From positions 1-64,000 of the forward strand of contig NZ_JANUCT010000003.1 of NCBI RefSeq assembly GCF_024808875.1: DNA of 64,000 nucleotides. Reading direction: 5' to 3'. Position numbers and translations under genes: made by a program. The notes under the pieces were generated by a model. That model did no database searches. It saw nothing but the letters and a program-made list of their open reading frames with translations, and was not told the DNA's origin. Shown here piece after piece: positions 1-64,000 of this stretch (positions are counted from its first letter, which is position 1; each line of letters opens with the position of its first letter). This DNA is from Methylohalomonas lacus (GTDB lineage: Bacteria > Pseudomonadota > Gammaproteobacteria > Methylohalomonadales > Methylohalomonadaceae).

Positions 1-69
1 CGTCTTGACCCCTTTCGCCAGCTCCGCCGCCAGCGCCTTCAGTTTGTCCTGATCCATTGTCTCTGCCAT
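1..69 (-). CDS. IS256-family transposase, N-terminal fragment (cut by window edge)
   Basis: Only the first 23 codons are inside the window. They begin MAETMDQDKLKALAAELAKG, which matches the usual N-terminus of one group of IS256-family (mutator-type DDE) transposases. A good Shine-Dalgarno sequence (AAGAGGAG on the minus strand) precedes the ATG. About 40 bp further upstream is an end-like sequence typical of the family, so the gene would be the transposase of an insertion sequence extending left of base 1. The catalytic part is not visible, so whether the element is intact cannot be judged. Confidence 0.7.
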   Translation of the reverse strand, partial: MAETMDQDKLKALAAELAKGVKT

Positions 70-105
70 TGATGGGCTCCTCTTGTACACTAGCACCAAT
101 GGGCA

Positions 106-131
106 GTTACACAATTTGATTTACAGGCTCC
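106..131 (-). repeat. Probable terminal inverted repeat of the IS256-family element
   Basis: Read on the minus strand this is GGAGCCTGTAAATCAAATTG followed by TGTAAC. IS256-group ends commonly carry a CCTGTAAA...ATTGTGTA core of this kind. It lies just upstream of the transposase start at 69, where the terminal repeat should be, so base ~131 is the likely element boundary. The other end and the target duplication lie outside the window. Confidence 0.55.
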
Positions 132-151
132 TTTCACCCCCCCCACCCCGA

Positions 152-175
152 CCCTTCCCCGTCAAGGGGGAGGGG
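152..175. repeat. GC-rich hairpin beside the IS end
   Basis: CCCTTCCCC and GGGGGAGGGG flank the loop GTCAA, giving a long, nearly perfect stem. No T-run follows on either strand, so it does not look like a normal intrinsic terminator. It sits between the IS end and the partial repeat copy at 195-302. It may be an unrelated intergenic palindrome. Confidence 0.5.
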
Positions 176-194
176 ATGAAATATGATTGGTCAA

Positions 195-302
195 CTGGTT
201 AATTGGTTATAGAAATTGAATTTTGTCCTTGACACCAAAACAAGGTCGGTCACGCTTTTTTAATCACTAATCACTAATCACTAATCACTAATCACCAATC
301 AA
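195..302. repeat. Dispersed repeat copy A (arm only) with heptamer array (TAATCAC)x5
   Basis: Bases 205-236 (GGTTATAGAAATTGAATTTT then GTCCTTGACACC) match 22071-22100 almost base for base apart from a 2-nt indel. Bases 261-295 are five perfect tandem copies of TAATCAC, followed by CAATCAA that runs into the end of ybdD. The same heptamer, in either orientation, borders the repeat copies near 15.7, 20.2 and 22.0 kb. This copy lacks the central pair of REP palindromes, so it is a partial member of that family. Confidence 0.7.
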
Positions 303-496
303 CAACACCGGTTCGGCCGGTTCCATTTGCGCTGCTGTTCGGCCTGAAAGAATTCGCGGCGGCTGAGTGGTTGCGTCTGGTCATCGTTATGGGCCGCGTA
401 CCAGTGCTCGAGATAGCGCTGGTAGGCGTCGTCGCCCGTGGCGTTGCGTACGCCGCGCCAGAAGGTAATCAGTTTCTGCCGCAATCGATCAAGCAT
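299..496 (-). CDS. ybdD: YbdD/YjiX-family small protein (CstA partner)
   Basis: A 65-residue protein starting MLDRLRQKL with the family signature GDDAYQRYL near the middle and a C-terminal KWNRPNRCC. YbdD/YjiX proteins of this length are almost always encoded directly after CstA/BtsT-type pyruvate transporters, and their exact role is unsettled. The ATG at 496 was chosen because it overlaps the cstA stop in an ATGCTTGA arrangement, which suggests translational coupling. Longer in-frame starts would lie well inside cstA. The end of the gene abuts the TAATCAC array. Confidence 0.88.
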   Translation of the reverse strand: MLDRLRQKLITFWRGVRNATGDDAYQRYLEHWYAAHNDDQTQPLSRREFFQAEQQRKWNRPNRCC

Positions 497-2555
497 GCTC
501 GGGCAACTGGGTCCTGACATAGGGCGCCTCCGAGGAGGGTCTTTGTGACCGGCCGCTGATCTCACGATAGCACACGCGCAGGGTTTCCAGTACCAGCACC
601 CAGGTGGTCAGCAGGAAGAACACGGTCATACCGGCATTGATGCGGTTGTTGAAGATCAGTTGCGGTGCGTGCTCGAGCATCTCGCCGCTGAGTTCTCCAG
701 CCTGCAGCTGGGCGCTCAGGTGATTGGCCTGGGCGAGAAAGCCGATGGCGACGTCGGGACTGAAAAGCTTCTGCCAGGCGGCGCTGCTGGTGACGATGAC
801 CAGCCAAACCAGGGGTAAACCCGTCACCCAGGCGTAGCGCAGTTTGCCTGATTTAATGAGGATGGTCGTGCCGACGCACAGCGCGATCGCTGCCAGCATC
901 TGGTTGGATATGCCGAACAGGGGCCACAGGCTGTTGATGCCGCCGCGTGGATCGATGGTGCCCATGTAGAGGAAGTAGCCCCAGGCGGCGACCACCAGTG
1001 CCGAGGCCATCAGTACGCCCGGATACCAGCTCGTCTCGCCGAACTTCGGCCAGATGTTGCCGATGAGGTCCTGCAGCATGAAGCGGGCAACGCGGGTGCC
1101 GGAGTCGAGCGTGGTGAGAATGAACAGCGCCTCGAACATGATGGCGAAGTGATACCACAGCGCCGGCAGCATGCCGCCGAAGGCGCCGGAAAAGATGCTG
1201 GCCATGCCGACCGCCAGCGATGGTGCGCCGCCGGTACGCGCAAACAGCGTTTCTTCGCCCATCTGGCCGGCCAGTTCCTGCATCTCGGCGATGGTGACCG
1301 TATAGCCCATCGCGGAAATGTTGGCCACCGCCTCGGCGCCGCTGCCGACGACACCGGCCGGACTGTTGATGGCAAAGAATATCCCTGGTTCCAGTACGCA
1401 GGCAGCGATCATGGCCATGATGCCGACGAACGATTCCATGACCATGCCGCCGTAGCCGATGAAGCGGGCCTCGCTTTCATTGCTTACCAGCTTCGGTGTG
1501 GTGCCGGAGGCGATTAGCGCATGAAAGCCGGAGATCGCGCCGCAGGCAATGGTAATGAACACGAACGGAAACAGGGTGCCGGCGAAGATCGGACCGGTGC
1601 CATCGATGAACTGGGTGACAGCCGGCATCTTGATCTCGGGCTGCAGGAGGATGATGGCGATGGCCAGTGCGAAGATGGTACCGATCTTCATGAACGTCGA
1701 CAGGTAGTCACGCGGCGCCAGCAGCAGCCATACCGGTACGACGGCGGCGGCAAAGCCGTAGGCGATCAACAGCAGGGCCATGGTCGGACCGTCGTAGTTG
1801 AACCAGTGACCGATGCCCCAGCTTTCCACCCAGCCACCGGCAACTACCGCACCCAGCAACAGGGCCACGCCAATGGCGGTTGATTCGAGGATGCGTCCCG
1901 GCCGCAGGTTGCGCATGTAAAGACCGATGAGGATGGCGATGGGTATCGACAGGCCGACCGTGAACGTGCTCCAGGGGCTGTGCATCATCGCCTTGACGAT
2001 GACGAGCCCGAGCACCGCGATGAGAATGATCATGATGGTCATGACACCGACCAGCGCAACCGCGCCGCCCAATGGGCCGAGTTCATCACGTGCTATCTGG
2101 CCGAGCGAGCGGCCGTTGCGGCGCATGGAGAAAAACAGCGTGACGAAGTCCTGGACGCAGCCGCCAAGCACGGCGCCGACCAGGATCCACAGGGTGCCGG
2201 GCAGGTAACCGAACTGTGCTGCCAGGGTCGGACCGATCAGCGGGCCGGGACCGGAGATGGCGGCAAAGTGATGGCCGAAGACGACCCACTTGTTGGTCGG
2301 CACGAAGTCGCGGCCGTTGTTGAAACGCTCGGCCGGTGTGGCGCGGCTGGCATCGACGGCCAGCACCTTGGCGGCAATGAAGGCACTGTAGAAGCGATAG
2401 CCAATGGCGTAGACGCAGATGGCGGCGACGATGAACCAGACACTGTTGATGGACTCGCCGCGGTGCAGGGCGATGGCGCCGATGGCGCCGGCGCCGGCCA
2501 GGGCGACGCTGAGCCAGACAAGAGTCTTGAGTAACGTGGTACGTGTCAAAGGCAT
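489..2555 (-). CDS. cstA: Carbon starvation protein CstA, pyruvate/peptide transporter
   Basis: A 688-residue, highly hydrophobic inner-membrane protein of the usual CstA length. It has about 18 membrane segments and family blocks such as NKWVVFGHHFAAISGPGPL and GPTLAAQFGYLPG in the first 130 residues, and TLDSGTRVARFMLQD near residue 490. CstA/BtsT proteins import pyruvate, and in some species peptides, when carbon is scarce. The gene is followed, with overlap, by ybdD, the standard two-gene unit. A promoter would lie in the 212-bp gap shared with the divergent symporter gene; no clear CRP site was recognised there. Confidence 0.93.
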   Translation of the reverse strand: MPLTRTTLLKTLVWLSVALAGAGAIGAIALHRGESINSVWFIVAAICVYAIGYRFYSAFIAAKVLAVDASRATPAERFNNGRDFVPTNKWVVFGHHFAAISGPGPLIGPTLAAQFGYLPGTLWILVGAVLGGCVQDFVTLFFSMRRNGRSLGQIARDELGPLGGAVALVGVMTIMIILIAVLGLVIVKAMMHSPWSTFTVGLSIPIAILIGLYMRNLRPGRILESTAIGVALLLGAVVAGGWVESWGIGHWFNYDGPTMALLLIAYGFAAAVVPVWLLLAPRDYLSTFMKIGTIFALAIAIILLQPEIKMPAVTQFIDGTGPIFAGTLFPFVFITIACGAISGFHALIASGTTPKLVSNESEARFIGYGGMVMESFVGIMAMIAACVLEPGIFFAINSPAGVVGSGAEAVANISAMGYTVTIAEMQELAGQMGEETLFARTGGAPSLAVGMASIFSGAFGGMLPALWYHFAIMFEALFILTTLDSGTRVARFMLQDLIGNIWPKFGETSWYPGVLMASALVVAAWGYFLYMGTIDPRGGINSLWPLFGISNQMLAAIALCVGTTILIKSGKLRYAWVTGLPLVWLVIVTSSAAWQKLFSPDVAIGFLAQANHLSAQLQAGELSGEMLEHAPQLIFNNRINAGMTVFFLLTTWVLVLETLRVCYREISGRSQRPSSEAPYVRTQLPEHA

Positions 2556-2767
2556 GCTGGTAACTGGTTGTTCTGATTATGGCGTTTGCCGGGCGGCTGC
2601 GGTCCGCAGGCAGCCGGGGCAGCCGGTTATTTTTCGACGCAGTGTAATCAGAATCGGGCCGTTTGGGTACCGGGGTGTTTTTGATTGCCGCCGGGCGAGG
2701 CCGTATCATTCCCGCTTCGCCGCCGCGCTGCCGGCGGGCAATCAACAGCAATCAAGGGAGAAGGGGT

Positions 2768-4174
2768 TTGAACGCGGTACTGTTGGGGGTTGTGGTCTAT
2801 GTCGTCATCCAGTTCGCTGTAGGCCTGCTGGTATCACGGCATATCGCCGACGAGAAGGATTATCTGCTCGCCGGACGGCGGCTGGGACTCGGTCTGGCAA
2901 CATTCACCGTATTTGCGACCTGGTTCGGTGCCGAGACGGTGGTCGGTTCGGCCGGCAATATCTACAGCACCGGCCTGACTGGCGATACCGCCGAACCGTT
3001 CGCCTATGCGTTGTGCTTGGTCCTGCTCGGCCTGTTTTTCGCCGCGCGGCTGTGGCGCAACAATTACACCACATTCGGCGACTTCTTCGAGCAGCGCTAT
3101 TCCAGCGGTGTCGGCCGCCTGTTCGTATTCCTGGTAGTACCTGCCGGTGTGCTGTGGGCGGCCGCCCAGGTGCGCGCGTTTGGCCAGGTGGTCAGCGTCA
3201 TCTCCGATGTCGACACAAATGTCGCGATCACGATCGCCGCCGCCGTAGTGGTCATCTATACCGCCGCCGGCGGTCTCATGGCCACCGCCGTGACCGACGT
3301 GATCCAGGGTCTGGCCCTGCTGATCGGGCTGCTGGTGCTGTATTTCGCGGTGGTGGGTGACATCGGCGGCTTCCAGGCCGGAATCGACATGATCGATCCG
3401 CAGCGGCTGCAGTTCTTCTCGGCCCCGGACATGACCACCTGGCAATTGATCGAGTCCTGGGCGATACCAATCTGTGGCGCCACCCTGGCCGCCGAGGCGA
3501 TCGCCCGCATCCTCGGTGCGCGTTCGGCCTCTACCGCACGCAATGCGGCCGTGCTGGGTGGCCTGCTGTATTTCACGGTGGGGCTGATTCCGGTATTTCT
3601 CGGTCTCATTGGGCCGCAGTTGGTGCCGGGCCTGGACGATCCGGAACAGATCGTGCCGACGCTGGCGCGCGACTATCTATCAACCTTCGCCTACATCGTT
3701 TTTACCGGTGCGCTGATCTCGGCCATCCTGTCGACTGTCGACAGCGCGTTACTGGCCGCCGGTGGTCTCGTTTCGCACAACGTCATCGTATCGTTGCGAC
3801 CGCAGATCGATGCCCGTGGCAAACTGCTGGCCGCGCGGACCACCGTCGTCGGGCTGGGTGTCATCGCCTATGTTCTGGCGCTGCAGTCCGGTAGTGTCTA
3901 TGAACTGATTGCCACGGCGGTGTCGTTCGGCACGGCCGGCGTGTTCATCTGCGGCGTCATCGGTCTGTTCACAGCCGTCGGCGGCCGTTATGCCGCCTAT
4001 GCGGCACTGCTCACCGGCGCCATCGTCTGGTTTATCGGTCAGTACCTGGCCGGCTGGAGCACGCCCTATATCGTTTCCCTGGCGACCGCATTGCTGGCCT
4101 ACCTGCTGGCGGCGTTGTTCGAACAGCGCGCTGCGCCCGGCCATCAGCCAACCGGTTCGCGAGCCCGGGCATGA
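2768..4174 (+). CDS. Sodium:solute symporter (SSS family)
   Basis: About 468 residues with the SSS (SLC5-like) core. The first segment is followed by DYLLAGRRLGLGLATFTVFA and WFGAETVVGSAGNIY, and later by an STVDSALLAAGG block typical of the sodium-binding region. Thirteen or so membrane segments are predicted by eye. The TTG at 2768 was chosen because GGGAGAAGGGG lies just ahead of it and the protein then begins directly with the first membrane segment; the in-frame ATG further upstream would add an unrelated basic leader. The substrate is unknown. The stop overlaps the next gene (ATGA), so it is the first gene of a three-gene transport operon. Confidence 0.85.
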   Translation: MNAVLLGVVVYVVIQFAVGLLVSRHIADEKDYLLAGRRLGLGLATFTVFATWFGAETVVGSAGNIYSTGLTGDTAEPFAYALCLVLLGLFFAARLWRNNYTTFGDFFEQRYSSGVGRLFVFLVVPAGVLWAAAQVRAFGQVVSVISDVDTNVAITIAAAVVVIYTAAGGLMATAVTDVIQGLALLIGLLVLYFAVVGDIGGFQAGIDMIDPQRLQFFSAPDMTTWQLIESWAIPICGATLAAEAIARILGARSASTARNAAVLGGLLYFTVGLIPVFLGLIGPQLVPGLDDPEQIVPTLARDYLSTFAYIVFTGALISAILSTVDSALLAAGGLVSHNVIVSLRPQIDARGKLLAARTTVVGLGVIAYVLALQSGSVYELIATAVSFGTAGVFICGVIGLFTAVGGRYAAYAALLTGAIVWFIGQYLAGWSTPYIVSLATALLAYLLAALFEQRAAPGHQPTGSRARA

Positions 4175-5280
4175 ACGATCCGCAGGCGACCCAGCCGATC
4201 GTGGTGCACAGCCACAGGGGCTGGCGTTGCCTGCGTTACGGCCTGCTGGTCTTGCTTGCTGTACCACTGCTGCTACTGCTACTGGTCGCCGTCGGCGTCA
4301 TCAAGCACGTTCATGAACGCGGTTTCTTCGCGCCGGTCTGGGGACCGGATGCGGCTGTCTACTTCGTCGAGCGTGAGACTCGCGGCTGGGTCTTCGATCT
4401 CGACGGTTCGCTGCTGGGACTGGGTAGCGACGCGGCCGCCCACTGGAGCTGGGTGGTCGCTGACGCGGTCAGCGTGCGCCGTTTGCAGCCGCTGGGGCAG
4501 CAGCTGACGACGCTGCGGCGCTGGGACGACACGCCAGTGGCCGGACGCCTGTTGCGAACCAGCCCGCAGGCCGTGTTCGGTGTCCTGCTGGCCACACTGA
4601 AAACCCATGGCGGTTTGAGCTTCAGCGTCAACATCAGCGTGCCCGCAGCAGATGCGGGCTTCGATCTGCAACGCCAGCGAGCCCTTTTCACCGGTCGCGG
4701 TGACAACGTCATTCGCCAGCAACGGGAACTGCTGGCCGTGCCCGGCGCCGGTTTCTATCCGGCGGCGATCATCAGCACGCGCGACAATCGCGATTACAGC
4801 GTACTGCTCAGCAATGATGTATTTGCCACGCTCTATCCCGATGGTCTCGACAGCAAGCTGCTGCAGCAGCTGTCGCGGCGCGAGCACATTGAAACGCAGC
4901 AGAACGTGCTTGCCCGCCGCGAGCGATTGATCGAGACCTATCAAGACGACGGACTGTCCATCGAGGCGGCGCGACAGCGGGCCGACAGGATCCTGGCGGA
5001 TGATGGTTACCGCATCATGGAACCGCAATTGATCGCCATGCCCGTTTCCGAACCGGCCGCTGACGAGCGTGTCTTTCGCATCGATCGCAGCACGTTCGCA
5101 GCCGGTCATTTCGCCGATATCGCCGCGGCAATAGCCCGTCCCGGGCAGCCGGCGACCAAACAGGCGCAGCCCTATGCCGGTCTCGGCGCGGCGGCACTGA
5201 ACGACTGGCTGGCGGCCGATGAGGTCAGCTGGGTGGTGACGGTAGAGGATCGCTACTACCGTCTGTTACTGCACTACTGA
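4171..5280 (+). CDS. Unknown membrane-anchored protein between two symporter genes
   Basis: A 369-residue protein that I do not recognise. Residues ~18-45 form one very hydrophobic segment (LLVLLAVPLLLLLLVAVGV) after a short cytoplasmic start, so the remaining ~320 residues probably lie in the periplasm. The soluble part has a repeated W..V pattern early (GWVFDLDGS, HWSWVVADAVSV) and a charged helical stretch near residues 230-285. The start overlaps the symporter stop by four bases, and the SLC13 gene starts 2 bp after the stop. This implies co-expression and perhaps an accessory role in uptake, which is inference. Confidence 0.7.
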   Translation: MNDPQATQPIVVHSHRGWRCLRYGLLVLLAVPLLLLLLVAVGVIKHVHERGFFAPVWGPDAAVYFVERETRGWVFDLDGSLLGLGSDAAAHWSWVVADAVSVRRLQPLGQQLTTLRRWDDTPVAGRLLRTSPQAVFGVLLATLKTHGGLSFSVNISVPAADAGFDLQRQRALFTGRGDNVIRQQRELLAVPGAGFYPAAIISTRDNRDYSVLLSNDVFATLYPDGLDSKLLQQLSRREHIETQQNVLARRERLIETYQDDGLSIEAARQRADRILADDGYRIMEPQLIAMPVSEPAADERVFRIDRSTFAAGHFADIAAAIARPGQPATKQAQPYAGLGAAALNDWLAADEVSWVVTVEDRYYRLLLHY

Positions 5281-5282
5281 CG

Positions 5283-6731
5283 ATGGCCAAATTCGTGTCA
5301 TATCGCCAGCAAATGGGGATCTGGATCGGGCCGGGGCTGTTTTTGCTGGTGTTGTTCCTGCCGGCCGGCGACATGCCCGATGCGGCGCAGGCGGTTGCAG
5401 CCGTGACTGTGCTGATGGCGACCTGGTGGATTGCCGAAGTCCTGCCGCTGGCGGCGACGGCGTTGTTGCCGCTGGTGTTGTTTCCGTTGCTCGAGGTCAC
5501 GCCGGTCGCCGCGGTCAGTGCCGCCTATGCGCACCACCTGGTTTTTCTGTTCCTCGGCGGTTTCATGATCGCGGTGACGGTGGAACGCTGGCAACTGCAC
5601 CGGCGGCTGGCATTACTGACACTGCGACGCATCGGTGACAGCCCGACGCGACTGCTGCTCGGTTTCATGCTGGTTACGGCATTTTTATCGATGTGGATCA
5701 GCAACACCGCGACGGTGCTGATGATGGTGCCGATCGCCAGCGCCATCGCCAGTCGTTTCATCAACACCGATGGCGTTGATGAAACGCCGGCACTGGCGAC
5801 GCCGCTGTTGCTGGGTATTGCCTACGCCGCTTCGATCGGCGGCATCGCCACGCTGATTGGTACGCCGCCCAATGCAATCCTGGCGGCTATGGTCGAGTCG
5901 CACTATGACATCACCATCAGTTTTGCCGACTGGATGGCCTTCGGCTTGCCATTCGCGGCTGTATTTCTGTTGCTGGCCTGGCTCTATCTGAAGTTCACCT
6001 GGCTGCGCGACAGCTGGCAGTCGAATACCGGCGGTGCTGACGTGATCGATACGGAACTGCGCCAGCTTGGGCGGCTCAGCCGGGCCGAGCGGCGCGTGCT
6101 GTTCGTTTTCCTGTGCGTGGCGGTGGCCTGGGTGCTGCGCGGCTTTGTACCGTTCGCTTGGGCCACACGCATAGGCGATTCGACCATTGCCGTGGCCGGG
6201 GCGCTGGCGCTGTTCATGTTGCCGGCTGGCGATGGTCGGCGGCTGCTTGACTGGGACACTGCGAAGACCATTCCCTGGGGCGTATTGCTGCTGTTCGGCG
6301 GCGGTTTCGCGTTGGCTAGCGGTTTCGAGGACAGCGGCCTGTCGGTCTGGATCGGCCAGCACCTGCTGGTCTTCGAACACGCCGGTCCAGTGTTGATGGT
6401 GACGTTGACGGCACTGCTGGTAAAGTTCCTGACCGAGGTGACATCAAATACAGCGACGGCAACACTGCTGATCCCGATCATGGCCGGCCTGGGCGAGGCC
6501 ATTGGTATTGAGCCACTGGTACTGATGACTACCACGGCGGTATCGGCATCGCTGGCCTTCATGCTGCCGGTGGCGACACCCCCGAACGCGATTGTCTTTG
6601 CCACGCCTTACGTTAGCGTACCGATCATGGCGCGTGCCGGACTGTGGCTGAACCTGATCGCCATTCCGGTCACGACGCTGTTTATCATTCTATTACTGCC
6701 ATTGGTCTGGGACATTTCGCTGTTGCGCTAA
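5283..6731 (+). CDS. SLC13/DASS-family sodium:dicarboxylate-type symporter
   Basis: A 482-residue membrane protein with the two sodium-coordinating SNT clamshell motifs of the DASS family: SNTATVLMM near residue 140 and TSNTATATLL near residue 388. Each is followed by its hairpin-loop proline motif (IGTPPNAIL and VATPPNAIV). Family members import succinate, malate, citrate or sulfate coupled to sodium; the substrate here cannot be read from the sequence. The gene is last in the operon with the SSS symporter and the unknown anchored protein. Confidence 0.88.
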   Translation: MAKFVSYRQQMGIWIGPGLFLLVLFLPAGDMPDAAQAVAAVTVLMATWWIAEVLPLAATALLPLVLFPLLEVTPVAAVSAAYAHHLVFLFLGGFMIAVTVERWQLHRRLALLTLRRIGDSPTRLLLGFMLVTAFLSMWISNTATVLMMVPIASAIASRFINTDGVDETPALATPLLLGIAYAASIGGIATLIGTPPNAILAAMVESHYDITISFADWMAFGLPFAAVFLLLAWLYLKFTWLRDSWQSNTGGADVIDTELRQLGRLSRAERRVLFVFLCVAVAWVLRGFVPFAWATRIGDSTIAVAGALALFMLPAGDGRRLLDWDTAKTIPWGVLLLFGGGFALASGFEDSGLSVWIGQHLLVFEHAGPVLMVTLTALLVKFLTEVTSNTATATLLIPIMAGLGEAIGIEPLVLMTTTAVSASLAFMLPVATPPNAIVFATPYVSVPIMARAGLWLNLIAIPVTTLFIILLLPLVWDISLLR

Positions 6732-6734
6732 AGG

Positions 6735-7289
6735 CTAGTCCAGATCCAGCCGTGGCTGTGTGCCGCGGTCATAGCGGATAATTCCGGCGGACAGTCGCGC
6801 CGTTGTATCTACTGCATGTGGTTGCAGGGTGCCCGCTTCGATGATGTGGCGAACCTCATGGCCGTTCAGTGTGAGATAGTCGCTGATCAGCCGGCGATGG
6901 CAATGTGCCGGGTGTTTCTCCGCACACAGGATGACGCAACGTTCACTCTTGCATGCCTGTATTAGAGCGTTGATCGTGTCACGGAACTCGCTGCTGTTCA
7001 TATGTGCCGCGAAACCGCGCAAGGCGTCATCGGCAAGCCCGCTGAAAGACTCATTATCGGTTGTGTTCTGTAGTCGACCACCAAGGACCTGGCCCTGCCA
7101 GTCATAACTGATGCCGTCCTGCTGCAGGGCCTGTTGCAGATTGCCGCGGTTGAACTGCGGCAGGCGGCGGGAACCCGGATGGCGCCGGATATCAACCAGC
7201 CTCTGGATGGCGTGATGCTGTAGCTGAACAATGAGCTCGCTGGCGCTGCGGTTGCTGTGACCGATCGTGTAAATGACGGTCGGCGTCAT
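6735..7289 (-). CDS. DUF488-family protein
   Basis: A 184-residue protein with the DUF488 hallmarks: a start of VIYTIGHSNRS, then LVDIRRHPGSRRLPQFN and, toward the end, CVILCAEKHPAHCHR with conserved Cys and His residues. DUF488 proteins are widespread in bacteria and have no established reaction. The gene converges on the SLC13 symporter gene with a 3-bp gap and lies 16 bp upstream of the next minus-strand feature's end, but that gene has its own direction-matched leader further away. No clear Shine-Dalgarno sequence precedes the start. Confidence 0.85.
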   Translation of the reverse strand: MTPTVIYTIGHSNRSASELIVQLQHHAIQRLVDIRRHPGSRRLPQFNRGNLQQALQQDGISYDWQGQVLGGRLQNTTDNESFSGLADDALRGFAAHMNSSEFRDTINALIQACKSERCVILCAEKHPAHCHRRLISDYLTLNGHEVRHIIEAGTLQPHAVDTTARLSAGIIRYDRGTQPRLDLD

Positions 7290-7304
7290 GGAAAAATATA
7301 CTGC

Positions 7305-9254
7305 TCAGGTAAGCTCGAAGGATTCGATTTGCTGGTCATTATTGATATTGTCGATGGGCTCACCGATAAAGTAGCCCATGGCAAAATCCGCGCCGCCGTT
7401 TATCGCCTGGGTCAGCATGGCTGCGTCCTCGATGAACGTCGCCACCAGCAGGCTGCCGTGCTCTTTTAGCTGGCTGATCGATGCCGGCATACTGGCGGGA
7501 TCGCTCTGCTGTGATTGCAGTTCGTCCAGCAGCTTCTGACTGATCTTCACGATATCGAAATGCGATTTTTCCAGGCAGCTGTTCAGCTGCTCTACCGAAG
7601 AGAAGGACGACAGCGCAAAGCGGAAGCCATAGCTTTGGCGCATGAACTTGAACAGTGCTTCCACCTGGCGCCGGTGTGTCAGGTATGTATCTGCGGCAAC
7701 CTCGATACACAATGACTTGCCGACATCCAGACCGGCGATGGATTTCATCAGCTTGCTCTGTAACCAGTTGAACAGGCTGGAGTCAGCAAAGGATTCCTCG
7801 CTTATCTTGATGAGAAAAACCGGGCTCTGTTGTTTGTTGTTGCGATAGCTGACAATGCGACCAACAGCCTGGCGCAGCAGCCAGCGATCCAGCAGTTTCT
7901 GGTTACGCTTGTTGCGCAGCTCCGGCATGATCTTGTCGGCCTCGATGATGACGCCGTCGGTATCGACCATGCGAATGCGAATACTGTAATACTCGCGATC
8001 GATCTGGGTGGCTTTTTCCGACAGTGGCATGATTGGCTGGTAATACTGCAGCAGTCGGTTGTCGTTCAATGCCTGCAGGATATCAAAGCCGGTGTCTGCG
8101 TCGCTGTCCGCCGGATCTGATTGCCCGTGCAGTTTTTCCGCCGGCATTTCCAGCGTCATTTCCAGGAAATCTGCCTCGCTGGGTGGTGCTGAAGCGGCAG
8201 CAGTTGCCGTGGAACGAGTGGTCGCCGCTGTTGGTGTTCCTGCTGCTGGATTCGCTGTGGTGGTCGTCGGGCTGATGGTCTCAGGTTCCGATACGGCGGG
8301 TACTGCGCGTGTGTCCGTCTGCGTCGCCGGCACGTCGCTGTAGGTCCCTCCGGGCATATGCAGGGCGCAGTCGTTACCACCGTTGTCCTGGATATGTCGA
8401 CACAGGCGCCGCGCGATGCGCATGATGTCATTGGCGCTCTTGTCCGCTTCGCTCAGGCCGACACCGGCGATACTGACTGTAAAAACAATGCTACTGCCGT
8501 CGTTGTCATAGGGGTGCTCGTGTAGATGCCGACCCAGATCGGTGACAGTCTGCTGCAGTGACGTGCCTGTCGGCAGAGTGCAGAGCAGCCCGATACTGGC
8601 ATCGCTCATGCGGGTCATGCTGACAAGATGATCGGTATCGGAGAAAACTTTGTAAGTTACCCTGGCGATATGTTTGATGACACTGTCCTGCAGAATGACA
8701 CCATGCGCTTCGCCCAGCTCGGTATATTGATCCAGGTCTATGAGCACGAAAACCTGTCCGCTTTCGCTGTCCGTTGCCGCCTGTTCGAGTTTTTTATAGA
8801 ACAACGCCTTGTTGAAGGACTGGCTGTTCTGGGTATTGGCCGCTTCCTGCTCGCGCTCCGCGTTGCGGATCTGGATGGCGTCCTCAATAGCTTGCTTGAG
8901 TTTTTCCCGGGTGATGTTCTGCTTGCGCAGGTAGTCCTGCACACCGTATTTCATCGCCCGTACGGCGATATCCTCGCTGCCAGCTGCGGTCATCATGATG
9001 ACCGGCGGGAAATGCTCCTGTTTCTTCCATTCATTCAGCAGGTCGAGGCCGGTCAGCGACGAGTTCAGGAAATAATCGAGAATGACCAGATCGCAACCGG
9101 TCCAGTCGAAGTCGGTAGGCGGCGGCCCGCTCAGCGCCGGATCGTATTCCTCGACGATGGCGTCGGGCAGAATGCCGTTGATGTGGCGCGTAATAAGCTG
9201 CCGAAAGGATTCGTCATCATCGATGATCAGACAACGTTTCACCGGTTTGGTCAC
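7305..9254 (-). CDS. Response regulator with degenerate GGDEF and EAL domains
   Basis: A 649-residue protein starting at GTG 9254 (AGGGG six bases upstream, then VTKPVKRCLIIDDDESF). Residues ~5-125 are a receiver domain with the acidic pocket IDDD, phospho-site LVILDYFL and a late YLRKQ lysine. Next comes a GGDEF-like region (~155-290) in which the catalytic GGDEF loop is replaced (MSDASIGLL), then a Pro/Thr/Ala-rich linker. The C-terminal EAL-like region (~395-645) has YYSIRI where EALLR should be but keeps a GYFIGEPID end. It probably binds cyclic di-GMP or partners rather than making or breaking it, as in FimX-type proteins. Its receiver resembles that of the kinase at 37468-38778. Confidence 0.82.
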   Translation of the reverse strand: MTKPVKRCLIIDDDESFRQLITRHINGILPDAIVEEYDPALSGPPPTDFDWTGCDLVILDYFLNSSLTGLDLLNEWKKQEHFPPVIMMTAAGSEDIAVRAMKYGVQDYLRKQNITREKLKQAIEDAIQIRNAEREQEAANTQNSQSFNKALFYKKLEQAATDSESGQVFVLIDLDQYTELGEAHGVILQDSVIKHIARVTYKVFSDTDHLVSMTRMSDASIGLLCTLPTGTSLQQTVTDLGRHLHEHPYDNDGSSIVFTVSIAGVGLSEADKSANDIMRIARRLCRHIQDNGGNDCALHMPGGTYSDVPATQTDTRAVPAVSEPETISPTTTTANPAAGTPTAATTRSTATAAASAPPSEADFLEMTLEMPAEKLHGQSDPADSDADTGFDILQALNDNRLLQYYQPIMPLSEKATQIDREYYSIRIRMVDTDGVIIEADKIMPELRNKRNQKLLDRWLLRQAVGRIVSYRNNKQQSPVFLIKISEESFADSSLFNWLQSKLMKSIAGLDVGKSLCIEVAADTYLTHRRQVEALFKFMRQSYGFRFALSSFSSVEQLNSCLEKSHFDIVKISQKLLDELQSQQSDPASMPASISQLKEHGSLLVATFIEDAAMLTQAINGGADFAMGYFIGEPIDNINNDQQIESFELT

Positions 9255-9477
9255 TGCAACCCCTGAATTGTGGCTGGCATGGCGCAAGGCGCGCCGAAGG
9301 CTGTTTCTCCATTCCTTATTACATAGCACATTTTGAGAGAATTCAACCGTTAACGCGGTCAGTGCCAGCCCGATCGATGTGACTGATTTACAGGGCCGAC
9401 GGTTCTGCACCATGACGATGCAGGCCGATATGACCGTGCCGTTGCCGAATTTCAGTAACCGCCTGGCCGGGGTCGGA

Positions 9478-10101
9478 TCAGGAGGAATTGCCGATATAGA
9501 GGCAATAGCGCCAGAGTCCGGCGTAGGCGGAACGCATCTGCAGCGCCTGCTGCTGCAGCCGCTGCTGTAGATGAACCAGCAAGTGGCCTTCCATGCGGAC
9601 GTGATTCATGGCCATCCAGTCGCGAAACAGGCGGCTGCGACTGTCGTGAAAATCGACCACGGCGATGCTGCCCCCCGGCGCCAGGTCTTGGCGCATGGCG
9701 TCAATTGCTGCGACCCAGCCGGGGTTGAACATCGACAGGGCGTAGGAGGCGAGAATCAGATCATAGCCCGGTTGTTGATGGCACGCGGTGATTGGCCGGT
9801 CATAGCGGTGTTGCCAGAGCCTGACCCGGTCGCCCAGGCGGCGTCGAGCGATGCCGAGCATGTCGGCGGACAGATCGAGTCCGTGCAGTTCGGCGTGCGG
9901 GAACAGTTGCTGCAGCAGCTCGAGGTTGTAACCCGTGCCACAGCCGACTTCCAGAACCCGGCTCGGGCGAACGTGTTCGCCGGCCAGGCGCACGATGGCG
10001 CGGCGACCGAACAGGAAGGCCCAGCGGCTGCGATCGTAGACGCCGGCATGCAGGCGATAATAGTTCTCTATATTGCTGCCAATGGTCGTGCTGCGTTTCA
10101 T
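9478..10101 (-). CDS. btaB: BtaB-type diacylglyceryl-homoserine N-methyltransferase
   Basis: A 207-residue class I SAM methyltransferase with motif I EVGCGTGYN (residues 51-59) and GLDLSADML after beta strand 2. The family reaction is triple N-methylation of diacylglyceryl-homoserine to the betaine lipid DGTS. The assignment rests mainly on context: its ATG overlaps the stop of the upstream BtaA gene (ATGA), the same order as in bacterial btaAB operons, and the short length fits bacterial BtaB. Taken alone, the sequence would support only a small-molecule or lipid methyltransferase. Confidence 0.82.
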   Translation of the reverse strand: MKRSTTIGSNIENYYRLHAGVYDRSRWAFLFGRRAIVRLAGEHVRPSRVLEVGCGTGYNLELLQQLFPHAELHGLDLSADMLGIARRRLGDRVRLWQHRYDRPITACHQQPGYDLILASYALSMFNPGWVAAIDAMRQDLAPGGSIAVVDFHDSRSRLFRDWMAMNHVRMEGHLLVHLQQRLQQQALQMRSAYAGLWRYCLYIGNSS

Positions 10102-11273
10102 ACGACTTCGGCGAAATGCAGGCTGCCATAGGTGCCAACCCGGTCCTGCAGATGCAGTTGGCTGGTTCGCTTCGGATAAAAGCGCAGTGAATCGAGAATG
10201 AAGCCGGGCAGGAAGTCGAGACGTTCACCGGCGGAGCGCATGAGGATGCGGGCCCCCGGTGCGCTGTTGGCCAGTATCAGCCGCCACTCCTCGGCCAGGG
10301 CCTCGGGCTGGTGCCAGGCCAGCCAGTCCTGGTGGTCCAGCAGCACATAGTGTGTATAGGCCCCCGGCTGCCGGCGCAGGAATTCGGCGACGCTGGCGTT
10401 ATGGGGCTGCACGCGGTGAATGTTTCGCCGCAGGTGATCGAAATGCTTGGGCTTGAGGTAATTCGGACAGCACTCGCGGGTATAGGCACCGGTCAGGTAG
10501 ACGCGCCAGAAATAGTTGTCACGGATGAGCACCTCGGTGGCGACGCGCCGGAGTTTGTCGCTGAGAAAACCATGGATACCGCCGGGGTAGTTGTCGCTGA
10601 TCAGGCGGGCCTGGGCCCGCGGTACGCCGAGCATTGTCATGGTCAGTGGCTGGCGCATGGTCCAGGCAATGAACCGACCCCACAGATAGGGTTCAATACG
10701 ACTGTAGATTGCCTTCTGTTCAGCAATCGACTCGGCGTCGATGAGATCCAGCAGGTGCGTCTTGAGCGGGCGTTTCTCACGCAACAGGTAACGCGTCAGC
10801 AACCAGGCGACGACACCCGAACCGCCATGATAGTAGAATGAACGCTTGCGGCTGTTACTGTCGAAATATTCGATACGGCGATCCCAGAACATCTGTGCGT
10901 AGTCCGGTAGCCGGTTACGGGCACTGGCGTAGACATCGCGGAAACGCGAGTGTGAGCCTTGTCCGAACATGGCGAAGAGATCGTTAAAGTCACCACGCTC
11001 GATCAGTGCCAGTTTCAGTGCCAATAACGCATTCTGGCGCGGGTTGACGTCGACGGCATGGATTTCGGCCGGTGCGTCGAGCAGATAGTCGAGTGCATTG
11101 CAGCCGGCACTGGTGAGCATGACGACGCGACTGTTGCTATCCAGCTGCAACAGTTCACGATCGATGCGCGGATCTTCCCAGCAGGCGTTATAGATGAGAT
11201 TGTTGTTGTGGAATGTGCGGAAAAACAGGTCCTGGGTGGCATTCAGGAACCGACGACGATAATGCGTTGCCAT
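10098..11273 (-). CDS. btaA: BtaA-type SAM:diacylglycerol 3-amino-3-carboxypropyltransferase
   Basis: A 391-residue protein of the DUF3419/BtaA family. Recognisable blocks are NNNLIYNACWEDPRID (~24-38), a Rossmann-like VVMLTSAGCNALDYLL (~50-65), and the central FYYHGGSGVVAW. BtaA moves the aminocarboxypropyl group of SAM onto diacylglycerol, the first step to the phosphorus-free betaine lipid DGTS. BtaB follows with a 4-bp overlap. A PhoB-box-like repeat lies ~70-90 bp upstream of the start (11345-11362), which fits induction when phosphate is limiting. Cytoplasmic or membrane-associated. Confidence 0.88.
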   Translation of the reverse strand: MATHYRRRFLNATQDLFFRTFHNNNLIYNACWEDPRIDRELLQLDSNSRVVMLTSAGCNALDYLLDAPAEIHAVDVNPRQNALLALKLALIERGDFNDLFAMFGQGSHSRFRDVYASARNRLPDYAQMFWDRRIEYFDSNSRKRSFYYHGGSGVVAWLLTRYLLREKRPLKTHLLDLIDAESIAEQKAIYSRIEPYLWGRFIAWTMRQPLTMTMLGVPRAQARLISDNYPGGIHGFLSDKLRRVATEVLIRDNYFWRVYLTGAYTRECCPNYLKPKHFDHLRRNIHRVQPHNASVAEFLRRQPGAYTHYVLLDHQDWLAWHQPEALAEEWRLILANSAPGARILMRSAGERLDFLPGFILDSLRFYPKRTSQLHLQDRVGTYGSLHFAEVV

Positions 11274-11344
11274 GTTTGCGTTAACCTGTGACCTCTTGTG
11301 GGCGACAGCCTATGAATTTCATGTGACGCGAACATGCCGAATTA

Positions 11345-11362
11345 ATGACAGGTTGATGACGT
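11345..11362 (-). promoter_or_regulatory. Putative PhoB box upstream of btaAB
   Basis: On the minus strand the sequence is ACGTCAT CAAC CTGTCAT. This is the 7-4-7 spacing of the PhoB box, with the second half-site perfect (CTGTCAT) and the first matching at its last five bases (GTCAT). It points toward btaA, whose ATG is 71 bp downstream. A weak -10 candidate (CATGTT) follows at about the right distance. The box ends one base before the ATG of the divergent Sel1 gene. Confidence 0.6.
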
Positions 11363-12316
11363 ATGCAAGACTGGAAAGGCCGTGACCAGCTGATCGCCGT
11401 TGCATTGGCTTCGCTGTTGACGCTCCCGGCGGCGGCCCAGAGTCCGGGTGAGCCGGGCGGCGTGGATCCGGAACTCGATCCGCAGGCACTGAAAGCGGAA
11501 GCCGAAGACGGCAACGTCAATGCCCAGTACAACCTCGCGCTCATGTACCTCAACGGTATCGGTGTCGACGCGGATCCGGCCCGGGCGGCCGAGTGGTTCC
11601 GCGAGGCGGCTGATCAGGATGATGCCGAGGCGCAGATGCAGCTCGGCTATCTATACGACGTCGGCAAGGGCGTGACGCAAAGCAACGCCCAGGCCTACTA
11701 CTGGTACCGCAAGGCGGCCCGGCAGGGCGACGGCTATGCCATGGTCAATCTCGGCTATATCTATCGGGACGGCCGCGGCGCGGAAGCCGACAGCGAAAAG
11801 GCCTGCGACTGGTTTGAAAAGGCGGCCGATGCCGACAATGCCGAAGGCCAGTACGCGCTGGCAGACTGTTACCTGGAGGGGCAGGGTCGCGAGCGGGATT
11901 CAGCAACGGCGCTCAAATGGTACCGGCTGGCGGCCGAGCAGGGTGATGCCATCGCGCAGGGTCGACTGGGTTACCTGTACGAGCAGGGTATTGGCGTTGA
12001 CGAAAACCGGGCACAGGCGGCGGACTGGTACCGGCGGGCGGCGGAGCAGGGTGAACCGCAGTCACAATACAACTACGCGGTTCTGCTGAGCACCGGTGAG
12101 GGCGTCGAACAGGACGAAGCGGCGGCGGTTGATTGGTTCAGAAAGGCGGCCGAGCAGGGCGATGCGCATGCCCAGTACGCGCTCGCCGGCAGCTATTTCG
12201 AGGGCCGCGGCGTCGCCGCTGACAGCGAACGCGGCATGCACTGGCTGCGGCGCGCCGCCGACCAGGGCTTTGCGCCGGCCGAGCGGCTGCTGCAGCGGGT
12301 CAAGGATAGCGACTAG
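11363..12316 (+). CDS. Exported Sel1-repeat protein
   Basis: A 317-residue protein with a probable signal peptide (residues ~1-25, ending LLTLPAAAQS) followed by seven consecutive Sel1-type repeats of ~36 residues, each of the form A..LG.LY..G.GV..D...A..WYR.AA.QG. Sel1 repeats fold as alpha solenoids and act as protein-binding scaffolds, so a periplasmic scaffold is the most that can be said. It is divergent from btaA, with the putative PhoB box abutting its start, and its stop overlaps the convergent SDR gene by four bases. Confidence 0.85.
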   Translation: MQDWKGRDQLIAVALASLLTLPAAAQSPGEPGGVDPELDPQALKAEAEDGNVNAQYNLALMYLNGIGVDADPARAAEWFREAADQDDAEAQMQLGYLYDVGKGVTQSNAQAYYWYRKAARQGDGYAMVNLGYIYRDGRGAEADSEKACDWFEKAADADNAEGQYALADCYLEGQGRERDSATALKWYRLAAEQGDAIAQGRLGYLYEQGIGVDENRAQAADWYRRAAEQGEPQSQYNYAVLLSTGEGVEQDEAAAVDWFRKAAEQGDAHAQYALAGSYFEGRGVAADSERGMHWLRRAADQGFAPAERLLQRVKDSD

Positions 12317-13128
12317 GCCTGCGGGTGCCAGCCGGCGTCGGCCCAGATTTCACCGCTGATGGCCGAGTTGGCAATCATGAAGCAAATGGCGTTGGCGATT
12401 TCTTCCGGCCGGATCAGGCGGTTCAGCTGGGTGTGCGGGAGAATGTGTTTCTCGATGAATTCGTCGCCGAGTGCCCGCACCATGGGCGTGTCGGTGAAGC
12501 CGGGGTGAATGACGCCGCAGCGAACACCGTGAAAGATTGCTTCCATGGTCAGCGTTGCGGCGGCGCCCTCAAGGCCGGCCTTGGTGGTGGCATAGGCCAC
12601 CTGGCCCTTGTTGCCCTGTGACGAGATCGAACCGATGAAGATCACGGTACCCTGCACGGTTTCATCCGGATGCCACTTGCGCTTGCCGTGCGCGGCGCGA
12701 TCCTCGGCAATACCGGCGATCATCTCCAGCGCCCAGTAGATCGGAGCAACCAGGTTGACCTCGGTGACCTGGCGGAATTTTTCCACGTCGTAAATCTTCG
12801 ATTTGCCGCTTTCCTTGTCGACCTTGACGGCCAGGGAGTCACGGGTGATGCCGGCTGCCGGTACACAGATGCTGACTACGCCATGGTCCTGACGCATTTT
12901 CCCGAACACCTCGGCGCGGAATGTCGCGTCGGTGACGTCACCCTTGAAGGGTACCGCCACGTCGCGGTTGCAGACCTGGTTGATGTCATTCGCTGTGTCC
13001 TCGACGGCATCGTCCATATCGACTATGGCGATTGCCTTGACACCCTGTTGGGCGAGTTCGCCGGCAACGGCCTGGCCGATGCCACTGGCGGCACCGGTAA
13101 CGATAGCGACTTTATTCCTGATTTCCAC
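12313..13128 (-). CDS. Short-chain dehydrogenase/reductase (SDR)
   Basis: A 271-residue classical SDR with the cofactor motif TGAASGIG (residues ~11-18), a GSISS active-site serine block and YATTK catalytic Tyr/Lys. The NNAG-type motif is atypical (VPAAGITRD), and there is an insertion near residues 115-160 with a WHPDE segment. NAD(P)-dependent oxidation or reduction of an unknown substrate is expected. The start is a GTG preceded by AGAGGAG. The gene is transcribed toward the Sel1 gene, overlapping its last four bases. Confidence 0.85.
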   Translation of the reverse strand: MEIRNKVAIVTGAASGIGQAVAGELAQQGVKAIAIVDMDDAVEDTANDINQVCNRDVAVPFKGDVTDATFRAEVFGKMRQDHGVVSICVPAAGITRDSLAVKVDKESGKSKIYDVEKFRQVTEVNLVAPIYWALEMIAGIAEDRAAHGKRKWHPDETVQGTVIFIGSISSQGNKGQVAYATTKAGLEGAAATLTMEAIFHGVRCGVIHPGFTDTPMVRALGDEFIEKHILPHTQLNRLIRPEEIANAICFMIANSAISGEIWADAGWHPQA

Positions 13129-13282
13129 AGCGAGCTCCTCTCGTCTATTGATTCAAATGGACAATGCGCATTGTAACGCGCATATGGTGCGCTGCAATAT
13201 AAGTATCTGTGCCCGGCATGAGGCGATGACAAGTCTGCAGGGGCGGGAGAATGAGCCCACCACCAGGCTTTATCGCACGCTG

Positions 13283-13894
13283 CTAGGCTGCAGAGGCGAG
13301 ATCAGCGGTCTCTGAGCGCTCCGGGGTGAAGACATCAACCCGCGCCGGTGGCAGGTTGCCCCAGACACGGGACGTGCCGAGCCGACGAAAGCCGGGTGGC
13401 GCGCTGTCGCCCGGATCGCCGATGTGGTAGGTGAACTGGATGTAGTGTCCGTTGTCCGGCAGCAGCTGCTGGACCTCCTGGCTTATTGCAGCCACCAGCG
13501 GCGGTGCCAGGGAGCGCAACGGCAGGCTCGACACGATGTGACTGATGCGCATATCGGCGCCCAGCTGGCTGCGCAGCAGTTCGCCCAGCTGGCCGGCGTC
13601 GCCCTCGATGATGCAGCGCTGGGGAAAGTGGCGGCGTAGCCTGGTGACTAGGGTGGCAGAACGCTCCACGCAGACGAGCCTGTCCGGGTTGCTCAGTTGC
13701 TGTTCCAGGGCGCGGGTGATGGCGCCGGTACCGGCGCCGAGTTCGATGACATAACCATCATCTGTTTCCGGCACCTGGCGGGCAATATGCCGGGCCAGCC
13801 AGCCGGAGCTGGGAATCAGCGAGCCAATCGTACGCGGCGTGGCGATGAATTCACCACAAAAAGCGGCCAGCGAGGCAAATGTTTCCAACCCCAT
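13283..13894 (-). CDS. Class I SAM methyltransferase, phospholipid N-methyltransferase-like
   Basis: A 203-residue protein whose start (FIATPRTIGSLIPSSGWLAR, residues ~17-36) resembles the membrane-associating N-terminus of PmtA-type phospholipid N-methyltransferases. SAM motif I follows (VIELGAGTGAITRAL) with an acidic residue after strand 2 (VCVERS). Family members methylate phosphatidylethanolamine toward phosphatidylcholine, but rRNA-dimethylase-like enzymes share this fold, so the substrate is uncertain. It lies 2 kb from btaAB, which gives the region a membrane-lipid theme. It is divergent from msrA. Confidence 0.65.
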   Translation of the reverse strand: MGLETFASLAAFCGEFIATPRTIGSLIPSSGWLARHIARQVPETDDGYVIELGAGTGAITRALEQQLSNPDRLVCVERSATLVTRLRRHFPQRCIIEGDAGQLGELLRSQLGADMRISHIVSSLPLRSLAPPLVAAISQEVQQLLPDNGHYIQFTYHIGDPGDSAPPGFRRLGTSRVWGNLPPARVDVFTPERSETADLASAA

Positions 13895-14150
13895 AAGTCA
13901 CGATTATCCGGTATTCAATCAGGCACACGCGCCTGAGGTGGCTTTCACTATGAGGCCACTATGATACTTTGGATTGCAACAAGTTGCATGTCAGGGTATC
14001 AGGACGCTGCCGGTGCTCACCAGCCGGTTTGCGACGACTGCATCAAGCAAGCCGGATAAGGGGCAGGCAGGGCACCTGGCTGGGCGTGCCTGAACGTTGC
14101 CTGGGTAAGCAGGTCGTATTGAGTAATTTCGCCGCGAGGAGACGTTTACC

Positions 14151-14786
14151 ATGATTTTTGCTCGTAAAGCGGGCGAATTGCCCGCAGCCGAACAGGCGCT
14201 GCCGGGACGTACCCGGCCAATGGCGGTCAATAATCAGCATTACGTCAATGGCCACCCGATCCAGCCGCCGTTTCCCGACGGTCTGCAGCAGGCCGTGTTC
14301 GGACTGGGCTGCTTCTGGGGCGCGGAACGCCGCTTCTGGCAACTTGACGGGGTTTATTCGACTGCGGTGGGTTATGCCGGCGGTGATACCCCGAATGCAA
14401 CCTATGAAGAAGTGTGTTCGGGGCGGACCGGGCATGCCGAAGTCGTGCTGGTCGTGTTCGATCCGGAACGCATCAGCTATCGTGAGCTGCTGCGCGTATT
14501 CTGGGAATCACATGACCCGACCCAGGGGCTGCGCCAGGGTAATGACGTTGGCAGCCAGTACCGCTCGGCCATTTATACGAGTTCTGGCGAACAGCAGCGC
14601 CTGGCCGAGTATACGCGCGATGAGTACAACCGCGCGCTACAGTCAGCCGGTTTTGGTGTCATTACCACGGAAATCCGATCGGCGCCCGAATTCTACTATG
14701 CCGAGGATTATCATCAGCAGTACCTGGCCAAAAATCCCGCCGGTTACTGCGGTCTTGCCGGTACCGGTGTGCAGTGCGTGGCATGA
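14151..14786 (+). CDS. msrA: Peptide-methionine (S)-S-oxide reductase MsrA, cytoplasmic type
   Basis: A 211-residue protein with the catalytic [11 protein letters not shown] block (Cys54), [22 protein letters not shown] downstream and a DYHQQYL segment late, as in E. coli-type MsrA. It has a ~50-residue N-terminal extension and a C-terminal GTGVQC cysteine suitable for resolving the sulfenic acid. It repairs S-methionine sulfoxide using thioredoxin. No signal peptide is seen. GAGGAG sits about 10 bases ahead of the ATG. A second, exported MsrA is encoded at 22127-22723. Confidence 0.93.
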
Positions 14787-14842
14787 AGCCACCGCGCTTA
14801 ACCGGTATGATGTCAGTATAAATTCCCACAGCAGTCACGATC

Positions 14843-15664
14843 ATGAATGCAGCTGTCAGCGATGCGCTGAAAATCGAGGAATACCGTATCCAGGACGAGC
14901 CCTACTACGAGCCACTGGGTGACGAGGTCGCCGTGTTCGAGGCCGCCTGGCGCAATCAGTTGCCGGTGTTGCTGAAGGGGCCGACCGGCTGCGGCAAGAC
15001 CCGGTTCATGGAATACATGAGCTGGCGTCTCGATCGGCCGATGATCACCGTATCCTGTCATGACGATTTAACCGCGTCCGACCTGGTCGGCCGTTACCTG
15101 GTGAAGGGCGGTGAGACGGTCTGGGTGGACGGTCCGCTGACACGCGCGGTACGTGCGGGCAGTCTGTGTTATCTCGACGAGATCGTCGAGGCGCGCAAGG
15201 ACACGACGGTTGTTATCCATCCGCTGTGTGACGATCGTCGGTTGCTGCCCATCGACAAGCTGGGCGAGGTCGTACCGGCGCCGCCGGAGTTTTCGTTGAC
15301 GGTTTCCTACAACCCCGGCTACCAGAGCGTGCTCAAGGACATGAAGCAGAGTACGCGGCAGCGGTTTGTTGCACTGGAATTCGGTTATCCGCCGGCGGAG
15401 CTCGAGGCCCGCGTGGTGATGAAGGAATCGGGTGTTGACCAGGCCGTTGCCGATCGGCTGGTGCAGATCGGTCACATGACCCGCAATCTCAAGGACAACG
15501 GCCTGGACGAGGGCGCCAGTACCCGCCTGCTGGTCAACGCCGGCAAGCTCATGCGTACCAGCGTACCCGAGGCCAGCGCCTGTCACTCGGCGATCGCCGA
15601 AGCGCTCACCGACGATCCGGACATGCTCGCGGCCATCCGCGAGCTGATTGCTTCGGTGTATTAG
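14843..15664 (+). CDS. cbbQ: CbbQ/NorQ-type MoxR-family AAA+ ATPase
   Basis: A 273-residue AAA+ protein with Walker A GPTGCGKT (residues 46-53), Walker B LCYLDEIVEA near residue 110 and a sensor-1 Asn in TVSYNPGYQS. Length and motifs match CbbQ/NirQ/NorQ. With CbbO, CbbQ forms a motor that removes inhibitory sugar phosphates from form I or II Rubisco; NorQ/NorD help mature nitric-oxide reductase. The next gene is the VWA partner, but neither Rubisco nor nor genes lie in this window. The CbbQ name is therefore by family and not proof of target. Confidence 0.85.
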   Translation: MNAAVSDALKIEEYRIQDEPYYEPLGDEVAVFEAAWRNQLPVLLKGPTGCGKTRFMEYMSWRLDRPMITVSCHDDLTASDLVGRYLVKGGETVWVDGPLTRAVRAGSLCYLDEIVEARKDTTVVIHPLCDDRRLLPIDKLGEVVPAPPEFSLTVSYNPGYQSVLKDMKQSTRQRFVALEFGYPPAELEARVVMKESGVDQAVADRLVQIGHMTRNLKDNGLDEGASTRLLVNAGKLMRTSVPEASACHSAIAEALTDDPDMLAAIRELIASVY

Positions 15665-15678
15665 TTCACTGGTTCACA

Positions 15679-15828
15679 GGTAATTGGTGGTTAGTAGGAG
15701 CGGCGACCTCGCCGCGAAAAAGGTTCGAATAACATGCCGTAACTGACCTCTTGTTAGGCCCGGGGTCGGGCCTCCTACGGGCGTGGTTCACTAGTCGGTC
15801 AGACTTTTTAAATCACCAATCACCAATC
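15679..15828. repeat. Dispersed composite repeat copy B: inverted REP pair flanked by heptamers
   Basis: REP 1 begins GTAGGAGCGGCGA at 15694 and forms a perfect GCGGCGA/TCGCCGC stem (15700-15715). REP 2 is inverted: AGGCCCG/CGGGCCT stem at 15756-15773 ending with CTAC at 15775-15778. GTAG-headed palindromes in inverted pairs are typical of REP/BIME elements of gammaproteobacteria. ATTGGTGG lies outside on the left and two AATCACC heptamers on the right, the latter running directly into the cbbO start codon. Related copies are at ~20.2 and ~22.0 kb, with an arm at 195-302. Confidence 0.8.
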
Positions 15829-18057
15829 ATGGATCCCGATTCACGCTGGATACTGAAGGAAATGGTCAACCAGACGACTGAGCGACGGCTGTTGTTCGCC
15901 GACAGCGGCGGCTGGCAGACGCAGAACCGCGCCCAGTGGCAGCGCGTGCAGGCATTACTGTTGCGCCATGCCGACGGCAGCGCCGTACTTGAGTCGATTC
16001 GGTCGCTGGACGAAGCACAGCAGCGGTTCGTGGTGCACTGGATCGATGTCGTCGCGCGCAGTGACAGCGAACTGGCGCGGGTGTTTGCCAGTCGCGCTGC
16101 CCGGGCGTTGACGCTCATGGACAGCATTGGTGTCGAGCATTGGCTTATCCAGGCCATGGATGCCTATGACAAGCGCGGTCTGGGGCGCGGCGTGGCAGTG
16201 CTCGAGGAGCTCGACAGCTTTGCCGCCGACTATGCCGAACGCCATAGACAGGTGCGCCTGGACCAGCAACTGGCGGTACTGCAACCCATTGTGATCGGTC
16301 TCGGCGGGCGTTCCTTGACGGTGACCACTGACGAGTCGGCCAGCAACGGCGCCTATACCGACAGCGAGTCCATCTTTCTCCCAGCGACGCAGCGGCATTT
16401 CACCGATCAGGCACTGAATCGGCAACTGCTGCTGGCGCAGGCGGTGTTTCTCTGGGCGCAGAATTACTACGGCACCTGGCAGCAGTCGCCACTGGAGCAA
16501 CTGGCGGTATTGCCGCGGCCGCAGGAAAGCCAGGCGATCTACGCTATGCTGGAACGCTTCCGGGTCGAGGCGCGGCTGGCCCGCGATCTGCCCGGCCTGC
16601 ACCGGTATCTGCAGGAACTGCAGCAGCAGGGCGGCGAAACGCCATTAAGCCCGGCCTGGCAACAGGCGCGGGCACGGCTCGATCGGGATGACGCCCTGGC
16701 CGACGACAGTATCGCCCTTGTCGAGACTCTGCGCGGCGAGGCCTTGCCTGAAGCCGCGCCCTACCAGGGCACGATCCATCCCGAGCGTGTCCGTCAGGTT
16801 CTGGAAAAGCGGCTGGTACGCGAGCGCCAGCAGCTGCAGAAGTCGTTAAGCGAGCTCGAGCAGACCGTGCTCGGTCGTCCGCAAGGCCAGCCGCAGGCCG
16901 ACGATAAAAAGAATAATCCGGGGCAGGCGCCGGGCGATCGCTTCAGTGTCAGCGAGACGCCGGCGCGCGCCGAGGCCGGCCGGCAGCAGCCGCAGCTGGA
17001 ATACCGCGGCCGCAAGGTTGGGACGCCCGCACAAGTGCAGGGCCTGCTGACGTCGATCCAGCAGGATCTCGGCGAGGTCCCGGAAGACTACCTTGCCGGT
17101 GGTGGCAATGACACGCCCTACGACGCCGACGCGGAAGAAGCCCGCGATCGCGAGTACACCAGCGGCGAGCCGCTGCACTATGCCGAGGGCGCGCTCAGTT
17201 ACCCGGAGTGGGACTACAATCGCCAGCGCTACCGCCAGGACTACTGCATTCTGCGCGAGCAGCCGCTCAAGCCCGGCGATCCCGCCTTTATCCACGAGAC
17301 GCTGCAGAAATACCGCGGTCCGCTGAAATCCATCCGCCGCAGTTTCGAGGCGGTGCTCGGCGAGGACCGGTTGTTGCGCCGGCAACCGGACGGTGACGAT
17401 ATCGATATCGACGCACTGATCGAGGCGCAGGCCGATCGGGTACGCGGCGAGGAGATGGATGACCGCGTCTACAGCCGTCACCGGCGGGTCGACCGTGACA
17501 TCGCCGTGATGCTGATGGTCGACATGAGCGGCTCGACCCGGGGCTGGGTCAACGACGCCGAGCGCGAGTCCCTGGTGCTGCTGTGCGAAGCGCTGGAAAC
17601 GCTGGGTGACCGCTACGCCATTTACGGTTTTTCCGGCCGCACGCATACCCGCTGCGCCATCTACCCGATCAAGCGTTTCGACGAAAACTACAGCCAGACC
17701 GTGCGCGAACGCATCAGCGGCATCAAGCCGCAGACTTACACCCGTATGGGTGTGGCCATCCGGCACCTCGGCGGTCTGCTCGGACAGGTGCCGGCGCGTA
17801 CGAAACTGCTGGTGACACTGTCCGACGGCAAGCCGGAGGACTACGGCAGCTACCGCGGCCGCTACGGCATCGAGGACACGCGCCGGGCTCTGATCGAGGC
17901 GCGCCGCAGCGGTATTCATGCCTTCTGCATCACCATCGACCAGGCCGGCGGCGACTATCTGCCGCACATGTATGGCCCGGCCAACTACGCGGTCATCGAC
18001 CAGGTCAGCCAGCTGCCGCTCAAGGTTGCCGATATCTACCGGCGCCTGACGACCTGA
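15829..18057 (+). CDS. cbbO: CbbO/NorD-type VWA-domain protein
   Basis: A 742-residue protein. The last ~200 residues form a von Willebrand A domain with a MIDAS motif DMSGS at residue 565, preceded by a strongly charged linker (~345-470). The N-terminal ~300 residues are helical, as in CbbO. CbbO docks the CbbQ ring on Rubisco through its MIDAS; NorD is the counterpart for nitric-oxide reductase. The ATG at 15829 was chosen by family start (MDPDSRW). No Shine-Dalgarno precedes it because the ATTGGTG-type heptamers end exactly there, so the repeat seems to have replaced the native leader. Confidence 0.82.
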   Translation: MDPDSRWILKEMVNQTTERRLLFADSGGWQTQNRAQWQRVQALLLRHADGSAVLESIRSLDEAQQRFVVHWIDVVARSDSELARVFASRAARALTLMDSIGVEHWLIQAMDAYDKRGLGRGVAVLEELDSFAADYAERHRQVRLDQQLAVLQPIVIGLGGRSLTVTTDESASNGAYTDSESIFLPATQRHFTDQALNRQLLLAQAVFLWAQNYYGTWQQSPLEQLAVLPRPQESQAIYAMLERFRVEARLARDLPGLHRYLQELQQQGGETPLSPAWQQARARLDRDDALADDSIALVETLRGEALPEAAPYQGTIHPERVRQVLEKRLVRERQQLQKSLSELEQTVLGRPQGQPQADDKKNNPGQAPGDRFSVSETPARAEAGRQQPQLEYRGRKVGTPAQVQGLLTSIQQDLGEVPEDYLAGGGNDTPYDADAEEARDREYTSGEPLHYAEGALSYPEWDYNRQRYRQDYCILREQPLKPGDPAFIHETLQKYRGPLKSIRRSFEAVLGEDRLLRRQPDGDDIDIDALIEAQADRVRGEEMDDRVYSRHRRVDRDIAVMLMVDMSGSTRGWVNDAERESLVLLCEALETLGDRYAIYGFSGRTHTRCAIYPIKRFDENYSQTVRERISGIKPQTYTRMGVAIRHLGGLLGQVPARTKLLVTLSDGKPEDYGSYRGRYGIEDTRRALIEARRSGIHAFCITIDQAGGDYLPHMYGPANYAVIDQVSQLPLKVADIYRRLTT

Positions 18058-18123
18058 GCGTTTCAGCACGACAGGCATCGCCCGGTCAGGCGTCGGCGCA
18101 CGGTCCGGACTCGAGCATAAATA

Positions 18124-18153
18124 TTGATTGCATTAGCATAGGGTTGCTATATA
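18124..18153 (+). promoter_or_regulatory. Sigma70-type promoter for the methyltransferase-ligase fusion gene
   Basis: TTGATT (18124-18129) and TATATA (18148-18153) are separated by 18 bp, a good match to the housekeeping consensus within a locally AT-rich patch in a GC-rich region. A transcript from here would have a ~80-base leader before the ATG at 18241. Confidence 0.6.
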
Positions 18154-18207
18154 TTGCGCGCGCTCGTTGCCGGCGGCCGACGAGTTCCGCCCTGTTGCCG
18201 CCCGGTT

Positions 18208-18222
18208 AGGGCTCTGAGCCCT
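18208..18222 (+). promoter_or_regulatory. Small hairpin abutting the Shine-Dalgarno of the fusion gene
   Basis: AGGGCT-CTG-AGCCCT is a perfect 6-bp stem with a 3-nt loop, and GAGGAG (18223-18228) follows immediately. The distance from this SD to the ATG at 18241 is 12 bases. An out-of-frame ATG at 18231 is too close to be used efficiently. The hairpin could tune initiation; that is speculation. Confidence 0.4.
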
Positions 18223-18240
18223 GAGGAGTAATGTCGAGTC

Positions 18241-20187
18241 ATGAATAAGGAACGGCGCCCCCGTACACGTCGCCTGCGCACCCGTACCTTCGGTCCGGTC
18301 GCTGACCTGGAAAACCATCTGCCAACGGAATGGTGGAAGGAACTGTTTGATTCCCTGTATCTGCGCACTGACGGTGACGTGGTCGAAAACGAGGCCAATA
18401 CCGTCGCCGAGATCGATACGCTGATCGACAATACCGGCGTCAAGCCGGGCGACCGTGTGCTCGATCTCTGTTGCGGTCAGGGGCGCCATTGCATGGAGCT
18501 GGCGCGTCGCGGCTTCAAGTCCATTACCGGCATTGATCGTTCACGTTACCTGATTCGGTTGGCCCGGCGTCGCGCCCGCAAGGCCGGTTATGACATCAGC
18601 TTCCACGAGGGCGATGCGCGCAAGCTGCGCCTGGCTGACGACAGTCTCGACTGCGTGATGATCATGGGCAACTCGTTCGGTTATTTCGATGTTGAGGAAG
18701 CCGACGCGCGTGTATTACTCGAAATCAAGGACGTGTTGCGCAGCGGCGGCACGCTGGCACTGGATCTGACTGACGGTGACTGGATGCGCGAGCACTTCGA
18801 GCCGCGCTCGTGGGAATGGATCGACGAGAACTATTTCGTCTGTCGCGAGCGTTCGCTGGCCGCCGACGGCCAGCGCCTGATTTCGCGCGAAGTGGTCGTG
18901 CATGCCGAGCGTGGCGTGATTGCCGACCAGTTCTACGCCGAGCGGCTTTATTCGCGTGAGCGCATACAGGCATTGCTGCAACACGTGGGGTTCGAGAATA
19001 CCCGTATTCACGACAACATCCGCGCCGAGTCGGATCGCAACCAGGATCTCGGCATGATGGGCAATCGCATCTTCATTACCACCCGGGCGCCGCGCAAGGC
19101 GGCGGTGCAGCCGGCGAAAGGTCGCAAGCCAACGGACGTCACGGTCCTGCTGGGCGATCCGCGCTTGCCGGATACGGTCAAGAAGGGTGGCCAGTTCAAC
19201 GAAGAGGACATTGACACGGTCAATCAGCTCAAGAATGCGCTGGGCGAGGTAACCGGTTACAGGTTTCGTTACCTGGACAATCATGCCGTCATGATCGAGG
19301 ACCTGAACAGAAACCCGCCGGCCTTCGTGTTCAATTTATGTGATGAGGGTTACAACAACGATGCCTTCAAGGAGTTGCACGTACCGGCCCTGCTGGAAAT
19401 GATCAATATTCCCTACACCGGCGCGGGTCCCGCCTGCCTGGCGCACTGTTACGATAAGGCACTGGTGCGTGCGGTGGCGGAAAACCTGGATATTCCGGTA
19501 CCGCTGGAAACCTTTGTCAAACCGGAAGACCAGTCGGCAACGCTGCCGTCGATTTTCCCCGCGATTCTTAAGCCCAATTTCGGCGACTCAAGCATCGGTA
19601 TTACGCAGAACGCAGTCGTGCATAATCCGAATGAACTGATTGCCTATCTCTCAAGTCTGCACGAGACACTACCGAACAGACCGATCCTGGTGCAGGAATT
19701 TCTGTCCGGTAATGAATTCAGTGTTGGCCTGATTGGCAATCCGCAGCAGGGGCTGCGTGCCTTGCCCATTCTGGAGGTCGACTATACTGCCCTGGATGAG
19801 TCCTTACCGAGGATTCTTGGCTACGAGTCGAAGTGGCTGCCGGATTCACCTTACTGGACTCACATCCATTATCGGGAAACCGATTTGCCACAAGACCAGC
19901 AGCGCCTGATGATCGATTACTCGAGCCGCCTGTTCGAGCGCCTCGGTTGCCGCGATTATGCGCGTTTCGATTTTCGCGCCGATGCTGCCGGCAATATCAA
20001 GTTGCTGGAAGTGAATCCAAACCCGGGCTGGTGCTGGGACGGCAAACAGAACCTTATGGCCGGCTACGCCGGTATGCGCTATGCTGACATGCTGCAGGCG
20101 ATTCTCGATGCCGCTGCCGAGCGTATTCGCCAGGCCCAGCGCAGTGAGCATAAGGAAGAGCAGCTTGCACAGCTGGTAAGTGGTTGA
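18241..20187 (+). CDS. Fusion of SAM methyltransferase and D-Ala-D-Ala-ligase-like ATP-grasp enzyme
   Basis: A 648-residue two-part protein. Residues ~45-285 are a class I methyltransferase: motif I VLDLCCGQGRHCMELA, GIDRS after strand 2 and an IMGNSFGYF core. After a short linker, residues ~300-630 are an ATP-grasp domain of the Ddl type: VFNLCDEGYNNDAFKE, PYTGAGPACLAHCYDK, LKPNFGDSSIG, then metal-binding LLEVNPNPGWCWDG. The Ddl half should join an amino acid or peptide carboxylate to an amine; the other half could methylate a substrate or product. A bona fide cell-wall Ddl seems unlikely given the fusion and context. Neighbours are an AstE/AspA-like hydrolase and a SprT-like protein. Confidence 0.8.
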   Translation: MNKERRPRTRRLRTRTFGPVADLENHLPTEWWKELFDSLYLRTDGDVVENEANTVAEIDTLIDNTGVKPGDRVLDLCCGQGRHCMELARRGFKSITGIDRSRYLIRLARRRARKAGYDISFHEGDARKLRLADDSLDCVMIMGNSFGYFDVEEADARVLLEIKDVLRSGGTLALDLTDGDWMREHFEPRSWEWIDENYFVCRERSLAADGQRLISREVVVHAERGVIADQFYAERLYSRERIQALLQHVGFENTRIHDNIRAESDRNQDLGMMGNRIFITTRAPRKAAVQPAKGRKPTDVTVLLGDPRLPDTVKKGGQFNEEDIDTVNQLKNALGEVTGYRFRYLDNHAVMIEDLNRNPPAFVFNLCDEGYNNDAFKELHVPALLEMINIPYTGAGPACLAHCYDKALVRAVAENLDIPVPLETFVKPEDQSATLPSIFPAILKPNFGDSSIGITQNAVVHNPNELIAYLSSLHETLPNRPILVQEFLSGNEFSVGLIGNPQQGLRALPILEVDYTALDESLPRILGYESKWLPDSPYWTHIHYRETDLPQDQQRLMIDYSSRLFERLGCRDYARFDFRADAAGNIKLLEVNPNPGWCWDGKQNLMAGYAGMRYADMLQAILDAAAERIRQAQRSEHKEEQLAQLVSG

Positions 20188-20305
20188 TTGGTGATTGGTT
20201 ATAGGCAGAAGCCGGTGACCGCGCCGCGAAGCAAAGGTTCAGATACCGCGGACATCATCGGTTACCTGTTTGACCCGGGCCAGGTCCTTCTATTGAGCAA
20301 TTGAT
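20181..20305. repeat. Dispersed composite repeat copy C (degenerate)
   Basis: TGGTTGATTGGTGATTGGTT at 20181-20200 overlaps the end of the fusion gene. It is followed by a decayed REP (ACCGCGCCGCGAAGCAAAGGTT, compare CTCGCCGCGAAAAAGGTTC in copy B) and a decayed inverted REP (TGACCCGGGCCAGGTCCTTC). The palindromes no longer pair well. The layout is the same as copies B and D, so this is an old member of the family; the rest of the gap to 20364 shows nothing else. Confidence 0.6.
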
Positions 20306-20364
20306 TGATGGTTTCTGGATCGGCGAACTATAAAGTTTCGCGAGGCATTACAACCGCTCACGTT

Positions 20365-21357
20365 TCATGGTTTCACACCAAACGCCATTATCGGTATGCC
20401 AGGAAAAGCGACCGATGAATCGGCATGACCGAGAACGATGCCATCAGCGGTGGCATTGAGCGTTTCCTGTGGTTTGCCAAAGGCATTATAAATACGGGCA
20501 ATCGGCTGGTTGGCCCTGACGACATCCCCCGGCCGGGCCAGAAAGCGAATGATGCCGCTGGTTGAGCTCCAGGGTTTGTCCGTGTAATGATAAATATCGC
20601 CGTTGATCGTGTCCGGCAATGGGTAGCGGAATTCACCCTGTGGTTCCGGTTGTGTTAAGCCCAGTCGAGTCAGCAGGTTCCAGACACTGCGTACGCCGAT
20701 ATCGATGTTCCTTTCGTTGACCACATAAGACTCGCCCATCTCCAGGGTCAGTGCCGGAATGCCATGCGCGATCAGGCTGTAGCTCAGGGTATTGTGAACG
20801 ATCTCGTTTTCACGGATCACCAGTAGGCCGCTGGTACTGGCGTGGTCAGTGACGGTCTGATGCAGGGGAGCGGCTGTTTGAGCACCGATCGGATCGATGA
20901 CCGCATACGGTATGGAGCGAATCCAGTCATTATGCAGGTCGACCACTAGGGTCGGCTCGGTTTCGGTTATACGGTTGAATATCTGCGCGGCGATACGCTC
21001 GCCCAGTGAACCGCGTTCATTACCTGGAAATGACCGGTTCAGGTCCTCATCACTGAAGGGAATGCTGCGCGATGCAGTCTCGAAACCGAGCGGATTCATC
21101 AGCGGAAACGCGTATACCGAGCCGCAGAGCAGACCGTTGCGCTGCAGACGCTTGAATATCTCCTGGATAATGACGATGCCGCCGACCTCGTCGCCGTGGG
21201 CACAGGCCGTTAGCCAGAGCACCGGACCGGACGCATCTGCATGGGCTTGCATCAGGGGCAGGCGCCGGCGCGACAGGTCCGAACCGGTCAGCACTTTCAG
21301 GAACGAGTGGCGGATACGCGTGCCCGCCATTGTGGCCGGAGTTTCAGTCGAAGACAT
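20365..21357 (-). CDS. Succinylglutamate desuccinylase/aspartoacylase-family zinc hydrolase
   Basis: A 330-residue protein of the AstE/AspA (M14-like) family. The zinc-binding HGDEVGG (His, Glu) lies near residue 55, the third ligand in VVDLHND near residue 140, and a likely catalytic Glu in TLEMGES near residue 215. The C-terminal ~90 residues form the beta-rich domain common to this group (GIIRFLARPGDVV). Members cleave N-acyl amino acids or small amide bonds. It is convergent with the methyltransferase-ligase fusion, and an amide-forming plus amide-cleaving pair is suggestive, but the substrate is unknown. Confidence 0.82.
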   Translation of the reverse strand: MSSTETPATMAGTRIRHSFLKVLTGSDLSRRRLPLMQAHADASGPVLWLTACAHGDEVGGIVIIQEIFKRLQRNGLLCGSVYAFPLMNPLGFETASRSIPFSDEDLNRSFPGNERGSLGERIAAQIFNRITETEPTLVVDLHNDWIRSIPYAVIDPIGAQTAAPLHQTVTDHASTSGLLVIRENEIVHNTLSYSLIAHGIPALTLEMGESYVVNERNIDIGVRSVWNLLTRLGLTQPEPQGEFRYPLPDTINGDIYHYTDKPWSSTSGIIRFLARPGDVVRANQPIARIYNAFGKPQETLNATADGIVLGHADSSVAFPGIPIMAFGVKP

Positions 21358-21426
21358 TTTTACCCTATGATCAAATAGGCAAATTACACACGGTCTGCAT
21401 TACTCATCATAGCGAATATTCCCTGC

Positions 21427-21918
21427 ATGGTCTTCGACTATTACAACCGGCTGTCGAAACGCAACCAGGCTGTCTATCGCCAGAGCGATGCCCTGACCGA
21501 AGTCAAACTCGCCAATCCGGAGGCCCTGCGGCCCGGCATTCCATTATTACAACAGGCACTGGAAAACGAAGACCGGGCGGCCGTGGAACTGGCCTGCCGG
21601 GGCTTTTGTGCCGGCTTTTGCGCGGACATCAAGGTGACGCCGGTTAGGGTACGGGTGTTAGCCGTACGGCCACATAATGACTACGCCGAACTGCATGGCT
21701 TGTATGAACCGGCAGAGGGTCGCGGACGCGCCCGTATCAGTCTATGGATGCGTACCGCCCGGCACAGGCGAGTCGTTGCCTTCAGAACCTTTTTGCGAAC
21801 CCTGCTGCACGAATACTGCCATCACCTGGATTATGAGCACTATGGACTGGCCGAGTCGTTTCATACGGAGGGTTTCTTCAAACGCGAGTCGTCGCTATTC
21901 AAGCAGTTGGTTGAATAG
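21427..21918 (+). CDS. SprT-like zinc metalloprotein
   Basis: A 163-residue protein with a single HEYCHHLDYEHYG motif near residue 127, i.e. HExxH followed by a further His, as in SprT-like and WLM-type metalloproteases. There is no signal peptide and no obvious extra domain. It is divergent from the AstE/AspA-like gene with a 69-bp gap. A second repeat copy follows its stop. Proteolytic activity is inferred only from the HExxH. Confidence 0.7.
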   Translation: MVFDYYNRLSKRNQAVYRQSDALTEVKLANPEALRPGIPLLQQALENEDRAAVELACRGFCAGFCADIKVTPVRVRVLAVRPHNDYAELHGLYEPAEGRGRARISLWMRTARHRRVVAFRTFLRTLLHEYCHHLDYEHYGLAESFHTEGFFKRESSLFKQLVE

Positions 21919-22126
21919 TTTATTGGTTATCTGGTTGATTGGGAGATTCGTGACTGGTAATTGGTGATTGGTATGAGCGGCGACTCCGCCGCGAAGAAAG
22001 ATTCGAATACCACGCCATAATCATACTCCTGTTCGGTCCGTGATCGGGCCTCCTACGGAAATGGTTAACGGGTTATTGAAATTGAATTTTCCTTGACACC
22101 GGAGTAGTGGCAATCACGTTCTTTAA
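21919..22126. repeat. Dispersed composite repeat copy D, full length
   Basis: Layout: ATTGGT-type heptamers (21931-21972), REP 1 with GCGGCG/CGCCGC stem (21977-21992), a spacer AAGATTCGAATACCACGCC shared with copy B, inverted REP 2 (GGTCCG/CGGGCC, CTAC at 22053-22056), then an arm GGTTATTGAAATTGAATTTT plus CCTTGACACC (22071-22100) shared with copy A and a short TTAATCAA end. It fills the whole gap between the SprT-like gene and msrA. No gene or terminator was recognised here. Confidence 0.8.
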
Positions 22127-22723
22127 TCAACCCTCATTTGCCCAAAGTTGTTCCAGCCGTTTGTCCCGTCCGCAGTTGTAACGATAGAACTTGTACCGAA
22201 TCGGGTTCTTTTCATAGTAGTTCTGATGGTAGTCTTCGGCCGGGTAGAAGCTATCCTCGAGCGGTTCGATGGTCGTCATGATCGGTTCATCGAAGGGCTT
22301 GCTTTCTGCCAGGTTAGCCTTGCTGGCCTCGGCGAGCTGTTTTTGCTGGTCATCGTGATAGAAAATTACCGGTCGATAAGATTCCCCGCGGTCACAGAAC
22401 TGGCCGCCGGCATCGGTGGGATCCGTTTCCGGCCAGTAGACCTCGAGTAATTCCTCGTAGGTGATTTTTTCCGGATTGTAGGTGATCTGGACTACTTCTA
22501 CATGGCCAGTGCCGCCAGCGGCGACCTGTTCATAGGTTGGGTTGTCGACGTCACCGCCGGCATAACCTGAAACCGTTTGAAGTACACCTTCGAGCTTGTC
22601 GTAGGGGGGCTCCATGCACCAGAAACAGCCCCCAGCGAAAGTGGCCCTGGCGGTTTCACTGGCCTGTATTGACGTGGTGATAACCAGGGCAGCAATAAAC
22701 AATAATGATTTTCGGTACTGCAT
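22127..22723 (-). CDS. msrA: Exported peptide-methionine (S)-S-oxide reductase MsrA
   Basis: A 198-residue protein with a signal peptide (residues ~1-21, [15 protein letters not shown]) and the MsrA block [17 protein letters not shown] (Cys33, with a second Cys36). [22 protein letters not shown] and the [11 protein letters not shown] segment follow. It should repair oxidised methionines in periplasmic or secreted proteins. It is only distantly similar to the MsrA at 14151-14786, so the pair is an old duplication or separate acquisitions. No MsrB is linked. Confidence 0.92.
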
Positions 22724-23045
22724 CAGTCCAATTCCGATATGCGGTGAGTATACAGATTGGATTCGCCAGAATCGTTTTTGTTAGATCGGCGAACGCTTCT
22801 TCACTGAAATTTTTCAGCTCGACTTCGGCGAGGATACGGAAATTGAAATCGGAGCGCTTGTCGCTTTGGTATGGTTTGCGAGCACGGGTACTTGGCGGGG
22901 AATGCAGGAGCCACCATTGCTGTGTCGTGGGCCGAGCAAATGCTGGCAGTCATGTCTGTCGCTATGAGCTGCTGGGTGTGATAGCGGTGCTAGCGGGATT
23001 CGGAGCCTGCGGCTGGCGGCCTCCGCAATGAGAATTGTTCGGGTT
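22724..23045. other. Intergenic, 322 bp, no gene recognised
   Basis: Both strands have short open stretches (for example one reading EIFQLDFGEDTEIEIGALVA near 22815) but none has a start with a Shine-Dalgarno or a recognisable family. It may hold a decayed gene fragment. No terminator or repeat was found. Confidence 0.4.
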
Positions 23046-23552
23046 TTACAGCGCGGGGAAGGCCGCGGCGAATTTTTCCACCCAGCGGCGTGCGTGGTGT
23101 TCGTGTGAGGTACCGGCACCGACCAGGCCACTGTCGCTTTCACAGTCACGACTCTGCCCGTCATCGGCATTGCGGCAGTAACAGCTCATGTAACAGAACT
23201 GTTCAACAATGCGTAATCTGCCAGCCTGGTTGTCGTCGAGCAGGCGTATACCGACCTGGTAGCCCGAAGCGGTTTCGCGCAGCATGACGACACGGCCGTT
23301 AAAGCTTTCGCTACCGTCACGTAACGGGATGCTGATGGTCAGCCAGCTGCTGGGGCGCAGATAGCGTGTGTGTTCAAATATCAGGCCGGGGCCCTGTGCC
23401 TGTGCCTGACGGTAGCGCCACGCCACACTGCCGTGTACATGCAGCGGATAGTCGCGGGGGTGGCGGATAAAACCGGCATTGCGGTCGAGAAACTGCTCGC
23501 GCCCGGTGACTTGAGTGGCACCGCCCCCGGCGGCGCTGATCGTTGCCTGCAT
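23046..23552 (-). CDS. PilZ-like domain protein
   Basis: A 168-residue soluble protein. Residues ~28-115 have the pattern of a PilZ beta-barrel: RHPRDYPLHV at the start, WLTISIPLRDGSESFNGRVV in the middle and GYQVGIRLLD at the end. The second cyclic-di-GMP motif (D/N-x-S-x-x-G) is not evident, so ligand binding is doubtful. A Cys-rich tail (YMSCYCRNADDGQSRDC) follows and is unusual. It stands alone between msrA and the lpxR gene. Confidence 0.55.
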   Translation of the reverse strand: MQATISAAGGGATQVTGREQFLDRNAGFIRHPRDYPLHVHGSVAWRYRQAQAQGPGLIFEHTRYLRPSSWLTISIPLRDGSESFNGRVVMLRETASGYQVGIRLLDDNQAGRLRIVEQFCYMSCYCRNADDGQSRDCESDSGLVGAGTSHEHHARRWVEKFAAAFPAL

Positions 23553-23579
23553 GGCTTGCCCTCGCTGTAATCAGGTACG

Positions 23580-23725
23580 GCGGAATAACCTCAATCTACA
23601 ATGGTAAAAGTAGTCAGCCTCATCTATAAAATCAAGTATATCAATTATTTATATTTAAATTTTTATAAATCACTCCATGTTTCAGGTCATTAAAAAATAA
23701 TATAAATTATTGAATTATATGGTTT
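23580..23725. other. Very AT-rich spacer downstream of lpxR
   Basis: About 145 bp dominated by A and T (for example ATTTATATTTAAATTTTTAT near 23650), in sharp contrast with the surrounding GC-rich DNA. It lies between the end of lpxR and the PilZ-like gene. No gene is present. It may mark imported DNA or a silencer-protein binding region. Confidence 0.6.
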
Positions 23726-24769
23726 TTAGAACGTATAGGACAGGCTCACTGAGCCGAATTCGTGGTTGTCGTTCTGCTCGTCGAATTCACGGGTACGCAG
23801 TATCTGGGCATAGGTGAGTTTCAGGCGGCCGTACATGACACTGGCGCCGATGGCGAGATCGCCCACCAGCCAGCGGCGGTCAACACTGTGACTGTTGCTG
23901 AAGCTGTTGCCGTCGAGAAAAATGTTGCGTGCGACCACGTTACCGGTCACGCCGGCAAACAGGTGGGCGCTGAACGTCGACTCCCTGGAAAAGCGCGGGT
24001 CGCTGCTGTCTACCGGTGCGTTGCTGTCGCCGCCCGGCCGGATGCGGGCACTGCCGAAATCGACCGGCACGTTCCAGCCGATGCGGCCTTCGATACCGGC
24101 ACTGGCATAGGTGTGTACGTTGCCCAGGCCGCCGCCGTAGTGGCTGATGACATCGTAACCGAAGCGTGAGTACAGCGGTTCCTGTAACAGCCGGTTCTTG
24201 CGCTCGGCAATCAGGATGATGCCGGGTTCATTCTCCAACTGGTTGTCCCAGCCCTGCGCGTCGCGAATACCGCGCAGGTCATGCACGAAGTTCTGCGTTT
24301 CCTCGCCCAGCGCCGCCGGGCCGACCATGCCGAACTGGATCTCGAACGTATCCAGCTTGTGCTGGTTCTTGTTGTGGAATGCCGCCGACATGTACAGCCA
24401 GCCGGCGTAGGGCTGGTCATCCTCTATCAAATCACGGCGGTCGGTGTTTTCCGGCGTGAATATCTTCTGGCCGATACCGAAGCCAACATTGCGCTGTAGT
24501 CCGGGCTCGTTAATGAACGGCAGGTTTTCGACGATGGGCACGGCCCAGGCGGGCAGCTGTTTGCTGTCGCGATAGTCGCTCAGATCGGGCGACATCCAGT
24601 TCAGCTGCACGCCGCTGGTGTAATTCTGATCACTGTTACCGAATAAATCGTTCTCGAACAGAAAAGTGAATGTCGAAGAGTCGTGAACGTTGCTGGATGG
24701 TTCCTCGCTGTGGCCGGCTGTTGCCAGCAACAAGCCGAACAGCAGGATCGGTACGTGGGAGCGGTTCAT
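23726..24769 (-). CDS. lpxR: LpxR-family outer-membrane lipid A 3'-O-deacylase
   Basis: A 347-residue protein with a signal peptide (cleavage near AGHSEE, residue ~21) and a beta-barrel-like remainder ending in SLSYTF with a terminal Phe, typical of outer-membrane barrels. Family blocks are FENDLFGNSDQNYTSGVQLNW near residue 36, containing the Asn-Asp pair needed by LpxR, and PYAGWLYMSA near residue 120. LpxR removes the 3'-acyloxyacyl chain of lipid A at the cell surface. It is divergent from a MerR regulator across a gap with dyad sites and borders an AT-rich spacer. Confidence 0.85.
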   Translation of the reverse strand: MNRSHVPILLFGLLLATAGHSEEPSSNVHDSSTFTFLFENDLFGNSDQNYTSGVQLNWMSPDLSDYRDSKQLPAWAVPIVENLPFINEPGLQRNVGFGIGQKIFTPENTDRRDLIEDDQPYAGWLYMSAAFHNKNQHKLDTFEIQFGMVGPAALGEETQNFVHDLRGIRDAQGWDNQLENEPGIILIAERKNRLLQEPLYSRFGYDVISHYGGGLGNVHTYASAGIEGRIGWNVPVDFGSARIRPGGDSNAPVDSSDPRFSRESTFSAHLFAGVTGNVVARNIFLDGNSFSNSHSVDRRWLVGDLAIGASVMYGRLKLTYAQILRTREFDEQNDNHEFGSVSLSYTF

Positions 24770-25021
24770 GAATCAACTCAAAGTAAAAATCGGATCAAGC
24801 GCACAAGGGTACAGGGGCCAGCGCCTTAATGCAGTGTGCCAGTGCACGAATTGGACAAATTACCGACCGGTACGCCGGGCACCGATGCAGGCCCAGCCGT
24901 GGCGGGCACAAGGCCGAGGCCTCGATCCGGGTGCATGCAGCCGCTTGCGCAGGCCGATCCAAGTGTTGGGCAGGCGAGAATCGGAACTGTAAATTACTGA
25001 TTCTTATTGAATAAATAAATA

Positions 25022-25045
25022 ATTGTCCAGGATAAAATGGACAAT
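25022..25045. promoter_or_regulatory. Operator-like dyad 1
   Basis: ATTGTCCA, eight bases, TGGACAAT: a perfect 8-bp inverted repeat, 142 bp before the merR start. Confidence 0.6.
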
Positions 25046-25116
25046 ATATGAACAAAACAGCTGAGTGCCGCTAGATCATTCAACATATGTCCAGTCTCAC
25101 GCGGTTTGAATCCAAA

Positions 25117-25142
25117 CCTGTCCAGGTTCGCGTATGGACAAG
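25117..25142. promoter_or_regulatory. Operator-like dyad 2
   Basis: CCTGTCCA, ten bases, TGGACAAG: a near-perfect repeat of the same arms as dyad 1 but with a spacer two bases longer, 45 bp before the merR start, where it would overlap a promoter. Confidence 0.55.
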
Positions 25143-25186
25143 AAGCTTGTACGTAGCGCCAATACTGAACAGAAGAGGTGAACAGA

Positions 25187-26194
25187 ATGACGACAGAAAC
25201 GGAGCAGGACGCGCTGAATTTCAAGATCGGCGCCGTCGCGCGGATTACCGGTATTCCCGCGGATACCCTGCGCATGTGGGAACGTCGCTACACGGTGGTC
25301 TCGCCCCGGCGCGGCCAGGGTAGCAGCCGCCTGTACAGCCGCGAGGACATCACCCGCCTGACCCTGATCAAGCAACTGGTGGATCGCGGCAGCGCGATCA
25401 GCACCGTGGCCAATCTCAGTCGCGAGCAACTGCTCGAACAGCTGGATCTCATGCAGGGCGGCAGTGGCTATGAGCAGGCTGGCCGTAACGACGTCAGCTG
25501 CCGTGTCATGATTTGCGGCGATGCCCTGCCGCTGAAAATGAGCGGCGAGGCCAATGACTATGCCGGTATCGAGATACTCGGCGCCTACGCCAGTATGGCT
25601 GAATTCGAGATGCAGGCCGCTGCCCAGCAGCCCGATGTCATCGTGCTTGAATACCCGGCACTGATGCCTGAAACCGTCAGTGAAATACGGACCCAGCTGC
25701 GCCGTTCGGGCGCGAAAAAAGCCATCGTTATTTACGGTTTCGCCACACGCGAGATCGTCCGCAGCCTGCATGGCGGTAATACGATACCGTTACGTGCCCC
25801 GGTGGATCCCCTGCAATTGCGCCAGCAGTGCCGTCAGGCCCTGTTCCAGTCACAACAGCAGCATGACAGTCACGACGAAGACGAGTTCAGTGATGATATT
25901 CCGGTCCGGCTGTTCAATGCCGATGAACTGGCGCAACTGGCCCAGGCCTCGACCGCGGTCGAGTGCGAGTGTCCGCACCACCTTGTCGATATCATCCAGC
26001 GCCTGGGGTCGTTCGAAGCCTACAGTGCCGAATGCGAAAACCGCAGTCCCGAGGATGCGGCCTTGCACGCCTACCTGCATGGCGCCACCGCGCGCGTACG
26101 CGCAACCATGGAAAAGGCCTTGGAGCGGGTTGTACGTGCCGAGGGCGTCGACCTTGAGCAACTGCGCGGCAAGGCCGTCACAGTGAAAAACTGA
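25187..26194 (+). CDS. MerR-family regulator with C-terminal cobalamin-binding-like domain
   Basis: A 335-residue regulator. Residues ~8-75 are a MerR DNA-binding domain (IGAVARITGIPADTLRMWERRY, then a LYSREDITRLTLIKQLVDRG helix). Residues ~100-220 have the alternating pattern of a B12-binding-like Rossmann domain but lack the DxHxxG cobalamin motif, as in MlrA- or BluR-like proteins that sense something else. A helical tail follows. The ATG at 25187 was chosen because GAAGAGGTG precedes it by eight bases. Dyad sites upstream suggest autoregulation. Confidence 0.8.
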   Translation: MTTETEQDALNFKIGAVARITGIPADTLRMWERRYTVVSPRRGQGSSRLYSREDITRLTLIKQLVDRGSAISTVANLSREQLLEQLDLMQGGSGYEQAGRNDVSCRVMICGDALPLKMSGEANDYAGIEILGAYASMAEFEMQAAAQQPDVIVLEYPALMPETVSEIRTQLRRSGAKKAIVIYGFATREIVRSLHGGNTIPLRAPVDPLQLRQQCRQALFQSQQQHDSHDEDEFSDDIPVRLFNADELAQLAQASTAVECECPHHLVDIIQRLGSFEAYSAECENRSPEDAALHAYLHGATARVRATMEKALERVVRAEGVDLEQLRGKAVTVKN

Positions 26195-26196
26195 GG

Positions 26197-27879
26197 TCAG
26201 GGCCGGTTTTCGTGCAGGCGACCGGCCGCCAGCTGCATGACCCGGTCGAGGCCCGGCACGCCGCGCGTGTCGTGGCAGAAGACGATGCAGCTGCGTTGCT
26301 GCAGCCAGCCATCGAGACGTTCGCCGATAGTATTGATGGTGGCGCGATCCAGGCCGGCGAACGGCTCGTCCAGTATGACCAGCCAGGGATCGCGCAACAG
26401 CAGCCGTGCCAGTGCCAGCCGTCGGCCCTGGCCACCGGAGATGCGGTGGCCGGCCTCGCCTATCCAGGTATCCAGGCCATCCGGCAGCCGGGTGGCCCAG
26501 TCGGCCAGATCAACGCAGTGCAGGGCCTGCCATAACTCGTCACGGTCTGCGGCGCTTGAGGCGATGCGCAGGTTGTCGGCGATGCTGGCCGCGAACAGAT
26601 CGCTGCGCTGGGTCAGATAGGCGATGCGCGCGCGACGCGCGTCGGGCGGCAGTTGATCGACGCGGCAGCCACCGAACAGGAGCTCACCGCTGTCGGGCCG
26701 GCGCAGGCCGGCGAGCAAATCCGCGAATGTCGATTTGCCACTACCGGAACGGCCGCTGATCGCCAGTCGCTGGCCCGGCTCGAGCGTCAGCGTGACCCGG
26801 TCGAGTACCGGCGTTTCCGCTGCCGGGTAACGGAAATACAGCGACTCGGCGTGCAGCTGCGCCGTGCGTGGCAGGCGGGTCGTGGTGGGTACCGCTTGAG
26901 GTTCGGAACGGTTGGCTTGCTCGGTCAGGCGCCGCGCCGCAGCGCAGGTGGCGCCGAAATGGATGAAACCCGCCGGCAACGCGGCGAAGGCCTCGCCCAG
27001 TCCCAGCACTGCCAGAGCCATGAACACGGCCAGCGCAGCACTGAGTTCACCGATCTGGAACGCTTGTAGCGCCAGCGCCAGAACGGCGACGCTCAGCGTC
27101 TGGATAACCAGGGTTACGAGCGCGTTGTAACCGGCCAGCCGTCGGCCAAGGCGGCGCTGGCCAGCGAGTAAATCGGTCTCCTCTTCGACGAGCCAGCGCC
27201 GATGACGGTCCAGTGCGCCGTAGGCGATGAGTTCCGCCAGACCCTGGAACTGTTCCAGCAGACGCAGGCGCAGGCTTTCGCCCAGTGCCATCTGCCGGGT
27301 GCTGTCGGCGTATCCATGGCGGGCACAGACCAGGCTGGTCAGCAACAGAAGGATCAGCAGCGTTGGCAGGGTCAGCAGCAGGCTGGCCGGCAGGAACCAG
27401 CCGAGCAGCAGTGCCACGGCGAGGCTGGCGAGCAGGGCCACCAGCGGTGGCGCCAGCAACCGAAGGTAGAGATTGTCGAGCGCGTCGATATCCGCCGTCA
27501 GGCGGTTCAGCAGCAGGCCGTCGCGCAGGCGTGGCTGCGCCAGCACATCAAGCCGGGTGAGGGCGGCGAACACGCCGCTGCGCAGGTCGGCGAGCAGGCG
27601 CAGGACGGTATCGTGATTGTAGACGCGCTCGAAATAGCGCGCGACGGTGCGGGTCAGGGCGAACGCGCGGATGGCGCCGCCGGGGACGTAGACGTCGAAG
27701 GCCACGCGGTTGCCCGCCGCCCACAGCGCGGCGGTGACGGCGGTCGCCGTGATGAGCCAGCCGGATACGGCCAGCAGGCCGACTGCGGCCAGTACCGTGA
27801 CCAGCATCAGCCCGATGCCGAGCAGCAGCCGGCCGCGACGCCGCAGCAACAGGCGCAGGTAGGGCCGCAGTTCAAGCAT
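26197..27879 (-). CDS. cydC: CydC, heme/thiol ABC exporter subunit
   Basis: About 560 residues: an N-terminal six-helix exporter domain and a C-terminal ATPase with Walker A GRSGSGKST, signature ISGGQGRRLALAR and Walker B VILDEPFAGLD. With CydD it forms the heterodimeric exporter needed to assemble cytochrome bd and maintain periplasmic redox state. The start at 27879 (MLELRPY) was chosen because GAAGGG precedes it at normal spacing and it overlaps the cydD stop as ATGCTTGA. Last gene of cydABDC, convergent with merR (2-bp gap). Confidence 0.9.
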   Translation of the reverse strand: MLELRPYLRLLLRRRGRLLLGIGLMLVTVLAAVGLLAVSGWLITATAVTAALWAAGNRVAFDVYVPGGAIRAFALTRTVARYFERVYNHDTVLRLLADLRSGVFAALTRLDVLAQPRLRDGLLLNRLTADIDALDNLYLRLLAPPLVALLASLAVALLLGWFLPASLLLTLPTLLILLLLTSLVCARHGYADSTRQMALGESLRLRLLEQFQGLAELIAYGALDRHRRWLVEEETDLLAGQRRLGRRLAGYNALVTLVIQTLSVAVLALALQAFQIGELSAALAVFMALAVLGLGEAFAALPAGFIHFGATCAAARRLTEQANRSEPQAVPTTTRLPRTAQLHAESLYFRYPAAETPVLDRVTLTLEPGQRLAISGRSGSGKSTFADLLAGLRRPDSGELLFGGCRVDQLPPDARRARIAYLTQRSDLFAASIADNLRIASSAADRDELWQALHCVDLADWATRLPDGLDTWIGEAGHRISGGQGRRLALARLLLRDPWLVILDEPFAGLDRATINTIGERLDGWLQQRSCIVFCHDTRGVPGLDRVMQLAAGRLHENRP

Positions 27880-29560
27880 GGCCGCCATGCCCTTCGATCA
27901 ATTGACCGGCGTCCAGTTGAATGCGCCGATCCGCAAGCTCGTGCACGGCCGCATGATGACTTGCCACCAGCAGTGTGCGGCCCTGCGCCGCCAGGGCCTG
28001 TAGCGAGCGCAGGACATGGGCTTCCGAGTGGGCGTCGAGATGCGCGCTGGGTTCATCCAGCAACACCAGCGGTGCGGCGGACAGGAACACACGCGCCAGT
28101 GCCAGGCGTTGCGCCTGGCCGCCGGAAATGCCGCTGCCTCGTTCATCGATCGGCGTCGCCAGTCCGCGCGGCTGCCGCTCCAGCCAGTCTGTCAGGCCGA
28201 CCTCGCGCAGGGCCGCGTAAAGCGCGTCATCAGTGGCCGTCGCGGCGGCCAGCCGCAGATTGTCGGCGACACTGCCGTGTAGGAGAAAAGGGCGTTGATC
28301 GAGCCAGGCAAAGCTGTCGGGTCGATGGCAGTGGCCATCGTCGGGGCTGACGAAACCGGCGACAAGCTGCAACAGGGTGGACTTGCCGGCACCCGACGGG
28401 CCGTCAATGACGACAAACTGTCCTGCTGCGATATCCAGGCTTAACGGTCCGAGTACGCGGCCGCGACCGGGATGACTGACGCTGACGCCCGTGAGGCGGA
28501 CTGCCGTGTGCGCATTGCTGGTCGTGATCGGTGTGGCCGCGGCCGGCTGGCGTAACAGGTCGAGCAGGATGTCGCCGGCCGCCAGCGCCGCGGCGCGGTC
28601 GTGGTAGTGCTGCGCGAGGTTGCGCAGGGGCTGGAAGAATTCCGGTGCCAGCAGCAGAATGAACAACCCGGAAAACAGCGTCAGCTGCGGCGCCGGGCCG
28701 AATTCGATGAACCCGAGCAGGGCGAAGCCGATGTAGATGGCCACGGTGGCGATGGCCACGGCGGCGAAAAATTCCAGCACCGCCGACGACAGAAACGCCA
28801 CGCGCAGGGTGCGCATGCTGCGCCGGCGGTAGTCATCGGCGGCGCGGGCCACCTCGTCGATACTGCGTTCGGCATGGCCGAACAGCTGCAGCGTGGCCAG
28901 ACCGCGGACGCGATCCAGGAACGTGCCGGCGAGGCGCGCCAGGGTCTCGAACTGGCGCCGGTTGAGTCGCTCGGCGCCCATGCCGATAAGACTCATGAAC
29001 AGCGGTATGAGCGGCGCCGAGGCCAGCAGAAACACCGCCGCCAGCCAGTCGAGCCGGGCGACGACCAGCAATATGCTTAACGGGATCGCCGCTGCCAGGA
29101 CCATTTGCGGCATAAAGCGGGCGAAATAGCCGTGCAGCGCCTCACTGTGTTCGAGCAGTTGGCCGGCCAGCTCGGCGCTGTGGTAAGCGCTCAGGCGCAC
29201 CGGGCCGAGACGGGCGCTGTGTTCGAGCAGTTCGGCGCGGGTTTGCCGGCGCACGCGCAGGCCGGCCTCGAGCCCGGCGGTTTCCTGCAACCACTGCAGC
29301 GCGGCGCGCAAGGCGATAATCCCGCCGAGCCCGGCAAACCATGGCAGTAATTCGTCGAGGTTGACGCCGGCGCTGATCGCGGCGGCGACGATGCTGGCGA
29401 TCACGCCGGCCTGGGCAATGATCAACCAGCCGCCGGCAAGCCCGGCGAGCGTCGCGATCAACAGCCAGCCGCGCACGGCGCGCGCCTTGTCATGCAGCCA
29501 CACGCGCGCGCTGTCGGTGACAGCTGCTCCAGAGGTGTCGGTCACGACGGTCTCAGTCAA
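27872..29560 (-). CDS. cydD: CydD, heme/thiol ABC exporter subunit
   Basis: 562 residues with an exporter membrane domain (~30-330) and an ATPase domain with Walker A GPSGAGKST, signature GISGGQAQRLALARV and Walker B VLLDEPSAHLD. It is the partner of the following CydC. The gene starts ~70 bp after cydB; that gap holds no convincing cydX-like small gene. In E. coli cydDC is separate from cydAB, whereas here all four genes form one transcription unit. Confidence 0.9.
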   Translation of the reverse strand: MTETVVTDTSGAAVTDSARVWLHDKARAVRGWLLIATLAGLAGGWLIIAQAGVIASIVAAAISAGVNLDELLPWFAGLGGIIALRAALQWLQETAGLEAGLRVRRQTRAELLEHSARLGPVRLSAYHSAELAGQLLEHSEALHGYFARFMPQMVLAAAIPLSILLVVARLDWLAAVFLLASAPLIPLFMSLIGMGAERLNRRQFETLARLAGTFLDRVRGLATLQLFGHAERSIDEVARAADDYRRRSMRTLRVAFLSSAVLEFFAAVAIATVAIYIGFALLGFIEFGPAPQLTLFSGLFILLLAPEFFQPLRNLAQHYHDRAAALAAGDILLDLLRQPAAATPITTSNAHTAVRLTGVSVSHPGRGRVLGPLSLDIAAGQFVVIDGPSGAGKSTLLQLVAGFVSPDDGHCHRPDSFAWLDQRPFLLHGSVADNLRLAAATATDDALYAALREVGLTDWLERQPRGLATPIDERGSGISGGQAQRLALARVFLSAAPLVLLDEPSAHLDAHSEAHVLRSLQALAAQGRTLLVASHHAAVHELADRRIQLDAGQLIEGHGGHA

Positions 29561-29629
29561 TGCGCAGGAAAATATGGCGGGCCCGCTGTACGCTGGCGTT
29601 GCCGAAGCGGACGATGCCGCCGGAACCGG

Positions 29630-30628
29630 TCAATGATAGCCGGCGTCGGCGCGCACCTTGCCGCGGAATACCCAGTAGGTCCAGGCCGTGTAGGCGAGGA
29701 CGATCGGGATGATGAACAGCATGCCGATTAACAGGAACAGTTGCGATCCTGGTGCCGACGCCGCATCCCAGATGGTGTAGTTCGGCGGTACCATGTACGG
29801 CCATTTGCTCACCAGCAGGCCCAGGTAGGTGAAGATGAACATGGCCATTGTGGCGACGAACGGCATGCCTTCCTGGCGCTTGCGTACGGCCCGCCAGAGA
29901 ATGTAGGTGCTGAGCAGCGCCAGCGCCGGCAGTACCCAGATGATGCCGAGGTTGCCGAACCAGCGTTCGCGCACGAAGTCATCGACCAGCGGTGTCCAGA
30001 CGCTGATGAGACCGAAGACGATGAGCACGGCGAACAACAGCCGCGGCGTAATGCGATAGGCCCAGTCCTGGGTGTGACCCTCGCTTTTCATGATCAGCCA
30101 GGTCGTGCCGAGCAGCGCATAGCCGGCCAGCAGACCGAGACCGGTCATGACCGTGAACGGTGTCAGCCAGTCGAAGGCGCCGCCGACGTAAACCTTGTCG
30201 ACGGTATTGAAGCCCTGCACGTAGGCGCCACCGACCGCACCCTGGGCAAAGGCGGCGACGGTCGAGCCGCCGGCGAAGGCCCAGTTCCAGGGCCGCTTGC
30301 GGTTGGCCTTGAAGCGAAACTCGAAGGCGACACCGCGAAAAATCAGGCCGGCCAGCATGAGAAAAACGCCGATGTACAGGGCCGGCAGAAAGGTCGAATA
30401 GACCAGCGGGAACGCGCCCAGCAGGCCGGCGCCGCCGAGGACCAGCCAGGTTTCGTTACCGTCCCAGACGGGCGCAACCGAATTCATCATGATGTCACGT
30501 GACTGTTCGTCAGGTGCAAACGGAAACAGGATGCCGACACCGAGATCGAAGCCGTCCATCAGCACGTACATGATGATGGCGAAGCCGATGATCACTGCCC
30601 AGATGAGACTCAAGTCGATAAGTTCCAT
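29630..30628 (-). CDS. cydB: Cytochrome bd oxidase subunit II
   Basis: 332 residues, nine membrane segments, starting LIDLSLIWAVIIGFAIIMYVLMDGFDLG, the standard subunit II start, with NSVAPVWDGNETWLVLGG soon after. The length, shorter than E. coli CydB (379), fits CIO-type enzymes. It pairs with subunit I just upstream (5-bp gap) to form the quinol oxidase of the inner membrane. Confidence 0.92.
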   Translation of the reverse strand: MELIDLSLIWAVIIGFAIIMYVLMDGFDLGVGILFPFAPDEQSRDIMMNSVAPVWDGNETWLVLGGAGLLGAFPLVYSTFLPALYIGVFLMLAGLIFRGVAFEFRFKANRKRPWNWAFAGGSTVAAFAQGAVGGAYVQGFNTVDKVYVGGAFDWLTPFTVMTGLGLLAGYALLGTTWLIMKSEGHTQDWAYRITPRLLFAVLIVFGLISVWTPLVDDFVRERWFGNLGIIWVLPALALLSTYILWRAVRKRQEGMPFVATMAMFIFTYLGLLVSKWPYMVPPNYTIWDAASAPGSQLFLLIGMLFIIPIVLAYTAWTYWVFRGKVRADAGYH

Positions 30629-30633
30629 GATCG

Positions 30634-32046
30634 TTATCCTGACGTCGGTGGTGTGGCCGGCTTGTCGAACGGAATATGCGCGGCAGACATGGGACGCGAT
30701 GGCCGTTCGACTTCGTCCGTATCTCCGCTTTCGTCATGCTCCATGCCCGCCTTGACGATACGCGTGATGTAGTAAATGCCGGCTGTGAACACCACCGCGT
30801 AAACAGTGATGTAACCAATCAATGTGAACAGTGCCATGGCACCGGTCAGCGACGGCGTCAGGCCTTCACTGTGCGACATCATGCCCTGAACAAGCCAGGG
30901 CGCACGGCCGGTTTCGGTAACAAACCAGCCCGCGATCACCGCGACGAAAGGCGCACCGATCATCCAGCTCATGCCCCGCAGGAAGAACCGGTGGTCGTAG
31001 AGTTGCCCGCGCCAACGCAGCCAGGCACCGGCGAATGCGAACAGGATCATCAACACGCCGATACCTACCATCAGGCGGAATGACCAGAAGACCAGGGCAA
31101 CCGGTGGCTGCTCGGCAACAGGGACTTCCTTGAGGCCGGGTACTTCGCCGTTCATGTCATGCGTGAGAATGAAGCTGGCGAGTTTCGGAATACCGATCTC
31201 GAAGCTGTTGCTCTGCGTTTCCTTGCTGGGTATGGCGAACAGTAACAGCGGCACGCCGTTTTGCGTTTCCCAGTTGCCTTCCATCGCTGCCACCTTGGTC
31301 GGCTGGTGTTCGAGCGTATTCAGACCGTGGTAATCACCGATAACCGCCTGCGCCGGGGCGATGATCAACAGCAGCCACAGGCACATCGACAGCGCCTTGC
31401 GGTTGGCCTCGACGTCGCGACCGCGCAGCAGATACCAGGCGCTGACGCCGGCGACGACAAAACCGCCGGTCAAAAACGAGGCCAGTCCCATGTGCATGAA
31501 CCGGTACGGGAACGATGGATTGAAGATCGCCTCGGTCCACGACGTGATCTGGAAAATGCCATCCTGCAGTTCTACGCCGGCCGGCGTATGCATCCAGCTG
31601 TTAGTCGCCAGGATCCAGAATGATGAAATGAAGGTGCCGAGTGCGACCATGCCGGCAGCGAACAGATGCGTGCCCGGCGGTACCTTGTTGCGGCCGAATA
31701 GCAACACGCCGAGGAACGCCGCCTCAAGGAAGAAAGCCGTGATCACTTCATAGCTCAGTAACGGCCCGATGAAGTTGGCGGTGGCGTAGGAGAAGTTGCT
31801 CCAGTTGGTACCGAACTGGAATGACATGACGATACCGGAGACCACGCCCATGCCGAAGACCACGGCGAAGATCTTGATCCAGAAATGTGATAACCGCGAC
31901 CAGAGCGGGTTTCCCGTCTTGTAAAAGAGTCCCTCAAGCAGGGCGATGTACGACGCCAGGCCGATCGAGAACACTGGGAAGATCGCGTGGAATGAAACGA
32001 CAAAGGCAAACTGGATGCGCGATAACAGTAATGGATCAAGTTCCAT
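30634..32046 (-). CDS. cydA: Cytochrome bd oxidase subunit I, short-Q-loop (CIO-like) type
   Basis: 470 residues. RIQFAFVVSFHAIFPVFSIG at the start carries the heme b595 ligand His20. FMHMGLASFLTGGF supplies the heme b558 His. GRAPWLVQGMM replaces the usual GRQPW motif. The Q-loop between membrane segments 6 and 7 is short compared with E. coli CydA (522 residues), which places it with cyanide-insensitive-oxidase (CioA)-like enzymes. It reduces oxygen to water using quinol, with high oxygen affinity. First gene of the cydABDC unit. No perfect FNR box was seen in the 225-bp upstream gap. Confidence 0.92.
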   Translation of the reverse strand: MELDPLLLSRIQFAFVVSFHAIFPVFSIGLASYIALLEGLFYKTGNPLWSRLSHFWIKIFAVVFGMGVVSGIVMSFQFGTNWSNFSYATANFIGPLLSYEVITAFFLEAAFLGVLLFGRNKVPPGTHLFAAGMVALGTFISSFWILATNSWMHTPAGVELQDGIFQITSWTEAIFNPSFPYRFMHMGLASFLTGGFVVAGVSAWYLLRGRDVEANRKALSMCLWLLLIIAPAQAVIGDYHGLNTLEHQPTKVAAMEGNWETQNGVPLLLFAIPSKETQSNSFEIGIPKLASFILTHDMNGEVPGLKEVPVAEQPPVALVFWSFRLMVGIGVLMILFAFAGAWLRWRGQLYDHRFFLRGMSWMIGAPFVAVIAGWFVTETGRAPWLVQGMMSHSEGLTPSLTGAMALFTLIGYITVYAVVFTAGIYYITRIVKAGMEHDESGDTDEVERPSRPMSAAHIPFDKPATPPTSG

Positions 32047-32271
32047 GTTATTTCCTGGACGTCGCTGAATGTTTTATCGAAATTATTGGTTCCTTAGTTT
32101 AGCCGCCACGCTCTGGTACGGCAACGCGTATCCGCGGGTACGGCAGTGAATGCGAGTAATAATCAATAGGATGTTATGACCATGCGGGCAACGGTGCTTG
32201 ACCGATGACAGTTTGCAAGCTGCACTACGGCCGCTAAGCTGATCGTCCCGAACAACGTCACGAGTGTTTAC

Positions 32272-34011
32272 TTGGACGCTACAGCTTATCCTTCACCGGA
32301 TCGTCACGAGCGGCAGCTGACCGTACGCGCCATTCTGACCGGTCTGTTGATTGGTGCCCTGTTGGCACCCTGTAATATCTACAGCGGCCTCAAGATCGGC
32401 TGGGCGTTCAACATGTCGATCGCCGCGGCGCTGCTCGGGCTGGCTTTCTGGCGTGCAATGCAGCCGCTCGGTGCAAGGCCGTTCGGGTTGCACGAAAATG
32501 CCATCAGCCAGACCGGTGCGTCGGCGGCGGCCTCGATCGTTTCCAGTGGTCTGGCCGCACCGATTCCGGCGCTGGCGCTGGTGACCGGCCAGACCCTGGC
32601 CTGGCACTGGCTGGCCGTCTGGTTATTCGTCGTCAGCCTGCTCGGTGTGGTGGTCGCTGTCGGTCTGCGCCGGCAGTTATTGATCAATGAACAGTTGGCC
32701 TTTCCCGCCGGTGTTGCCACCGCCGAAACGCTGCGCGACATCTATGCCCGCGGTCATGAGGCACTGGCGCGGGTGCGCTGGCTGGCTGCCGCGGCGTTGC
32801 TGTCGGCGGCCTGGAAGCTGACGCAGGAATGGCTTATTAATCTGCCGCGGCTGATACCCGCGCTGGCCCTGCCCGGACGCGGCGTCAACACGCACAACCT
32901 CGGCCTGTTTCCGGACCCGTCGCTGTTGCTGTTCGGCTTCGGTGCCATCATTGGTCTGCGTGTCGGCCTGTCGCTGTTATTCGGCGCGTTGCTGGCCTGG
33001 GGGCTGCTGGCGCCCTGGTTGCTTGCCCGTGGCTGGGTGGAAGCCGGCGCGGCCGGCGAAATCTGGTTTGCCGAACTGGTCGAGTGGTTGCTGTGGCCCG
33101 GCGTGACGCTCATGGTCAGTTCGGCCCTGACAACGCTGCTGCTGACGCTGGCGCGGCGGCGGCCACGCCCGGCCGCCGCCGGGGAAGCCGAGACGACCGT
33201 TTCGCGGCGCGGCTTTATCAGTCTGGCACTGCTGGCCAGCCTTCTGGCTGTGGCGGGACAGATGAGTCTGTTCGGCATCCAGCCACACGCCGCCGTTATT
33301 GCCGTGGTGCTCAGTTTTGCACTGGCGGTGGTTGCCGCACGGGTCGCCGGTGAAACCGGCATTACGCCGATCGGTGCCGTCGGCAAGGTGACCCAGGTGG
33401 CCTTCGCCTGGGTCAGTCCCGGGCAGGCCGGCAATAACCTGTTGGCAGCCAATGTTACCGGCGGCGCCACGGATCAGGGCGCCGATCTGTTGCACGATCT
33501 GAAAGCCGGCCTGTTGCTCGGCGTGCAGGCACGGCTGCAGGTACTGGCACAGATCTTCGGCATCGCCGCCGGTGCCCTGGCCGGCAGTGCCGCCTACCTG
33601 TTGTTGATTCCGGATCCCGAAGCGATGCTGCTGACCCCGGAATGGCCGGCGCCGGCGGTCGCCACCTGGAAAGCGGTGGCCGAGGTGCTGCAACAGGGAC
33701 TGTCGGCATTACCGCCGGGGGTGCCGCCGGCTATGGCCGTAGCCGCGTTGCTGGGTATGGTCAGCGCCTGGCTGGCGCGTGGTAGGTTCGGTCGCTGGCT
33801 GCCCAGCGCGCCGGCGCTGGGGCTGGCATTTGTCATCCCGGCGTCAAACTCGATTACGCTGTGCCTGGGCGCCGTGCTGGCGGCACTGCTGCAGCGTCGG
33901 GCGGCTGCCTGGGCGCAGCGTTTTCTGCTGGCGATCGCCGCCGGCCTGGTGGCTGGGGAGAGCCTCGCCGGTGTCGGCACGGCGTTTATCCAGCTCGTCT
34001 TCAGCGGCTGA
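32272..34011 (+). CDS. OPT-family transporter
   Basis: A 579-residue integral membrane protein with ~14-16 segments. Family features are NIYSGLKIGWAFNMSIAAALL (residues ~35-55), FGLHENAISQTGASAAASIVS, an EQLAFPAG motif and a late NLLAANVTGGATDQGADLLHDLKAG block. OPT proteins import oligopeptides or metal-siderophore complexes with protons. Within bacteria the substrate is rarely known. The start is a TTG at 32272, the only reasonable choice before the first membrane segment, without a strong Shine-Dalgarno. Divergent from cydA. Confidence 0.87.
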   Translation: MDATAYPSPDRHERQLTVRAILTGLLIGALLAPCNIYSGLKIGWAFNMSIAAALLGLAFWRAMQPLGARPFGLHENAISQTGASAAASIVSSGLAAPIPALALVTGQTLAWHWLAVWLFVVSLLGVVVAVGLRRQLLINEQLAFPAGVATAETLRDIYARGHEALARVRWLAAAALLSAAWKLTQEWLINLPRLIPALALPGRGVNTHNLGLFPDPSLLLFGFGAIIGLRVGLSLLFGALLAWGLLAPWLLARGWVEAGAAGEIWFAELVEWLLWPGVTLMVSSALTTLLLTLARRRPRPAAAGEAETTVSRRGFISLALLASLLAVAGQMSLFGIQPHAAVIAVVLSFALAVVAARVAGETGITPIGAVGKVTQVAFAWVSPGQAGNNLLAANVTGGATDQGADLLHDLKAGLLLGVQARLQVLAQIFGIAAGALAGSAAYLLLIPDPEAMLLTPEWPAPAVATWKAVAEVLQQGLSALPPGVPPAMAVAALLGMVSAWLARGRFGRWLPSAPALGLAFVIPASNSITLCLGAVLAALLQRRAAAWAQRFLLAIAAGLVAGESLAGVGTAFIQLVFSG

Positions 34012-34149
34012 ACACGCTCTCCGGTTATACAACTGTAGCGCCCTGATCGTGGCCCGATAGTGTACGGTCCGTGAGTTCGGCAGCCTGTAAAGTTACAATG
34101 CCGCTTCCATGTCATTTGCGCCGTTGCCGTTCGTCTCAAGGATTACCGC

Positions 34150-34650
34150 ATGAAAAAAATCATTCTGCTGCTTGCTATTGTTGTCATCGCCGTGCTGCTG
34201 GCCTTCATGAGCCTGCCGGAAGACCCGGGCAGACAATCAACCGTTAGCCCCGAACAGGCCGGTAAACAGGCCGAGGAAGATGCCCAGGCCTCTGCAGACA
34301 ACAATGGCGGAGAACAGACAACGGTCAAGACGATGGAAGACGCCCGCCTTGAGGCGTTGAAGGCAGAATACGCCAAGCTGGAGCGGGCGCGACGCAACCT
34401 GCGCCAGCGATTGCAGAATGTGGCCTATTACCTGCGTGAAGCGGAGTTGCCGGAGGCGGAAGGTGGTGACATTCGCGATGATCTTAATAGTGCCAACCGT
34501 TTGTTGATCAATCCGCCACTGCTGGGGGCGTTCAACGGCATCGATGGTGTAAGAGATGAACTGAAACGTCTCGAACGTACCAATCAGCAACTCGATGCGC
34601 ATGAGCAGACGCTGCGTGAACATGGCGCCGGTGATGACTCCGGCAATTGA
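34150..34650 (+). CDS. Small membrane-anchored coiled-coil protein, unknown
   Basis: 166 residues. Residues 1-20 (MKKIILLLAIVVIAVLLAFM) are a membrane anchor or uncleaved signal, followed by an acidic, Gln/Ala-rich linker (~22-58). A heptad-rich charged helix (ARLEALKAEYAKLERARRNL, ~63-82, continuing to ~160) follows, likely a coiled coil in the periplasm. I recognise no family. It lies between an OPT transporter and the convergent tldE-like gene. Confidence 0.7.
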   Translation: MKKIILLLAIVVIAVLLAFMSLPEDPGRQSTVSPEQAGKQAEEDAQASADNNGGEQTTVKTMEDARLEALKAEYAKLERARRNLRQRLQNVAYYLREAELPEAEGGDIRDDLNSANRLLINPPLLGAFNGIDGVRDELKRLERTNQQLDAHEQTLREHGAGDDSGN

Positions 34651-34665
34651 ATCTTACGTACGGTT

Positions 34666-35982
34666 TCAGAGCGTCAGTCTAAATTCGCTGCAGAGTATGC
34701 CGGGCAGGTGCATGCTGGCGAGGGAACGTTCGTCATAACTGTCGGCGCTGTGCATGAACTGGCGCTCGCGGGTGATCGCTTCCAGCTGTTCGCCGAGCAG
34801 CCGGTAGAGGCTGTCATCAAAACGCATCACAGCCAGTGGCGCCCGGATTTGGCCGTTTTCAACCCAGTAGCAGGCGTAACGGGTCATGCCGGTCATGCGA
34901 CAGTTGTTGCTGTCGGAATAATTGGCATACCAGAGGTGGTTGATATAAAGCCCGGTATCCAGGGCCGTCAGTATATCGCTGTCCGCCAGATCGCCGGGCG
35001 CCATTTCCAGTGAGCCCGGCACCTCTGTCGCGGCATTGACGGGCGCGCTGTACTCGCGCGCCGAACGGGCGTCCACCAGTGCGTCAGCGAATTCACCGTT
35101 GTCGATTAGTGGCACGCTGGCCGGCAACATGAATCCCTCATCGGAAAACAGCGGTTCGTAGGCAGCGCCGCGATTGTCCTGCATCGATACCGCCGGGCTT
35201 AAGCGACGATTGCCTTGTTCGAGTTTGAGCAGCGATGACTGGCAGGTGCGCAATTCGCGCAAACTGAAGCCATCGTGACTCAGCAGTTCCAGCAATTCAG
35301 CCAGCGCACTTGGCGCCAGGTAGGCCCGGTAACGGCCGGGCGCGAGCTGTTTTGCCGGTCGATCGAGAATGGCCAGTGCCTGGCGCTGGCTGTCGATATG
35401 TTGTTGCAGCGTTGCGGTGTGCCAACGGCTGCCGGCATAGTGCGATTTTACCGCCTGGTTGGCCGGCGTATGGCAGCTCCAGTCCAGATTGAAAATGGAT
35501 CGTGCCAGCCAGTTTTTCTGGCCAAGTGAATTCGCGTAGCCGCGCACCAGGTCGCCGGCCGCGTAGATGCCGACCAGATCGAGGTCCGCGGTCGCCTGAC
35601 TTATGGTCTCAATGACCTGGCCCAGCGGCGGTAACGGTTCGTTGCGGCTGTCCTCGCTTGAACAGGGCTGTTCGTTATAGTTGAGATACGGATCGTCCGG
35701 GCAGTTGTACAGCAGATCCCGCAGTTCGGCGAGCAGGCTACGAGCGGCCATGAGGTCGGCATCCAGGGTGCCACTCAGTTCACAGTCACCGCTGGCATGT
35801 TTACGGCCTGTGACCAGCGCGAGTTGCAGGCCATGCTGGCTGACATGGCCGGCCTGGCGCACGCGCGCGTGATTGAAACGCACGAAATCGGATTCTTCGC
35901 CGCTGAGTGTGGCATGCAGTTGCAGATCACCGTCCAGTTCTCCTGCCAGGTTGTCGATGAGTTGATAAAAGTGATCGCGCAT
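34666..35982 (-). CDS. TldE/PmbA-like subunit
   Basis: A 438-residue protein of the PmbA (TldE) fold: a long N-terminal part, GRYRAYLAPSALAELLELLS in the middle (~218-236) and the C-terminal MAPGD-like and NCRMTGMTRYACYWVENG segment (~365-380). It lacks HExxxH, as expected for the non-catalytic partner. TldD/TldE form a heterodimeric zinc protease that digests unfolded peptides and matures some modified peptides. The gene follows a TldD-like gene with a 23-bp gap. Both differ noticeably from the E. coli proteins, so a specialised pair is possible. Confidence 0.78.
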   Translation of the reverse strand: MRDHFYQLIDNLAGELDGDLQLHATLSGEESDFVRFNHARVRQAGHVSQHGLQLALVTGRKHASGDCELSGTLDADLMAARSLLAELRDLLYNCPDDPYLNYNEQPCSSEDSRNEPLPPLGQVIETISQATADLDLVGIYAAGDLVRGYANSLGQKNWLARSIFNLDWSCHTPANQAVKSHYAGSRWHTATLQQHIDSQRQALAILDRPAKQLAPGRYRAYLAPSALAELLELLSHDGFSLRELRTCQSSLLKLEQGNRRLSPAVSMQDNRGAAYEPLFSDEGFMLPASVPLIDNGEFADALVDARSAREYSAPVNAATEVPGSLEMAPGDLADSDILTALDTGLYINHLWYANYSDSNNCRMTGMTRYACYWVENGQIRAPLAVMRFDDSLYRLLGEQLEAITRERQFMHSADSYDERSLASMHLPGILCSEFRLTL

Positions 35983-36005
35983 GCCGTGTCAGATAGCCAT
36001 CCGGT

Positions 36006-37451
36006 TTAGTCACCGCCGAATACGGCGACGTCCGTGAATACGCAGGCGGGTGCGGCATGGCCGGAGTAGAGGGCCTGGTTGGGTTCGCCCTTGCCGCAGG
36101 TGTGCACGCCATGCGCGGCCCAGGTGTCGACATTACCCACCGCTTTCAGATTGCGCCAGAACTGCGCGGAGATACCACGGTAGTTCGGGTTCTTGATTAC
36201 TGCACCGAGCGTGCCGTTTTCAATACGACGGGCATATTCACAGCCGAACTGGAACTTGTTGCGGCTGTCGTCGATCGACCACGAGCGATTGGTATCCATG
36301 AGGATGCCGTCCTCGATGCCGGCGATCAGCTCGGTCATGGAACTATCACCGGGCTCGATGTTGATATTGGCCATGCGATCGATTGGCGGCCGGTTCCAGC
36401 TGCTGGTACGGGCATTGGCGACGCCGGGCAGGCCGGCGCGCTGTTGCGATTCCGTACCACCGAGGGCCCGCAGCAACAGACCGTTGCGAATCAGGTATTG
36501 GCGCTCTGCCGGGCTGCCGTTGTCGTCGAAAGCATAGCTCGCCAGTTCGCCGGGTACGTCCGGTTCGAAGACTACGTTCAACAGGGATGAGCCGTATTGG
36601 TACTGACCGAACATGTCCGCAGTCACGAAACTGGTACCGGCATAGTTGCGTTCATCACCGAGGATACGGTCCAGTTCCAGCGGGTGGCCGATGCTTTCAT
36701 GGATCTGCAGCATCATCTGGCCGGGCATTAACAGGACATCGCACTGGCGATCCGGGCATTCTTCGGCCCGCAGCAATTCCAGCGCCTGCTGCGCCGTGCG
36801 TTCGGCGGCAGCCTGGAAACCGATCGCCTCGAGGTGCTCGAGGCCCGCCTGCGCCGGCCGATCGTCGCCATAGGAGCGGGTCTGGGTGTCGTCGGCCCGG
36901 TTGGCCACGGCGCCGAGTGCCGGCGAAATGAATTCGAACTGCTGCCTGACCTGGTGCTCGGCGCCGGCGATCAATACCTCGGCACGGCGATAGCCGAGGC
37001 CGGCGGCCCAGTCGACGATGGCAGCGTCGCTGGCCAGCTGCTCGTTCAGCAGGCGCAGGTAGTCGTATTTTTCCGCCAGCGACCAACTCGACCATGGCCG
37101 CTGGACGGGACTGACATAGTCCCCGGAGCCGTCCGGGGCGATGCTGTCGGTGCGGGGATACAGCTGCAGCGGTTTGAGTTGCTCGGCGAGCTGGCGGGCC
37201 TGTTCGAATGCGCGTAACAGACCGGCATTGGATAAATCGGCGCTGGCGGCATAGGCACAGCTGCCAGCGACATTGACGCTGATGCAGGCGCCCCGGCTGA
37301 GGGCGCGCAGGGGCGGCTCGGCGACATGCCGGCGTACCAACAGATGCTCCTCGGTTTCATCGACCAGCCGCAGGCTCCAGTCGCAGCCGGCCGGTGCCTG
37401 GCGGCGAAAACGCCGGACGATGTCGGTCAACGATTCGGTCATGCGCGGCAT
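36006..37451 (-). CDS. TldD-like zinc protease subunit
   Basis: 481 residues, the length of E. coli TldD. The metal-binding HESIGHPLELDR (HExxxH) lies near residue 255, and HTCGKGEP near residue 460 supplies the conserved late Cys region. It is the catalytic partner of the TldE-like protein that follows. The N-terminal half is divergent from housekeeping TldD. The start lies 17 bp after the receiver-kinase gene, so it may be the distal part of the chemosensory operon. Confidence 0.8.
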   Translation of the reverse strand: MPRMTESLTDIVRRFRRQAPAGCDWSLRLVDETEEHLLVRRHVAEPPLRALSRGACISVNVAGSCAYAASADLSNAGLLRAFEQARQLAEQLKPLQLYPRTDSIAPDGSGDYVSPVQRPWSSWSLAEKYDYLRLLNEQLASDAAIVDWAAGLGYRRAEVLIAGAEHQVRQQFEFISPALGAVANRADDTQTRSYGDDRPAQAGLEHLEAIGFQAAAERTAQQALELLRAEECPDRQCDVLLMPGQMMLQIHESIGHPLELDRILGDERNYAGTSFVTADMFGQYQYGSSLLNVVFEPDVPGELASYAFDDNGSPAERQYLIRNGLLLRALGGTESQQRAGLPGVANARTSSWNRPPIDRMANINIEPGDSSMTELIAGIEDGILMDTNRSWSIDDSRNKFQFGCEYARRIENGTLGAVIKNPNYRGISAQFWRNLKAVGNVDTWAAHGVHTCGKGEPNQALYSGHAAPACVFTDVAVFGGD

Positions 37452-37467
37452 TACAGATAGCGGCCGA

Positions 37468-38778
37468 TCAGCGTTTCCAATCGATGCCGATCAGCAGTTC
37501 GCGGCTGGTCTGGAAACGCTCGTCGGGGTCCTTGGCCAGCAGGCCATCGACCAGCGGTTGGTACTTGCCGAGGTATTCCGGTAACTGCGGGATGGGTTCG
37601 ACGACGTGGGCGCGCAGCAACTCGCTCACCGAGTGACCGCTGTAGGGCCGCTTGCCGGTGAGCATCTGAAAGAAAATGACGCCCAGGCTGTAAAGATCGC
37701 TGCGATTGTCGACTTTCATGCCGCTGCCCTGTTCCGGGCTGATGTAGTAGGGCGTGCCGACGATCATGTTGTTGACCGTGATGTCCTCCATGTCCTCTTC
37801 GCCACGCTTGGCAACGCCGAAATCGGTGATGGTCAGGGAACCGTCATCCTTGAACAGAATGTTTCCCGGCTTGATATCGCGGTGGACAATGCCGCGTTCA
37901 TGGACCGCGCCGAGCCCGGAGGCCATCTGGCGCAGGTATTCGAGCGCTTCCGCCGGGCGGATGCCTTCCTTGATACGCTTGGTCAGGTCCCCGGCGGGGA
38001 AGTACTCCATGGCGATGTAGGCAAAGTCGGCGGCAAACGCGCGCTCGTAGATGCGTACCACGTGCGGGTGATCGATATCCGATAACAGGTTGTACTCGAG
38101 CATGAAGCGCTTCAGTGCAGTTGGATCCTCCATGCCGCGGGTGAACATGATCTTCAGCACGACATGAATGTTGTCCTCGAGACGTTCCCCCAGCACCACC
38201 GTGGACATGCCGCCGTGACCGATTTCCTTGATCAGGCGATAGCCGGGAATCTCCAGTGCCAGTGCCTCGCTGGTGGCGACGGCAGCTTCCGATGCGGGCA
38301 TATTCTGGTAGGTGGTCTCGTGTGCGGGATCGACATCACGCAGCGTGGTTTCATGCGGATCCTGGGTGCTCTCATCATCCGGCGCCAGGATTTCCAGTTG
38401 TTCATGGCCGGCGGCCTCGAGCAGCTTGCCCAGCAGTGCGTCGCCCTCGACGTCCTTTTTCAGAAGGTAGTTGTCAGCACCGAGCTTCATGGCATCAATG
38501 GCAACGCGCGTGCTGTCCTCGCCGGTCAGCATGAGAATCGGCGGCATATCACTGTAGGCCTTGAAGGCGCGCAGCCAGTCGAGACCGTTTTCCTCTGTCA
38601 GGCCAAGGTCGTAATCGAGCAGCACCAGGTTGAATGCCTGCCAGCCGAATTCGTCATCGGGTAAGCCCTGTGCAGGATCGTATTCCACCACCTCGGCGGT
38701 TGGGAACTCGCCTGCCAGCCGATGCACGATCAGCTGACGATACTCGGCGGAATCATCTATAAGCAGAATCTTCAACAA
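37468..38778 (-). CDS. Receiver-Ser/Thr protein kinase fusion
   Basis: 436 residues. Residues ~1-125 are a CheY-like receiver (LLIDDS acidic pair, phospho-Asp in LVLLDYDLGL, LLKKD lysine). Residues ~180-430 are a eukaryotic-like kinase: GHGGMSTVV glycine loop, Lys in VVLKIM, catalytic HRDIKPGN, DFGVAK and SPEQ. There is no membrane segment or sensor domain, so phosphorylation of the receiver, presumably by the CheA-like kinase upstream, would control Ser/Thr kinase activity. Translation starts at one of two consecutive TTG codons preceded by GAGGG. It lies ~100 bp after the CheA gene. Confidence 0.9.
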   Translation of the reverse strand: MLKILLIDDSAEYRQLIVHRLAGEFPTAEVVEYDPAQGLPDDEFGWQAFNLVLLDYDLGLTEENGLDWLRAFKAYSDMPPILMLTGEDSTRVAIDAMKLGADNYLLKKDVEGDALLGKLLEAAGHEQLEILAPDDESTQDPHETTLRDVDPAHETTYQNMPASEAAVATSEALALEIPGYRLIKEIGHGGMSTVVLGERLEDNIHVVLKIMFTRGMEDPTALKRFMLEYNLLSDIDHPHVVRIYERAFAADFAYIAMEYFPAGDLTKRIKEGIRPAEALEYLRQMASGLGAVHERGIVHRDIKPGNILFKDDGSLTITDFGVAKRGEEDMEDITVNNMIVGTPYYISPEQGSGMKVDNRSDLYSLGVIFFQMLTGKRPYSGHSVSELLRAHVVEPIPQLPEYLGKYQPLVDGLLAKDPDERFQTSRELLIGIDWKR

Positions 38779-38881
38779 TGACCGGCCCTCGGTAACGGGC
38801 TTCTAATTATTCAATGGGGCGTTTACGCAGAGGTTAGCATAAACCGGCAGTCAGGCGGTAAAGGGAGTAAAGAAGCGGGTT

Positions 38882-41800
38882 TCAGGCGCTGGTCGAGTAG
38901 CTGTGCTCCAGCAGGTCATGAACATGTTGCAGCAGTTCGTCCTCGGAGAACGGCTTGTTGAGGTAGACATCGATACCCGCGTCGCCGGCCATGTGCCGGT
39001 GTTTCTCGGTCGAGCGCGAAGTAATCATGATGACCGGAATGGCGGACGTATCATTGTTGGCCTGCAGGTGTGAAGCCAGTTCGATGCCGTTCATGCGCGG
39101 CATTTCCAGATCGGTAAGGATGATGTCCGGGCGTTTCTTCTCGATCAGCGACATCGCCTCGAGCCCGTCCTTGGCCGTACGCACGTCATAACCGGCGTCA
39201 CGTACCACCTGGGCCAGTGTGCGGCGGGCGCTGATCGAATCGTCCACCACGAGGGCGACCGGCAGACTGCGGCGAATGCCGGTGTCGGTCAGTTCGCCCT
39301 GTTCGACGCGCTCGTCCAGTGGGGTACGGATCAGTTCCGGCAGATCCAGCACCGGTACGACGCTGCCATCGCCGAGAATGGTGGCGCCGACAATACCGCG
39401 AATCTTGCGCAGGTACGGCCCCAGCGGCTTGACCACCAGATCGCGGCTGTCGATGACCTGCTCGATCTGGACCGCACAGTTGAGCGCTTCCTCGCGCACC
39501 AGCAGCGCCGGCCGGCTGTTGCGATCGCCGCGTCGGCGATCCTTCGGCAATTGCAGCAGGTCATCGATCATGTGCAGCTCCAGGTCCTCGTCCTCAAGCT
39601 GGTAGCGGGCTGCGTCGTCATCGCCGCTGACGGTGCCGTCATCGGGGTGCAGGATCTGGATGATGCCGCGCGTGGAAATCGCCATCACCTGCTTGCGGAC
39701 CCGTACCAGCAGGCCGTGGGTGGTCATCAGCGACACTGGCAGGCGCAACTCGAACTCGGTGCCCTGGCCGGGTTCGCTGTGGATCAGGATGCTGCCCTTG
39801 ATGGCCTGCAGCTGCGTGGCAACGATATCCATGCCGATGCCGCGCCCCGAGGTCTGCGTCGTTTCGCTGCGGGTAGAGAAGCCCGGCCGCAGGATCAGGC
39901 GCCGCAGTTCGTCCGCCGAGAAGTTTTCATCAGCGTGAATCAGGCCACGTTTTTCGGCCAGCTGACGAATGGTATCCACATTCAGTCCGACACCATCGTC
40001 GCGGCAGCGCAGGACCACCTGGGTGCCCTCGCTGGCGCAGCTCAGCGTGATCGTGCCACTGGGCTGCTTGTCCCGGCGAATGCGTTCCTCGCGTGTCTCG
40101 ATACCGTGGTCGACGGCATTGCGCAGCATGTGCATGAGCGGATCGACCAGGCTGGTGAGGATATCGCTGTCGAGTTGCGTGTCGGTGCCCTCCAGGATCA
40201 GGTCGGCCTGCTTGCCGGTAACGCGGCAGGTCTGGCGCACGGCGCGCTGCAGCCGCGGCACGATACTCTTGATCGGTACCATGCGCGTGCGCATGACCAG
40301 TTCCTGGACCTCGCGCTGCAGGCGCGACTGGTTGACCAGCAGTTCGTCCAGGGTGCGCAGGCGCTGGCCGATGTCCTGGTCGAGCTCCTGCGAGTCGGCG
40401 GCCGCCTCGACCAGCTGATGGGTGACGGTATGCAACTCGTTGTACTGTTCGAGTTCCAGCGTGTCGAACCCGCTGTCGCCGGACTGGCTGAGCTTGTAGG
40501 CAATGCCGCCAACGTCGACCTGTTGTTCAAGTTGGCCGACCAGGTCTTGGAACAGGTTGTGCTGTTGCAGCAGCGACTGGTTCTGATCGCTGCTCTGGCG
40601 TACCTGTTCCTGCAGCTGGGCGGTCACGATCAGCGTCTCGCCGACCAGCCGCAACAGATCGTCGATCAGGTGGGACGGTACCCGCAGGCTGGTTGACTGC
40701 TCTTCCTCCGCCTCGCCCGACGGCCGGTCGGAGGGCTTGTCCGACGGTTTATCCGACGGTTTGTCGGCAGTGGGCTCCGCAGCGTCCGTGGCGGTTACCG
40801 GGGCATCGTCGTCCATGGCAGCGACGCCCTCGGTTTCGATTCGATTCACCCAGTCGAGCACGGCCTGCAGGGTCTGCCTTGAGCCGGCCGGGGCCGAACC
40901 GCGTTCCAGCAGGGCCTCGCTCATCTCCTCCAGGCAGTCGGCGGCGTCAACCAGGGTCAGCGCCAGCGGTTGCGACGGCATGCGCTCGTGTTCGACCAGG
41001 ATGACCAGCAGATCCTCGATCTGGTGGGTGAGGGTGGCGATGCCGCGTACGCCCACGGTGTTAGCGGCGCCCTTGATGGTATGGGCGACCCGTTGGGCGC
41101 GTTCCAGATCCTTCTTGCCGCCGTTACCGCCGGCCAGCGTCTGGATCGCGGCGGAAAAGGTTTCCGTCTGGCCGGGCAGCTCCTCGAGCAGGCCATCCAG
41201 CAGTTCCTGGTTGATATCGTCCGGTAACTGCAGGCTGACATGCTCGTCGGTGGCGGTTTGCAGTCGCTCGTCGCGCGGTGTGTCGTCACTGATGTAGGCG
41301 GCGCCGAGCAGGTCGACCAGCGGCTGGCGCAGTTCGTCCAGTAGCGGTTCCGGCCAGGCGTCAGCGGCCAGGCTGTCGACCAGTGCCTGGCTGTATTCGG
41401 CATCGCCGACCGCGCCGAGGTAGGCGCCAACGCGATCCGGCCAGTCGCAGAGCAACCGTACCTGTTGTTCATTCAGGGCTGCTGCGGATTGTTCCAGTGC
41501 CCGGATGTTGCCCTGGAGGACTTCACAGGCCTGCTGCAGCCCGGCCAGCTCGGCCGCCTGACAGGCGTTACCGAAGCGCTCGATGCGCATGGCGTATTGC
41601 AGCAGGCTGTCACTGCGCAGCGCCGGGGTCAGATCATCGGCGTACAGCTGCGTCTGTAGATGTCCCGCCTCGTCGTGCATCTGTTGCATTTCCGAAGCCA
41701 GCATGTCGACCAGTTCGAGGCTGATCGGCTGCGGCGACGGTGTCGTGGGCGTAACGGCCGACGCCGGCGCTTCGGGACCGGCGGTATCGCTGGTCGCCGG

Positions 41801-43120
41801 GCTGACATCAAAGTCGGTGGCGGCGTCGGTTGTGGCCGGTTCGCTCGCCGTCGTCGTCTCGCCGACCTCGGTCGTGTCCGCGCTTGCGCCCGTACCGAGC
41901 ATTTCGCGCAGGATGGTGACGTCACCCTCGTCGAGCGGGTTCGGCCAGCAGGAATCGGTGAGGCAACCGAGCAGGGCATCGGCAGCGTTGCGGTTGTCGG
42001 GGTTGGCCAGGTAGTCGCGGACGTCGCGGCTCCACTGCCGCACTTTCTGCAGCTGGGTGTCGTTGAGACCAGTCGCGGTGGCGGCCATGTCCTCAAGCTG
42101 CTGCTGCAGCAACAGGCAGATGTCCTGCAGACCGAGCTGATCGCGCTCGGCGGCGCTGTCGGCCAGTGCCGCCAGCGGCGTTGTCAGGTAGGTCAGGGTC
42201 GTTGGATTGTCGGTTTCGACCTGTGCCAGCGACGCGTCAAGACTGGCGAGTGCCGCCGGTTCAAATTCGCCGGTCGTCTGCTGCGGCGCCGGAAACGGCG
42301 TGACGTTGGCAACCGGTGGCGGCTCGTCCTCCAGCGGTGATTCTGGCGCCTCGATGCCGAACAGCTCGTACAGCACCATCGCGTCCTGATGGCTGAGTGC
42401 TGTCGGCCAGTGGGGCTGGCAGAGATTCTGAATCAGGGCGGCGCGCGAGGCGCGGTCGTCGCTCTGGCGCAGGCAGTTAGCGGCCAGACCCGACCAGGCG
42501 GTGAGCAGCGTTTTCTGTACATCGCTGAGCGGTTCACCGTCAGCGACGATATCGCCGATATTCTGCTGCAACAGCAGGGCGCAGTCCTGCAACGCCGTTT
42601 CACCGGTATCGCCAAGACACTGGGCGAACTGCCCGAGTGCCTGTTCCACCTGCTGCAGGCTTGCCGGCACTTCATCATCGATGGCGCGAATGGTTTCGGC
42701 CAGCCGTGTCAGTTCAGCGTGCAGGTCATCGTCCCGGTCTGCCAGCATGTCGAGCAGTACGCCGGCGTCCGTGTCACTCATCGGTGCCGGCCAGACTGGG
42801 GCGGTCAGGGTATCCAGTAATTGCCGGCTGCTGGCCTTGTCGGCGCCGCTTTCGAAATAGTTTCCCAGCAGCGTCGGCCAGTGCTGTAGCAGGGCAAGCT
42901 GATCGGTCGTAAGCGTACCGCTTGCGGTGACATCTTCCAGGTGCTGCTCCAGGAGCAGGATACAATCCTGCAGACCGAGAAGATCCTGCGCCGCGGCCAC
43001 GTCGGCAAGCTGTTTCAGGGCCGTGACCAGTGCCGGAATATCTGCCAGCGTTTGGCAGTCATTGGCTGCCACCTGTAATCCGGTGATTGCCTCCTGCAAC
43101 TGGCTGTCAGCTTCGGTCAT
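38882..43120 (-). CDS. ChpA/PilL-like hybrid CheA kinase
   Basis: 1412 residues. Residues 48-607 hold four imperfect ~80-residue repeats (GLQD...WP.PL...ML). A single convincing Hpt site AHTIKGAANT follows (His ~680), then a dimerisation helix, an HATPase domain (MLRNAVDHGIE and DDGVGLN), a CheW-like domain and a C-terminal receiver (VVDDSISARR, ILTDLEMP phospho-Asp, NKPFSEDEL). The architecture is that of the type IV pilus kinases ChpA/PilL. It should phosphorylate the PilG/PilH-like regulators encoded upstream and perhaps the receiver-Ser/Thr kinase downstream. Cytoplasmic, clustered with the MCP. Confidence 0.92.
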   Translation of the reverse strand: MTEADSQLQEAITGLQVAANDCQTLADIPALVTALKQLADVAAAQDLLGLQDCILLLEQHLEDVTASGTLTTDQLALLQHWPTLLGNYFESGADKASSRQLLDTLTAPVWPAPMSDTDAGVLLDMLADRDDDLHAELTRLAETIRAIDDEVPASLQQVEQALGQFAQCLGDTGETALQDCALLLQQNIGDIVADGEPLSDVQKTLLTAWSGLAANCLRQSDDRASRAALIQNLCQPHWPTALSHQDAMVLYELFGIEAPESPLEDEPPPVANVTPFPAPQQTTGEFEPAALASLDASLAQVETDNPTTLTYLTTPLAALADSAAERDQLGLQDICLLLQQQLEDMAATATGLNDTQLQKVRQWSRDVRDYLANPDNRNAADALLGCLTDSCWPNPLDEGDVTILREMLGTGASADTTEVGETTTASEPATTDAATDFDVSPATSDTAGPEAPASAVTPTTPSPQPISLELVDMLASEMQQMHDEAGHLQTQLYADDLTPALRSDSLLQYAMRIERFGNACQAAELAGLQQACEVLQGNIRALEQSAAALNEQQVRLLCDWPDRVGAYLGAVGDAEYSQALVDSLAADAWPEPLLDELRQPLVDLLGAAYISDDTPRDERLQTATDEHVSLQLPDDINQELLDGLLEELPGQTETFSAAIQTLAGGNGGKKDLERAQRVAHTIKGAANTVGVRGIATLTHQIEDLLVILVEHERMPSQPLALTLVDAADCLEEMSEALLERGSAPAGSRQTLQAVLDWVNRIETEGVAAMDDDAPVTATDAAEPTADKPSDKPSDKPSDRPSGEAEEEQSTSLRVPSHLIDDLLRLVGETLIVTAQLQEQVRQSSDQNQSLLQQHNLFQDLVGQLEQQVDVGGIAYKLSQSGDSGFDTLELEQYNELHTVTHQLVEAAADSQELDQDIGQRLRTLDELLVNQSRLQREVQELVMRTRMVPIKSIVPRLQRAVRQTCRVTGKQADLILEGTDTQLDSDILTSLVDPLMHMLRNAVDHGIETREERIRRDKQPSGTITLSCASEGTQVVLRCRDDGVGLNVDTIRQLAEKRGLIHADENFSADELRRLILRPGFSTRSETTQTSGRGIGMDIVATQLQAIKGSILIHSEPGQGTEFELRLPVSLMTTHGLLVRVRKQVMAISTRGIIQILHPDDGTVSGDDDAARYQLEDEDLELHMIDDLLQLPKDRRRGDRNSRPALLVREEALNCAVQIEQVIDSRDLVVKPLGPYLRKIRGIVGATILGDGSVVPVLDLPELIRTPLDERVEQGELTDTGIRRSLPVALVVDDSISARRTLAQVVRDAGYDVRTAKDGLEAMSLIEKKRPDIILTDLEMPRMNGIELASHLQANNDTSAIPVIMITSRSTEKHRHMAGDAGIDVYLNKPFSEDELLQHVHDLLEHSYSTSA

Positions 43121-43153
43121 GTCGAGTATTCGCGCAGCGTTGGCCGGTCAGTG

Positions 43154-44587
43154 TTATACGGAGATTTCCTGGGTCGACTCATTGCCGTCTTGATCGTCGT
43201 CATCATCACTGTCGGTCTGGAATACGCCGACTGAGGCGACCAGCGCCATGGCGTTTTCCACCAATTGATCAGTATAGGCGGACTGTTCCTGCAGATGGCT
43301 GCCGGTCTTGCGCACGGTATCGCGAATGACCTGGGTACGATCGCGCAGCCGGATACTGATATTGGCCTGGGCGCTGGCGCCGGATGCAATCTTTTGCACC
43401 ATGCCCACCAGTTCAGAAGTGGTCGCCTGGGTATTTTTCATTTGCTCGCCGGCCTCCTCGGCGAGTTTACTGCCGCCGACCACCTGCGTGATCAACTCGT
43501 TCATGGTGCTGACCGTACTCGAGGTTTCGACCTGGATGTTGTTCACCAGGGTAGCGATCTGTGAGGTCGCCTCGCGCGCGTTCTCCGCCAGCCGCTGCAC
43601 CTCGTCGGCGACCACCGCGAAACCGCGGCCGGCCTCACCGGCGGAGGCCGCGTGCATGCTGGCATTGAGCGCCAGGATATGGGTACGCTCGGAAATGTTG
43701 TTAATCAGGTTGACCGCGGTACTGATTTCCTGGGAACGCTCGCCCAGACGCTTGATGCGTTTTTCTGTCTCGCGAATGGTGTCGCGGATCTTGTTGATGC
43801 TGTCGACGGTATTGTTTACCGTTTCCATCGCCGTGCTGGTCATTTCGATGGCTTCGTCAGCCGAGCGGTTCGAGGCCTGGGCAAGCTTGGCAATGCGCTG
43901 CATCATCTCAGTGGCCTTGGTCAGCTCGGAGGCGGTGTTTTCGATCTCCTCGCGTTCCTGATTTGCCAGTAACAACACGTTGTCGGATTGCGACTTCACC
44001 AGGTTCGAGGCCTCGGCGACATCACTGGAAATGCGCATGACCTCGTTCAGCACCTTGGCGGTTTCCGTGGTCATGAGGTTGAGTGCATCGGCAAGTGGGC
44101 CGGTCACGTCCTCGCTGACTTTGGCGCGGATGGTCAGATTCTTTTGTGCCAGCTGAGCCACCGTTTCCAGCAGGGCAACGATCGAGTCGTTCAGCTGCTC
44201 GTTTTCGTCCTCGATTGTGGCCAGTGCCGAGACGCGATCATTGAGGATATTATCGATGGCCTCGCCGACCTCCTGAAATTCATCACCGGAACGAATGCCC
44301 ATGCGGGCATCCAGATCGCCGTCCCCGATTTTGCGCATGATGGTTTTCAGTCGCAGCAGAGGCTGCGTCAGGCGGGTGGCGAAATAGGAACAGCCGAGGG
44401 TGACAATAATCGTGATGATTACGGCCGCCGCCGCGCCACCCATGAGGAGTTGACTGTGATCACCCTCGATACGACTGATGGCGATAAGCAGGGCGGCAAT
44501 AACCAGCAGATAAAGTACACTGCCCGTGACAGCGGCCAGGAAAATCTTGTACTTGACGCTAGCCTTGTTGCCAGTGTTTTTACTCAT
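43154..44587 (-). CDS. Methyl-accepting chemotaxis protein, PilJ-like, without periplasmic domain
   Basis: 477 residues. Two membrane segments (~18-40 and ~50-68) are separated by only ~10 residues, so there is no periplasmic sensor domain. A HAMP domain follows, then a long coiled-coil signalling region with the hairpin tip ERTHILALNASMHAASAGEAGRGFAVVADEVQRLAE (~320-355). It couples to CheW and CheA. The acidic tail contains a DSDDDDDQD run. The ATG at 44587 was chosen for GGGGAG nine bases upstream. No CheR or CheB gene is linked. Confidence 0.9.
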   Translation of the reverse strand: MSKNTGNKASVKYKIFLAAVTGSVLYLLVIAALLIAISRIEGDHSQLLMGGAAAAVIITIIVTLGCSYFATRLTQPLLRLKTIMRKIGDGDLDARMGIRSGDEFQEVGEAIDNILNDRVSALATIEDENEQLNDSIVALLETVAQLAQKNLTIRAKVSEDVTGPLADALNLMTTETAKVLNEVMRISSDVAEASNLVKSQSDNVLLLANQEREEIENTASELTKATEMMQRIAKLAQASNRSADEAIEMTSTAMETVNNTVDSINKIRDTIRETEKRIKRLGERSQEISTAVNLINNISERTHILALNASMHAASAGEAGRGFAVVADEVQRLAENAREATSQIATLVNNIQVETSSTVSTMNELITQVVGGSKLAEEAGEQMKNTQATTSELVGMVQKIASGASAQANISIRLRDRTQVIRDTVRKTGSHLQEQSAYTDQLVENAMALVASVGVFQTDSDDDDDQDGNESTQEISV

Positions 44588-44737
44588 GACCAACGCTCCC
44601 CAATGCGATCGTAGACTCGGCCTGGCCGTTTATCTCGTCTGAATTTTTGCAATACAACAGTCCCACCCTATCGGGCGGCTGGAAAAGATCATTATCTGTC
44701 GATGGATGGTGAACGTATGCAACGCCAGTCCATACCA

Positions 44738-45325
44738 TTACCAGGACAACGTATCTGTGTTCATGCCGGAATCCGCCAGCAGTTCGGCAAATAACTCGCG
44801 ATGATCGACTTCCAGCCAGACCTGTTCGCCATAGCGGAAAGCGGCATTGACATGCTCATGAATGCTTTCCGGCAAATCGATCGGGATTGCGGCGCGCTGT
44901 TCCGGCTCGTCAGGATCAATCTGTAGTGCCTGGGGCAGTCCATCGATATAAATGCCCACCGCGCGTTCACCCTGGTCAAGCACCAGCAGGCGCTGGTCAT
45001 CGGCATGGACGGCCGTATTGTCCAGCCGCTTCAGGAAGTCGAAGACCGGCACCAAATTACCTCGCAGGTTGATAACGCCCAGTACCCATGGCCGGGTATT
45101 GGGTATCCGGTAAATCTCGACGTTCTGTACAACCTCGCAGAGTGTATGGCTGTCAATCAGGATATGCTGACCACCAATGCGAAAGCCGTAGCGCATGTTG
45201 CGCAGCTGCTCGGCCTTTTCCTCATGATCGGTTAAACCCTGGAACGGATCGAAGTGATCCAGTGACTGACCGACCATCATGCCGGTCAGGTTGGCGAGTG
45301 TGTCTTGTTCCTGATCATTATGCAT
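44738..45325 (-). CDS. CheW-domain coupling protein, PilI-like
   Basis: 195 residues with one CheW domain (~50-190): FRIGGQHILIDSHTLCEV, VLGVINLRGNLVPVFD and a late EQRAAIPIDLPESI segment. A ~45-residue N-terminal extension rich in Asp/Gln precedes it. It should bridge the MCP and the ChpA-like kinase. It lies between the pilH-like gene (22-bp gap) and the MCP gene (150-bp gap). Confidence 0.88.
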   Translation of the reverse strand: MHNDQEQDTLANLTGMMVGQSLDHFDPFQGLTDHEEKAEQLRNMRYGFRIGGQHILIDSHTLCEVVQNVEIYRIPNTRPWVLGVINLRGNLVPVFDFLKRLDNTAVHADDQRLLVLDQGERAVGIYIDGLPQALQIDPDEPEQRAAIPIDLPESIHEHVNAAFRYGEQVWLEVDHRELFAELLADSGMNTDTLSW

Positions 45326-45347
45326 GAAGGTTGGCTATACCTGGCCT

Positions 45348-45713
45348 TTAACTGCAGGCCTTGATCTGATCCATGATTTGTTGTGCGGTGAAAGGCTTGG
45401 AGACCAGGTCCTTGCCACCCTGCATCTTTGCCCAGACGCGATCGGCTTTCTGGCGCTTGCTGCTGACAAACACGACCGGTATGGCCTGCGTGCTACTGTC
45501 ATTGGTAAGCGTACGCGTGGCCTCATAACCATCCATTTCATCCATGACGATATCCATGAAAATGATGTCCGGTTTCTCCTGCTTGGCCATTGCAACTGCT
45601 TCGCGACCATTGCTGGCCGTGATTACCGTGCAACCGGCATCACCGACAATTTTTGCCAGATTCGAACGATCAGTCGACGAGTCGTCAACGATCAAGACCT
45701 TGTTTATCGCCAT
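45348..45713 (-). CDS. PilH-like single-domain response regulator
   Basis: 121 residues: a bare receiver with KVLIVDDSSTDRSNLA, phospho-Asp in IIFMDIVMDEMDG and the conserved Lys in VSKPFTAQQ. It resembles PilH in length and position. Two adjacent ATG codons are possible; the second (45713) has GGAGG at a better spacing. It probably acts as a phosphate sink or motor signal in the chemosensory pathway. Confidence 0.88.
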   Translation of the reverse strand: MAINKVLIVDDSSTDRSNLAKIVGDAGCTVITASNGREAVAMAKQEKPDIIFMDIVMDEMDGYEATRTLTNDSSTQAIPVVFVSSKRQKADRVWAKMQGGKDLVSKPFTAQQIMDQIKACS

Positions 45714-45792
45714 CATACACCTCCATCAAACGACAACTACAACACATCCTCAACAGGCGGACACGGTCCGCTCCATTTATAATGACCGCGGT

Positions 45793-46614
45793 TCAGACAG
45801 TGGCTGAGCCAACTGCGCGCGGTTTTTTTAGATAATTCTGTACTACTTCCTGAAAGACAGCTTCACCAACCGGCTTGATAAGGTACGTGTCACAGCCGGC
45901 CAGTTTGCCCTTGATCCGGTCGGCGGGTGACGAGTTGCCGGTCAGCATTATGACCGGTGTCTCCTTGGCCTTGCCCTGCTTGATGACTTTGCATATCTCG
46001 TAGCCGTCGACACCCGGCAGGATAACGTCCAGGAAAATCAAGTCATAGGTGTTACTATTGATCAGTTCAAAAGCCTCTTCACCGGTTTCAGCGAAATCGA
46101 CTTTTTCGGCAAAGCGTTTCAGTGCCTGATCCAGCTGGATACGCACGGGCAGGCTGTCATCGACAACCAGTGCCGCATAACTGCTACTGGCTACTGATGG
46201 TGCCGGTTGCGATCCCGCCGTCGCCGACGTGGGTTGGCTGGTAGCGCTGAACGCAACGTCACTGCTCAGACCCAGCTCGTTACTTGCAACCTGGTCGAGG
46301 ATGCTGATAGCACGCGAAGCGATCAGCGGCCGACGAACCTGGTAGTGTTTGGTCTGAAATTCACGGTTCTGTGACACCAGTACTGACGATGGAATCGCCA
46401 GACCGCTGTTATCCAGCCGGTCGCGATACTGGCGCCATTGCACCAGGGCAGAGGGCTCGTCGGCATTGACCATGAGAATGTCGGGTCGGGCATTCAGTTC
46501 GGCAAAGACATAGGTCGTTGCCCGGGTTTCCGAATGCTTGAACGCCGCCTGCAGTCGTTTCTCCTCCTGCTCGGGGATACCGATGACGGCGACATTGACC
46601 GGATTCTCACTCAT
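45793..46614 (-). CDS. PilG-like response regulator with N-terminal extension
   Basis: 273 residues. The C-terminal ~125 residues are a receiver (ALVVDDSLPVRIQLDQALKR, phospho-Asp in LIFLDVILPGVDGYEICK, LIKPVGEAV). The N-terminal ~130 residues look like a decayed receiver or small alpha/beta domain (NVAVIGIPEQEEKRL, DILMVNADEPSALVQWRQYR) lacking an acidic pocket. The ATG at 46614 was chosen because it follows the upstream stop by ten bases; an in-frame start further up would lie inside that gene. PilG normally drives pilus extension. Confidence 0.82.
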   Translation of the reverse strand: MSENPVNVAVIGIPEQEEKRLQAAFKHSETRATTYVFAELNARPDILMVNADEPSALVQWRQYRDRLDNSGLAIPSSVLVSQNREFQTKHYQVRRPLIASRAISILDQVASNELGLSSDVAFSATSQPTSATAGSQPAPSVASSSYAALVVDDSLPVRIQLDQALKRFAEKVDFAETGEEAFELINSNTYDLIFLDVILPGVDGYEICKVIKQGKAKETPVIMLTGNSSPADRIKGKLAGCDTYLIKPVGEAVFQEVVQNYLKKPRAVGSATV

Positions 46615-46624
46615 GGTGATTGTT

Positions 46625-47626
46625 TCAGTTGTCCTCGACGACCATGTAGACCAATGTCTGGTTAAGGAGCTGGTAGGCAATTTCACCGAAGGTCATTGGT
46701 CCGAGCATGTGCGATGTCTGTTTACCCTCGAGTTCCGAGTACATGTAATTCAGCACACAGTTGCAGCTGAACGTGACATCGTGATCCAGCTTTGGCAGGG
46801 CATTGCGGAATTCACTGACATAGTCGTTAACCGGTTTGGCCAGTTTGTACTCGACACCGCTGAAGACCGGCGCGTAGAACGATACGGTTTTCTTGTCCTG
46901 GTCGACTTCCTGGAACGAAACGTTCAGCTTGGCGCCGGAATAGTCGGCAACCAGTGGCTGCCGGGTATCAACATTGTGTTCCTGCAGGTAATCGGCAAAG
47001 TTCTGTTCGACGCCATTGATCAGCACCTTGTCAGTCGCAAACCCGGTTTGTGGAAATTCGAACGTATCGCCGTCGCCCTGTTCCTGGATATTGACGATAC
47101 CGATGTGGGCAGCTTTACCGGGCTTGAGTGCAACATGCATGACGATGGCATTTTCGGTTGAGCTCTCGCCGGTGCCGCCATTGAACACGGTTGGCTTGAC
47201 CTTGCCGAGATCATCGAGATGGATACCGGTAATCCAGCCGGCAATCGGCTTGATGAACATGTCCTCGTATTCAGGGGCATGCTGGGCGTATTGCAAGTGC
47301 ATGTCGGTCAATGCCGGGATCAGGAGAATCGTGAAACCATCCTCCGGTGCATCCTTGGCAATGTTGTGGATGGTGCCGGTGTTGTAGAACTTGATCTGGA
47401 TCTTCTTGGCCAGAGCCGGATCCAGCTCGTTCACGAAGATCATGTCCTGACTGGTTTTGCCGCCTTCCTGGGACATGAAGTAGGGGATGGAACCGCCGAT
47501 CCAGCGACCTTTCGGCAACTGTTTCAGAAGGTTTTCATCGCCGGCGAGCCACAGCACCTTGCCGCTCTCGATGGCGGCTTTGGTTTCATCCAGCGTACAA
47601 AGACGGGGTTGCAGAATATCAGACAT
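46625..47626 (-). CDS. FIST-C-like protein of unknown function in the chemosensory operon
   Basis: 333 residues, soluble. The last ~100 residues resemble a FIST C-terminal domain: FSCNCVLNYMYSELEGK followed by MTFGEIAYQLLNQTLVYM, compare FSC...G.FTYGEI.....NQT in FIST sensors. The first half (KGRWIGGSIPYFMSQEGGKTS, IAGWITGIHLDDLG) is only weakly FIST-N-like. FIST proteins are thought to sense small ligands and often accompany signalling genes. A GAGGAG Shine-Dalgarno precedes the ATG. It lies 20 bp after the ISL3-like repeat gene and 10 bp before the PilG-like gene. Function unknown. Confidence 0.6.
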   Translation of the reverse strand: MSDILQPRLCTLDETKAAIESGKVLWLAGDENLLKQLPKGRWIGGSIPYFMSQEGGKTSQDMIFVNELDPALAKKIQIKFYNTGTIHNIAKDAPEDGFTILLIPALTDMHLQYAQHAPEYEDMFIKPIAGWITGIHLDDLGKVKPTVFNGGTGESSTENAIVMHVALKPGKAAHIGIVNIQEQGDGDTFEFPQTGFATDKVLINGVEQNFADYLQEHNVDTRQPLVADYSGAKLNVSFQEVDQDKKTVSFYAPVFSGVEYKLAKPVNDYVSEFRNALPKLDHDVTFSCNCVLNYMYSELEGKQTSHMLGPMTFGEIAYQLLNQTLVYMVVEDN

Positions 47627-47645
47627 TATTGGTCTCCTCTCCCAC

Positions 47646-49508
47646 TCATGCAGCTCTTAGCTGTTCGAGTTCTGCGCGGTGTTTGTTCTGATGTTTTATG
47701 AAGTATTGTCTTAAAATCTTGGCACCGGCCAGACGCGAGGCGTCGGTCGGATTGTGTTCGATCGACAGACGAATGCGTTCCAGCATCATCTTCAGACCGA
47801 CGGCATCGGTCATGATCTGAAGTTCCCCGTTGATCAATCGCTGCCAACTGGGATGCGTGATGGCCGGAATCACGGCACTGTGCTCGTCGTCATGGGCGAC
47901 AGGCTGGTGTGCCGACTCATCACCGGTTAGCATCCGGATCTCGGCTGCATGACGATGCTGGTTCTTGGTGAAGTACTGTCGCAGCATACGCGCGCCGGCG
48001 AGGCGGTTGGCTTCGCTCGGTTTGCGGGCAATGGCCTGACGTACACGTTCCAGCAGCATCTTCAGGCTCACGGCATCGGTACGCAGGCTGATGTCGCCAT
48101 TGATCAGCCGTTGCCAGTTGGGGTGATCCTCGGCTGGCAGTTCCGCCGCGCTGACAGCGGCATGGCTGTCATGTGTGCCGGCACCGGCCAGCAACTGATT
48201 GATCTCGTCCGGATGCTTGCTGCGGTTCTTTTCAAAGTACTGGCGCAGTACCTTGGCGGCTGCCACGCGGTTACCTTCGCTCGGATTGCGGCTGATGGCC
48301 TGGCGTACCCGCTCAAGCAGCATTTTCAGACTGATGACGTCGCTTTGCAGCTGGATGTCGCCACTGATCAGGCGTTGCCAGACCGGGTCGCGCTCACTGG
48401 GCAAAGGCTGCCGGGCGGTTTCTGTACTGGCCACCGCTGCTGCTGCAGTCGGCTGCGGCGTGGCGCCACCCAACTGGGCGATTTCACTGCCGAGGCGCGT
48501 CTGATGCTTGGCAAAGAACTGTCGCAGTATGCGCGCCCCGGCCAGGCGGTTGCTTTCGGCCGGGTTCCGTTCAACCGACTGGCGCACACGCTCCAGCATC
48601 ATCTGCAGGCCGACGACACGCGTCTCGATTTGTTGCTCGCCATTGATGAGCTTCTGCCAGACAGCCGCCGACTCCGGTGGCAGGCCGCTGGCGCCGGCAT
48701 GGTCAGCTCCGGCGCGGCTGGCCATGGTAGCTTGGTCGGCACCCAGAAGCTCGATTTCATGCTTGAGCAGCTGCTGGTTCTTGATGAAGAACTGGCGCAG
48801 CGACTGCGCACCGGCCAGGCGGGTCTGTTCACCGGGATCCTTTTCGATATTGCTGCGGACCCGCTGCAGCAGCATGCGCAGAGCCACAGAGTCGGTCTGG
48901 ATTGGCAATTCGCCGTTGATCAGTCGTTGCCAGCCCGCGTGATCGGCGCCCGGTATATGGCTGGTGTCGGCAAGATCGAAATCGTGGCCGCTATCGCTGC
49001 CCGGGGCAGCCGTGTCCGCCGCTGGCGCGGCATCGCGGCCGGCAGGCGCGATGCCGGTCAACTCGCTGATCTCGCGCGCCTCACTGGAGCTGACACTGGC
49101 CAGTCGCGCGGCGATCTGGTTTGTTGGCGCAGCCTGCAGCGCGGCGATGACGTGGTCCTGCATGGCCTGGGTGAAGCGGCTGCCGCTTGCGGCCCAGTCC
49201 TGCATGCAGATACAGTCACCGCGCTCCGAGTGCACTGTGCCGGCCGGCGGCACATGCAGGTAAGTACGCAGATTTGCCACCGGTAGATGGCGTAGGGCTA
49301 CGGCTTCGTAGTCCTCCGCGCGCGGCAGGCTGGCCTGACAATGTGGGCAGGTAGCCTGGTCACTGGAACCGAACAACCCCTTTTTACGGCCACCGACAAA
49401 ACCGATATAGATGTCGAGTCGGTTGGACGGCGGATCGATCTCCACCGCCTGAACCTGCCAGGGATCCTGCAATCCCAGAATTTGTTTGCAAAAATCAAGA
49501 TCCTGCAT
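47646..49508 (-). CDS. ISL3-transposase-like zinc ribbon fused to five tandem repeats
   Basis: 620 residues. Residues 1-~125 match the N-terminal region of ISL3-family transposases: LGLQDPWQVQAVEIDPPSNR, then CPHC (54-57), RHLPVANLRTYLHVPPAG (73-90), a second Cys pair (C99, C101) and SGSRFTQAM. The transposase DDE domain is absent. After a ~65-residue Ala/Asp-rich linker come five repeats of ~70 residues at 189, 279, 372, 461 and 551, each of the form W..LI.G......D...L.MLLERVR..I..NP.E..RLAGA..LRQ.F.K. The ATG at 49508 follows AGGGGGA. It is the first gene of the chemosensory operon. No function is known; a scaffold or ligand-binding role is a guess. Confidence 0.8.
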   Translation of the reverse strand: MQDLDFCKQILGLQDPWQVQAVEIDPPSNRLDIYIGFVGGRKKGLFGSSDQATCPHCQASLPRAEDYEAVALRHLPVANLRTYLHVPPAGTVHSERGDCICMQDWAASGSRFTQAMQDHVIAALQAAPTNQIAARLASVSSSEAREISELTGIAPAGRDAAPAADTAAPGSDSGHDFDLADTSHIPGADHAGWQRLINGELPIQTDSVALRMLLQRVRSNIEKDPGEQTRLAGAQSLRQFFIKNQQLLKHEIELLGADQATMASRAGADHAGASGLPPESAAVWQKLINGEQQIETRVVGLQMMLERVRQSVERNPAESNRLAGARILRQFFAKHQTRLGSEIAQLGGATPQPTAAAAVASTETARQPLPSERDPVWQRLISGDIQLQSDVISLKMLLERVRQAISRNPSEGNRVAAAKVLRQYFEKNRSKHPDEINQLLAGAGTHDSHAAVSAAELPAEDHPNWQRLINGDISLRTDAVSLKMLLERVRQAIARKPSEANRLAGARMLRQYFTKNQHRHAAEIRMLTGDESAHQPVAHDDEHSAVIPAITHPSWQRLINGELQIMTDAVGLKMMLERIRLSIEHNPTDASRLAGAKILRQYFIKHQNKHRAELEQLRAA

Positions 49509-49955
49509 TGATTCCGTCCCCCTGAAACGGACAACACCAATCACTGGCTGTCCAGACCGGTGGTATTATTAAAATCGTGGTCTGTCTCACATTACTACCA
49601 CTAACCACATGATCGCCCTGTTTATGTCCGCCGATATGCCAACTCGGTCACGCTTTCGGCATGTTACCGACGCTACAGAACAAAACGTGTCGCCACGGGG
49701 ACACTGCAAAACCCTGTGGTCTGCACATTACTTTTTTAATCTCATTCTGCTGAGAGTGCAAGGACTGGCTTTGCAAGAACCCCATTCTTATCATTATGTT
49801 AGTCAGTATTTTTAGAAATACTGTGAGGTCTGGTGTGATTCTGTTGCATCATGATGAAGTTCTGCCCTTGTAATGTCCAGCATTTTTGACGATGTATTAT
49901 CTGAATTTCAGCGTCTATCTGGCTGTTAATAATAGACTTTATCTAAACATGAGCG
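49509..49955. other. Promoter-containing gap upstream of the chemosensory operon, 447 bp
   Basis: No gene was recognised. It is less GC-rich than its surroundings and has several AT-rich stretches. On the minus strand TTTTAATAATACC near 49566-49578 could be a -10 region for the operon, but no clear -35 was found. No terminator, repeat or operator was recognised. Confidence 0.4.
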
Positions 49956-50933
49956 CTACGGGTAGGGCGGATCGAAATGATAGGCCGATAGTGTGCCCAG
50001 ATGCTGGGCAATGCACGCCGGCAGGGCGTGCAGGTCGTAGCCGCCTTCGAGCAGCGAGACGATGCGCCCGCCAGCATGGTGATCGGCCGCTTCCATGAGC
50101 CGTTGCGTCATCCAGGCGTAGAATTCACTGCTCAGATTGATGCCGGCGAGCGGGTCATCGCGGTGGGCATCGAAACCGGCCGAAATCAGTATGGCCTCGG
50201 GCCGAAAGCGGTCGACGGCCGGCAGGACTCGCTCGCGGAAGGCCAGCTCGTAGTCACGGTCGCTGCTGCCGGTGGGCATCGGGCAGTTGAGCGTGGCGCC
50301 GCGGCCGTGGCCAGTACCGGTCTCGCTGGCGCTGCCACTGCCCGGGTAGAACGGGTACTGGTGCAGGCTCAGGTAAAAGACACTGGGGTCGTCCTCGAAA
50401 CTGTGCTGGGTGCCGTTGCCATGGTGGACGTCCCAGTCGAGGATCAGGATTTTGTCGAGGCCGTGCTCGCGTTGCAGGTAGCGCGCCGTGATGGCGATGT
50501 TGTTGAACAGGCAAAAGCCCAGTGCCTGATCGCTTTCGGCGTGATGGCCGGGGGGGCGCAGCAACGCGAAACCATTATCGACCCGGCCGTCGATGACGGC
50601 GTCGGCAAGCGCGAGAGCGCCGCCGGCAGCGAGCCGGGCGATGTCGCAGGACTGCGCACTGATGCTGACGTCGGGGCAGTCGAGATAGGGTGCCCGGTCG
50701 TGGCAGGCACTGACGACGCGGTCAATATAATCGGCGCTGTGGATTTCGCGCAGCCATTGATCCTCGATGCGGGTCGCCTGGACAGCGTGCAGCTGCGAAA
50801 ACCAGCTCTGTTGCTGCAGGTGGTCGATGCTGGCACGCAGCCGGGCGGCGGATTCCGGATGGCCGCGGCCGGTGTCGTGTTCCAGATATCGCGGATCATA
50901 AAGAAAACCTGTACGCATAATGGCGGTTTGCAT
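49956..50933 (-). CDS. Histone-deacetylase-family amidohydrolase
   Basis: About 325 residues with the arginase/deacetylase-fold motifs of class II HDAC-like enzymes: RPPGHHAESDQALGFCLFNN (paired His, charge relay), ILDWDVHHGNGTQ (zinc Asp and His) and ISAGFDAHRDDPL with the third zinc Asp, ending LLEGGYDLHAL. Bacterial members deacetylate acetylpolyamines or other acetyl-amines; the substrate here is unknown. Start choice between ATG at 50933 and 50918 is uncertain; an upstream TTG was rejected. Confidence 0.9.
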   Translation of the reverse strand: MQTAIMRTGFLYDPRYLEHDTGRGHPESAARLRASIDHLQQQSWFSQLHAVQATRIEDQWLREIHSADYIDRVVSACHDRAPYLDCPDVSISAQSCDIARLAAGGALALADAVIDGRVDNGFALLRPPGHHAESDQALGFCLFNNIAITARYLQREHGLDKILILDWDVHHGNGTQHSFEDDPSVFYLSLHQYPFYPGSGSASETGTGHGRGATLNCPMPTGSSDRDYELAFRERVLPAVDRFRPEAILISAGFDAHRDDPLAGINLSSEFYAWMTQRLMEAADHHAGGRIVSLLEGGYDLHALPACIAQHLGTLSAYHFDPPYP

Positions 50934-51043
50934 CCCGGAGCATGGCAATAGCCTAAAGATTACGCTGCCAATCGGCCTGCAACAAGCGGGCGCGTAACGG
51001 TGTGCTAGGCTGTGTGTTTTAGTCGTCCACGAGGGAATAGCTG

Positions 51044-51742
51044 ATGAGCCAACATGTCCTTATCACCGGTGCCAACCGTGGTCTTGGCCTGGAATACGTG
51101 CGCCAGTATCTTGCCGATGACTGGCAGGTGACGGCTGCCTGCCGACAACCGGAAAAGGCGCATGATCTGAACGCGCTGGCGGCAAGCGCGAGCGATCGCC
51201 TGACGGTACAGCCGCTGGATGTCACCGACGATCGGCAGATCGACAACCTGCGCGCCAGCGTTGCAGCCACGCCGGTCGATGTGCTCATTAATAATGCCGG
51301 CATTTTCGGTCAGACCCGCGGTGGTTTCGGCGCGACCGACTACGCCGCCTGGCAACAAGCTTTCCAGGTCAATGTCATGGCGGTGATGCGCATGATGGAG
51401 GTATTCGCTGATGCGGTGGCTGCCAGCCGGCACAAGACGATCGTGAACATGACCAGCAAGATGGGCAGTATTGCCGATAACGGCTCCGGCGGCATGGTCG
51501 TTTATCGCTCGACCAAGGCGGCCCTGAATGCTGCCACCGTCAGCGCCGCCATCGATCTCAAGCCACGTGATATCCGTGTTGTCGCGCTGCACCCGGGCTG
51601 GGTACGCACCGATATGGGCGGGCCCAATGCGTTGATCGATGCTGCCGAAAGCGTCACTGGCATGCGCCGGGTAATCGCTGAGCTGACAACCGCACAGTCC
51701 GGTGCGTTCCTTGATTACAAGGGGCAGACGGTACCCTGGTAA
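51044..51742 (+). CDS. C-factor-like SDR oxidoreductase
   Basis: 232 residues with TGANRGLG cofactor motif, NNAGIFG, an active-site VNMTSKMGS and YRSTK Tyr/Lys. Overall it resembles the short SDRs related to Myxococcus CsgA (C-factor). NAD(P)-dependent, substrate unknown. First gene of a four-gene run with 5-bp, 3-bp and -4-bp junctions. Confidence 0.85.
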   Translation: MSQHVLITGANRGLGLEYVRQYLADDWQVTAACRQPEKAHDLNALAASASDRLTVQPLDVTDDRQIDNLRASVAATPVDVLINNAGIFGQTRGGFGATDYAAWQQAFQVNVMAVMRMMEVFADAVAASRHKTIVNMTSKMGSIADNGSGGMVVYRSTKAALNAATVSAAIDLKPRDIRVVALHPGWVRTDMGGPNALIDAAESVTGMRRVIAELTTAQSGAFLDYKGQTVPW

Positions 51743-51747
51743 GCGCC

Positions 51748-52410
51748 ATGACTCGCGAAGAAAAACAACGCGCCGCCGCGACGGGCGCGTACGCCCGCGA
51801 TGGCCGTGGTGATGACCGCTACCGCGCGGTTGCCAGCGGCTGGCACCCGACTTTCGATCGCCTGCTCGGCAGCGGTCATATCTTCATGGGCTACCATTAC
51901 AGTGCCGGTGGTCTGCTGTTTCGCGGCATGCCGGCGGGCGCGGCGAAGGCGTTACGTGAGGATCGCTTCTGGCACAGTGACTTCGACAATCCCCTGTGCC
52001 AGCTGGAACGCGATCTTGATGTCGTCTTCTGTTCCGAGGTGGCGCGTGATGCCCTGGCCGTCGCACGCCCCTGGGAGGATGGCCGCGAGGATGCGGCGAT
52101 ACTTGTTTTCGCCAGCGATTGCTTTAATCAGCGTTGGCAGCAGCGCAGCGCGGCGGCGCTGGGTTTTGCCGATGTCGGTATGGTGTTCAAGTATCCCTGC
52201 CTGGCGGAGCCCCTGCGCAGTCATGATCTGCTGGCCGTGCTTGCCCATCCGGCCCTGGCCGCGTCCATGACTACAAGCGTCGCGTTACTGAGTCCGGAAC
52301 AACCGGCGTCGCGCGATGCCTGGCAGGCGTTGCTGGATGAATGGCTGGCGGCGCAGACACAATCACCGGCGCGGGCGCTGCCCACGGACCTGTACCCGCG
52401 CCGGTCGTAG
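51748..52410 (+). CDS. Unknown cytoplasmic protein in an oxidoreductase operon
   Basis: 220 residues, soluble, not recognised. Trp and aromatic-rich segments (GWHPTFDRLL, FMGYHYSAGGLLF, RFWHSDFDNPLC) lie in the first 85 residues, and a Rossmann-like AAILVFASDCFNQRWQQRS around residue 115. It sits between the SDR and an aldo-keto reductase with very short gaps, suggesting a shared pathway. No catalytic motif is evident. Confidence 0.65.
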   Translation: MTREEKQRAAATGAYARDGRGDDRYRAVASGWHPTFDRLLGSGHIFMGYHYSAGGLLFRGMPAGAAKALREDRFWHSDFDNPLCQLERDLDVVFCSEVARDALAVARPWEDGREDAAILVFASDCFNQRWQQRSAAALGFADVGMVFKYPCLAEPLRSHDLLAVLAHPALAASMTTSVALLSPEQPASRDAWQALLDEWLAAQTQSPARALPTDLYPRRS

Positions 52411-52413
52411 CCG

Positions 52414-53274
52414 ATGACATTGCGGCGGCGGCTGGCGGATACCGAACTGACGGCGGTCGGGCTGGGTGCCATGCCGCTGTCGCTGGCCGGCGCGCCGGAA
52501 CCGGCCACGGCCATCGACGTGATCCACCGTTTCATCGATGCCGGCGGTGATTTCATTGACAGTGCCAACGTCTACAGCAGCACGGCCGCTCCGGGAGACA
52601 ATGAACGCCTGATCGCCCGGGCACTCAGCCAGCATCCGCAGGGCCGGCGTGTGCATGTAGCTACCAAGGGCGGTGTGCAGTGGACAGGTCGCGGCTGGCG
52701 CGCGAACGGCCGGCCGCAGGCCCTGCGTCAGGCTTGCGAACAAAGCCTGCGCGACCTCGACGTCGAACGCATCTTCCTCTACCAGCTGCACGCGCCGGAT
52801 CCGGATGTTGATATCAGCGAATCGGTGGGGGTGTTACGGGATCTTCAGGCTGCCGGCCGGATCGCGCATATCGGTCTTTCCAATATTGACGACGCCCAGC
52901 TGGCGCGGGCTGCCGAAGTGACATCGATCGCGTCGGTACAGAATGGCCTCCACCCGCGTCGCAAACAGTCGCTGGCCGACGGTGTCGTTACGCGCTGTCG
53001 TGAACACGGTATCGCCTTTATCGCCCACAGCCCGGTCGGTGGCTACCATGACCATGCGCGGCTGGCCGACGATAAGGAACTGCGGCAGCTGGCCCAGCGG
53101 TATGTTACGAGTGTGGCCAATCTGGCCATCGCCTGGCTGTTGCAGCTGGATGAACACATGTTTGTCATCGCCGGCGCACGCCGCGTGGCCAGCGTTCTGG
53201 CGAGCCAGCGTGCCATGGAACTGGCCCTCGACGCGGATGTGATGCGGTCGATCAACCGGCTGGTGGACTGGTGA
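52414..53274 (+). CDS. Aldo/keto reductase
   Basis: 286 residues with the AKR TIM-barrel features: FIDSANVYS (catalytic Asp and Tyr) near residue 50, VATKGGVQW with the catalytic Lys near residue 85, and LYQLHAPDPDVD with the catalytic His near residue 130. NADPH-dependent reduction of an aldehyde or ketone, substrate unknown. The stop overlaps the GTG start of the next gene (GTGA). Confidence 0.88.
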   Translation: MTLRRRLADTELTAVGLGAMPLSLAGAPEPATAIDVIHRFIDAGGDFIDSANVYSSTAAPGDNERLIARALSQHPQGRRVHVATKGGVQWTGRGWRANGRPQALRQACEQSLRDLDVERIFLYQLHAPDPDVDISESVGVLRDLQAAGRIAHIGLSNIDDAQLARAAEVTSIASVQNGLHPRRKQSLADGVVTRCREHGIAFIAHSPVGGYHDHARLADDKELRQLAQRYVTSVANLAIAWLLQLDEHMFVIAGARRVASVLASQRAMELALDADVMRSINRLVDW

Positions 53275-53885
53275 AGCAGTTGCGCATGCTGCTGCCGGTG
53301 CTGGCACTGTGGCTGGGCGCTGCCGGCATGGCTGCCCTGGCGGTCAGCTATTACACCCTCGAGGATGCCGAGCGGTTGCAGCAACAGGGGGCCCATGCGC
53401 AGGCCGCGCGCCTGTTTCGCCAGTTGGCCGAAAACGATAATACTGATGCCGCCTACGATCTGGGGCAAATGATCCGTCGTGGCGAAGTCACGACGCCGGA
53501 ACCGGAACGCTCGGCCTGCGACTGGTTCGAACGCGCCGCTGACCAGGACCATCTCGCTGCCATGTACGAGCTCGGTGAATGCTATCTGCAGGGCCGGGGG
53601 CGGCCGGAGGAGATCGATACGGCGCTGTATTTGCACGGTACGGCCGCCGAACTCGGCCATGCCGGCGCTCAGTATCGGTTGGTACGGCTTTATGCCAGCG
53701 GTGGCGCCGTGGCGAAGAACCCGGAGCGGGCCTATATCTATCTGTTTATGGCGCTGCGCGGTAATGTCGACGAGGATCCGGTGTTGCGCGACAGCCTGGA
53801 GGCGGAGCTTGACGAACAGGCCCTGCAGCGGGCCCGGCAGTTTGCACTAAAGCTGTTGCGACGTCAGTCGCAGGCGACCGACTGA
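53271..53885 (+). CDS. Small membrane-anchored Sel1-repeat protein
   Basis: 204 residues. An N-terminal anchor or signal (LRMLLPVLALWLGAAGMAAL) precedes about three to four Sel1/TPR-like repeats (DAAYDLGQMIRRGEV, AAMYELGECYLQGRG, GAQYRLVRLYASGGAV). It is likely a periplasmic scaffold. The start is a GTG overlapping the aldo-keto reductase stop. Related in kind to, but much shorter than, the Sel1 protein at 11363. Confidence 0.75.
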   Translation: MKQLRMLLPVLALWLGAAGMAALAVSYYTLEDAERLQQQGAHAQAARLFRQLAENDNTDAAYDLGQMIRRGEVTTPEPERSACDWFERAADQDHLAAMYELGECYLQGRGRPEEIDTALYLHGTAAELGHAGAQYRLVRLYASGGAVAKNPERAYIYLFMALRGNVDEDPVLRDSLEAELDEQALQRARQFALKLLRRQSQATD

Positions 53886-53894
53886 TCCCGGCGT

Positions 53895-54914
53895 TCAGTC
53901 GAGCCGTTCGATGACGGCCCTGGTGTATTCCTCGGTGGAGGCGCTGCCGCCCAGATCGCCGGTACGGATGCCGTCGTCAATGGCGCGGTGGATTGCGGTT
54001 CGTAGCTGCTCGGCCATGTCGTGGTAATGCACATGGTCCAGCATCATGGCGGCGGCCAGCATGATCGCGGTCGGATTGGCCTTGCCCTGGCCGGCGATAT
54101 CAGGCGCCGTGCCGTGTACCGCCTCGAAGATGCAGCCGTGCTTGCCAATATTGCCACCGGGTGCCAGACCCAGACCGCCGATAAGCCCGGCGATTTCGTC
54201 CGAAAGGATGTCACCGAACATGTTGGTGGTCACGAGAACATCATACTGTGACGGGTTGAGGACCAGCTGCATGGCACAGTTATCGACAATCTTGTCTTCA
54301 ATCGTCAGCCGATCCTTGTACTGTTCGCCGACTTCATAGGCAGTTTCCAGGAACAGGCCAGTCAGATATTTGAGAATATTGGCCTTGTGGACAATCGTGA
54401 CCTTCTTGCGGCCATGCTTGACGGCATATTCGAAGGCAAACTCGGCGATGCGGCGGCAACCGGAGCGGGTATTGAAGCCGGTCCCCTGGGCGACCGCCTT
54501 GGGATCGTCGTCAATGGGCACGTAGTTTTCGACACCGACATAAAAGCCCTCGGTATTTTCCCGGATGAGAACCAGGTCGATGTCTTCATAACGACCGCCC
54601 TTGACGAAAGTGCGGGCCGGGCGGACGTTTGCGTAAAGCTTGAAAATCTCGCGCAGGCGCACGTTGGCGGAACGGAAGCCGCTACCGACCGGTGTTTCCA
54701 GTGGGCCCTTGAGGGCCAGATGGTTGTCGCGCACGCTGTTGAGCATGGCTTCCGGTAGCAGGTCGCCACATTCATCGAGTGCCTGAAGTCCGGCCTTGTG
54801 GCGTTCCCAGACAAAAGGGGCATGCATTGCATCGAGAACATCGACGGTGGCATTGACGATTTCCGGCCCGATACCGTCGCCCTCAATGAGGGTTGCTGTG
54901 ATTTTGTCGCTGAT
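53895..54914 (-). CDS. NAD-dependent isocitrate dehydrogenase-like enzyme with apparent ATC start
   Basis: 339 residues if started at ATC 54912-54914. It then begins (M)[19 protein letters not shown], the normal start of the isocitrate/isopropylmalate dehydrogenase family, with AAGGAAG five bases upstream. [12 protein letters not shown], the catalytic Lys in [14 protein letters not shown], a metal-binding FGDILSDE and an [12 protein letters not shown] cofactor loop all follow. The first in-frame ATG (54827) would delete the GDGIGP substrate/cofactor segment, and an in-frame TAA lies just upstream of the whole leader, so no normal start exists. It could also be homoisocitrate or isopropylmalate dehydrogenase, but context favours isocitrate. 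Confidence 0.82.
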
Positions 54915-55062
54915 AACGGCTTCCTTGGAATTGATGTCGATTTACACTGGACATGGCGGCGCTTGTTGCGCCAGTCCGCGACACGACCGCCGCCAACTGG
55001 GCAAACGGTCGAATTATTCTAGCTTGACCGGCGTTGGCGTGAAAGTGTTTTAGAGGTCCTGC

Positions 55063-57177
55063 TTAATTGGCAGAGGCTTTCTTGTCGGCATGCAGCTGTT
55101 TCGGCAACTCGTCAGTCGGCACGATGAGATCGTTGAGAATGCGTGCGGCCTCTCGCAACAGGATGTCTGGTTTGTCGCTGTCACCCTCTTCCTTGGAGTC
55201 GGAGTCGTCTTCCGGTTCAAGCTCCATCCCCAGCGAATTGTGGTATTGCTCGTCCAGTTCCTCCTGCTCGGCCTCCAGACGCTCACGCTCCTGCTTGCGT
55301 TTTTCCAGATTCAGCGAAACGGTCTTGTCTTCACGCTGTTGTTCCAGAAAACGGGTACGTTCCAGCAAGGCTGCAAAGCTTTCGTTGTCAGCGATCCGCT
55401 GTTCATGCCGATCTCGGACGACATCGAATTTATCTGTCGGTGCCGCCGCCGGTTCAAATTTGGCCGGCCGGACACTGTCCCAGGGCAGGGCATTTTCATA
55501 GCTCCGTTCGCCGGAATCCTCGGCACGATGCGCGGTCGGGTAGACAATATCCGGCACGACACCGCGATGCTGGTTGCTGCCGCCGCTGATGCGGAAGAAC
55601 TGGGCGATGGTCGTTTTCAGGCGACCCAGTTCTTCGTCACCCTGATTGTCAAAACGACTCAGGTCGATGATGTTCTGCACGGTGCCCTTGCCGAACGTGG
55701 GTTCGCCAATGACGATGCCGCGCTTGTAGTCCTGGATGGCGCCGGCGAAGATTTCTGAAGCCGAGGCGCTGTTGCGGTCAACCAGGACGGCCAGTGGCCC
55801 CTGGTAGAACAGCTCGGGATCAGGATCCTCGTTGACCTCGATGCGGCCGCTGGAATCCTTGGTCTGGACGATGGGACCACCGGAGATGAACAGGCCGGTC
55901 AGTTCCAGGGCCTCGGTCAGCGAGCCGCCGCCATTGCCGCGCAGATCGATGACCAGGCCGTCCACGTTCTTGTCGCGCAACTCGTCGATGAGCTTGCGAA
56001 CGTCGCGGGTGGTACTGCGGTAGTCCTTGTCACCGCGCTGATGGGCGGCGAAATCCATATAAAAGGTCGGTATGTCGATTACGCCGACGCGCGAGGATGT
56101 GCCATCCAGCTCCAGCACTTCCGACTTGGCGGCCTGTTGTTCAAGCTTGATCTTGTTGCGTTCCAGTTCAATGGTCTTGGTCGGCCCCCCCGGCCCCATG
56201 CCCTTGGGCAATACTTCCAGGCGCACGATACTGCCCTTCGGCCCGCGGATCAGGTCGACCACGTCATCCAGGCGCCAGCCGATGACGTCGACCATTTCAC
56301 CCTCCTCGCCCTGGGCAACGCCGATAATACGATCTTCGGCCTCGAGTTCGCCGCTCATGTCCGCCGGGCCGCCGGTGACGATGCGCTGGACTTCGGTGTA
56401 ATCGGTTTCGCCACTCAGCACGGCACCGATACCCTCGAGCGACAGACGCATGCTGATGTCGAAATTTTCGGACGTGCGCGGTGAAAAGTACGCCGTGTGC
56501 GGTTCAATGGCCGTGGTGTAGGCATTGACGAATGTCTGGAAGACATCGTCCGCCTTCAGCTGAAACGTGCTAGTAACGATGCGCTCGTAACGCTTGCGCA
56601 GGGTTTCGCGGATGTCGTCCGGCGATTTGTCGGTCAACTTCAGCAGCAGATAATCGTTCTTGATGCGTTTGTCCCAGATGTCGCGGAGTTCCGCATCGTT
56701 TTCCGGCCAGGGCATCTCCTGACGGTCATAGCGGTAGCGTTCATCGGTGTCAAAGTCGAATTCCTGGTCCAGTTGAGACAGTGCATAGTCGACGCGCTCT
56801 TTAACGCATTGCCGGTAATGCTTGAATATGTCGAAGGCAATACCCAGTTCGCCGTCGCGCATGGCGTCATCCATGCGAGTGCGATAGTCGGAAAAGCGCT
56901 CGATATCGCTGTGGGTCAGAAAACTACGGTTGGGGTCGAGACTGTCGAAGTAATTGTCAAAGATTTTCTTCGACATGGCATCATCCAGCTCGGTCTGCCG
57001 GTAATGGTAGGTCGTGGCAATATGGGTGATGATGTCGATGGCGCGCTGGTGTTTCTCCCTGGCCTGCAGTTGATCGGCGTCGACGAGCCGGACTTCGGCA
57101 TGCAGCGGGGCATGCGCCAGGACCAGACAAACGGACAGGGCCAGGAGCGCGGTTTTTTGGAATATCTTTGGCATCAT
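55063..57177 (-). CDS. prc: Tail-specific periplasmic protease Prc
   Basis: 704 residues with a signal peptide (cleaved near AHAPLHA, residue ~27). A long helical N-domain precedes a PDZ domain around residues 245-330 (ERIIGVAQGEEGEMVDVIGW and SIVRLEVL). The S41 protease domain has a Ser/Lys dyad (Ser472 in NSASASEIF, Lys497 in PTFGKGTVQ). A charged C-terminal region follows. It cuts proteins with nonpolar C-termini in the periplasm and processes penicillin-binding protein 3 in E. coli. Single gene; the start could be either of two adjacent ATGs. Confidence 0.93.
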   Translation of the reverse strand: MMPKIFQKTALLALSVCLVLAHAPLHAEVRLVDADQLQAREKHQRAIDIITHIATTYHYRQTELDDAMSKKIFDNYFDSLDPNRSFLTHSDIERFSDYRTRMDDAMRDGELGIAFDIFKHYRQCVKERVDYALSQLDQEFDFDTDERYRYDRQEMPWPENDAELRDIWDKRIKNDYLLLKLTDKSPDDIRETLRKRYERIVTSTFQLKADDVFQTFVNAYTTAIEPHTAYFSPRTSENFDISMRLSLEGIGAVLSGETDYTEVQRIVTGGPADMSGELEAEDRIIGVAQGEEGEMVDVIGWRLDDVVDLIRGPKGSIVRLEVLPKGMGPGGPTKTIELERNKIKLEQQAAKSEVLELDGTSSRVGVIDIPTFYMDFAAHQRGDKDYRSTTRDVRKLIDELRDKNVDGLVIDLRGNGGGSLTEALELTGLFISGGPIVQTKDSSGRIEVNEDPDPELFYQGPLAVLVDRNSASASEIFAGAIQDYKRGIVIGEPTFGKGTVQNIIDLSRFDNQGDEELGRLKTTIAQFFRISGGSNQHRGVVPDIVYPTAHRAEDSGERSYENALPWDSVRPAKFEPAAAPTDKFDVVRDRHEQRIADNESFAALLERTRFLEQQREDKTVSLNLEKRKQERERLEAEQEELDEQYHNSLGMELEPEDDSDSKEEGDSDKPDILLREAARILNDLIVPTDELPKQLHADKKASAN

Positions 57178-57514
57178 ATAAATCGTCAGTAATTTAACCT
57201 ATGGACCATACCACTGTCCGGGGGTTCAGCGGCAGCCGTTTCCGGTTCCATGTTATGTTAGCTTTTCCAGTTACTGCATGTTGCGGTTGCGTCAACAGGC
57301 AGCCGGCCCGAGGCGGTGGCGCGCTGTCAGCAGGAAGTGGCAGGGGTCGTCCGGCGCCTACGCCGCTGAATCAATGCCCGGACGGATAGTGACAGCCATT
57401 TCCGGTCTAAAACCTGTAGCACAGCAACCGATCACAGTCCGCGATCGGAGCGTCTCGCTGATGCAAAGTGATACACTAACTGAAGCGGAATAATTTTCCC
57501 AGAATAAGACATTT
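57178..57514. other. Divergent gap between prc and the sugar dehydrogenase gene, 337 bp
   Basis: No gene or family repeat was recognised. It should hold both promoters. An inverted repeat CGATC-ACAGTCCG-CGATCG lies near 57429-57446. No riboswitch-like structure was evident by eye. Confidence 0.35.
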
Positions 57515-58855
57515 ATGCTGCGATTGTGTTCATCCCGGCCGATTGGCCGGAACTTGGCCCGGGCGGTCGGACTGACCTTGCTGGGACTGCTCGCCGGCTG
57601 CGATGACGGCGGGCAGCCGGCGAAATCGGTGGCTGATCAGCCGGCGGTATGCGATCCCGATGATGGCAGCCTGGTATTGCCCGAGGGCTTCTGTGCGATG
57701 GTGGTCGCCGACAATCTCGGTTTTGTTCGCCATATTACCGTGGCCGAGGACGGTACCATCTACGCGGCGCTGCGTAACCTGCGCTTCGATCTGGGCGGCA
57801 TTCTGGCGCTGAAGGACAGCACCGGCAATGGCCGCGTGGATATCGTGCGGGAGTTTGCCGACGCGCCCGGCATGGCTATCGAGATACATGACGACTGGCT
57901 GTACTTCGGTGCCGATGACGCGATCTACCGCTATCGACTCGGACAGGACTTGGTTCCGGACGGGCCGGGGGAAGTCGTGGTCGATGGTTTCCCCGAGCAG
58001 CAGGAACACACCGGCAAGACCTTCACCTTCGATGAGCGTCATAACCTGTACGTCAATGTCGGGGCGCCGTCGAATGCCTGCCAGGAAAAGAACCGCCAGG
58101 CCGGTGTGCCCGGCCTCGATCCGTGCCCGCAACTGGAGCGCCATGCCGGCATCTGGCGTTTCCCGGCCGATCGCACCGGCCAGCGCCAGGCCGATGGCGA
58201 ACGCTATGCCAGTGGCATCCGCAACGCCTATGCGCTCGCCTGGAGCCGCCGCGCCGAGGCCTTGTACGCGGTCCAGCATGGCCGCGACCAGCTGCATGAA
58301 TTCTGGCCGGGACTCTTTACCCAAGAGCAAGGTGCAGACCAGCCGGCGGAGCAATTGCTGCGCATCGAGGCCGGCGGCCGCTATGGCTGGCCCTACTGTT
58401 ACTACGATGCCGAGCAGCAGAAGCTTGTTCTCGCCCCGGAATACGGCGGTGATGGCGACGCGGTCGGCCGCTGCGCCGATTACCCGTCTCCGCTGCTGGG
58501 CTTTCCGGCCCACTACAGTCCGAACGACATGCTGTTCTACGAGGCCGAGCAGTTTCCGGAAGCGTTCCATGACGGTGCCTTCATCGCCTTCCATGGTTCC
58601 TACAACCGGGGCGATCAGGGCCAGGTCGGCTATCAGGTCGTGTTCGTGCCGTTTGCTGACGGCAAGCCGACCGGTGACTGGGAAGTGTTCGCCGACGGCT
58701 TTGCTGGTGACAGCGGTCATGTGGAATCGCCCGAGGACGCGGAATTCCGGCCAACCGGCCTGGCGCTGGGGCCGGATGGCGCGTTGTACGTGTCCGATTC
58801 GGTGCAGGGCCGAATCTGGCGCATAACCTACATTGGCAAGGATGGCGATGCCTAG
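57515..58855 (+). CDS. PQQ-type sugar/sorbosone dehydrogenase-like lipoprotein
   Basis: 446 residues. LLGLLAGC near residue 29 is a lipobox, so it is a lipoprotein of the periplasmic face. A six-bladed propeller of the soluble glucose/sorbosone dehydrogenase (GSDH) type follows: GKTFTFDERHNLYVNVG, YASGIRNAYALAWS, AGGRYGWPYCYY, FHGSYNRG and RPTGLALGPDGALYVSDS. Such proteins oxidise sugars using PQQ. Whether PQQ is made is not visible here. The stop overlaps the start of the next gene. Confidence 0.85.
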   Translation: MLRLCSSRPIGRNLARAVGLTLLGLLAGCDDGGQPAKSVADQPAVCDPDDGSLVLPEGFCAMVVADNLGFVRHITVAEDGTIYAALRNLRFDLGGILALKDSTGNGRVDIVREFADAPGMAIEIHDDWLYFGADDAIYRYRLGQDLVPDGPGEVVVDGFPEQQEHTGKTFTFDERHNLYVNVGAPSNACQEKNRQAGVPGLDPCPQLERHAGIWRFPADRTGQRQADGERYASGIRNAYALAWSRRAEALYAVQHGRDQLHEFWPGLFTQEQGADQPAEQLLRIEAGGRYGWPYCYYDAEQQKLVLAPEYGGDGDAVGRCADYPSPLLGFPAHYSPNDMLFYEAEQFPEAFHDGAFIAFHGSYNRGDQGQVGYQVVFVPFADGKPTGDWEVFADGFAGDSGHVESPEDAEFRPTGLALGPDGALYVSDSVQGRIWRITYIGKDGDA

Positions 58856-59864
58856 CGCCAGTCCGCGGCAGCATCAGCTCGCGCCCGGCGGCTTACTGAC
58901 CGTTTGCGGCCGGGGATGCAGGGTGCTTCATCGAAGCCGGGCGGTTCTTTTGCTTTTAATGGCGCTGGCTGCTCCCGCATTGTCTGCACAAATCACCGAC
59001 GCGCCCGGCAAGCTTTACGATATCGGCTCTGTGCGCCTGCACATGCATTGCCTGGGTCCGGCGGACAGTGCACGGCCGACAGTGATATTCGATGCCGGGC
59101 TGGGCGGTTTTTCCCTGGAATGGCTGAAAATTCAGCGACTGCTCGAGCCGGAATTGCATACCTGCGCCTATGACCGTGCCGGCTACGGCTGGAGCGAAAT
59201 GGGACCATCGCCACGGACGACCAGCCAGATCAATACCGAGTTCTCACGCCTGGTCGAAGTCGCCGGTCTGGACCCCCCTTACATCCTTGTCGGTCATTCC
59301 TTTGGCGGCTATAACGTCCAGTATTACGCCAAATCCAGCCCGGACAGGGTAGCCGGGATCGTGCTGGTGGACTCATCACACCCGGATCAGGCTGAACGTA
59401 TTCCCGAGGTTCGCACCCGTGAACAGCGGCGGCCAAGCCGGCCGCGCCTGGTGACGCATTTCAACGATTTGTCGGTGATCGACAAATATCCCGAGGATGT
59501 ACGCCAGACAGCGATGCTGATCCTGGCCAGCCGCAGGGCGGTCATTGCCCAGCAACGCGAACTGGCCAGTTTTGCCTATAGCGGCAACGAAGTTGGTTTT
59601 CTCGGCGACGATTTTCCCGATGTGCCGCTGGTGGTGGTCACCCGTGGCCAGCAGCAGTGGCCCGATAACCCGCTTGGCATTTCGCGCGAAAAGCAGTGGC
59701 GCGCCATGCAGGATGAACTCGCTGATCTGAGTGTTAACGGACGCCAGGTCTATGCCGAACACAGCGGCCACATGATCCATATGGACCAGCCGCAGCTTAT
59801 TGCCGACATCATTCTGCGAATGATTCGCGATCGTTGCGACGCGGCCGCGACCACGACATGCTGA
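58848..59864 (+). CDS. Exported alpha/beta hydrolase
   Basis: 338 residues with a signal-like stretch (AVLLLLMALAAPALSAQ, ~30-46) and an alpha/beta-hydrolase core: nucleophile elbow GHSFGG near residue 150, oxyanion-side AGLGGFSLEW, DRAGYGWS, and a late GHMIHMDQP His. It acts on unknown esters or amides. The ATG at 58848 overlaps the dehydrogenase stop (ATGCCTAG) and has AAGGA upstream. Confidence 0.82.
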   Translation: MPSASPRQHQLAPGGLLTVCGRGCRVLHRSRAVLLLLMALAAPALSAQITDAPGKLYDIGSVRLHMHCLGPADSARPTVIFDAGLGGFSLEWLKIQRLLEPELHTCAYDRAGYGWSEMGPSPRTTSQINTEFSRLVEVAGLDPPYILVGHSFGGYNVQYYAKSSPDRVAGIVLVDSSHPDQAERIPEVRTREQRRPSRPRLVTHFNDLSVIDKYPEDVRQTAMLILASRRAVIAQQRELASFAYSGNEVGFLGDDFPDVPLVVVTRGQQQWPDNPLGISREKQWRAMQDELADLSVNGRQVYAEHSGHMIHMDQPQLIADIILRMIRDRCDAAATTTC

Positions 59865-59865
59865 A

Positions 59866-60534
59866 TCACTTCACTTCGATGAGCTCGATGTCGAACACCA
59901 GCGTTTCGTTCGGCCCGATGCTGGCGCCGGCGCCGCTTTCGCCGTAGGCCAGATCGGGCGGGATGACCACCTGCCATTTGGCGCCTTCCTGCATGCGTGG
60001 CAGGATTTCCTGCCAGCCCTGGATAACCTTGTTCAGCTGGAACTCCGCCGGTTCACCGCGATCGTAGGAACTGTCGAACTGCGTGCCGTCAATCAGCGTG
60101 CCGCTGTAATGCACCACGACTGTGTCCTCAACGGCGGGGCTGGCGCCGTCGCCGGTGTTGATCACCTTGTACTGGATACCATTGTCCAGCTCCTCGAAGT
60201 CGCCCGACTGCTTGTTCCCGGCGCGATACGCCGCGCCCTTGCGGCTGTTTTCGCTGCCCTCGGCTTCGCGCCGGCTTTGCATTTCCTTCTGGTAATTTTC
60301 CGCGGCGGCCTGCATTTGCTCGTTACTGAGCTGCAGCTCACGGTCGCCGAGAATATCCCGCACGCCGGCGGCAAAGGCCTCGGCATCCAGCTCCACACCC
60401 TGCTGGCTGACGTTGCGGCCAATCTGGGTGCCCAGGGCATAGCTGAATTTCTGTTTATCGCTGGCCAGTTCGGCGGCCAGGCTGGTGGCCGGCAGCAGGG
60501 CACACAGCAGCAGGGTGAACGGCATTGGTTTCAT
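59866..60534 (-). CDS. FKBP-type peptidyl-prolyl isomerase, periplasmic (FkpA/Mip-like)
   Basis: 222 residues: signal peptide (~1-20, LPATSLAAE), N-terminal dimerisation helices (~22-100) as in Mip/FkpA, and a C-terminal FKBP domain (~115-222) with VVVHYSGTLIDGTQFDSSYDRG, IQGWQEILPRM and LAYGESGAG. It catalyses proline isomerisation and acts as a chaperone in the periplasm. Convergent with the hydrolase gene (1-bp gap). Confidence 0.92.
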   Translation of the reverse strand: MKPMPFTLLLCALLPATSLAAELASDKQKFSYALGTQIGRNVSQQGVELDAEAFAAGVRDILGDRELQLSNEQMQAAAENYQKEMQSRREAEGSENSRKGAAYRAGNKQSGDFEELDNGIQYKVINTGDGASPAVEDTVVVHYSGTLIDGTQFDSSYDRGEPAEFQLNKVIQGWQEILPRMQEGAKWQVVIPPDLAYGESGAGASIGPNETLVFDIELIEVK

Positions 60535-60656
60535 GGCTGAACCTGTGATTGTTTGGATTGGTGGCGTTGTCGGGCTTATGGATTGTGATCCAGTGGCGCA
60601 ATATCATTAGCTATCATGGCACAGCCCCCGTAGCCGTGCCACAGTCACGGCATGGT

Positions 60657-61295
60657 TTACAGCGCGCCTGCCTGTTGCAGTTTGTCGGTAATCGCGTCGC
60701 TGAGGCGGGCATAACCATCGCGGTTGGGATGCACGGCGTCGGCCTTGAGTGATGACCGGGAGAGAATGTCCGCCAACGCATCACGCACCAGCGGAACGCC
60801 GGTGCTGCTGGCGACATCGGCATAGAATGCGGCAGTGCGTGGCAGCAATGCCGGCTTCGGTACCGCGATCAGCAACACCTCGATGCCGCGCTCATGGGCC
60901 ATGGCAATCATGGCGCGCAGGTTGTCCGCCGCGGCTTCCGGATCACGCTGACGCAGGATGTCATTCCCGCCGTGGCACAGGATCAGCAGGTCCGGCCGGT
61001 GACGCTCCAGTAGCCCGGGCAGGCGGTCGCGCCCGGCGGCGGACAGTTCGCCGGGTACGCCGGCATTGATCACCGTCAGTCCGGTTTGCTCGGCAAGACG
61101 GGCCGGGTAGCTGTACTGTTCCTCGGTACCGGTGCCATGGGTCAGACTGTCGCCGAAGGCGAGAATGACGGCATCCGAACCGAGTTTCTGCAGGCCCGGT
61201 GTCGACTCGCTGCAGCCGGTCAATAACAGGAACAGCAGGCAAATGCCCGGCGTTGCAGCAGACAGGGTTTTCGTCAGGCGGGTAAATCCGATCAT
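60657..61295 (-). CDS. SGNH-family esterase lipoprotein (TesA-like)
   Basis: 212 residues. LLFLLLTGC near residue 28 is a lipobox. The four SGNH blocks are present: FGDSLTHG (Ser), GVPGE (Gly), GGND (Asn) and DAVHPN (Asp/His). It resembles the TesA/arylesterase group acting on short- or medium-chain esters, probably anchored at the inner or outer membrane facing the periplasm. Divergent from the mug gene. Confidence 0.88.
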   Translation of the reverse strand: MIGFTRLTKTLSAATPGICLLFLLLTGCSESTPGLQKLGSDAVILAFGDSLTHGTGTEEQYSYPARLAEQTGLTVINAGVPGELSAAGRDRLPGLLERHRPDLLILCHGGNDILRQRDPEAAADNLRAMIAMAHERGIEVLLIAVPKPALLPRTAAFYADVASSTGVPLVRDALADILSRSSLKADAVHPNRDGYARLSDAITDKLQQAGAL

Positions 61296-61328
61296 CGTGA
61301 TACAGGCAATGTCAGAGAGCGAAGGTTG

Positions 61329-61877
61329 ATGGAAACTTTACCCGATTTTATCGACGACGGCCTGATCGTTCTGTCGATCGGGCTCAATCCGTCATTGCCG
61401 GCCGTGCGTGCCGGTTATTACTTTGCCGGTCGAACGAACCGCTTCTGGCCGGCGCTGAACACCAGTGGCCTAGCCGGTCGCGAATTGACGCCGGGGCCGG
61501 CAGCGTGCCGCTGGTTGCAGGAACAAAAGCGTATCGGTTTTACCGACGTCGTCAAACGCCCGAGCCGCGGTGCCGCGGCATTGCGTGCCGCTGATTTTCA
61601 CGCCTGGGTGCCGCACCTGGCCGCGCGCATCGAACGCTATCGGCCGGCGTTGCTGTGGTTTCACGGCAAGGTTGCCTACGGTCATTACCTGCGTTGCCGG
61701 GATCAGGACACGGCCGCCATCGACTGGGGCTTGCAGCCACAGCTGCAGCAGGGTTGCCGGGTTTATCTCAGCCCGAACCCGAGTGCCGCCAATGCCGTTT
61801 TCCGGCTCGCCGATCTTGTCGACGACTATAAAAGGCTCGCCACGCTACGCCAGCGTCTGGCAGACGGGCGTGACTGA
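61329..61877 (+). CDS. mug: MUG-type mismatch-specific DNA glycosylase
   Basis: 182 residues. VLSIGLNPSLPAVRAGYYFAGRTNRFWPAL is the MUG/TDG active-site block (GLNPS with catalytic Asn), and a late LSPNPSAANA matches the minor-groove recognition loop. It removes uracil or ethenocytosine opposite guanine. The ATG at 61329 was chosen because GAAGG precedes it. No linked repair genes. Confidence 0.85.
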   Translation: METLPDFIDDGLIVLSIGLNPSLPAVRAGYYFAGRTNRFWPALNTSGLAGRELTPGPAACRWLQEQKRIGFTDVVKRPSRGAAALRAADFHAWVPHLAARIERYRPALLWFHGKVAYGHYLRCRDQDTAAIDWGLQPQLQQGCRVYLSPNPSAANAVFRLADLVDDYKRLATLRQRLADGRD

Positions 61878-61879
61878 AC

Positions 61880-63688
61880 TCAGCGCAGCGGCAGACCGCC
61901 GCGCGACCGGTTCCTGATGTCTGCCAGGGTCGCCGTCGGGTAGTAATCACCGCGGTAGTCGCGCCGCCACCACTGGCCATTGTCGTCAGCCGTCCTGAAA
62001 TCCGTGAACCGGTAGTGGAACAGGCGCGCGCGGATATACCGCGGGCCGTTTTCGGGAAACGGGTTGTCAGCCAGCAGAGCCGTGATCGCCGGCCGGTTTT
62101 CCAGCAGGCCGACGAGCAATGGCGCGAACCAGCGCTGGCGGTCGGCGCGGCTCAGGGCGGCGAACCACAGCTGCCAGTCGAGCCGCGGCTGGTGCGGAAT
62201 GTTCCAGCCCGGCGCGCGCGCCGGATCGCCCGGCTTGTAAGAGAATTCGTAAGCGCGCCAGTTTTCGCCGTCACGCGAACCCTCGATCACGATCTCCGGG
62301 CGCCGCGTGGTCATGTTGGCAAACAGGCCATAGGGATTGACGATATGAAACGGCGCCAGCGCCTGATCGATCGTTTGCGCCACCGGTATGACCTGCTGGC
62401 GATAGTGGCGACTCATCTGGTTGATGCCGGGCAGCACGATCAGCACCGCCAGCAGCAGGCACAGGCCAGTCTGCAACGGTCTACTGGCGCGCTGCGGTGC
62501 CGGCCAGCCGCGCGTGCGGGCGAGGGCAGCGTCGTCAAACAGCCACAGTGTCAGCAACAGGGTCAGCAGATTGAAGAAGTTGTAGTTGCCGGTGAGCGCA
62601 ATGGCGATTTGAAACCCGATGAGCAGCCAGGCGAACAGCATGCGCGGCCGGCGCGGGGCGAACACCAGGAATACCAGTACGATCTCGATCAGCAATGTCG
62701 CGGCCGTTGCCGCCTGCAGCAGCGCCGCGGGTAATTGATGCACGTACCAGGCCAGCGGCGTCGGTAACGGCTGGGTCGCAAAGTGATGACTGAGCGCCGT
62801 CAGGCCGGTCCAGGTCGGGTCGCCGCTGGCGAGTTTGGCAAAGCCGGCCATGAACACGTAGCGAAACAGCAGCCAGCGATACAGCCAGCGGCTCAGGTTC
62901 GGCCAGGCGTTGACGAAGACGGCGATAAAACCGGCCTCGAGCAGCAGGAAGTCCCACTGGAAATGGAAGAAGTCCTGGCCGCCCTGGACCACGCTGAGGT
63001 AGAGCGCGAACGCCGCCGCCAGTGCCGGCGTCGTTAGCCGGTTGGCAACTACTGCCACGCCACTGAGCGCGCCGGCCAGGCAGAGTAACTGCAGCGCCAG
63101 GTCGCTGTGCGCCAGCCACAGTAAGGTTGGCGCATGGTACCAGGCGCCGCTACCGTAATAACCGTGCTGTTGTTCGAGAAACTCGCTGACGGGTAACAGA
63201 CCGTCAGCACCGACCAGGCCGGTGATCTGGACGCCGGCCGAGGCGAAGGCAAACACATAGATGAGGCCAAGGCCGCGCAGAAACCACCACTGCACGTGGT
63301 CGTAGCGTGCCGCTGTACGCCAGGGTCCCCACAGTTGATGGCTCAGTAGCCGCAGCAGGCCGCGCCGGCGCGCGCACAAGTCGTAGATCCGTTCCGCCAG
63401 CCAGGCAAAGCCGGGTACGAAGCGGTAGCACCACCAGCCCGACGGCCGGTCGGCGCGTTGTAACAGCCGGAAAGTCGCGGCGGCGCCACTGTGAATGTGG
63501 CCGTCGCTGTCGATGTACTGGATCGAGCGGCGGCAGTCGGCGGCGCTGAGCCGGGGATAGTCGGCCAGTGCCGACTGGTAGCTGCGATAGATGACGCGAG
63601 CACCGGTCAGGCCGAGCCAGTAGTTCACCCACTCGCGGCAAATGCCACAGTCGCCATCGTAGATCAGTACCGGGGTTGTCCCAGCCAT
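61880..63688 (-). CDS. DCC-domain / lipase-maturation-factor-like membrane fusion protein
   Basis: 602 residues. Residues ~5-115 are a DUF393/DCC thioredoxin-like domain with YDGDCGICREWVNYW (CxxC). Residues ~130-600 form a multispan membrane region resembling eukaryotic lipase maturation factor 1 and HTTM proteins: a WWFLRGLGLIYVFAFASAGVQITGLVG first segment, QWDFLLLEAGFIAVF, LFRYVFMAGFAKLASGDPTW and a late GNYNFFNLLTLLLT. LMF-type proteins help fold secreted lipases; the DCC part could supply thiol chemistry. Convergent with mug by two bases. Confidence 0.8.
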   Translation of the reverse strand: MAGTTPVLIYDGDCGICREWVNYWLGLTGARVIYRSYQSALADYPRLSAADCRRSIQYIDSDGHIHSGAAATFRLLQRADRPSGWWCYRFVPGFAWLAERIYDLCARRRGLLRLLSHQLWGPWRTAARYDHVQWWFLRGLGLIYVFAFASAGVQITGLVGADGLLPVSEFLEQQHGYYGSGAWYHAPTLLWLAHSDLALQLLCLAGALSGVAVVANRLTTPALAAAFALYLSVVQGGQDFFHFQWDFLLLEAGFIAVFVNAWPNLSRWLYRWLLFRYVFMAGFAKLASGDPTWTGLTALSHHFATQPLPTPLAWYVHQLPAALLQAATAATLLIEIVLVFLVFAPRRPRMLFAWLLIGFQIAIALTGNYNFFNLLTLLLTLWLFDDAALARTRGWPAPQRASRPLQTGLCLLLAVLIVLPGINQMSRHYRQQVIPVAQTIDQALAPFHIVNPYGLFANMTTRRPEIVIEGSRDGENWRAYEFSYKPGDPARAPGWNIPHQPRLDWQLWFAALSRADRQRWFAPLLVGLLENRPAITALLADNPFPENGPRYIRARLFHYRFTDFRTADDNGQWWRRDYRGDYYPTATLADIRNRSRGGLPLR

Positions 63689-63756
63689 GGTCGCCGCACC
63701 CTCATGCTTGCGACGCTCATGGAAACAGGCTGATCAGCTATTGGCAAGCGGGCGGG

Positions 63757-64000
63757 TTACAGCCACATCCGTGGCGACTGGCGCCTCCCGGCGTCGCTGC
63801 GTTCGGCTGTATCGAGTGCCCGCGTCAGGCACTGGTCGGTGCGCACGGGACCGAGCCGGTCACAGGCAACGACATAAGCCGCATGCAGCAGTTGCTGCAG
63901 TTGCCCGGCATCGAGCTCCGCCTGTAGCGTCCGCTTGCCATCCCGTAGCCAGTCACTTATAGCCTGTAGCTGGTTGGGGTCCCGGATCAATTCGGGCAGC
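63757..64000 (-). CDS. C-terminal part of an unknown protein (cut by window edge)
   Basis: The frame is open to the right end of the window and stops at 63757, giving at least 80 residues (LPELIRDPNQLQAISDWLRD and onward, ending SPRMWL). It is helical, with two Cys residues, and I recognise no family. A TTG near 63990 could be read as a start, but the upstream codons remain open, so the true start is probably beyond base 64000. Confidence 0.45.
   Translation of the reverse strand, partial: LPELIRDPNQLQAISDWLRDGKRTLQAELDAGQLQQLLHAAYVVACDRLGPVRTDQCLTRALDTAERSDAGRRQSPRMWL

Follow-up and report, generated by a model that had tools for sequence, protein, structure and literature searches.

Background

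His-Asp and Ser/Thr phosphorylation in bacteria have mostly been studied as separate systems, and the methyltransferase PilK and the methylesterase ChpB are usual, if not universal, components of Pil-Chp chemosensory systems. The Pil-Chp system of Pseudomonas aeruginosa (pilGHIJK-chpABC) belongs to the Tfp class of chemosensory systems (PMC12632253, PMC10542144), and chpB is placed after cheA in its operon (PMC8088505). In Acinetobacter baumannii the operon is pilGHIJ-chpA, with PilK and ChpB both tabulated as nonexistent (PMC8088505). The cyanobacterial pilus taxis operon PixGHIJL, thought to drive type IV pili, resembles the operon described here in encoding two CheY-like regulators, a CheW, an MCP and a CheA, but its PixG carries a PATAN domain and the accessible part of the account mentions no receiver-kinase (PMC5812497). 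A receiver is joined to an enzyme acting on Ser in P. aeruginosa PA3346, a receiver-Ser/Thr phosphatase that is controlled by a histidine kinase phosphorylating the receiver; it differs from the protein considered below in being a phosphatase, not a kinase, and in lying outside any CheA operon in that account (PMC12189002).

Our literature search, of incomplete coverage, looked for receiver-kinase fusions and for Ser/Thr kinases in chemosensory systems. It returned no description of either, and no published account of a CheA operon that ends, across relatives, in a receiver-kinase gene; with that coverage novelty is not proven, and the bare receiver-kinase architecture may have been noticed earlier.

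The eight-gene cluster

The window considered here is a 64,000-nucleotide stretch of the Methylohalomonas lacus genome. A preliminary description, made from the sequence alone, had eight minus-strand genes running from 49508 to 37468, and this was accurate: all eight reading frames are open, they lie where they were placed, and they contain the Pfam domains that were claimed. In order of transcription, the cluster encodes a repeat protein with an ISL3-transposase-like N-terminus followed by five helical repeats (47646..49508), a DUF6976 protein (46625..47626; PF22396, E 1e-141), a PilG-like response regulator (45793..46614; receiver, E 2e-23), a PilH-like single-domain response regulator (45348..45716; receiver, E 8e-27), a CheW/PilI-like coupling protein (44738..45325; CheW, E 3e-23), a chemoreceptor, or MCP, with Pfam HAMP and MCPsignal domains (43154..44593), a ChpA-like CheA in which N-terminal repeats are followed by Pfam Hpt, H-kinase_dim, HATPase_c, CheW and receiver domains (38882..43120), and, from a TTG start, a receiver-Ser/Thr kinase, hereafter Rec-STPK (37468..38778; Response_reg, E 1.5e-10, and Pkinase, E 2.5e-49).

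The gaps between these genes range from 10 to 150 bp (19, 10, 76, 22, 150, 33 and 103 bp in transcription order, taking the ATG at 44587 as the MCP start), and none of them holds a minus-strand terminator-like site. A consensus promoter scan gave 2 sites, against 5.6 expected, and so carries no information either way. The 103 bp gap ahead of Rec-STPK could hold a separate promoter. It had been suggested that the unit continues into tldD and tldE. As tldD starts only 16 bp past the kinase, with tldE a further 23 bp on, read-through from Rec-STPK into tldD is possible in M. lacus, but the synteny is local to this organism: the genes downstream of Rec-STPK vary among relatives, and tldD/tldE adjoin the cluster in no relative examined, which rules them out as part of the unit.

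Comparison with Pil-Chp systems

The genes from pilG to cheA follow the order pilG-pilH-cheW(pilI)-mcp(pilJ)-cheA(chpA), as in P. aeruginosa, and the likeness extends to the two CheY-like regulators, the co-occurring PilT-type ATPases, and a CheA that carries repeats at its N-terminus and a receiver at its C-terminus. The known frame for this operon is the Tfp-class Pil-Chp system. Unlike P. aeruginosa (PMC12632253, PMC10542144, PMC8088505), M. lacus has neither PilK nor ChpB, its CheA has one phosphorylatable Hpt rather than several, its receptor lacks a PilJ-type periplasmic domain, its PilG has an N-terminal extension, and Rec-STPK, the DUF6976 protein and the repeat protein are additions. 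The preliminary description set the missing PilK and ChpB against the standard Chp arrangement, but their absence is not unusual: the operon of A. baumannii shares this lack, which is therefore not new, although the account of that organism lists no receiver-kinase (PMC8088505).

The single phosphorylatable Hpt of CheA (HTIKGA, His680) follows about 600 N-terminal residues containing repeats that lack an Hpt motif. All 11 CheAs compared keep the Hpt histidine, the ATPase boxes and the residues of the C-terminal receiver. In a tree of the CheA core, the M. lacus protein groups with the CheAs of other kinase-linked operons (support 0.84), and this group falls beside canonical ChpA, the flagellar CheAs lying elsewhere in the tree. 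The references were a small set drawn from relatives, three CheAs of Chp type and two of flagellar type, with no named P. aeruginosa sequence.

The two transmembrane segments of the MCP are only a few residues apart, with no periplasmic domain between them. Judging from this topology, with almost nothing between the two helices, the signal read by the receptor is probably a state of the membrane or of the cytoplasm. The receptor homologue in L010 is 762 aa long and has about 350 residues ahead of HAMP. The N-terminal extension of the PilG-like protein is conserved in the alignment. A PilG-like gene with a similar extension is also found in genome G028 (L079:5519-7579), where it is convergent with a kinase of the Rec-STPK family that has no recognizable receiver.

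Conservation of the operon

The genomes drawn for comparison all come from other families of Gammaproteobacteria, and the named relatives carrying the operon are gammaproteobacterial MAGs. Three loci (L004, L007 and L009) have all eight genes in identical order with Rec-STPK last, while L005/L006 keep the order and the terminal kinase without PilH. Two more (L003 and L008) are partial at contig ends, the upstream part lying on other contigs of the same genomes (L101 and L105). A form without the DUF6976 and repeat-protein genes occurs in L010, a MAG labeled Bordetella parapertussis, and in L106, L107 and L108, the L106 contig stopping soon after PilG. At L097, L098 and L109 a related kinase gene is instead divergent to a canonical Pil-Chp operon.

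The proposal of a Pil-Chp-like operon that includes a receiver-Ser/Thr kinase is borne out by this conservation of Rec-STPK as the terminal gene, and by the kinase homologues themselves. The preliminary description would have been contradicted by a kinase family that never occurs with CheA genes, which is clearly not the situation: the eight nearest homologues outside the genome, at 41-50% identity, are all encoded just downstream of a CheA gene. A Rec-STPK profile was also searched against 369 genomes of the class, and positions were compared with those of CheW in the genomes with the best matches. The seven best matches, all above 480 bits (G000, G341 twice, G342, G028, G133 and G245), each have a CheA cluster no more than about 7 kb away, as compared to one of the next 17 (G212:C39), a difference with a hypergeometric probability of 2.3e-5 for a score cut that was picked after the list was known. 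The profile contained some of the top-seven loci, those of G342, G133 and G245 not being among them. It is very likely that the association of the kinase with the CheA operon is real.

The receiver-kinase architecture also occurs outside this operon. M. lacus has a second full-length Rec-STPK (C3:111013-112239, plus strand; L073:8906-10261), 39% identical and with an intact receiver, which has no CheA nearby and is flanked by an RND-efflux-like gene on one side and ExbD/TonB-like genes on the other (these names are from sequence appearance only). Genomes without any CheW also carry full-length receiver-kinases among the lower-scoring matches, so the architecture extends beyond chemosensory loci.

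DUF6976 and the repeat protein

The preliminary description called the second gene product FIST-like. A weak trace of this survives at the family level, with FIST_C matched in 4 of 9 DUF6976 members (best E 0.0046), but the M. lacus protein itself has no FIST match above cut-off and matches only DUF6976. Its AlphaFold model (pLDDT 71.5) has no match below E 0.1 in the PDB, and no paper on DUF6976 was found in our literature search. The protein is a possible intracellular sensor or accessory. DUF6976 occurs without the operon in three genomes (G013, G283 and G302). In the first of these, a genome with no match to Rec-STPK, the DUF6976 gene immediately precedes a CheR and a CheB gene, beside a FliK-like gene (L077:11048-14224), which is a second chemosensory context for the family.

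The repeat-protein gene, the conserved first gene in L004-L007 and L009, contains five direct repeats at 264-279 nt spacing. Residues 61-159 match NCBIfam transpos_ISL3 (E 2.5e-7), and a match to Pfam Zn_ribbon_ISL3 (E 3e-4) is below cut-off. We considered the possibility that the protein is a full ISL3 transposase and rejected it, as only the N-terminal ribbon/HTH region matches, while the remainder consists of helical repeats and the catalytic domain is not matched. Comparison of the AlphaFold model (pLDDT 64.8) with the PDB returned no match below E 0.1. The Cys ribbon is present in M. lacus and L005/L006 and missing in L102, L103 and L104, and metal binding, as read from these sequences, is therefore not essential to the family. 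A version with one recognizable repeat adjoins a DUF6976 gene at L076:3170-4297, in a stretch with no match to CheA.

Chemosensory and pilus genes in the genome

The 2.76 Mb M. lacus assembly is 99% complete and encodes one MCP, that of the operon, and one CheA; CheW domains are found only in the CheW and CheA of the operon. The earlier statement that no CheR or CheB is present holds for the whole genome, where neither domain was found. Positive controls for these searches gave matches in model genomes, which shows that the absence does not come from a failed search. The operon is thus the sole chemotaxis-type signaling system of M. lacus, and it is of the pilus type. Four other genomes (G370, G373, G374 and G376) have no CheR, and since each has just 2-3 CheW domains, they probably carry only this chemosensory system as well.

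Genes for a retractile type IV pilus are present in M. lacus. Three ATPases scoring over cut-off for the PilT family are encoded side by side (C7:65929-69305; L074), and three larger GspE/PilB-type ATPases are encoded elsewhere in the genome. Of 12 genomes that have the system, 11, M. lacus included, encode PilT-family proteins over cut-off, the exception being G342 (85% complete), with no PilT over cut-off. This co-occurrence suggests a link between the operon and the pilus. The side-by-side triplet itself recurs in 9 of the 11 other searched genomes with a kinase-CheA operon, all except G376 and G342.

The receiver-kinase and its possible roles

The kinase domain of Rec-STPK is Hanks-type and catalytically complete (K, E, HRD, K, N, DFG, T, PE), and no transmembrane or PASTA match was found in the protein. 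These motifs are near-constant among relatives, the exceptions being DLG for DFG (L107a/L108a) and HHD for HRD (L078). In a tree of the kinases, the M. lacus protein falls in a clade (0.90) in which every kinase is encoded near CheA or PilG. The window also encodes a receiver-GGDEF-EAL protein (7305-9413, minus strand). Its receiver and the receiver of Rec-STPK are 40% identical, and it is possible from this similarity that the two share a partner.

We think it somewhat probable, rather better than an even chance, that the operon encodes a Tfp-class, Pil-Chp-like system without methylation adaptation in which CheA also signals through a receiver to a Ser/Thr kinase. This is the simplest reading because a usable Hpt, a full set of receiver residues and a complete kinase are encoded in one conserved operon. 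The receptor, responding to a membrane or cytoplasmic state, would act through CheW to control CheA, which would autophosphorylate at its single phosphorylatable Hpt histidine. From there, we infer, phosphate would pass to the two CheY-like regulators (PilG- and PilH-like) and to the receiver of CheA itself, with the type IV pilus as output. In M. lacus it would also reach the receiver of Rec-STPK, and this kinase would then switch the phosphorylation of pilus proteins or array proteins on Ser/Thr. The DUF6976 and repeat proteins would be accessory, perhaps serving as input or scaffold.

Whether the receiver is used in this way bears on the main rival reading, in which it is mainly a docking domain that tethers the kinase to the CheA array, with regulation by CheA or PilG binding rather than by Asp phosphorylation. 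This reading is the main rival because some relatives lack the phosphoacceptor: it is lost along with partner residues in L004, L007 and L010, which retain the operon and the kinase, and it is lost as well in kinases adjoining canonical Chp operons (L097 and L098), whose kinase motifs and gene linkage are likewise retained. Phosphorylation is thus not required in all members. All five receiver residues (D, D, D, T and K, the third being D55 in M. lacus) are kept, however, in M. lacus and in L003, L005, L006, L009, L106, L107a and L108a, suggesting use, and D, T and K are kept in L008, L107b and L108b, where the acidic pair lies outside the sequence slice. Phosphorylation of the receiver is therefore plausible in M. 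lacus and several relatives, on the evidence of these residues, and has been lost more than once. The receiver control proposed in the preliminary description retains its footing in M. lacus and does not extend to every relative, and we consider docking as the main role of the receiver to be unlikely, if worth keeping in mind.

In a further alternative, Rec-STPK would be activated by CheA in the manner of CheB, and Ser/Thr phosphorylation of the receptor, CheW or CheA would replace methylation in adaptation. Consistent with this are the missing CheR and CheB of M. lacus and the missing CheR of the four genomes named above, the receiver-enzyme architecture, which is as in CheB, and the position of the gene after cheA, the place of chpB in the P. 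aeruginosa operon (PMC8088505). The Pil-Chp system of A. baumannii, however, does without both enzymes and has no such kinase listed (PMC8088505), and a methylation-motif search gives no discrimination, as it matched no receptor at all, canonical Chp receptors included. Such a feedback role seems to us very improbable. Equally hard to credit is a kinase that is merely co-located, with unrelated targets and independent regulation, which would suit the 103 bp gap and the many related receiver-kinases found away from CheA, one of them in M. lacus, but not the adjacency conserved across distant families or the clustering in the tree of kinases near CheA or PilG.

Significance

One conserved operon may join His-Asp and Ser/Thr signaling directly, since it places the CheA of a pilus-type array beside a receiver-bearing kinase, and such a join is testable. 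Because M. lacus has just a single receptor and a single CheA and lacks CheR and CheB, both its mode of adaptation and the role of the kinase are addressable there without interference from paralogues. If the feedback reading were true, chemosensory adaptation would proceed in this system by O-phosphorylation instead of methylation.

Follow-up and report, generated by a model that had tools for sequence, protein, structure and literature searches.

The closest described counterpart of the operon examined here is the Pil-Chp system of Pseudomonas (PilG-PilH-PilI-PilJ-ChpA), whose receptor PilJ uses a periplasmic domain to bind ligands and sense them (PMC12632253). Intracellular sensing is represented by FIST proteins such as NosP, which bind heme/NO and also associate with, and control, histidine kinases encoded alongside them (PMC12570481, PMC8846402). 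Two further families bear on the locus: the ISL3 transposases (PF14690, PF13542 and NF033550), and DUF6976 (PF22396), to which Pfam assigns no function and on which a literature search returned no paper. The same search returned nothing relevant on ISL3 in connection with chemosensory systems.

The window, by which we mean the whole 64-kb stretch of Methylohalomonas lacus DNA that was analysed, carries the single chemosensory operon known for this organism, opened by a gene for an ISL3-like domain fused to five repeats. Auxiliary cytosolic sensors that feed kinase or chemosensory pathways are a known kind of system; what appears to be undescribed is the repeat domain together with its link to DUF6976, since the repeat has no Pfam model and no paper on either was found in the literature searched.

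The ISL3-type domain and the five repeats

The gene lies on the minus strand, with its ATG at 49508, its last codon extending to 47649 and its stop codon to 47646, and a purine-rich, Shine-Dalgarno-like stretch (AGGGGGACGGAATCAATG) is located 5' of the start. Its features are as follows (the repeat E-values come from a profile built from the same five repeats that it scores at ~1e-37 or better):

47646..49508, minus strand: ISL3-N/five-repeat protein gene, operon gene 1 (620 aa)
49044..49508, minus strand: N-terminal domain, residues 1-155, derived from an ISL3 transposase (homology, predicted fold, Cys positions)
48738..48947, minus strand: repeat 1, putative four-helix DUF6976-partner domain (repeat profile E 1.2e-37)
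48465..48674, minus strand: repeat 2 (E 1.8e-38)
48186..48398, minus strand: repeat 3 (E 5.2e-39)
47922..48134, minus strand: repeat 4 (E 8.5e-41)
47652..47864, minus strand: repeat 5 (E 1.8e-40)

The original prediction, made by reading the sequence, was of an ISL3-like N-terminus devoid of the DDE domain, and all comparisons agreed with it. With residues 1-163 alone as the query, matches were obtained to PF14690 (E 7.4e-5) and PF13542 (E 3.2e-4); NF033550 matched residues 49-147 (E 2e-8), tblastn against annotated ISL3 transposases gave a best E of 5e-6 over residues 1-133, and profile-profile alignment with six ISL3 N-termini scored 99.5% (E 1.7e-22, 136 columns). The DDE catalytic domain (DDE_Tnp_ISL3) was absent from the 620-aa protein by domain search, residues 190-620 being occupied by the repeats. 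Judged by these matches, residues 1-155 derive from the zinc-ribbon/HTH part of an ISL3 transposase: the N-terminal ~150 residues share with such enzymes the motifs PW..V, CP.C, RHL...TYLH and W...GS.FT and the HTH, whereas the window protein lacks the DDE domain, is fused to repeats and is encoded in a conserved operon. The gene is single copy in the genome, which together with its conserved operon position argues against mobility.

The N-terminal domain consists of an alpha/beta part with a C54xxC57/C99xC101 zinc-ribbon-like site, followed by a helix-turn-helix at ~104-151. The AlphaFold2 model has pLDDT values mostly >90 for this domain and for the repeats, with low-confidence linkers. The N-terminal profile also matched PDB entry 8vd6, a multi-repeat, HTH-like chain; the score adds up five weak matches and indicates only that this stretch is HTH-like. 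Cysteines 54, 57, 99 and 101 are retained in the window protein, which could therefore still bind zinc. Unlike in ISL3 transposases, however, the four-Cys site is kept by only some of the ISL3-N/repeat proteins; the ligands are gone from most relatives, and zinc binding is thus not the conserved function. In locus L002 (G009:C98:725-1096), a transposase N-terminus of ISL3-like type is interrupted by two in-frame stops and is probably an ordinary decayed IS.

The five tandem repeats foreseen in the original prediction were also recovered. They start at W193, W284, W377, W465 and W555, spaced 88-93 residues apart, and each is an all-helical unit of ~65 residues that the AlphaFold2 model folds into a short helix followed by two long ones and a final helix. 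The identity between repeats is 46-63% at the amino-acid level and 59-68% at the DNA level, so they are old copies under selection, not the product of a recent duplication. No Pfam family covers the repeat, in line with the suggestion that the domain was undescribed; matches to DUF4783, NDUF_B6 and similar Pfam entries over the repeats lay below the cut-offs of those families and were treated as noise. Searches of PDB sequences with the repeats gave chance-level matches only (for example, troponin C), and Foldseek with the complete 620-aa model returned nothing significant, as expected of a flexible chain.

Partnership of the repeat domain with DUF6976

The gene 3' of the repeat protein gene encodes a DUF6976 protein:

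46625..47626, minus strand: DUF6976 (PF22396) protein, conserved partner (PF22396 E 1e-141)

Searching 369 genomes of the class with the five-repeat profile gave three clear matches outside the window, together with two marginal ones. The clear matches are an ISL3-N protein with four repeats (G341), a degenerate ISL3-N with one (G302) and a free-standing single-repeat protein of 98 aa (G283), and in all three, as in the window, DUF6976 is the gene directly downstream. A separate DUF6976 search of the class genomes found the same genomes and one more, G013, where a divergent lone repeat lies upstream of DUF6976 (L023).

A direct scan of a larger contig collection with P0001, the window protein, gave no match; loci were found with a DUF6976 alignment, and 80 from many phyla were fetched (the best 80 of at least 576 candidates, and the most query-like). 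The survey covered up to 10 kb on each side of mostly metagenome-assembled, in some cases short, contigs, and repeats were called with an iterated repeat model at domain E-values of ~1e-15 or better. The repeat is immediately upstream of DUF6976 on the same strand in 78 of these best 80 loci, usually as a lone ~75-aa single-repeat protein, and no repeat was found near DUF6976 in the other two (L030 and L076). In seven Chloroflexota loci (L052, L054, L078, L098, L099, L102 and L103) the repeat and DUF6976 are encoded in a single uninterrupted frame, joined by a short linker.

These neighbourhoods indicate that the constant partner of the repeat is DUF6976, not the chemosensory genes. The original prediction had named a constant chemosensory association as a point to test. 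Such an association is found in a gammaproteobacterial multi-repeat clade (the window and five other assemblies) and in one separate case, L035, where a lone repeat and DUF6976 precede REC-CheY-CheW-MCP-CheA, but it does not hold generally. DUF6976, an uncharacterised and widespread family, thereby acquires a partner that is nearly constant, and a role that can be tested.

On the DUF6976 tree, the rows with an ISL3-type N-terminus require three state changes, compared to a mean of 27 after shuffling, and fall into two groups: one gammaproteobacterial, including the window and one Desulfobacterota contig, the other mainly betaproteobacterial. The betaproteobacterial proteins join ISL3-N to one repeat and have no chemosensory neighbours. 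ISL3-N with four or five repeats occurs in one gammaproteobacterial lineage, and the four- and five-repeat proteins accompanied by chemosensory operons are confined to that group (the window, L024, L025, L026, L028 and L029; L028 and G341/L017 are apparently one contig). A widespread single-domain protein seems to have been the starting point, to which the ISL3 head and the repeat amplification were added. In Beta- and Gammaproteobacteria alike, a transposase N-terminal domain has been recruited into proteins linked to signalling.

Other pairs stand alone or beside signalling genes, depending on the locus. In Chloroflexota, fused or paired modules adjoin a GAF-histidine kinase and a LuxR-type regulator, hybrid kinases lie beside the module in L043 and L083, and CheR does so in L023. 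One Chloroflexota contig carries two repeat-DUF6976 fusion genes with adjacent two-component genes (L103:6388-10978 and L054:9641-13817). One contig bearing a Heimdallarchaeota label also has a repeat-DUF6976 pair (L047:9693-11014), which may reflect binning contamination or transfer. In some Betaproteobacteria, a gene for an FKBP-type peptidyl-prolyl isomerase closely follows DUF6976 (L045:4258-4839 and L056:7166-7651).

The chemosensory operon

The repeat protein had been described as opening a PilG/H/I/J/ChpA-like operon. It is indeed encoded by the first gene, but that description omitted the DUF6976 gene (47626..46625), which separates it from the chemosensory genes:

45793..46614, minus strand: receiver-domain protein whose N-terminal domain, ~140 residues long, is conserved in the clade (domain search, locus comparison)
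45348..45716, minus strand: CheY-like response regulator in a PilH-like position (domain search)
44738..45325, minus strand: CheW in a PilI-like position (domain search)
43154..44593, minus strand: methyl-accepting protein with two TM helices ~10 residues apart (domain search, TM comparison)
38882..43120, minus strand: ChpA-like hybrid CheA with Hpt, HATPase, CheW and REC domains (domain search)
37468..38778, minus strand: REC-Ser/Thr kinase with HRD and DFG motifs (motifs, locus comparison)

The order repeat protein-DUF6976-REC-CheY-CheW-MCP-ChpA-REC/Ser-Thr kinase is conserved in the window, L024, L025, L026, L028 and L029, except that L028 and L029 showed no separate CheY gene. No Pfam family matches the ~140 residues at the N-terminus of the first REC protein (46200-46614 in the window), a stretch that is conserved across the clade and also in L035. 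A single Pfam Hpt domain was recognised in the ChpA-like protein, whose N-terminal ~600 residues may hold degenerate ones. The window genome has several PilB/PilT-type ATPases, and one MCP was found in it; Rfam gave no match in the 64-kb window.

The operon resembles Pil-Chp in its REC-CheY-CheW-MCP-ChpA order, in the REC-bearing hybrid CheA and in the genomic PilB/PilT-type ATPases. It differs in the repeat protein and DUF6976 placed in front, in that no CheB/CheR gene was seen, and in the REC-Ser/Thr kinase after ChpA, which is present in all multi-repeat chemosensory loci and is unusual as an output of T4P-type chemosensory systems. The receptor differs too: its TM helices are only 7-21 residues apart in all six loci, so there is no periplasmic sensor domain, whereas the L035 receptor is PilJ-like, with ~155 residues between them. 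Since the receptor of the multi-repeat lineage has no periplasmic ligand-binding domain, chemical input must enter elsewhere, and input to this operon has apparently shifted from a receptor ectodomain to a soluble scaffold.

DUF6976 as a candidate sensor and the role of the repeat protein

A repeat-DUF6976 fusion (L099) was modelled with a pLDDT of 91.4 and a pTM of 0.86. The alignment contained fused and DUF6976 rows only, because one that also mixed in repeat-only rows misplaced all lone repeats. The best PDB matches of the model were to FBXO22, a FIST protein (probability 0.97/0.96, E 4.7e-4/2.3e-3, with TM-scores of only 0.34-0.44), which was the sole fold match at E<0.001; a FIST profile likewise finds FBXO22 entries as its only solved relatives. 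Further likenesses are the DUF6976 C-terminal motif GP.TFGEIAYQLLNQT, which resembles the FIST motif GFYSYGEI...HNQT, and the co-encoding of the module with kinases or chemosensory genes in several taxa. DUF6976 differs from FIST/NosP in having a dedicated helical partner and in escaping the FIST models: the window protein matched PF22396 only, and neither PF08495 nor PF10442, no FIST or FIST_C match was found in the window's genome, and hhalign of DUF6976 against FIST was weak (probability 4-5%, P ~0.01) and confined to the FIST_C end. DUF6976 is tentatively regarded as a divergent FIST-type intracellular sensor, plausibly a new branch of these proteins; the relationship is a lead, not a proof.

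We hypothesize, with about an even chance of being right, that the repeat protein is a multivalent scaffold of cytoplasmic, FIST-like DUF6976 sensors that feeds the T4P-type array. Each repeat would bind one DUF6976 protein, and the number of repeats per chain therefore gives a direct stoichiometry prediction. In most bacteria the repeat and DUF6976 would work one to one as a small unit, which some Chloroflexota encode as a fusion; in the gammaproteobacterial lineage the partner domain would have been joined to ISL3-N and multiplied to four or five per protein, allowing a single chain to gather several DUF6976 sensors. The module would most likely supply the input that a receptor without an external sensor domain cannot. 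We infer a signal path from the ligand state of DUF6976 through the ISL3-N/repeat scaffold to the receptor/CheW/ChpA, with CheY-like proteins and the REC-Ser/Thr kinase as the presumed outputs. A scaffold or input role, as first proposed, hence remains the best reading, with the partner corrected to DUF6976.

More tentatively, the window protein may be pictured as a "sensor rack", in which a transposase head and five docking domains load FIST-like cytosolic sensors onto an array with a blind-stalk receptor, as an outgrowth of an unrecognised repeat-DUF6976 two-protein module found in many bacterial phyla and on the one contig labelled Heimdallarchaeota. A docking role for the ISL3 domain is presumed in this picture, but the betaproteobacterial ISL3-N proteins without chemosensory neighbours imply that ISL3-N need not dock on an array.

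Those same proteins lend some credit to an unlikely alternative, a one-component transcription regulator in which the ISL3-N HTH binds DNA and DUF6976 switches binding on or off via the repeat; the window protein would then control transcription of its own chemosensory operon. HTH_Tnp_ISL3 was recognised in 7 of 20 N-termini (best E 4.7e-9) and the HTH helices are predicted; the betaproteobacterial pair is mostly alone, without kinase or array genes, and its recognition-helix region carries W[KR][FLY][KR] motifs. However, most members lack the zinc cysteines, and in the window and L024-L026 the W..K motif is gone and the recognition-helix region is acidic (e.g. SSSEAREISELT, net -2 to -1), which makes DNA binding less likely for the window clade than for the betaproteobacterial proteins.

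The first position in the operon and the multivalent, bead-like architecture would also suit a localisation hub whose repeats bind parts of the chemosensory or pilus machinery (ChpA, PilG-like REC) and place the array at a pole, with DUF6976 as an accessory, for which FimV/FimL, the polar hubs for PilG in Pseudomonas, offer a precedent (PMC12632253). Dozens of repeat-DUF6976 loci without adjacent chemosensory genes, and the fusion of the repeat, among partner genes, to DUF6976 and not to array proteins, make this quite improbable. To a similarly small degree, DUF6976 might be an enzyme, with the repeat serving as a small subunit or helping in its assembly, in which case the operon context would be incidental: many DUF6976 residues (G, W, C, N, E) are invariant and many pairs precede an opposite-strand gene and are thus two-gene units, but no enzyme fold was matched significantly in the PDB fold search of the fusion model and the linkage to signalling genes recurs. 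An insertion sequence remnant or pseudogene, which the ISL3 homology might suggest, was rejected as having a negligible chance, given the intact 620-aa frame, the repeats conserved at the protein level, the recurrence of both architecture and operon in another five assemblies, and no second PF14690 match in the window's genome.

Elsewhere in the window, at 61880-63688, lipase maturation factor domains are fused behind a DCC1-like thiol-disulfide oxidoreductase domain.
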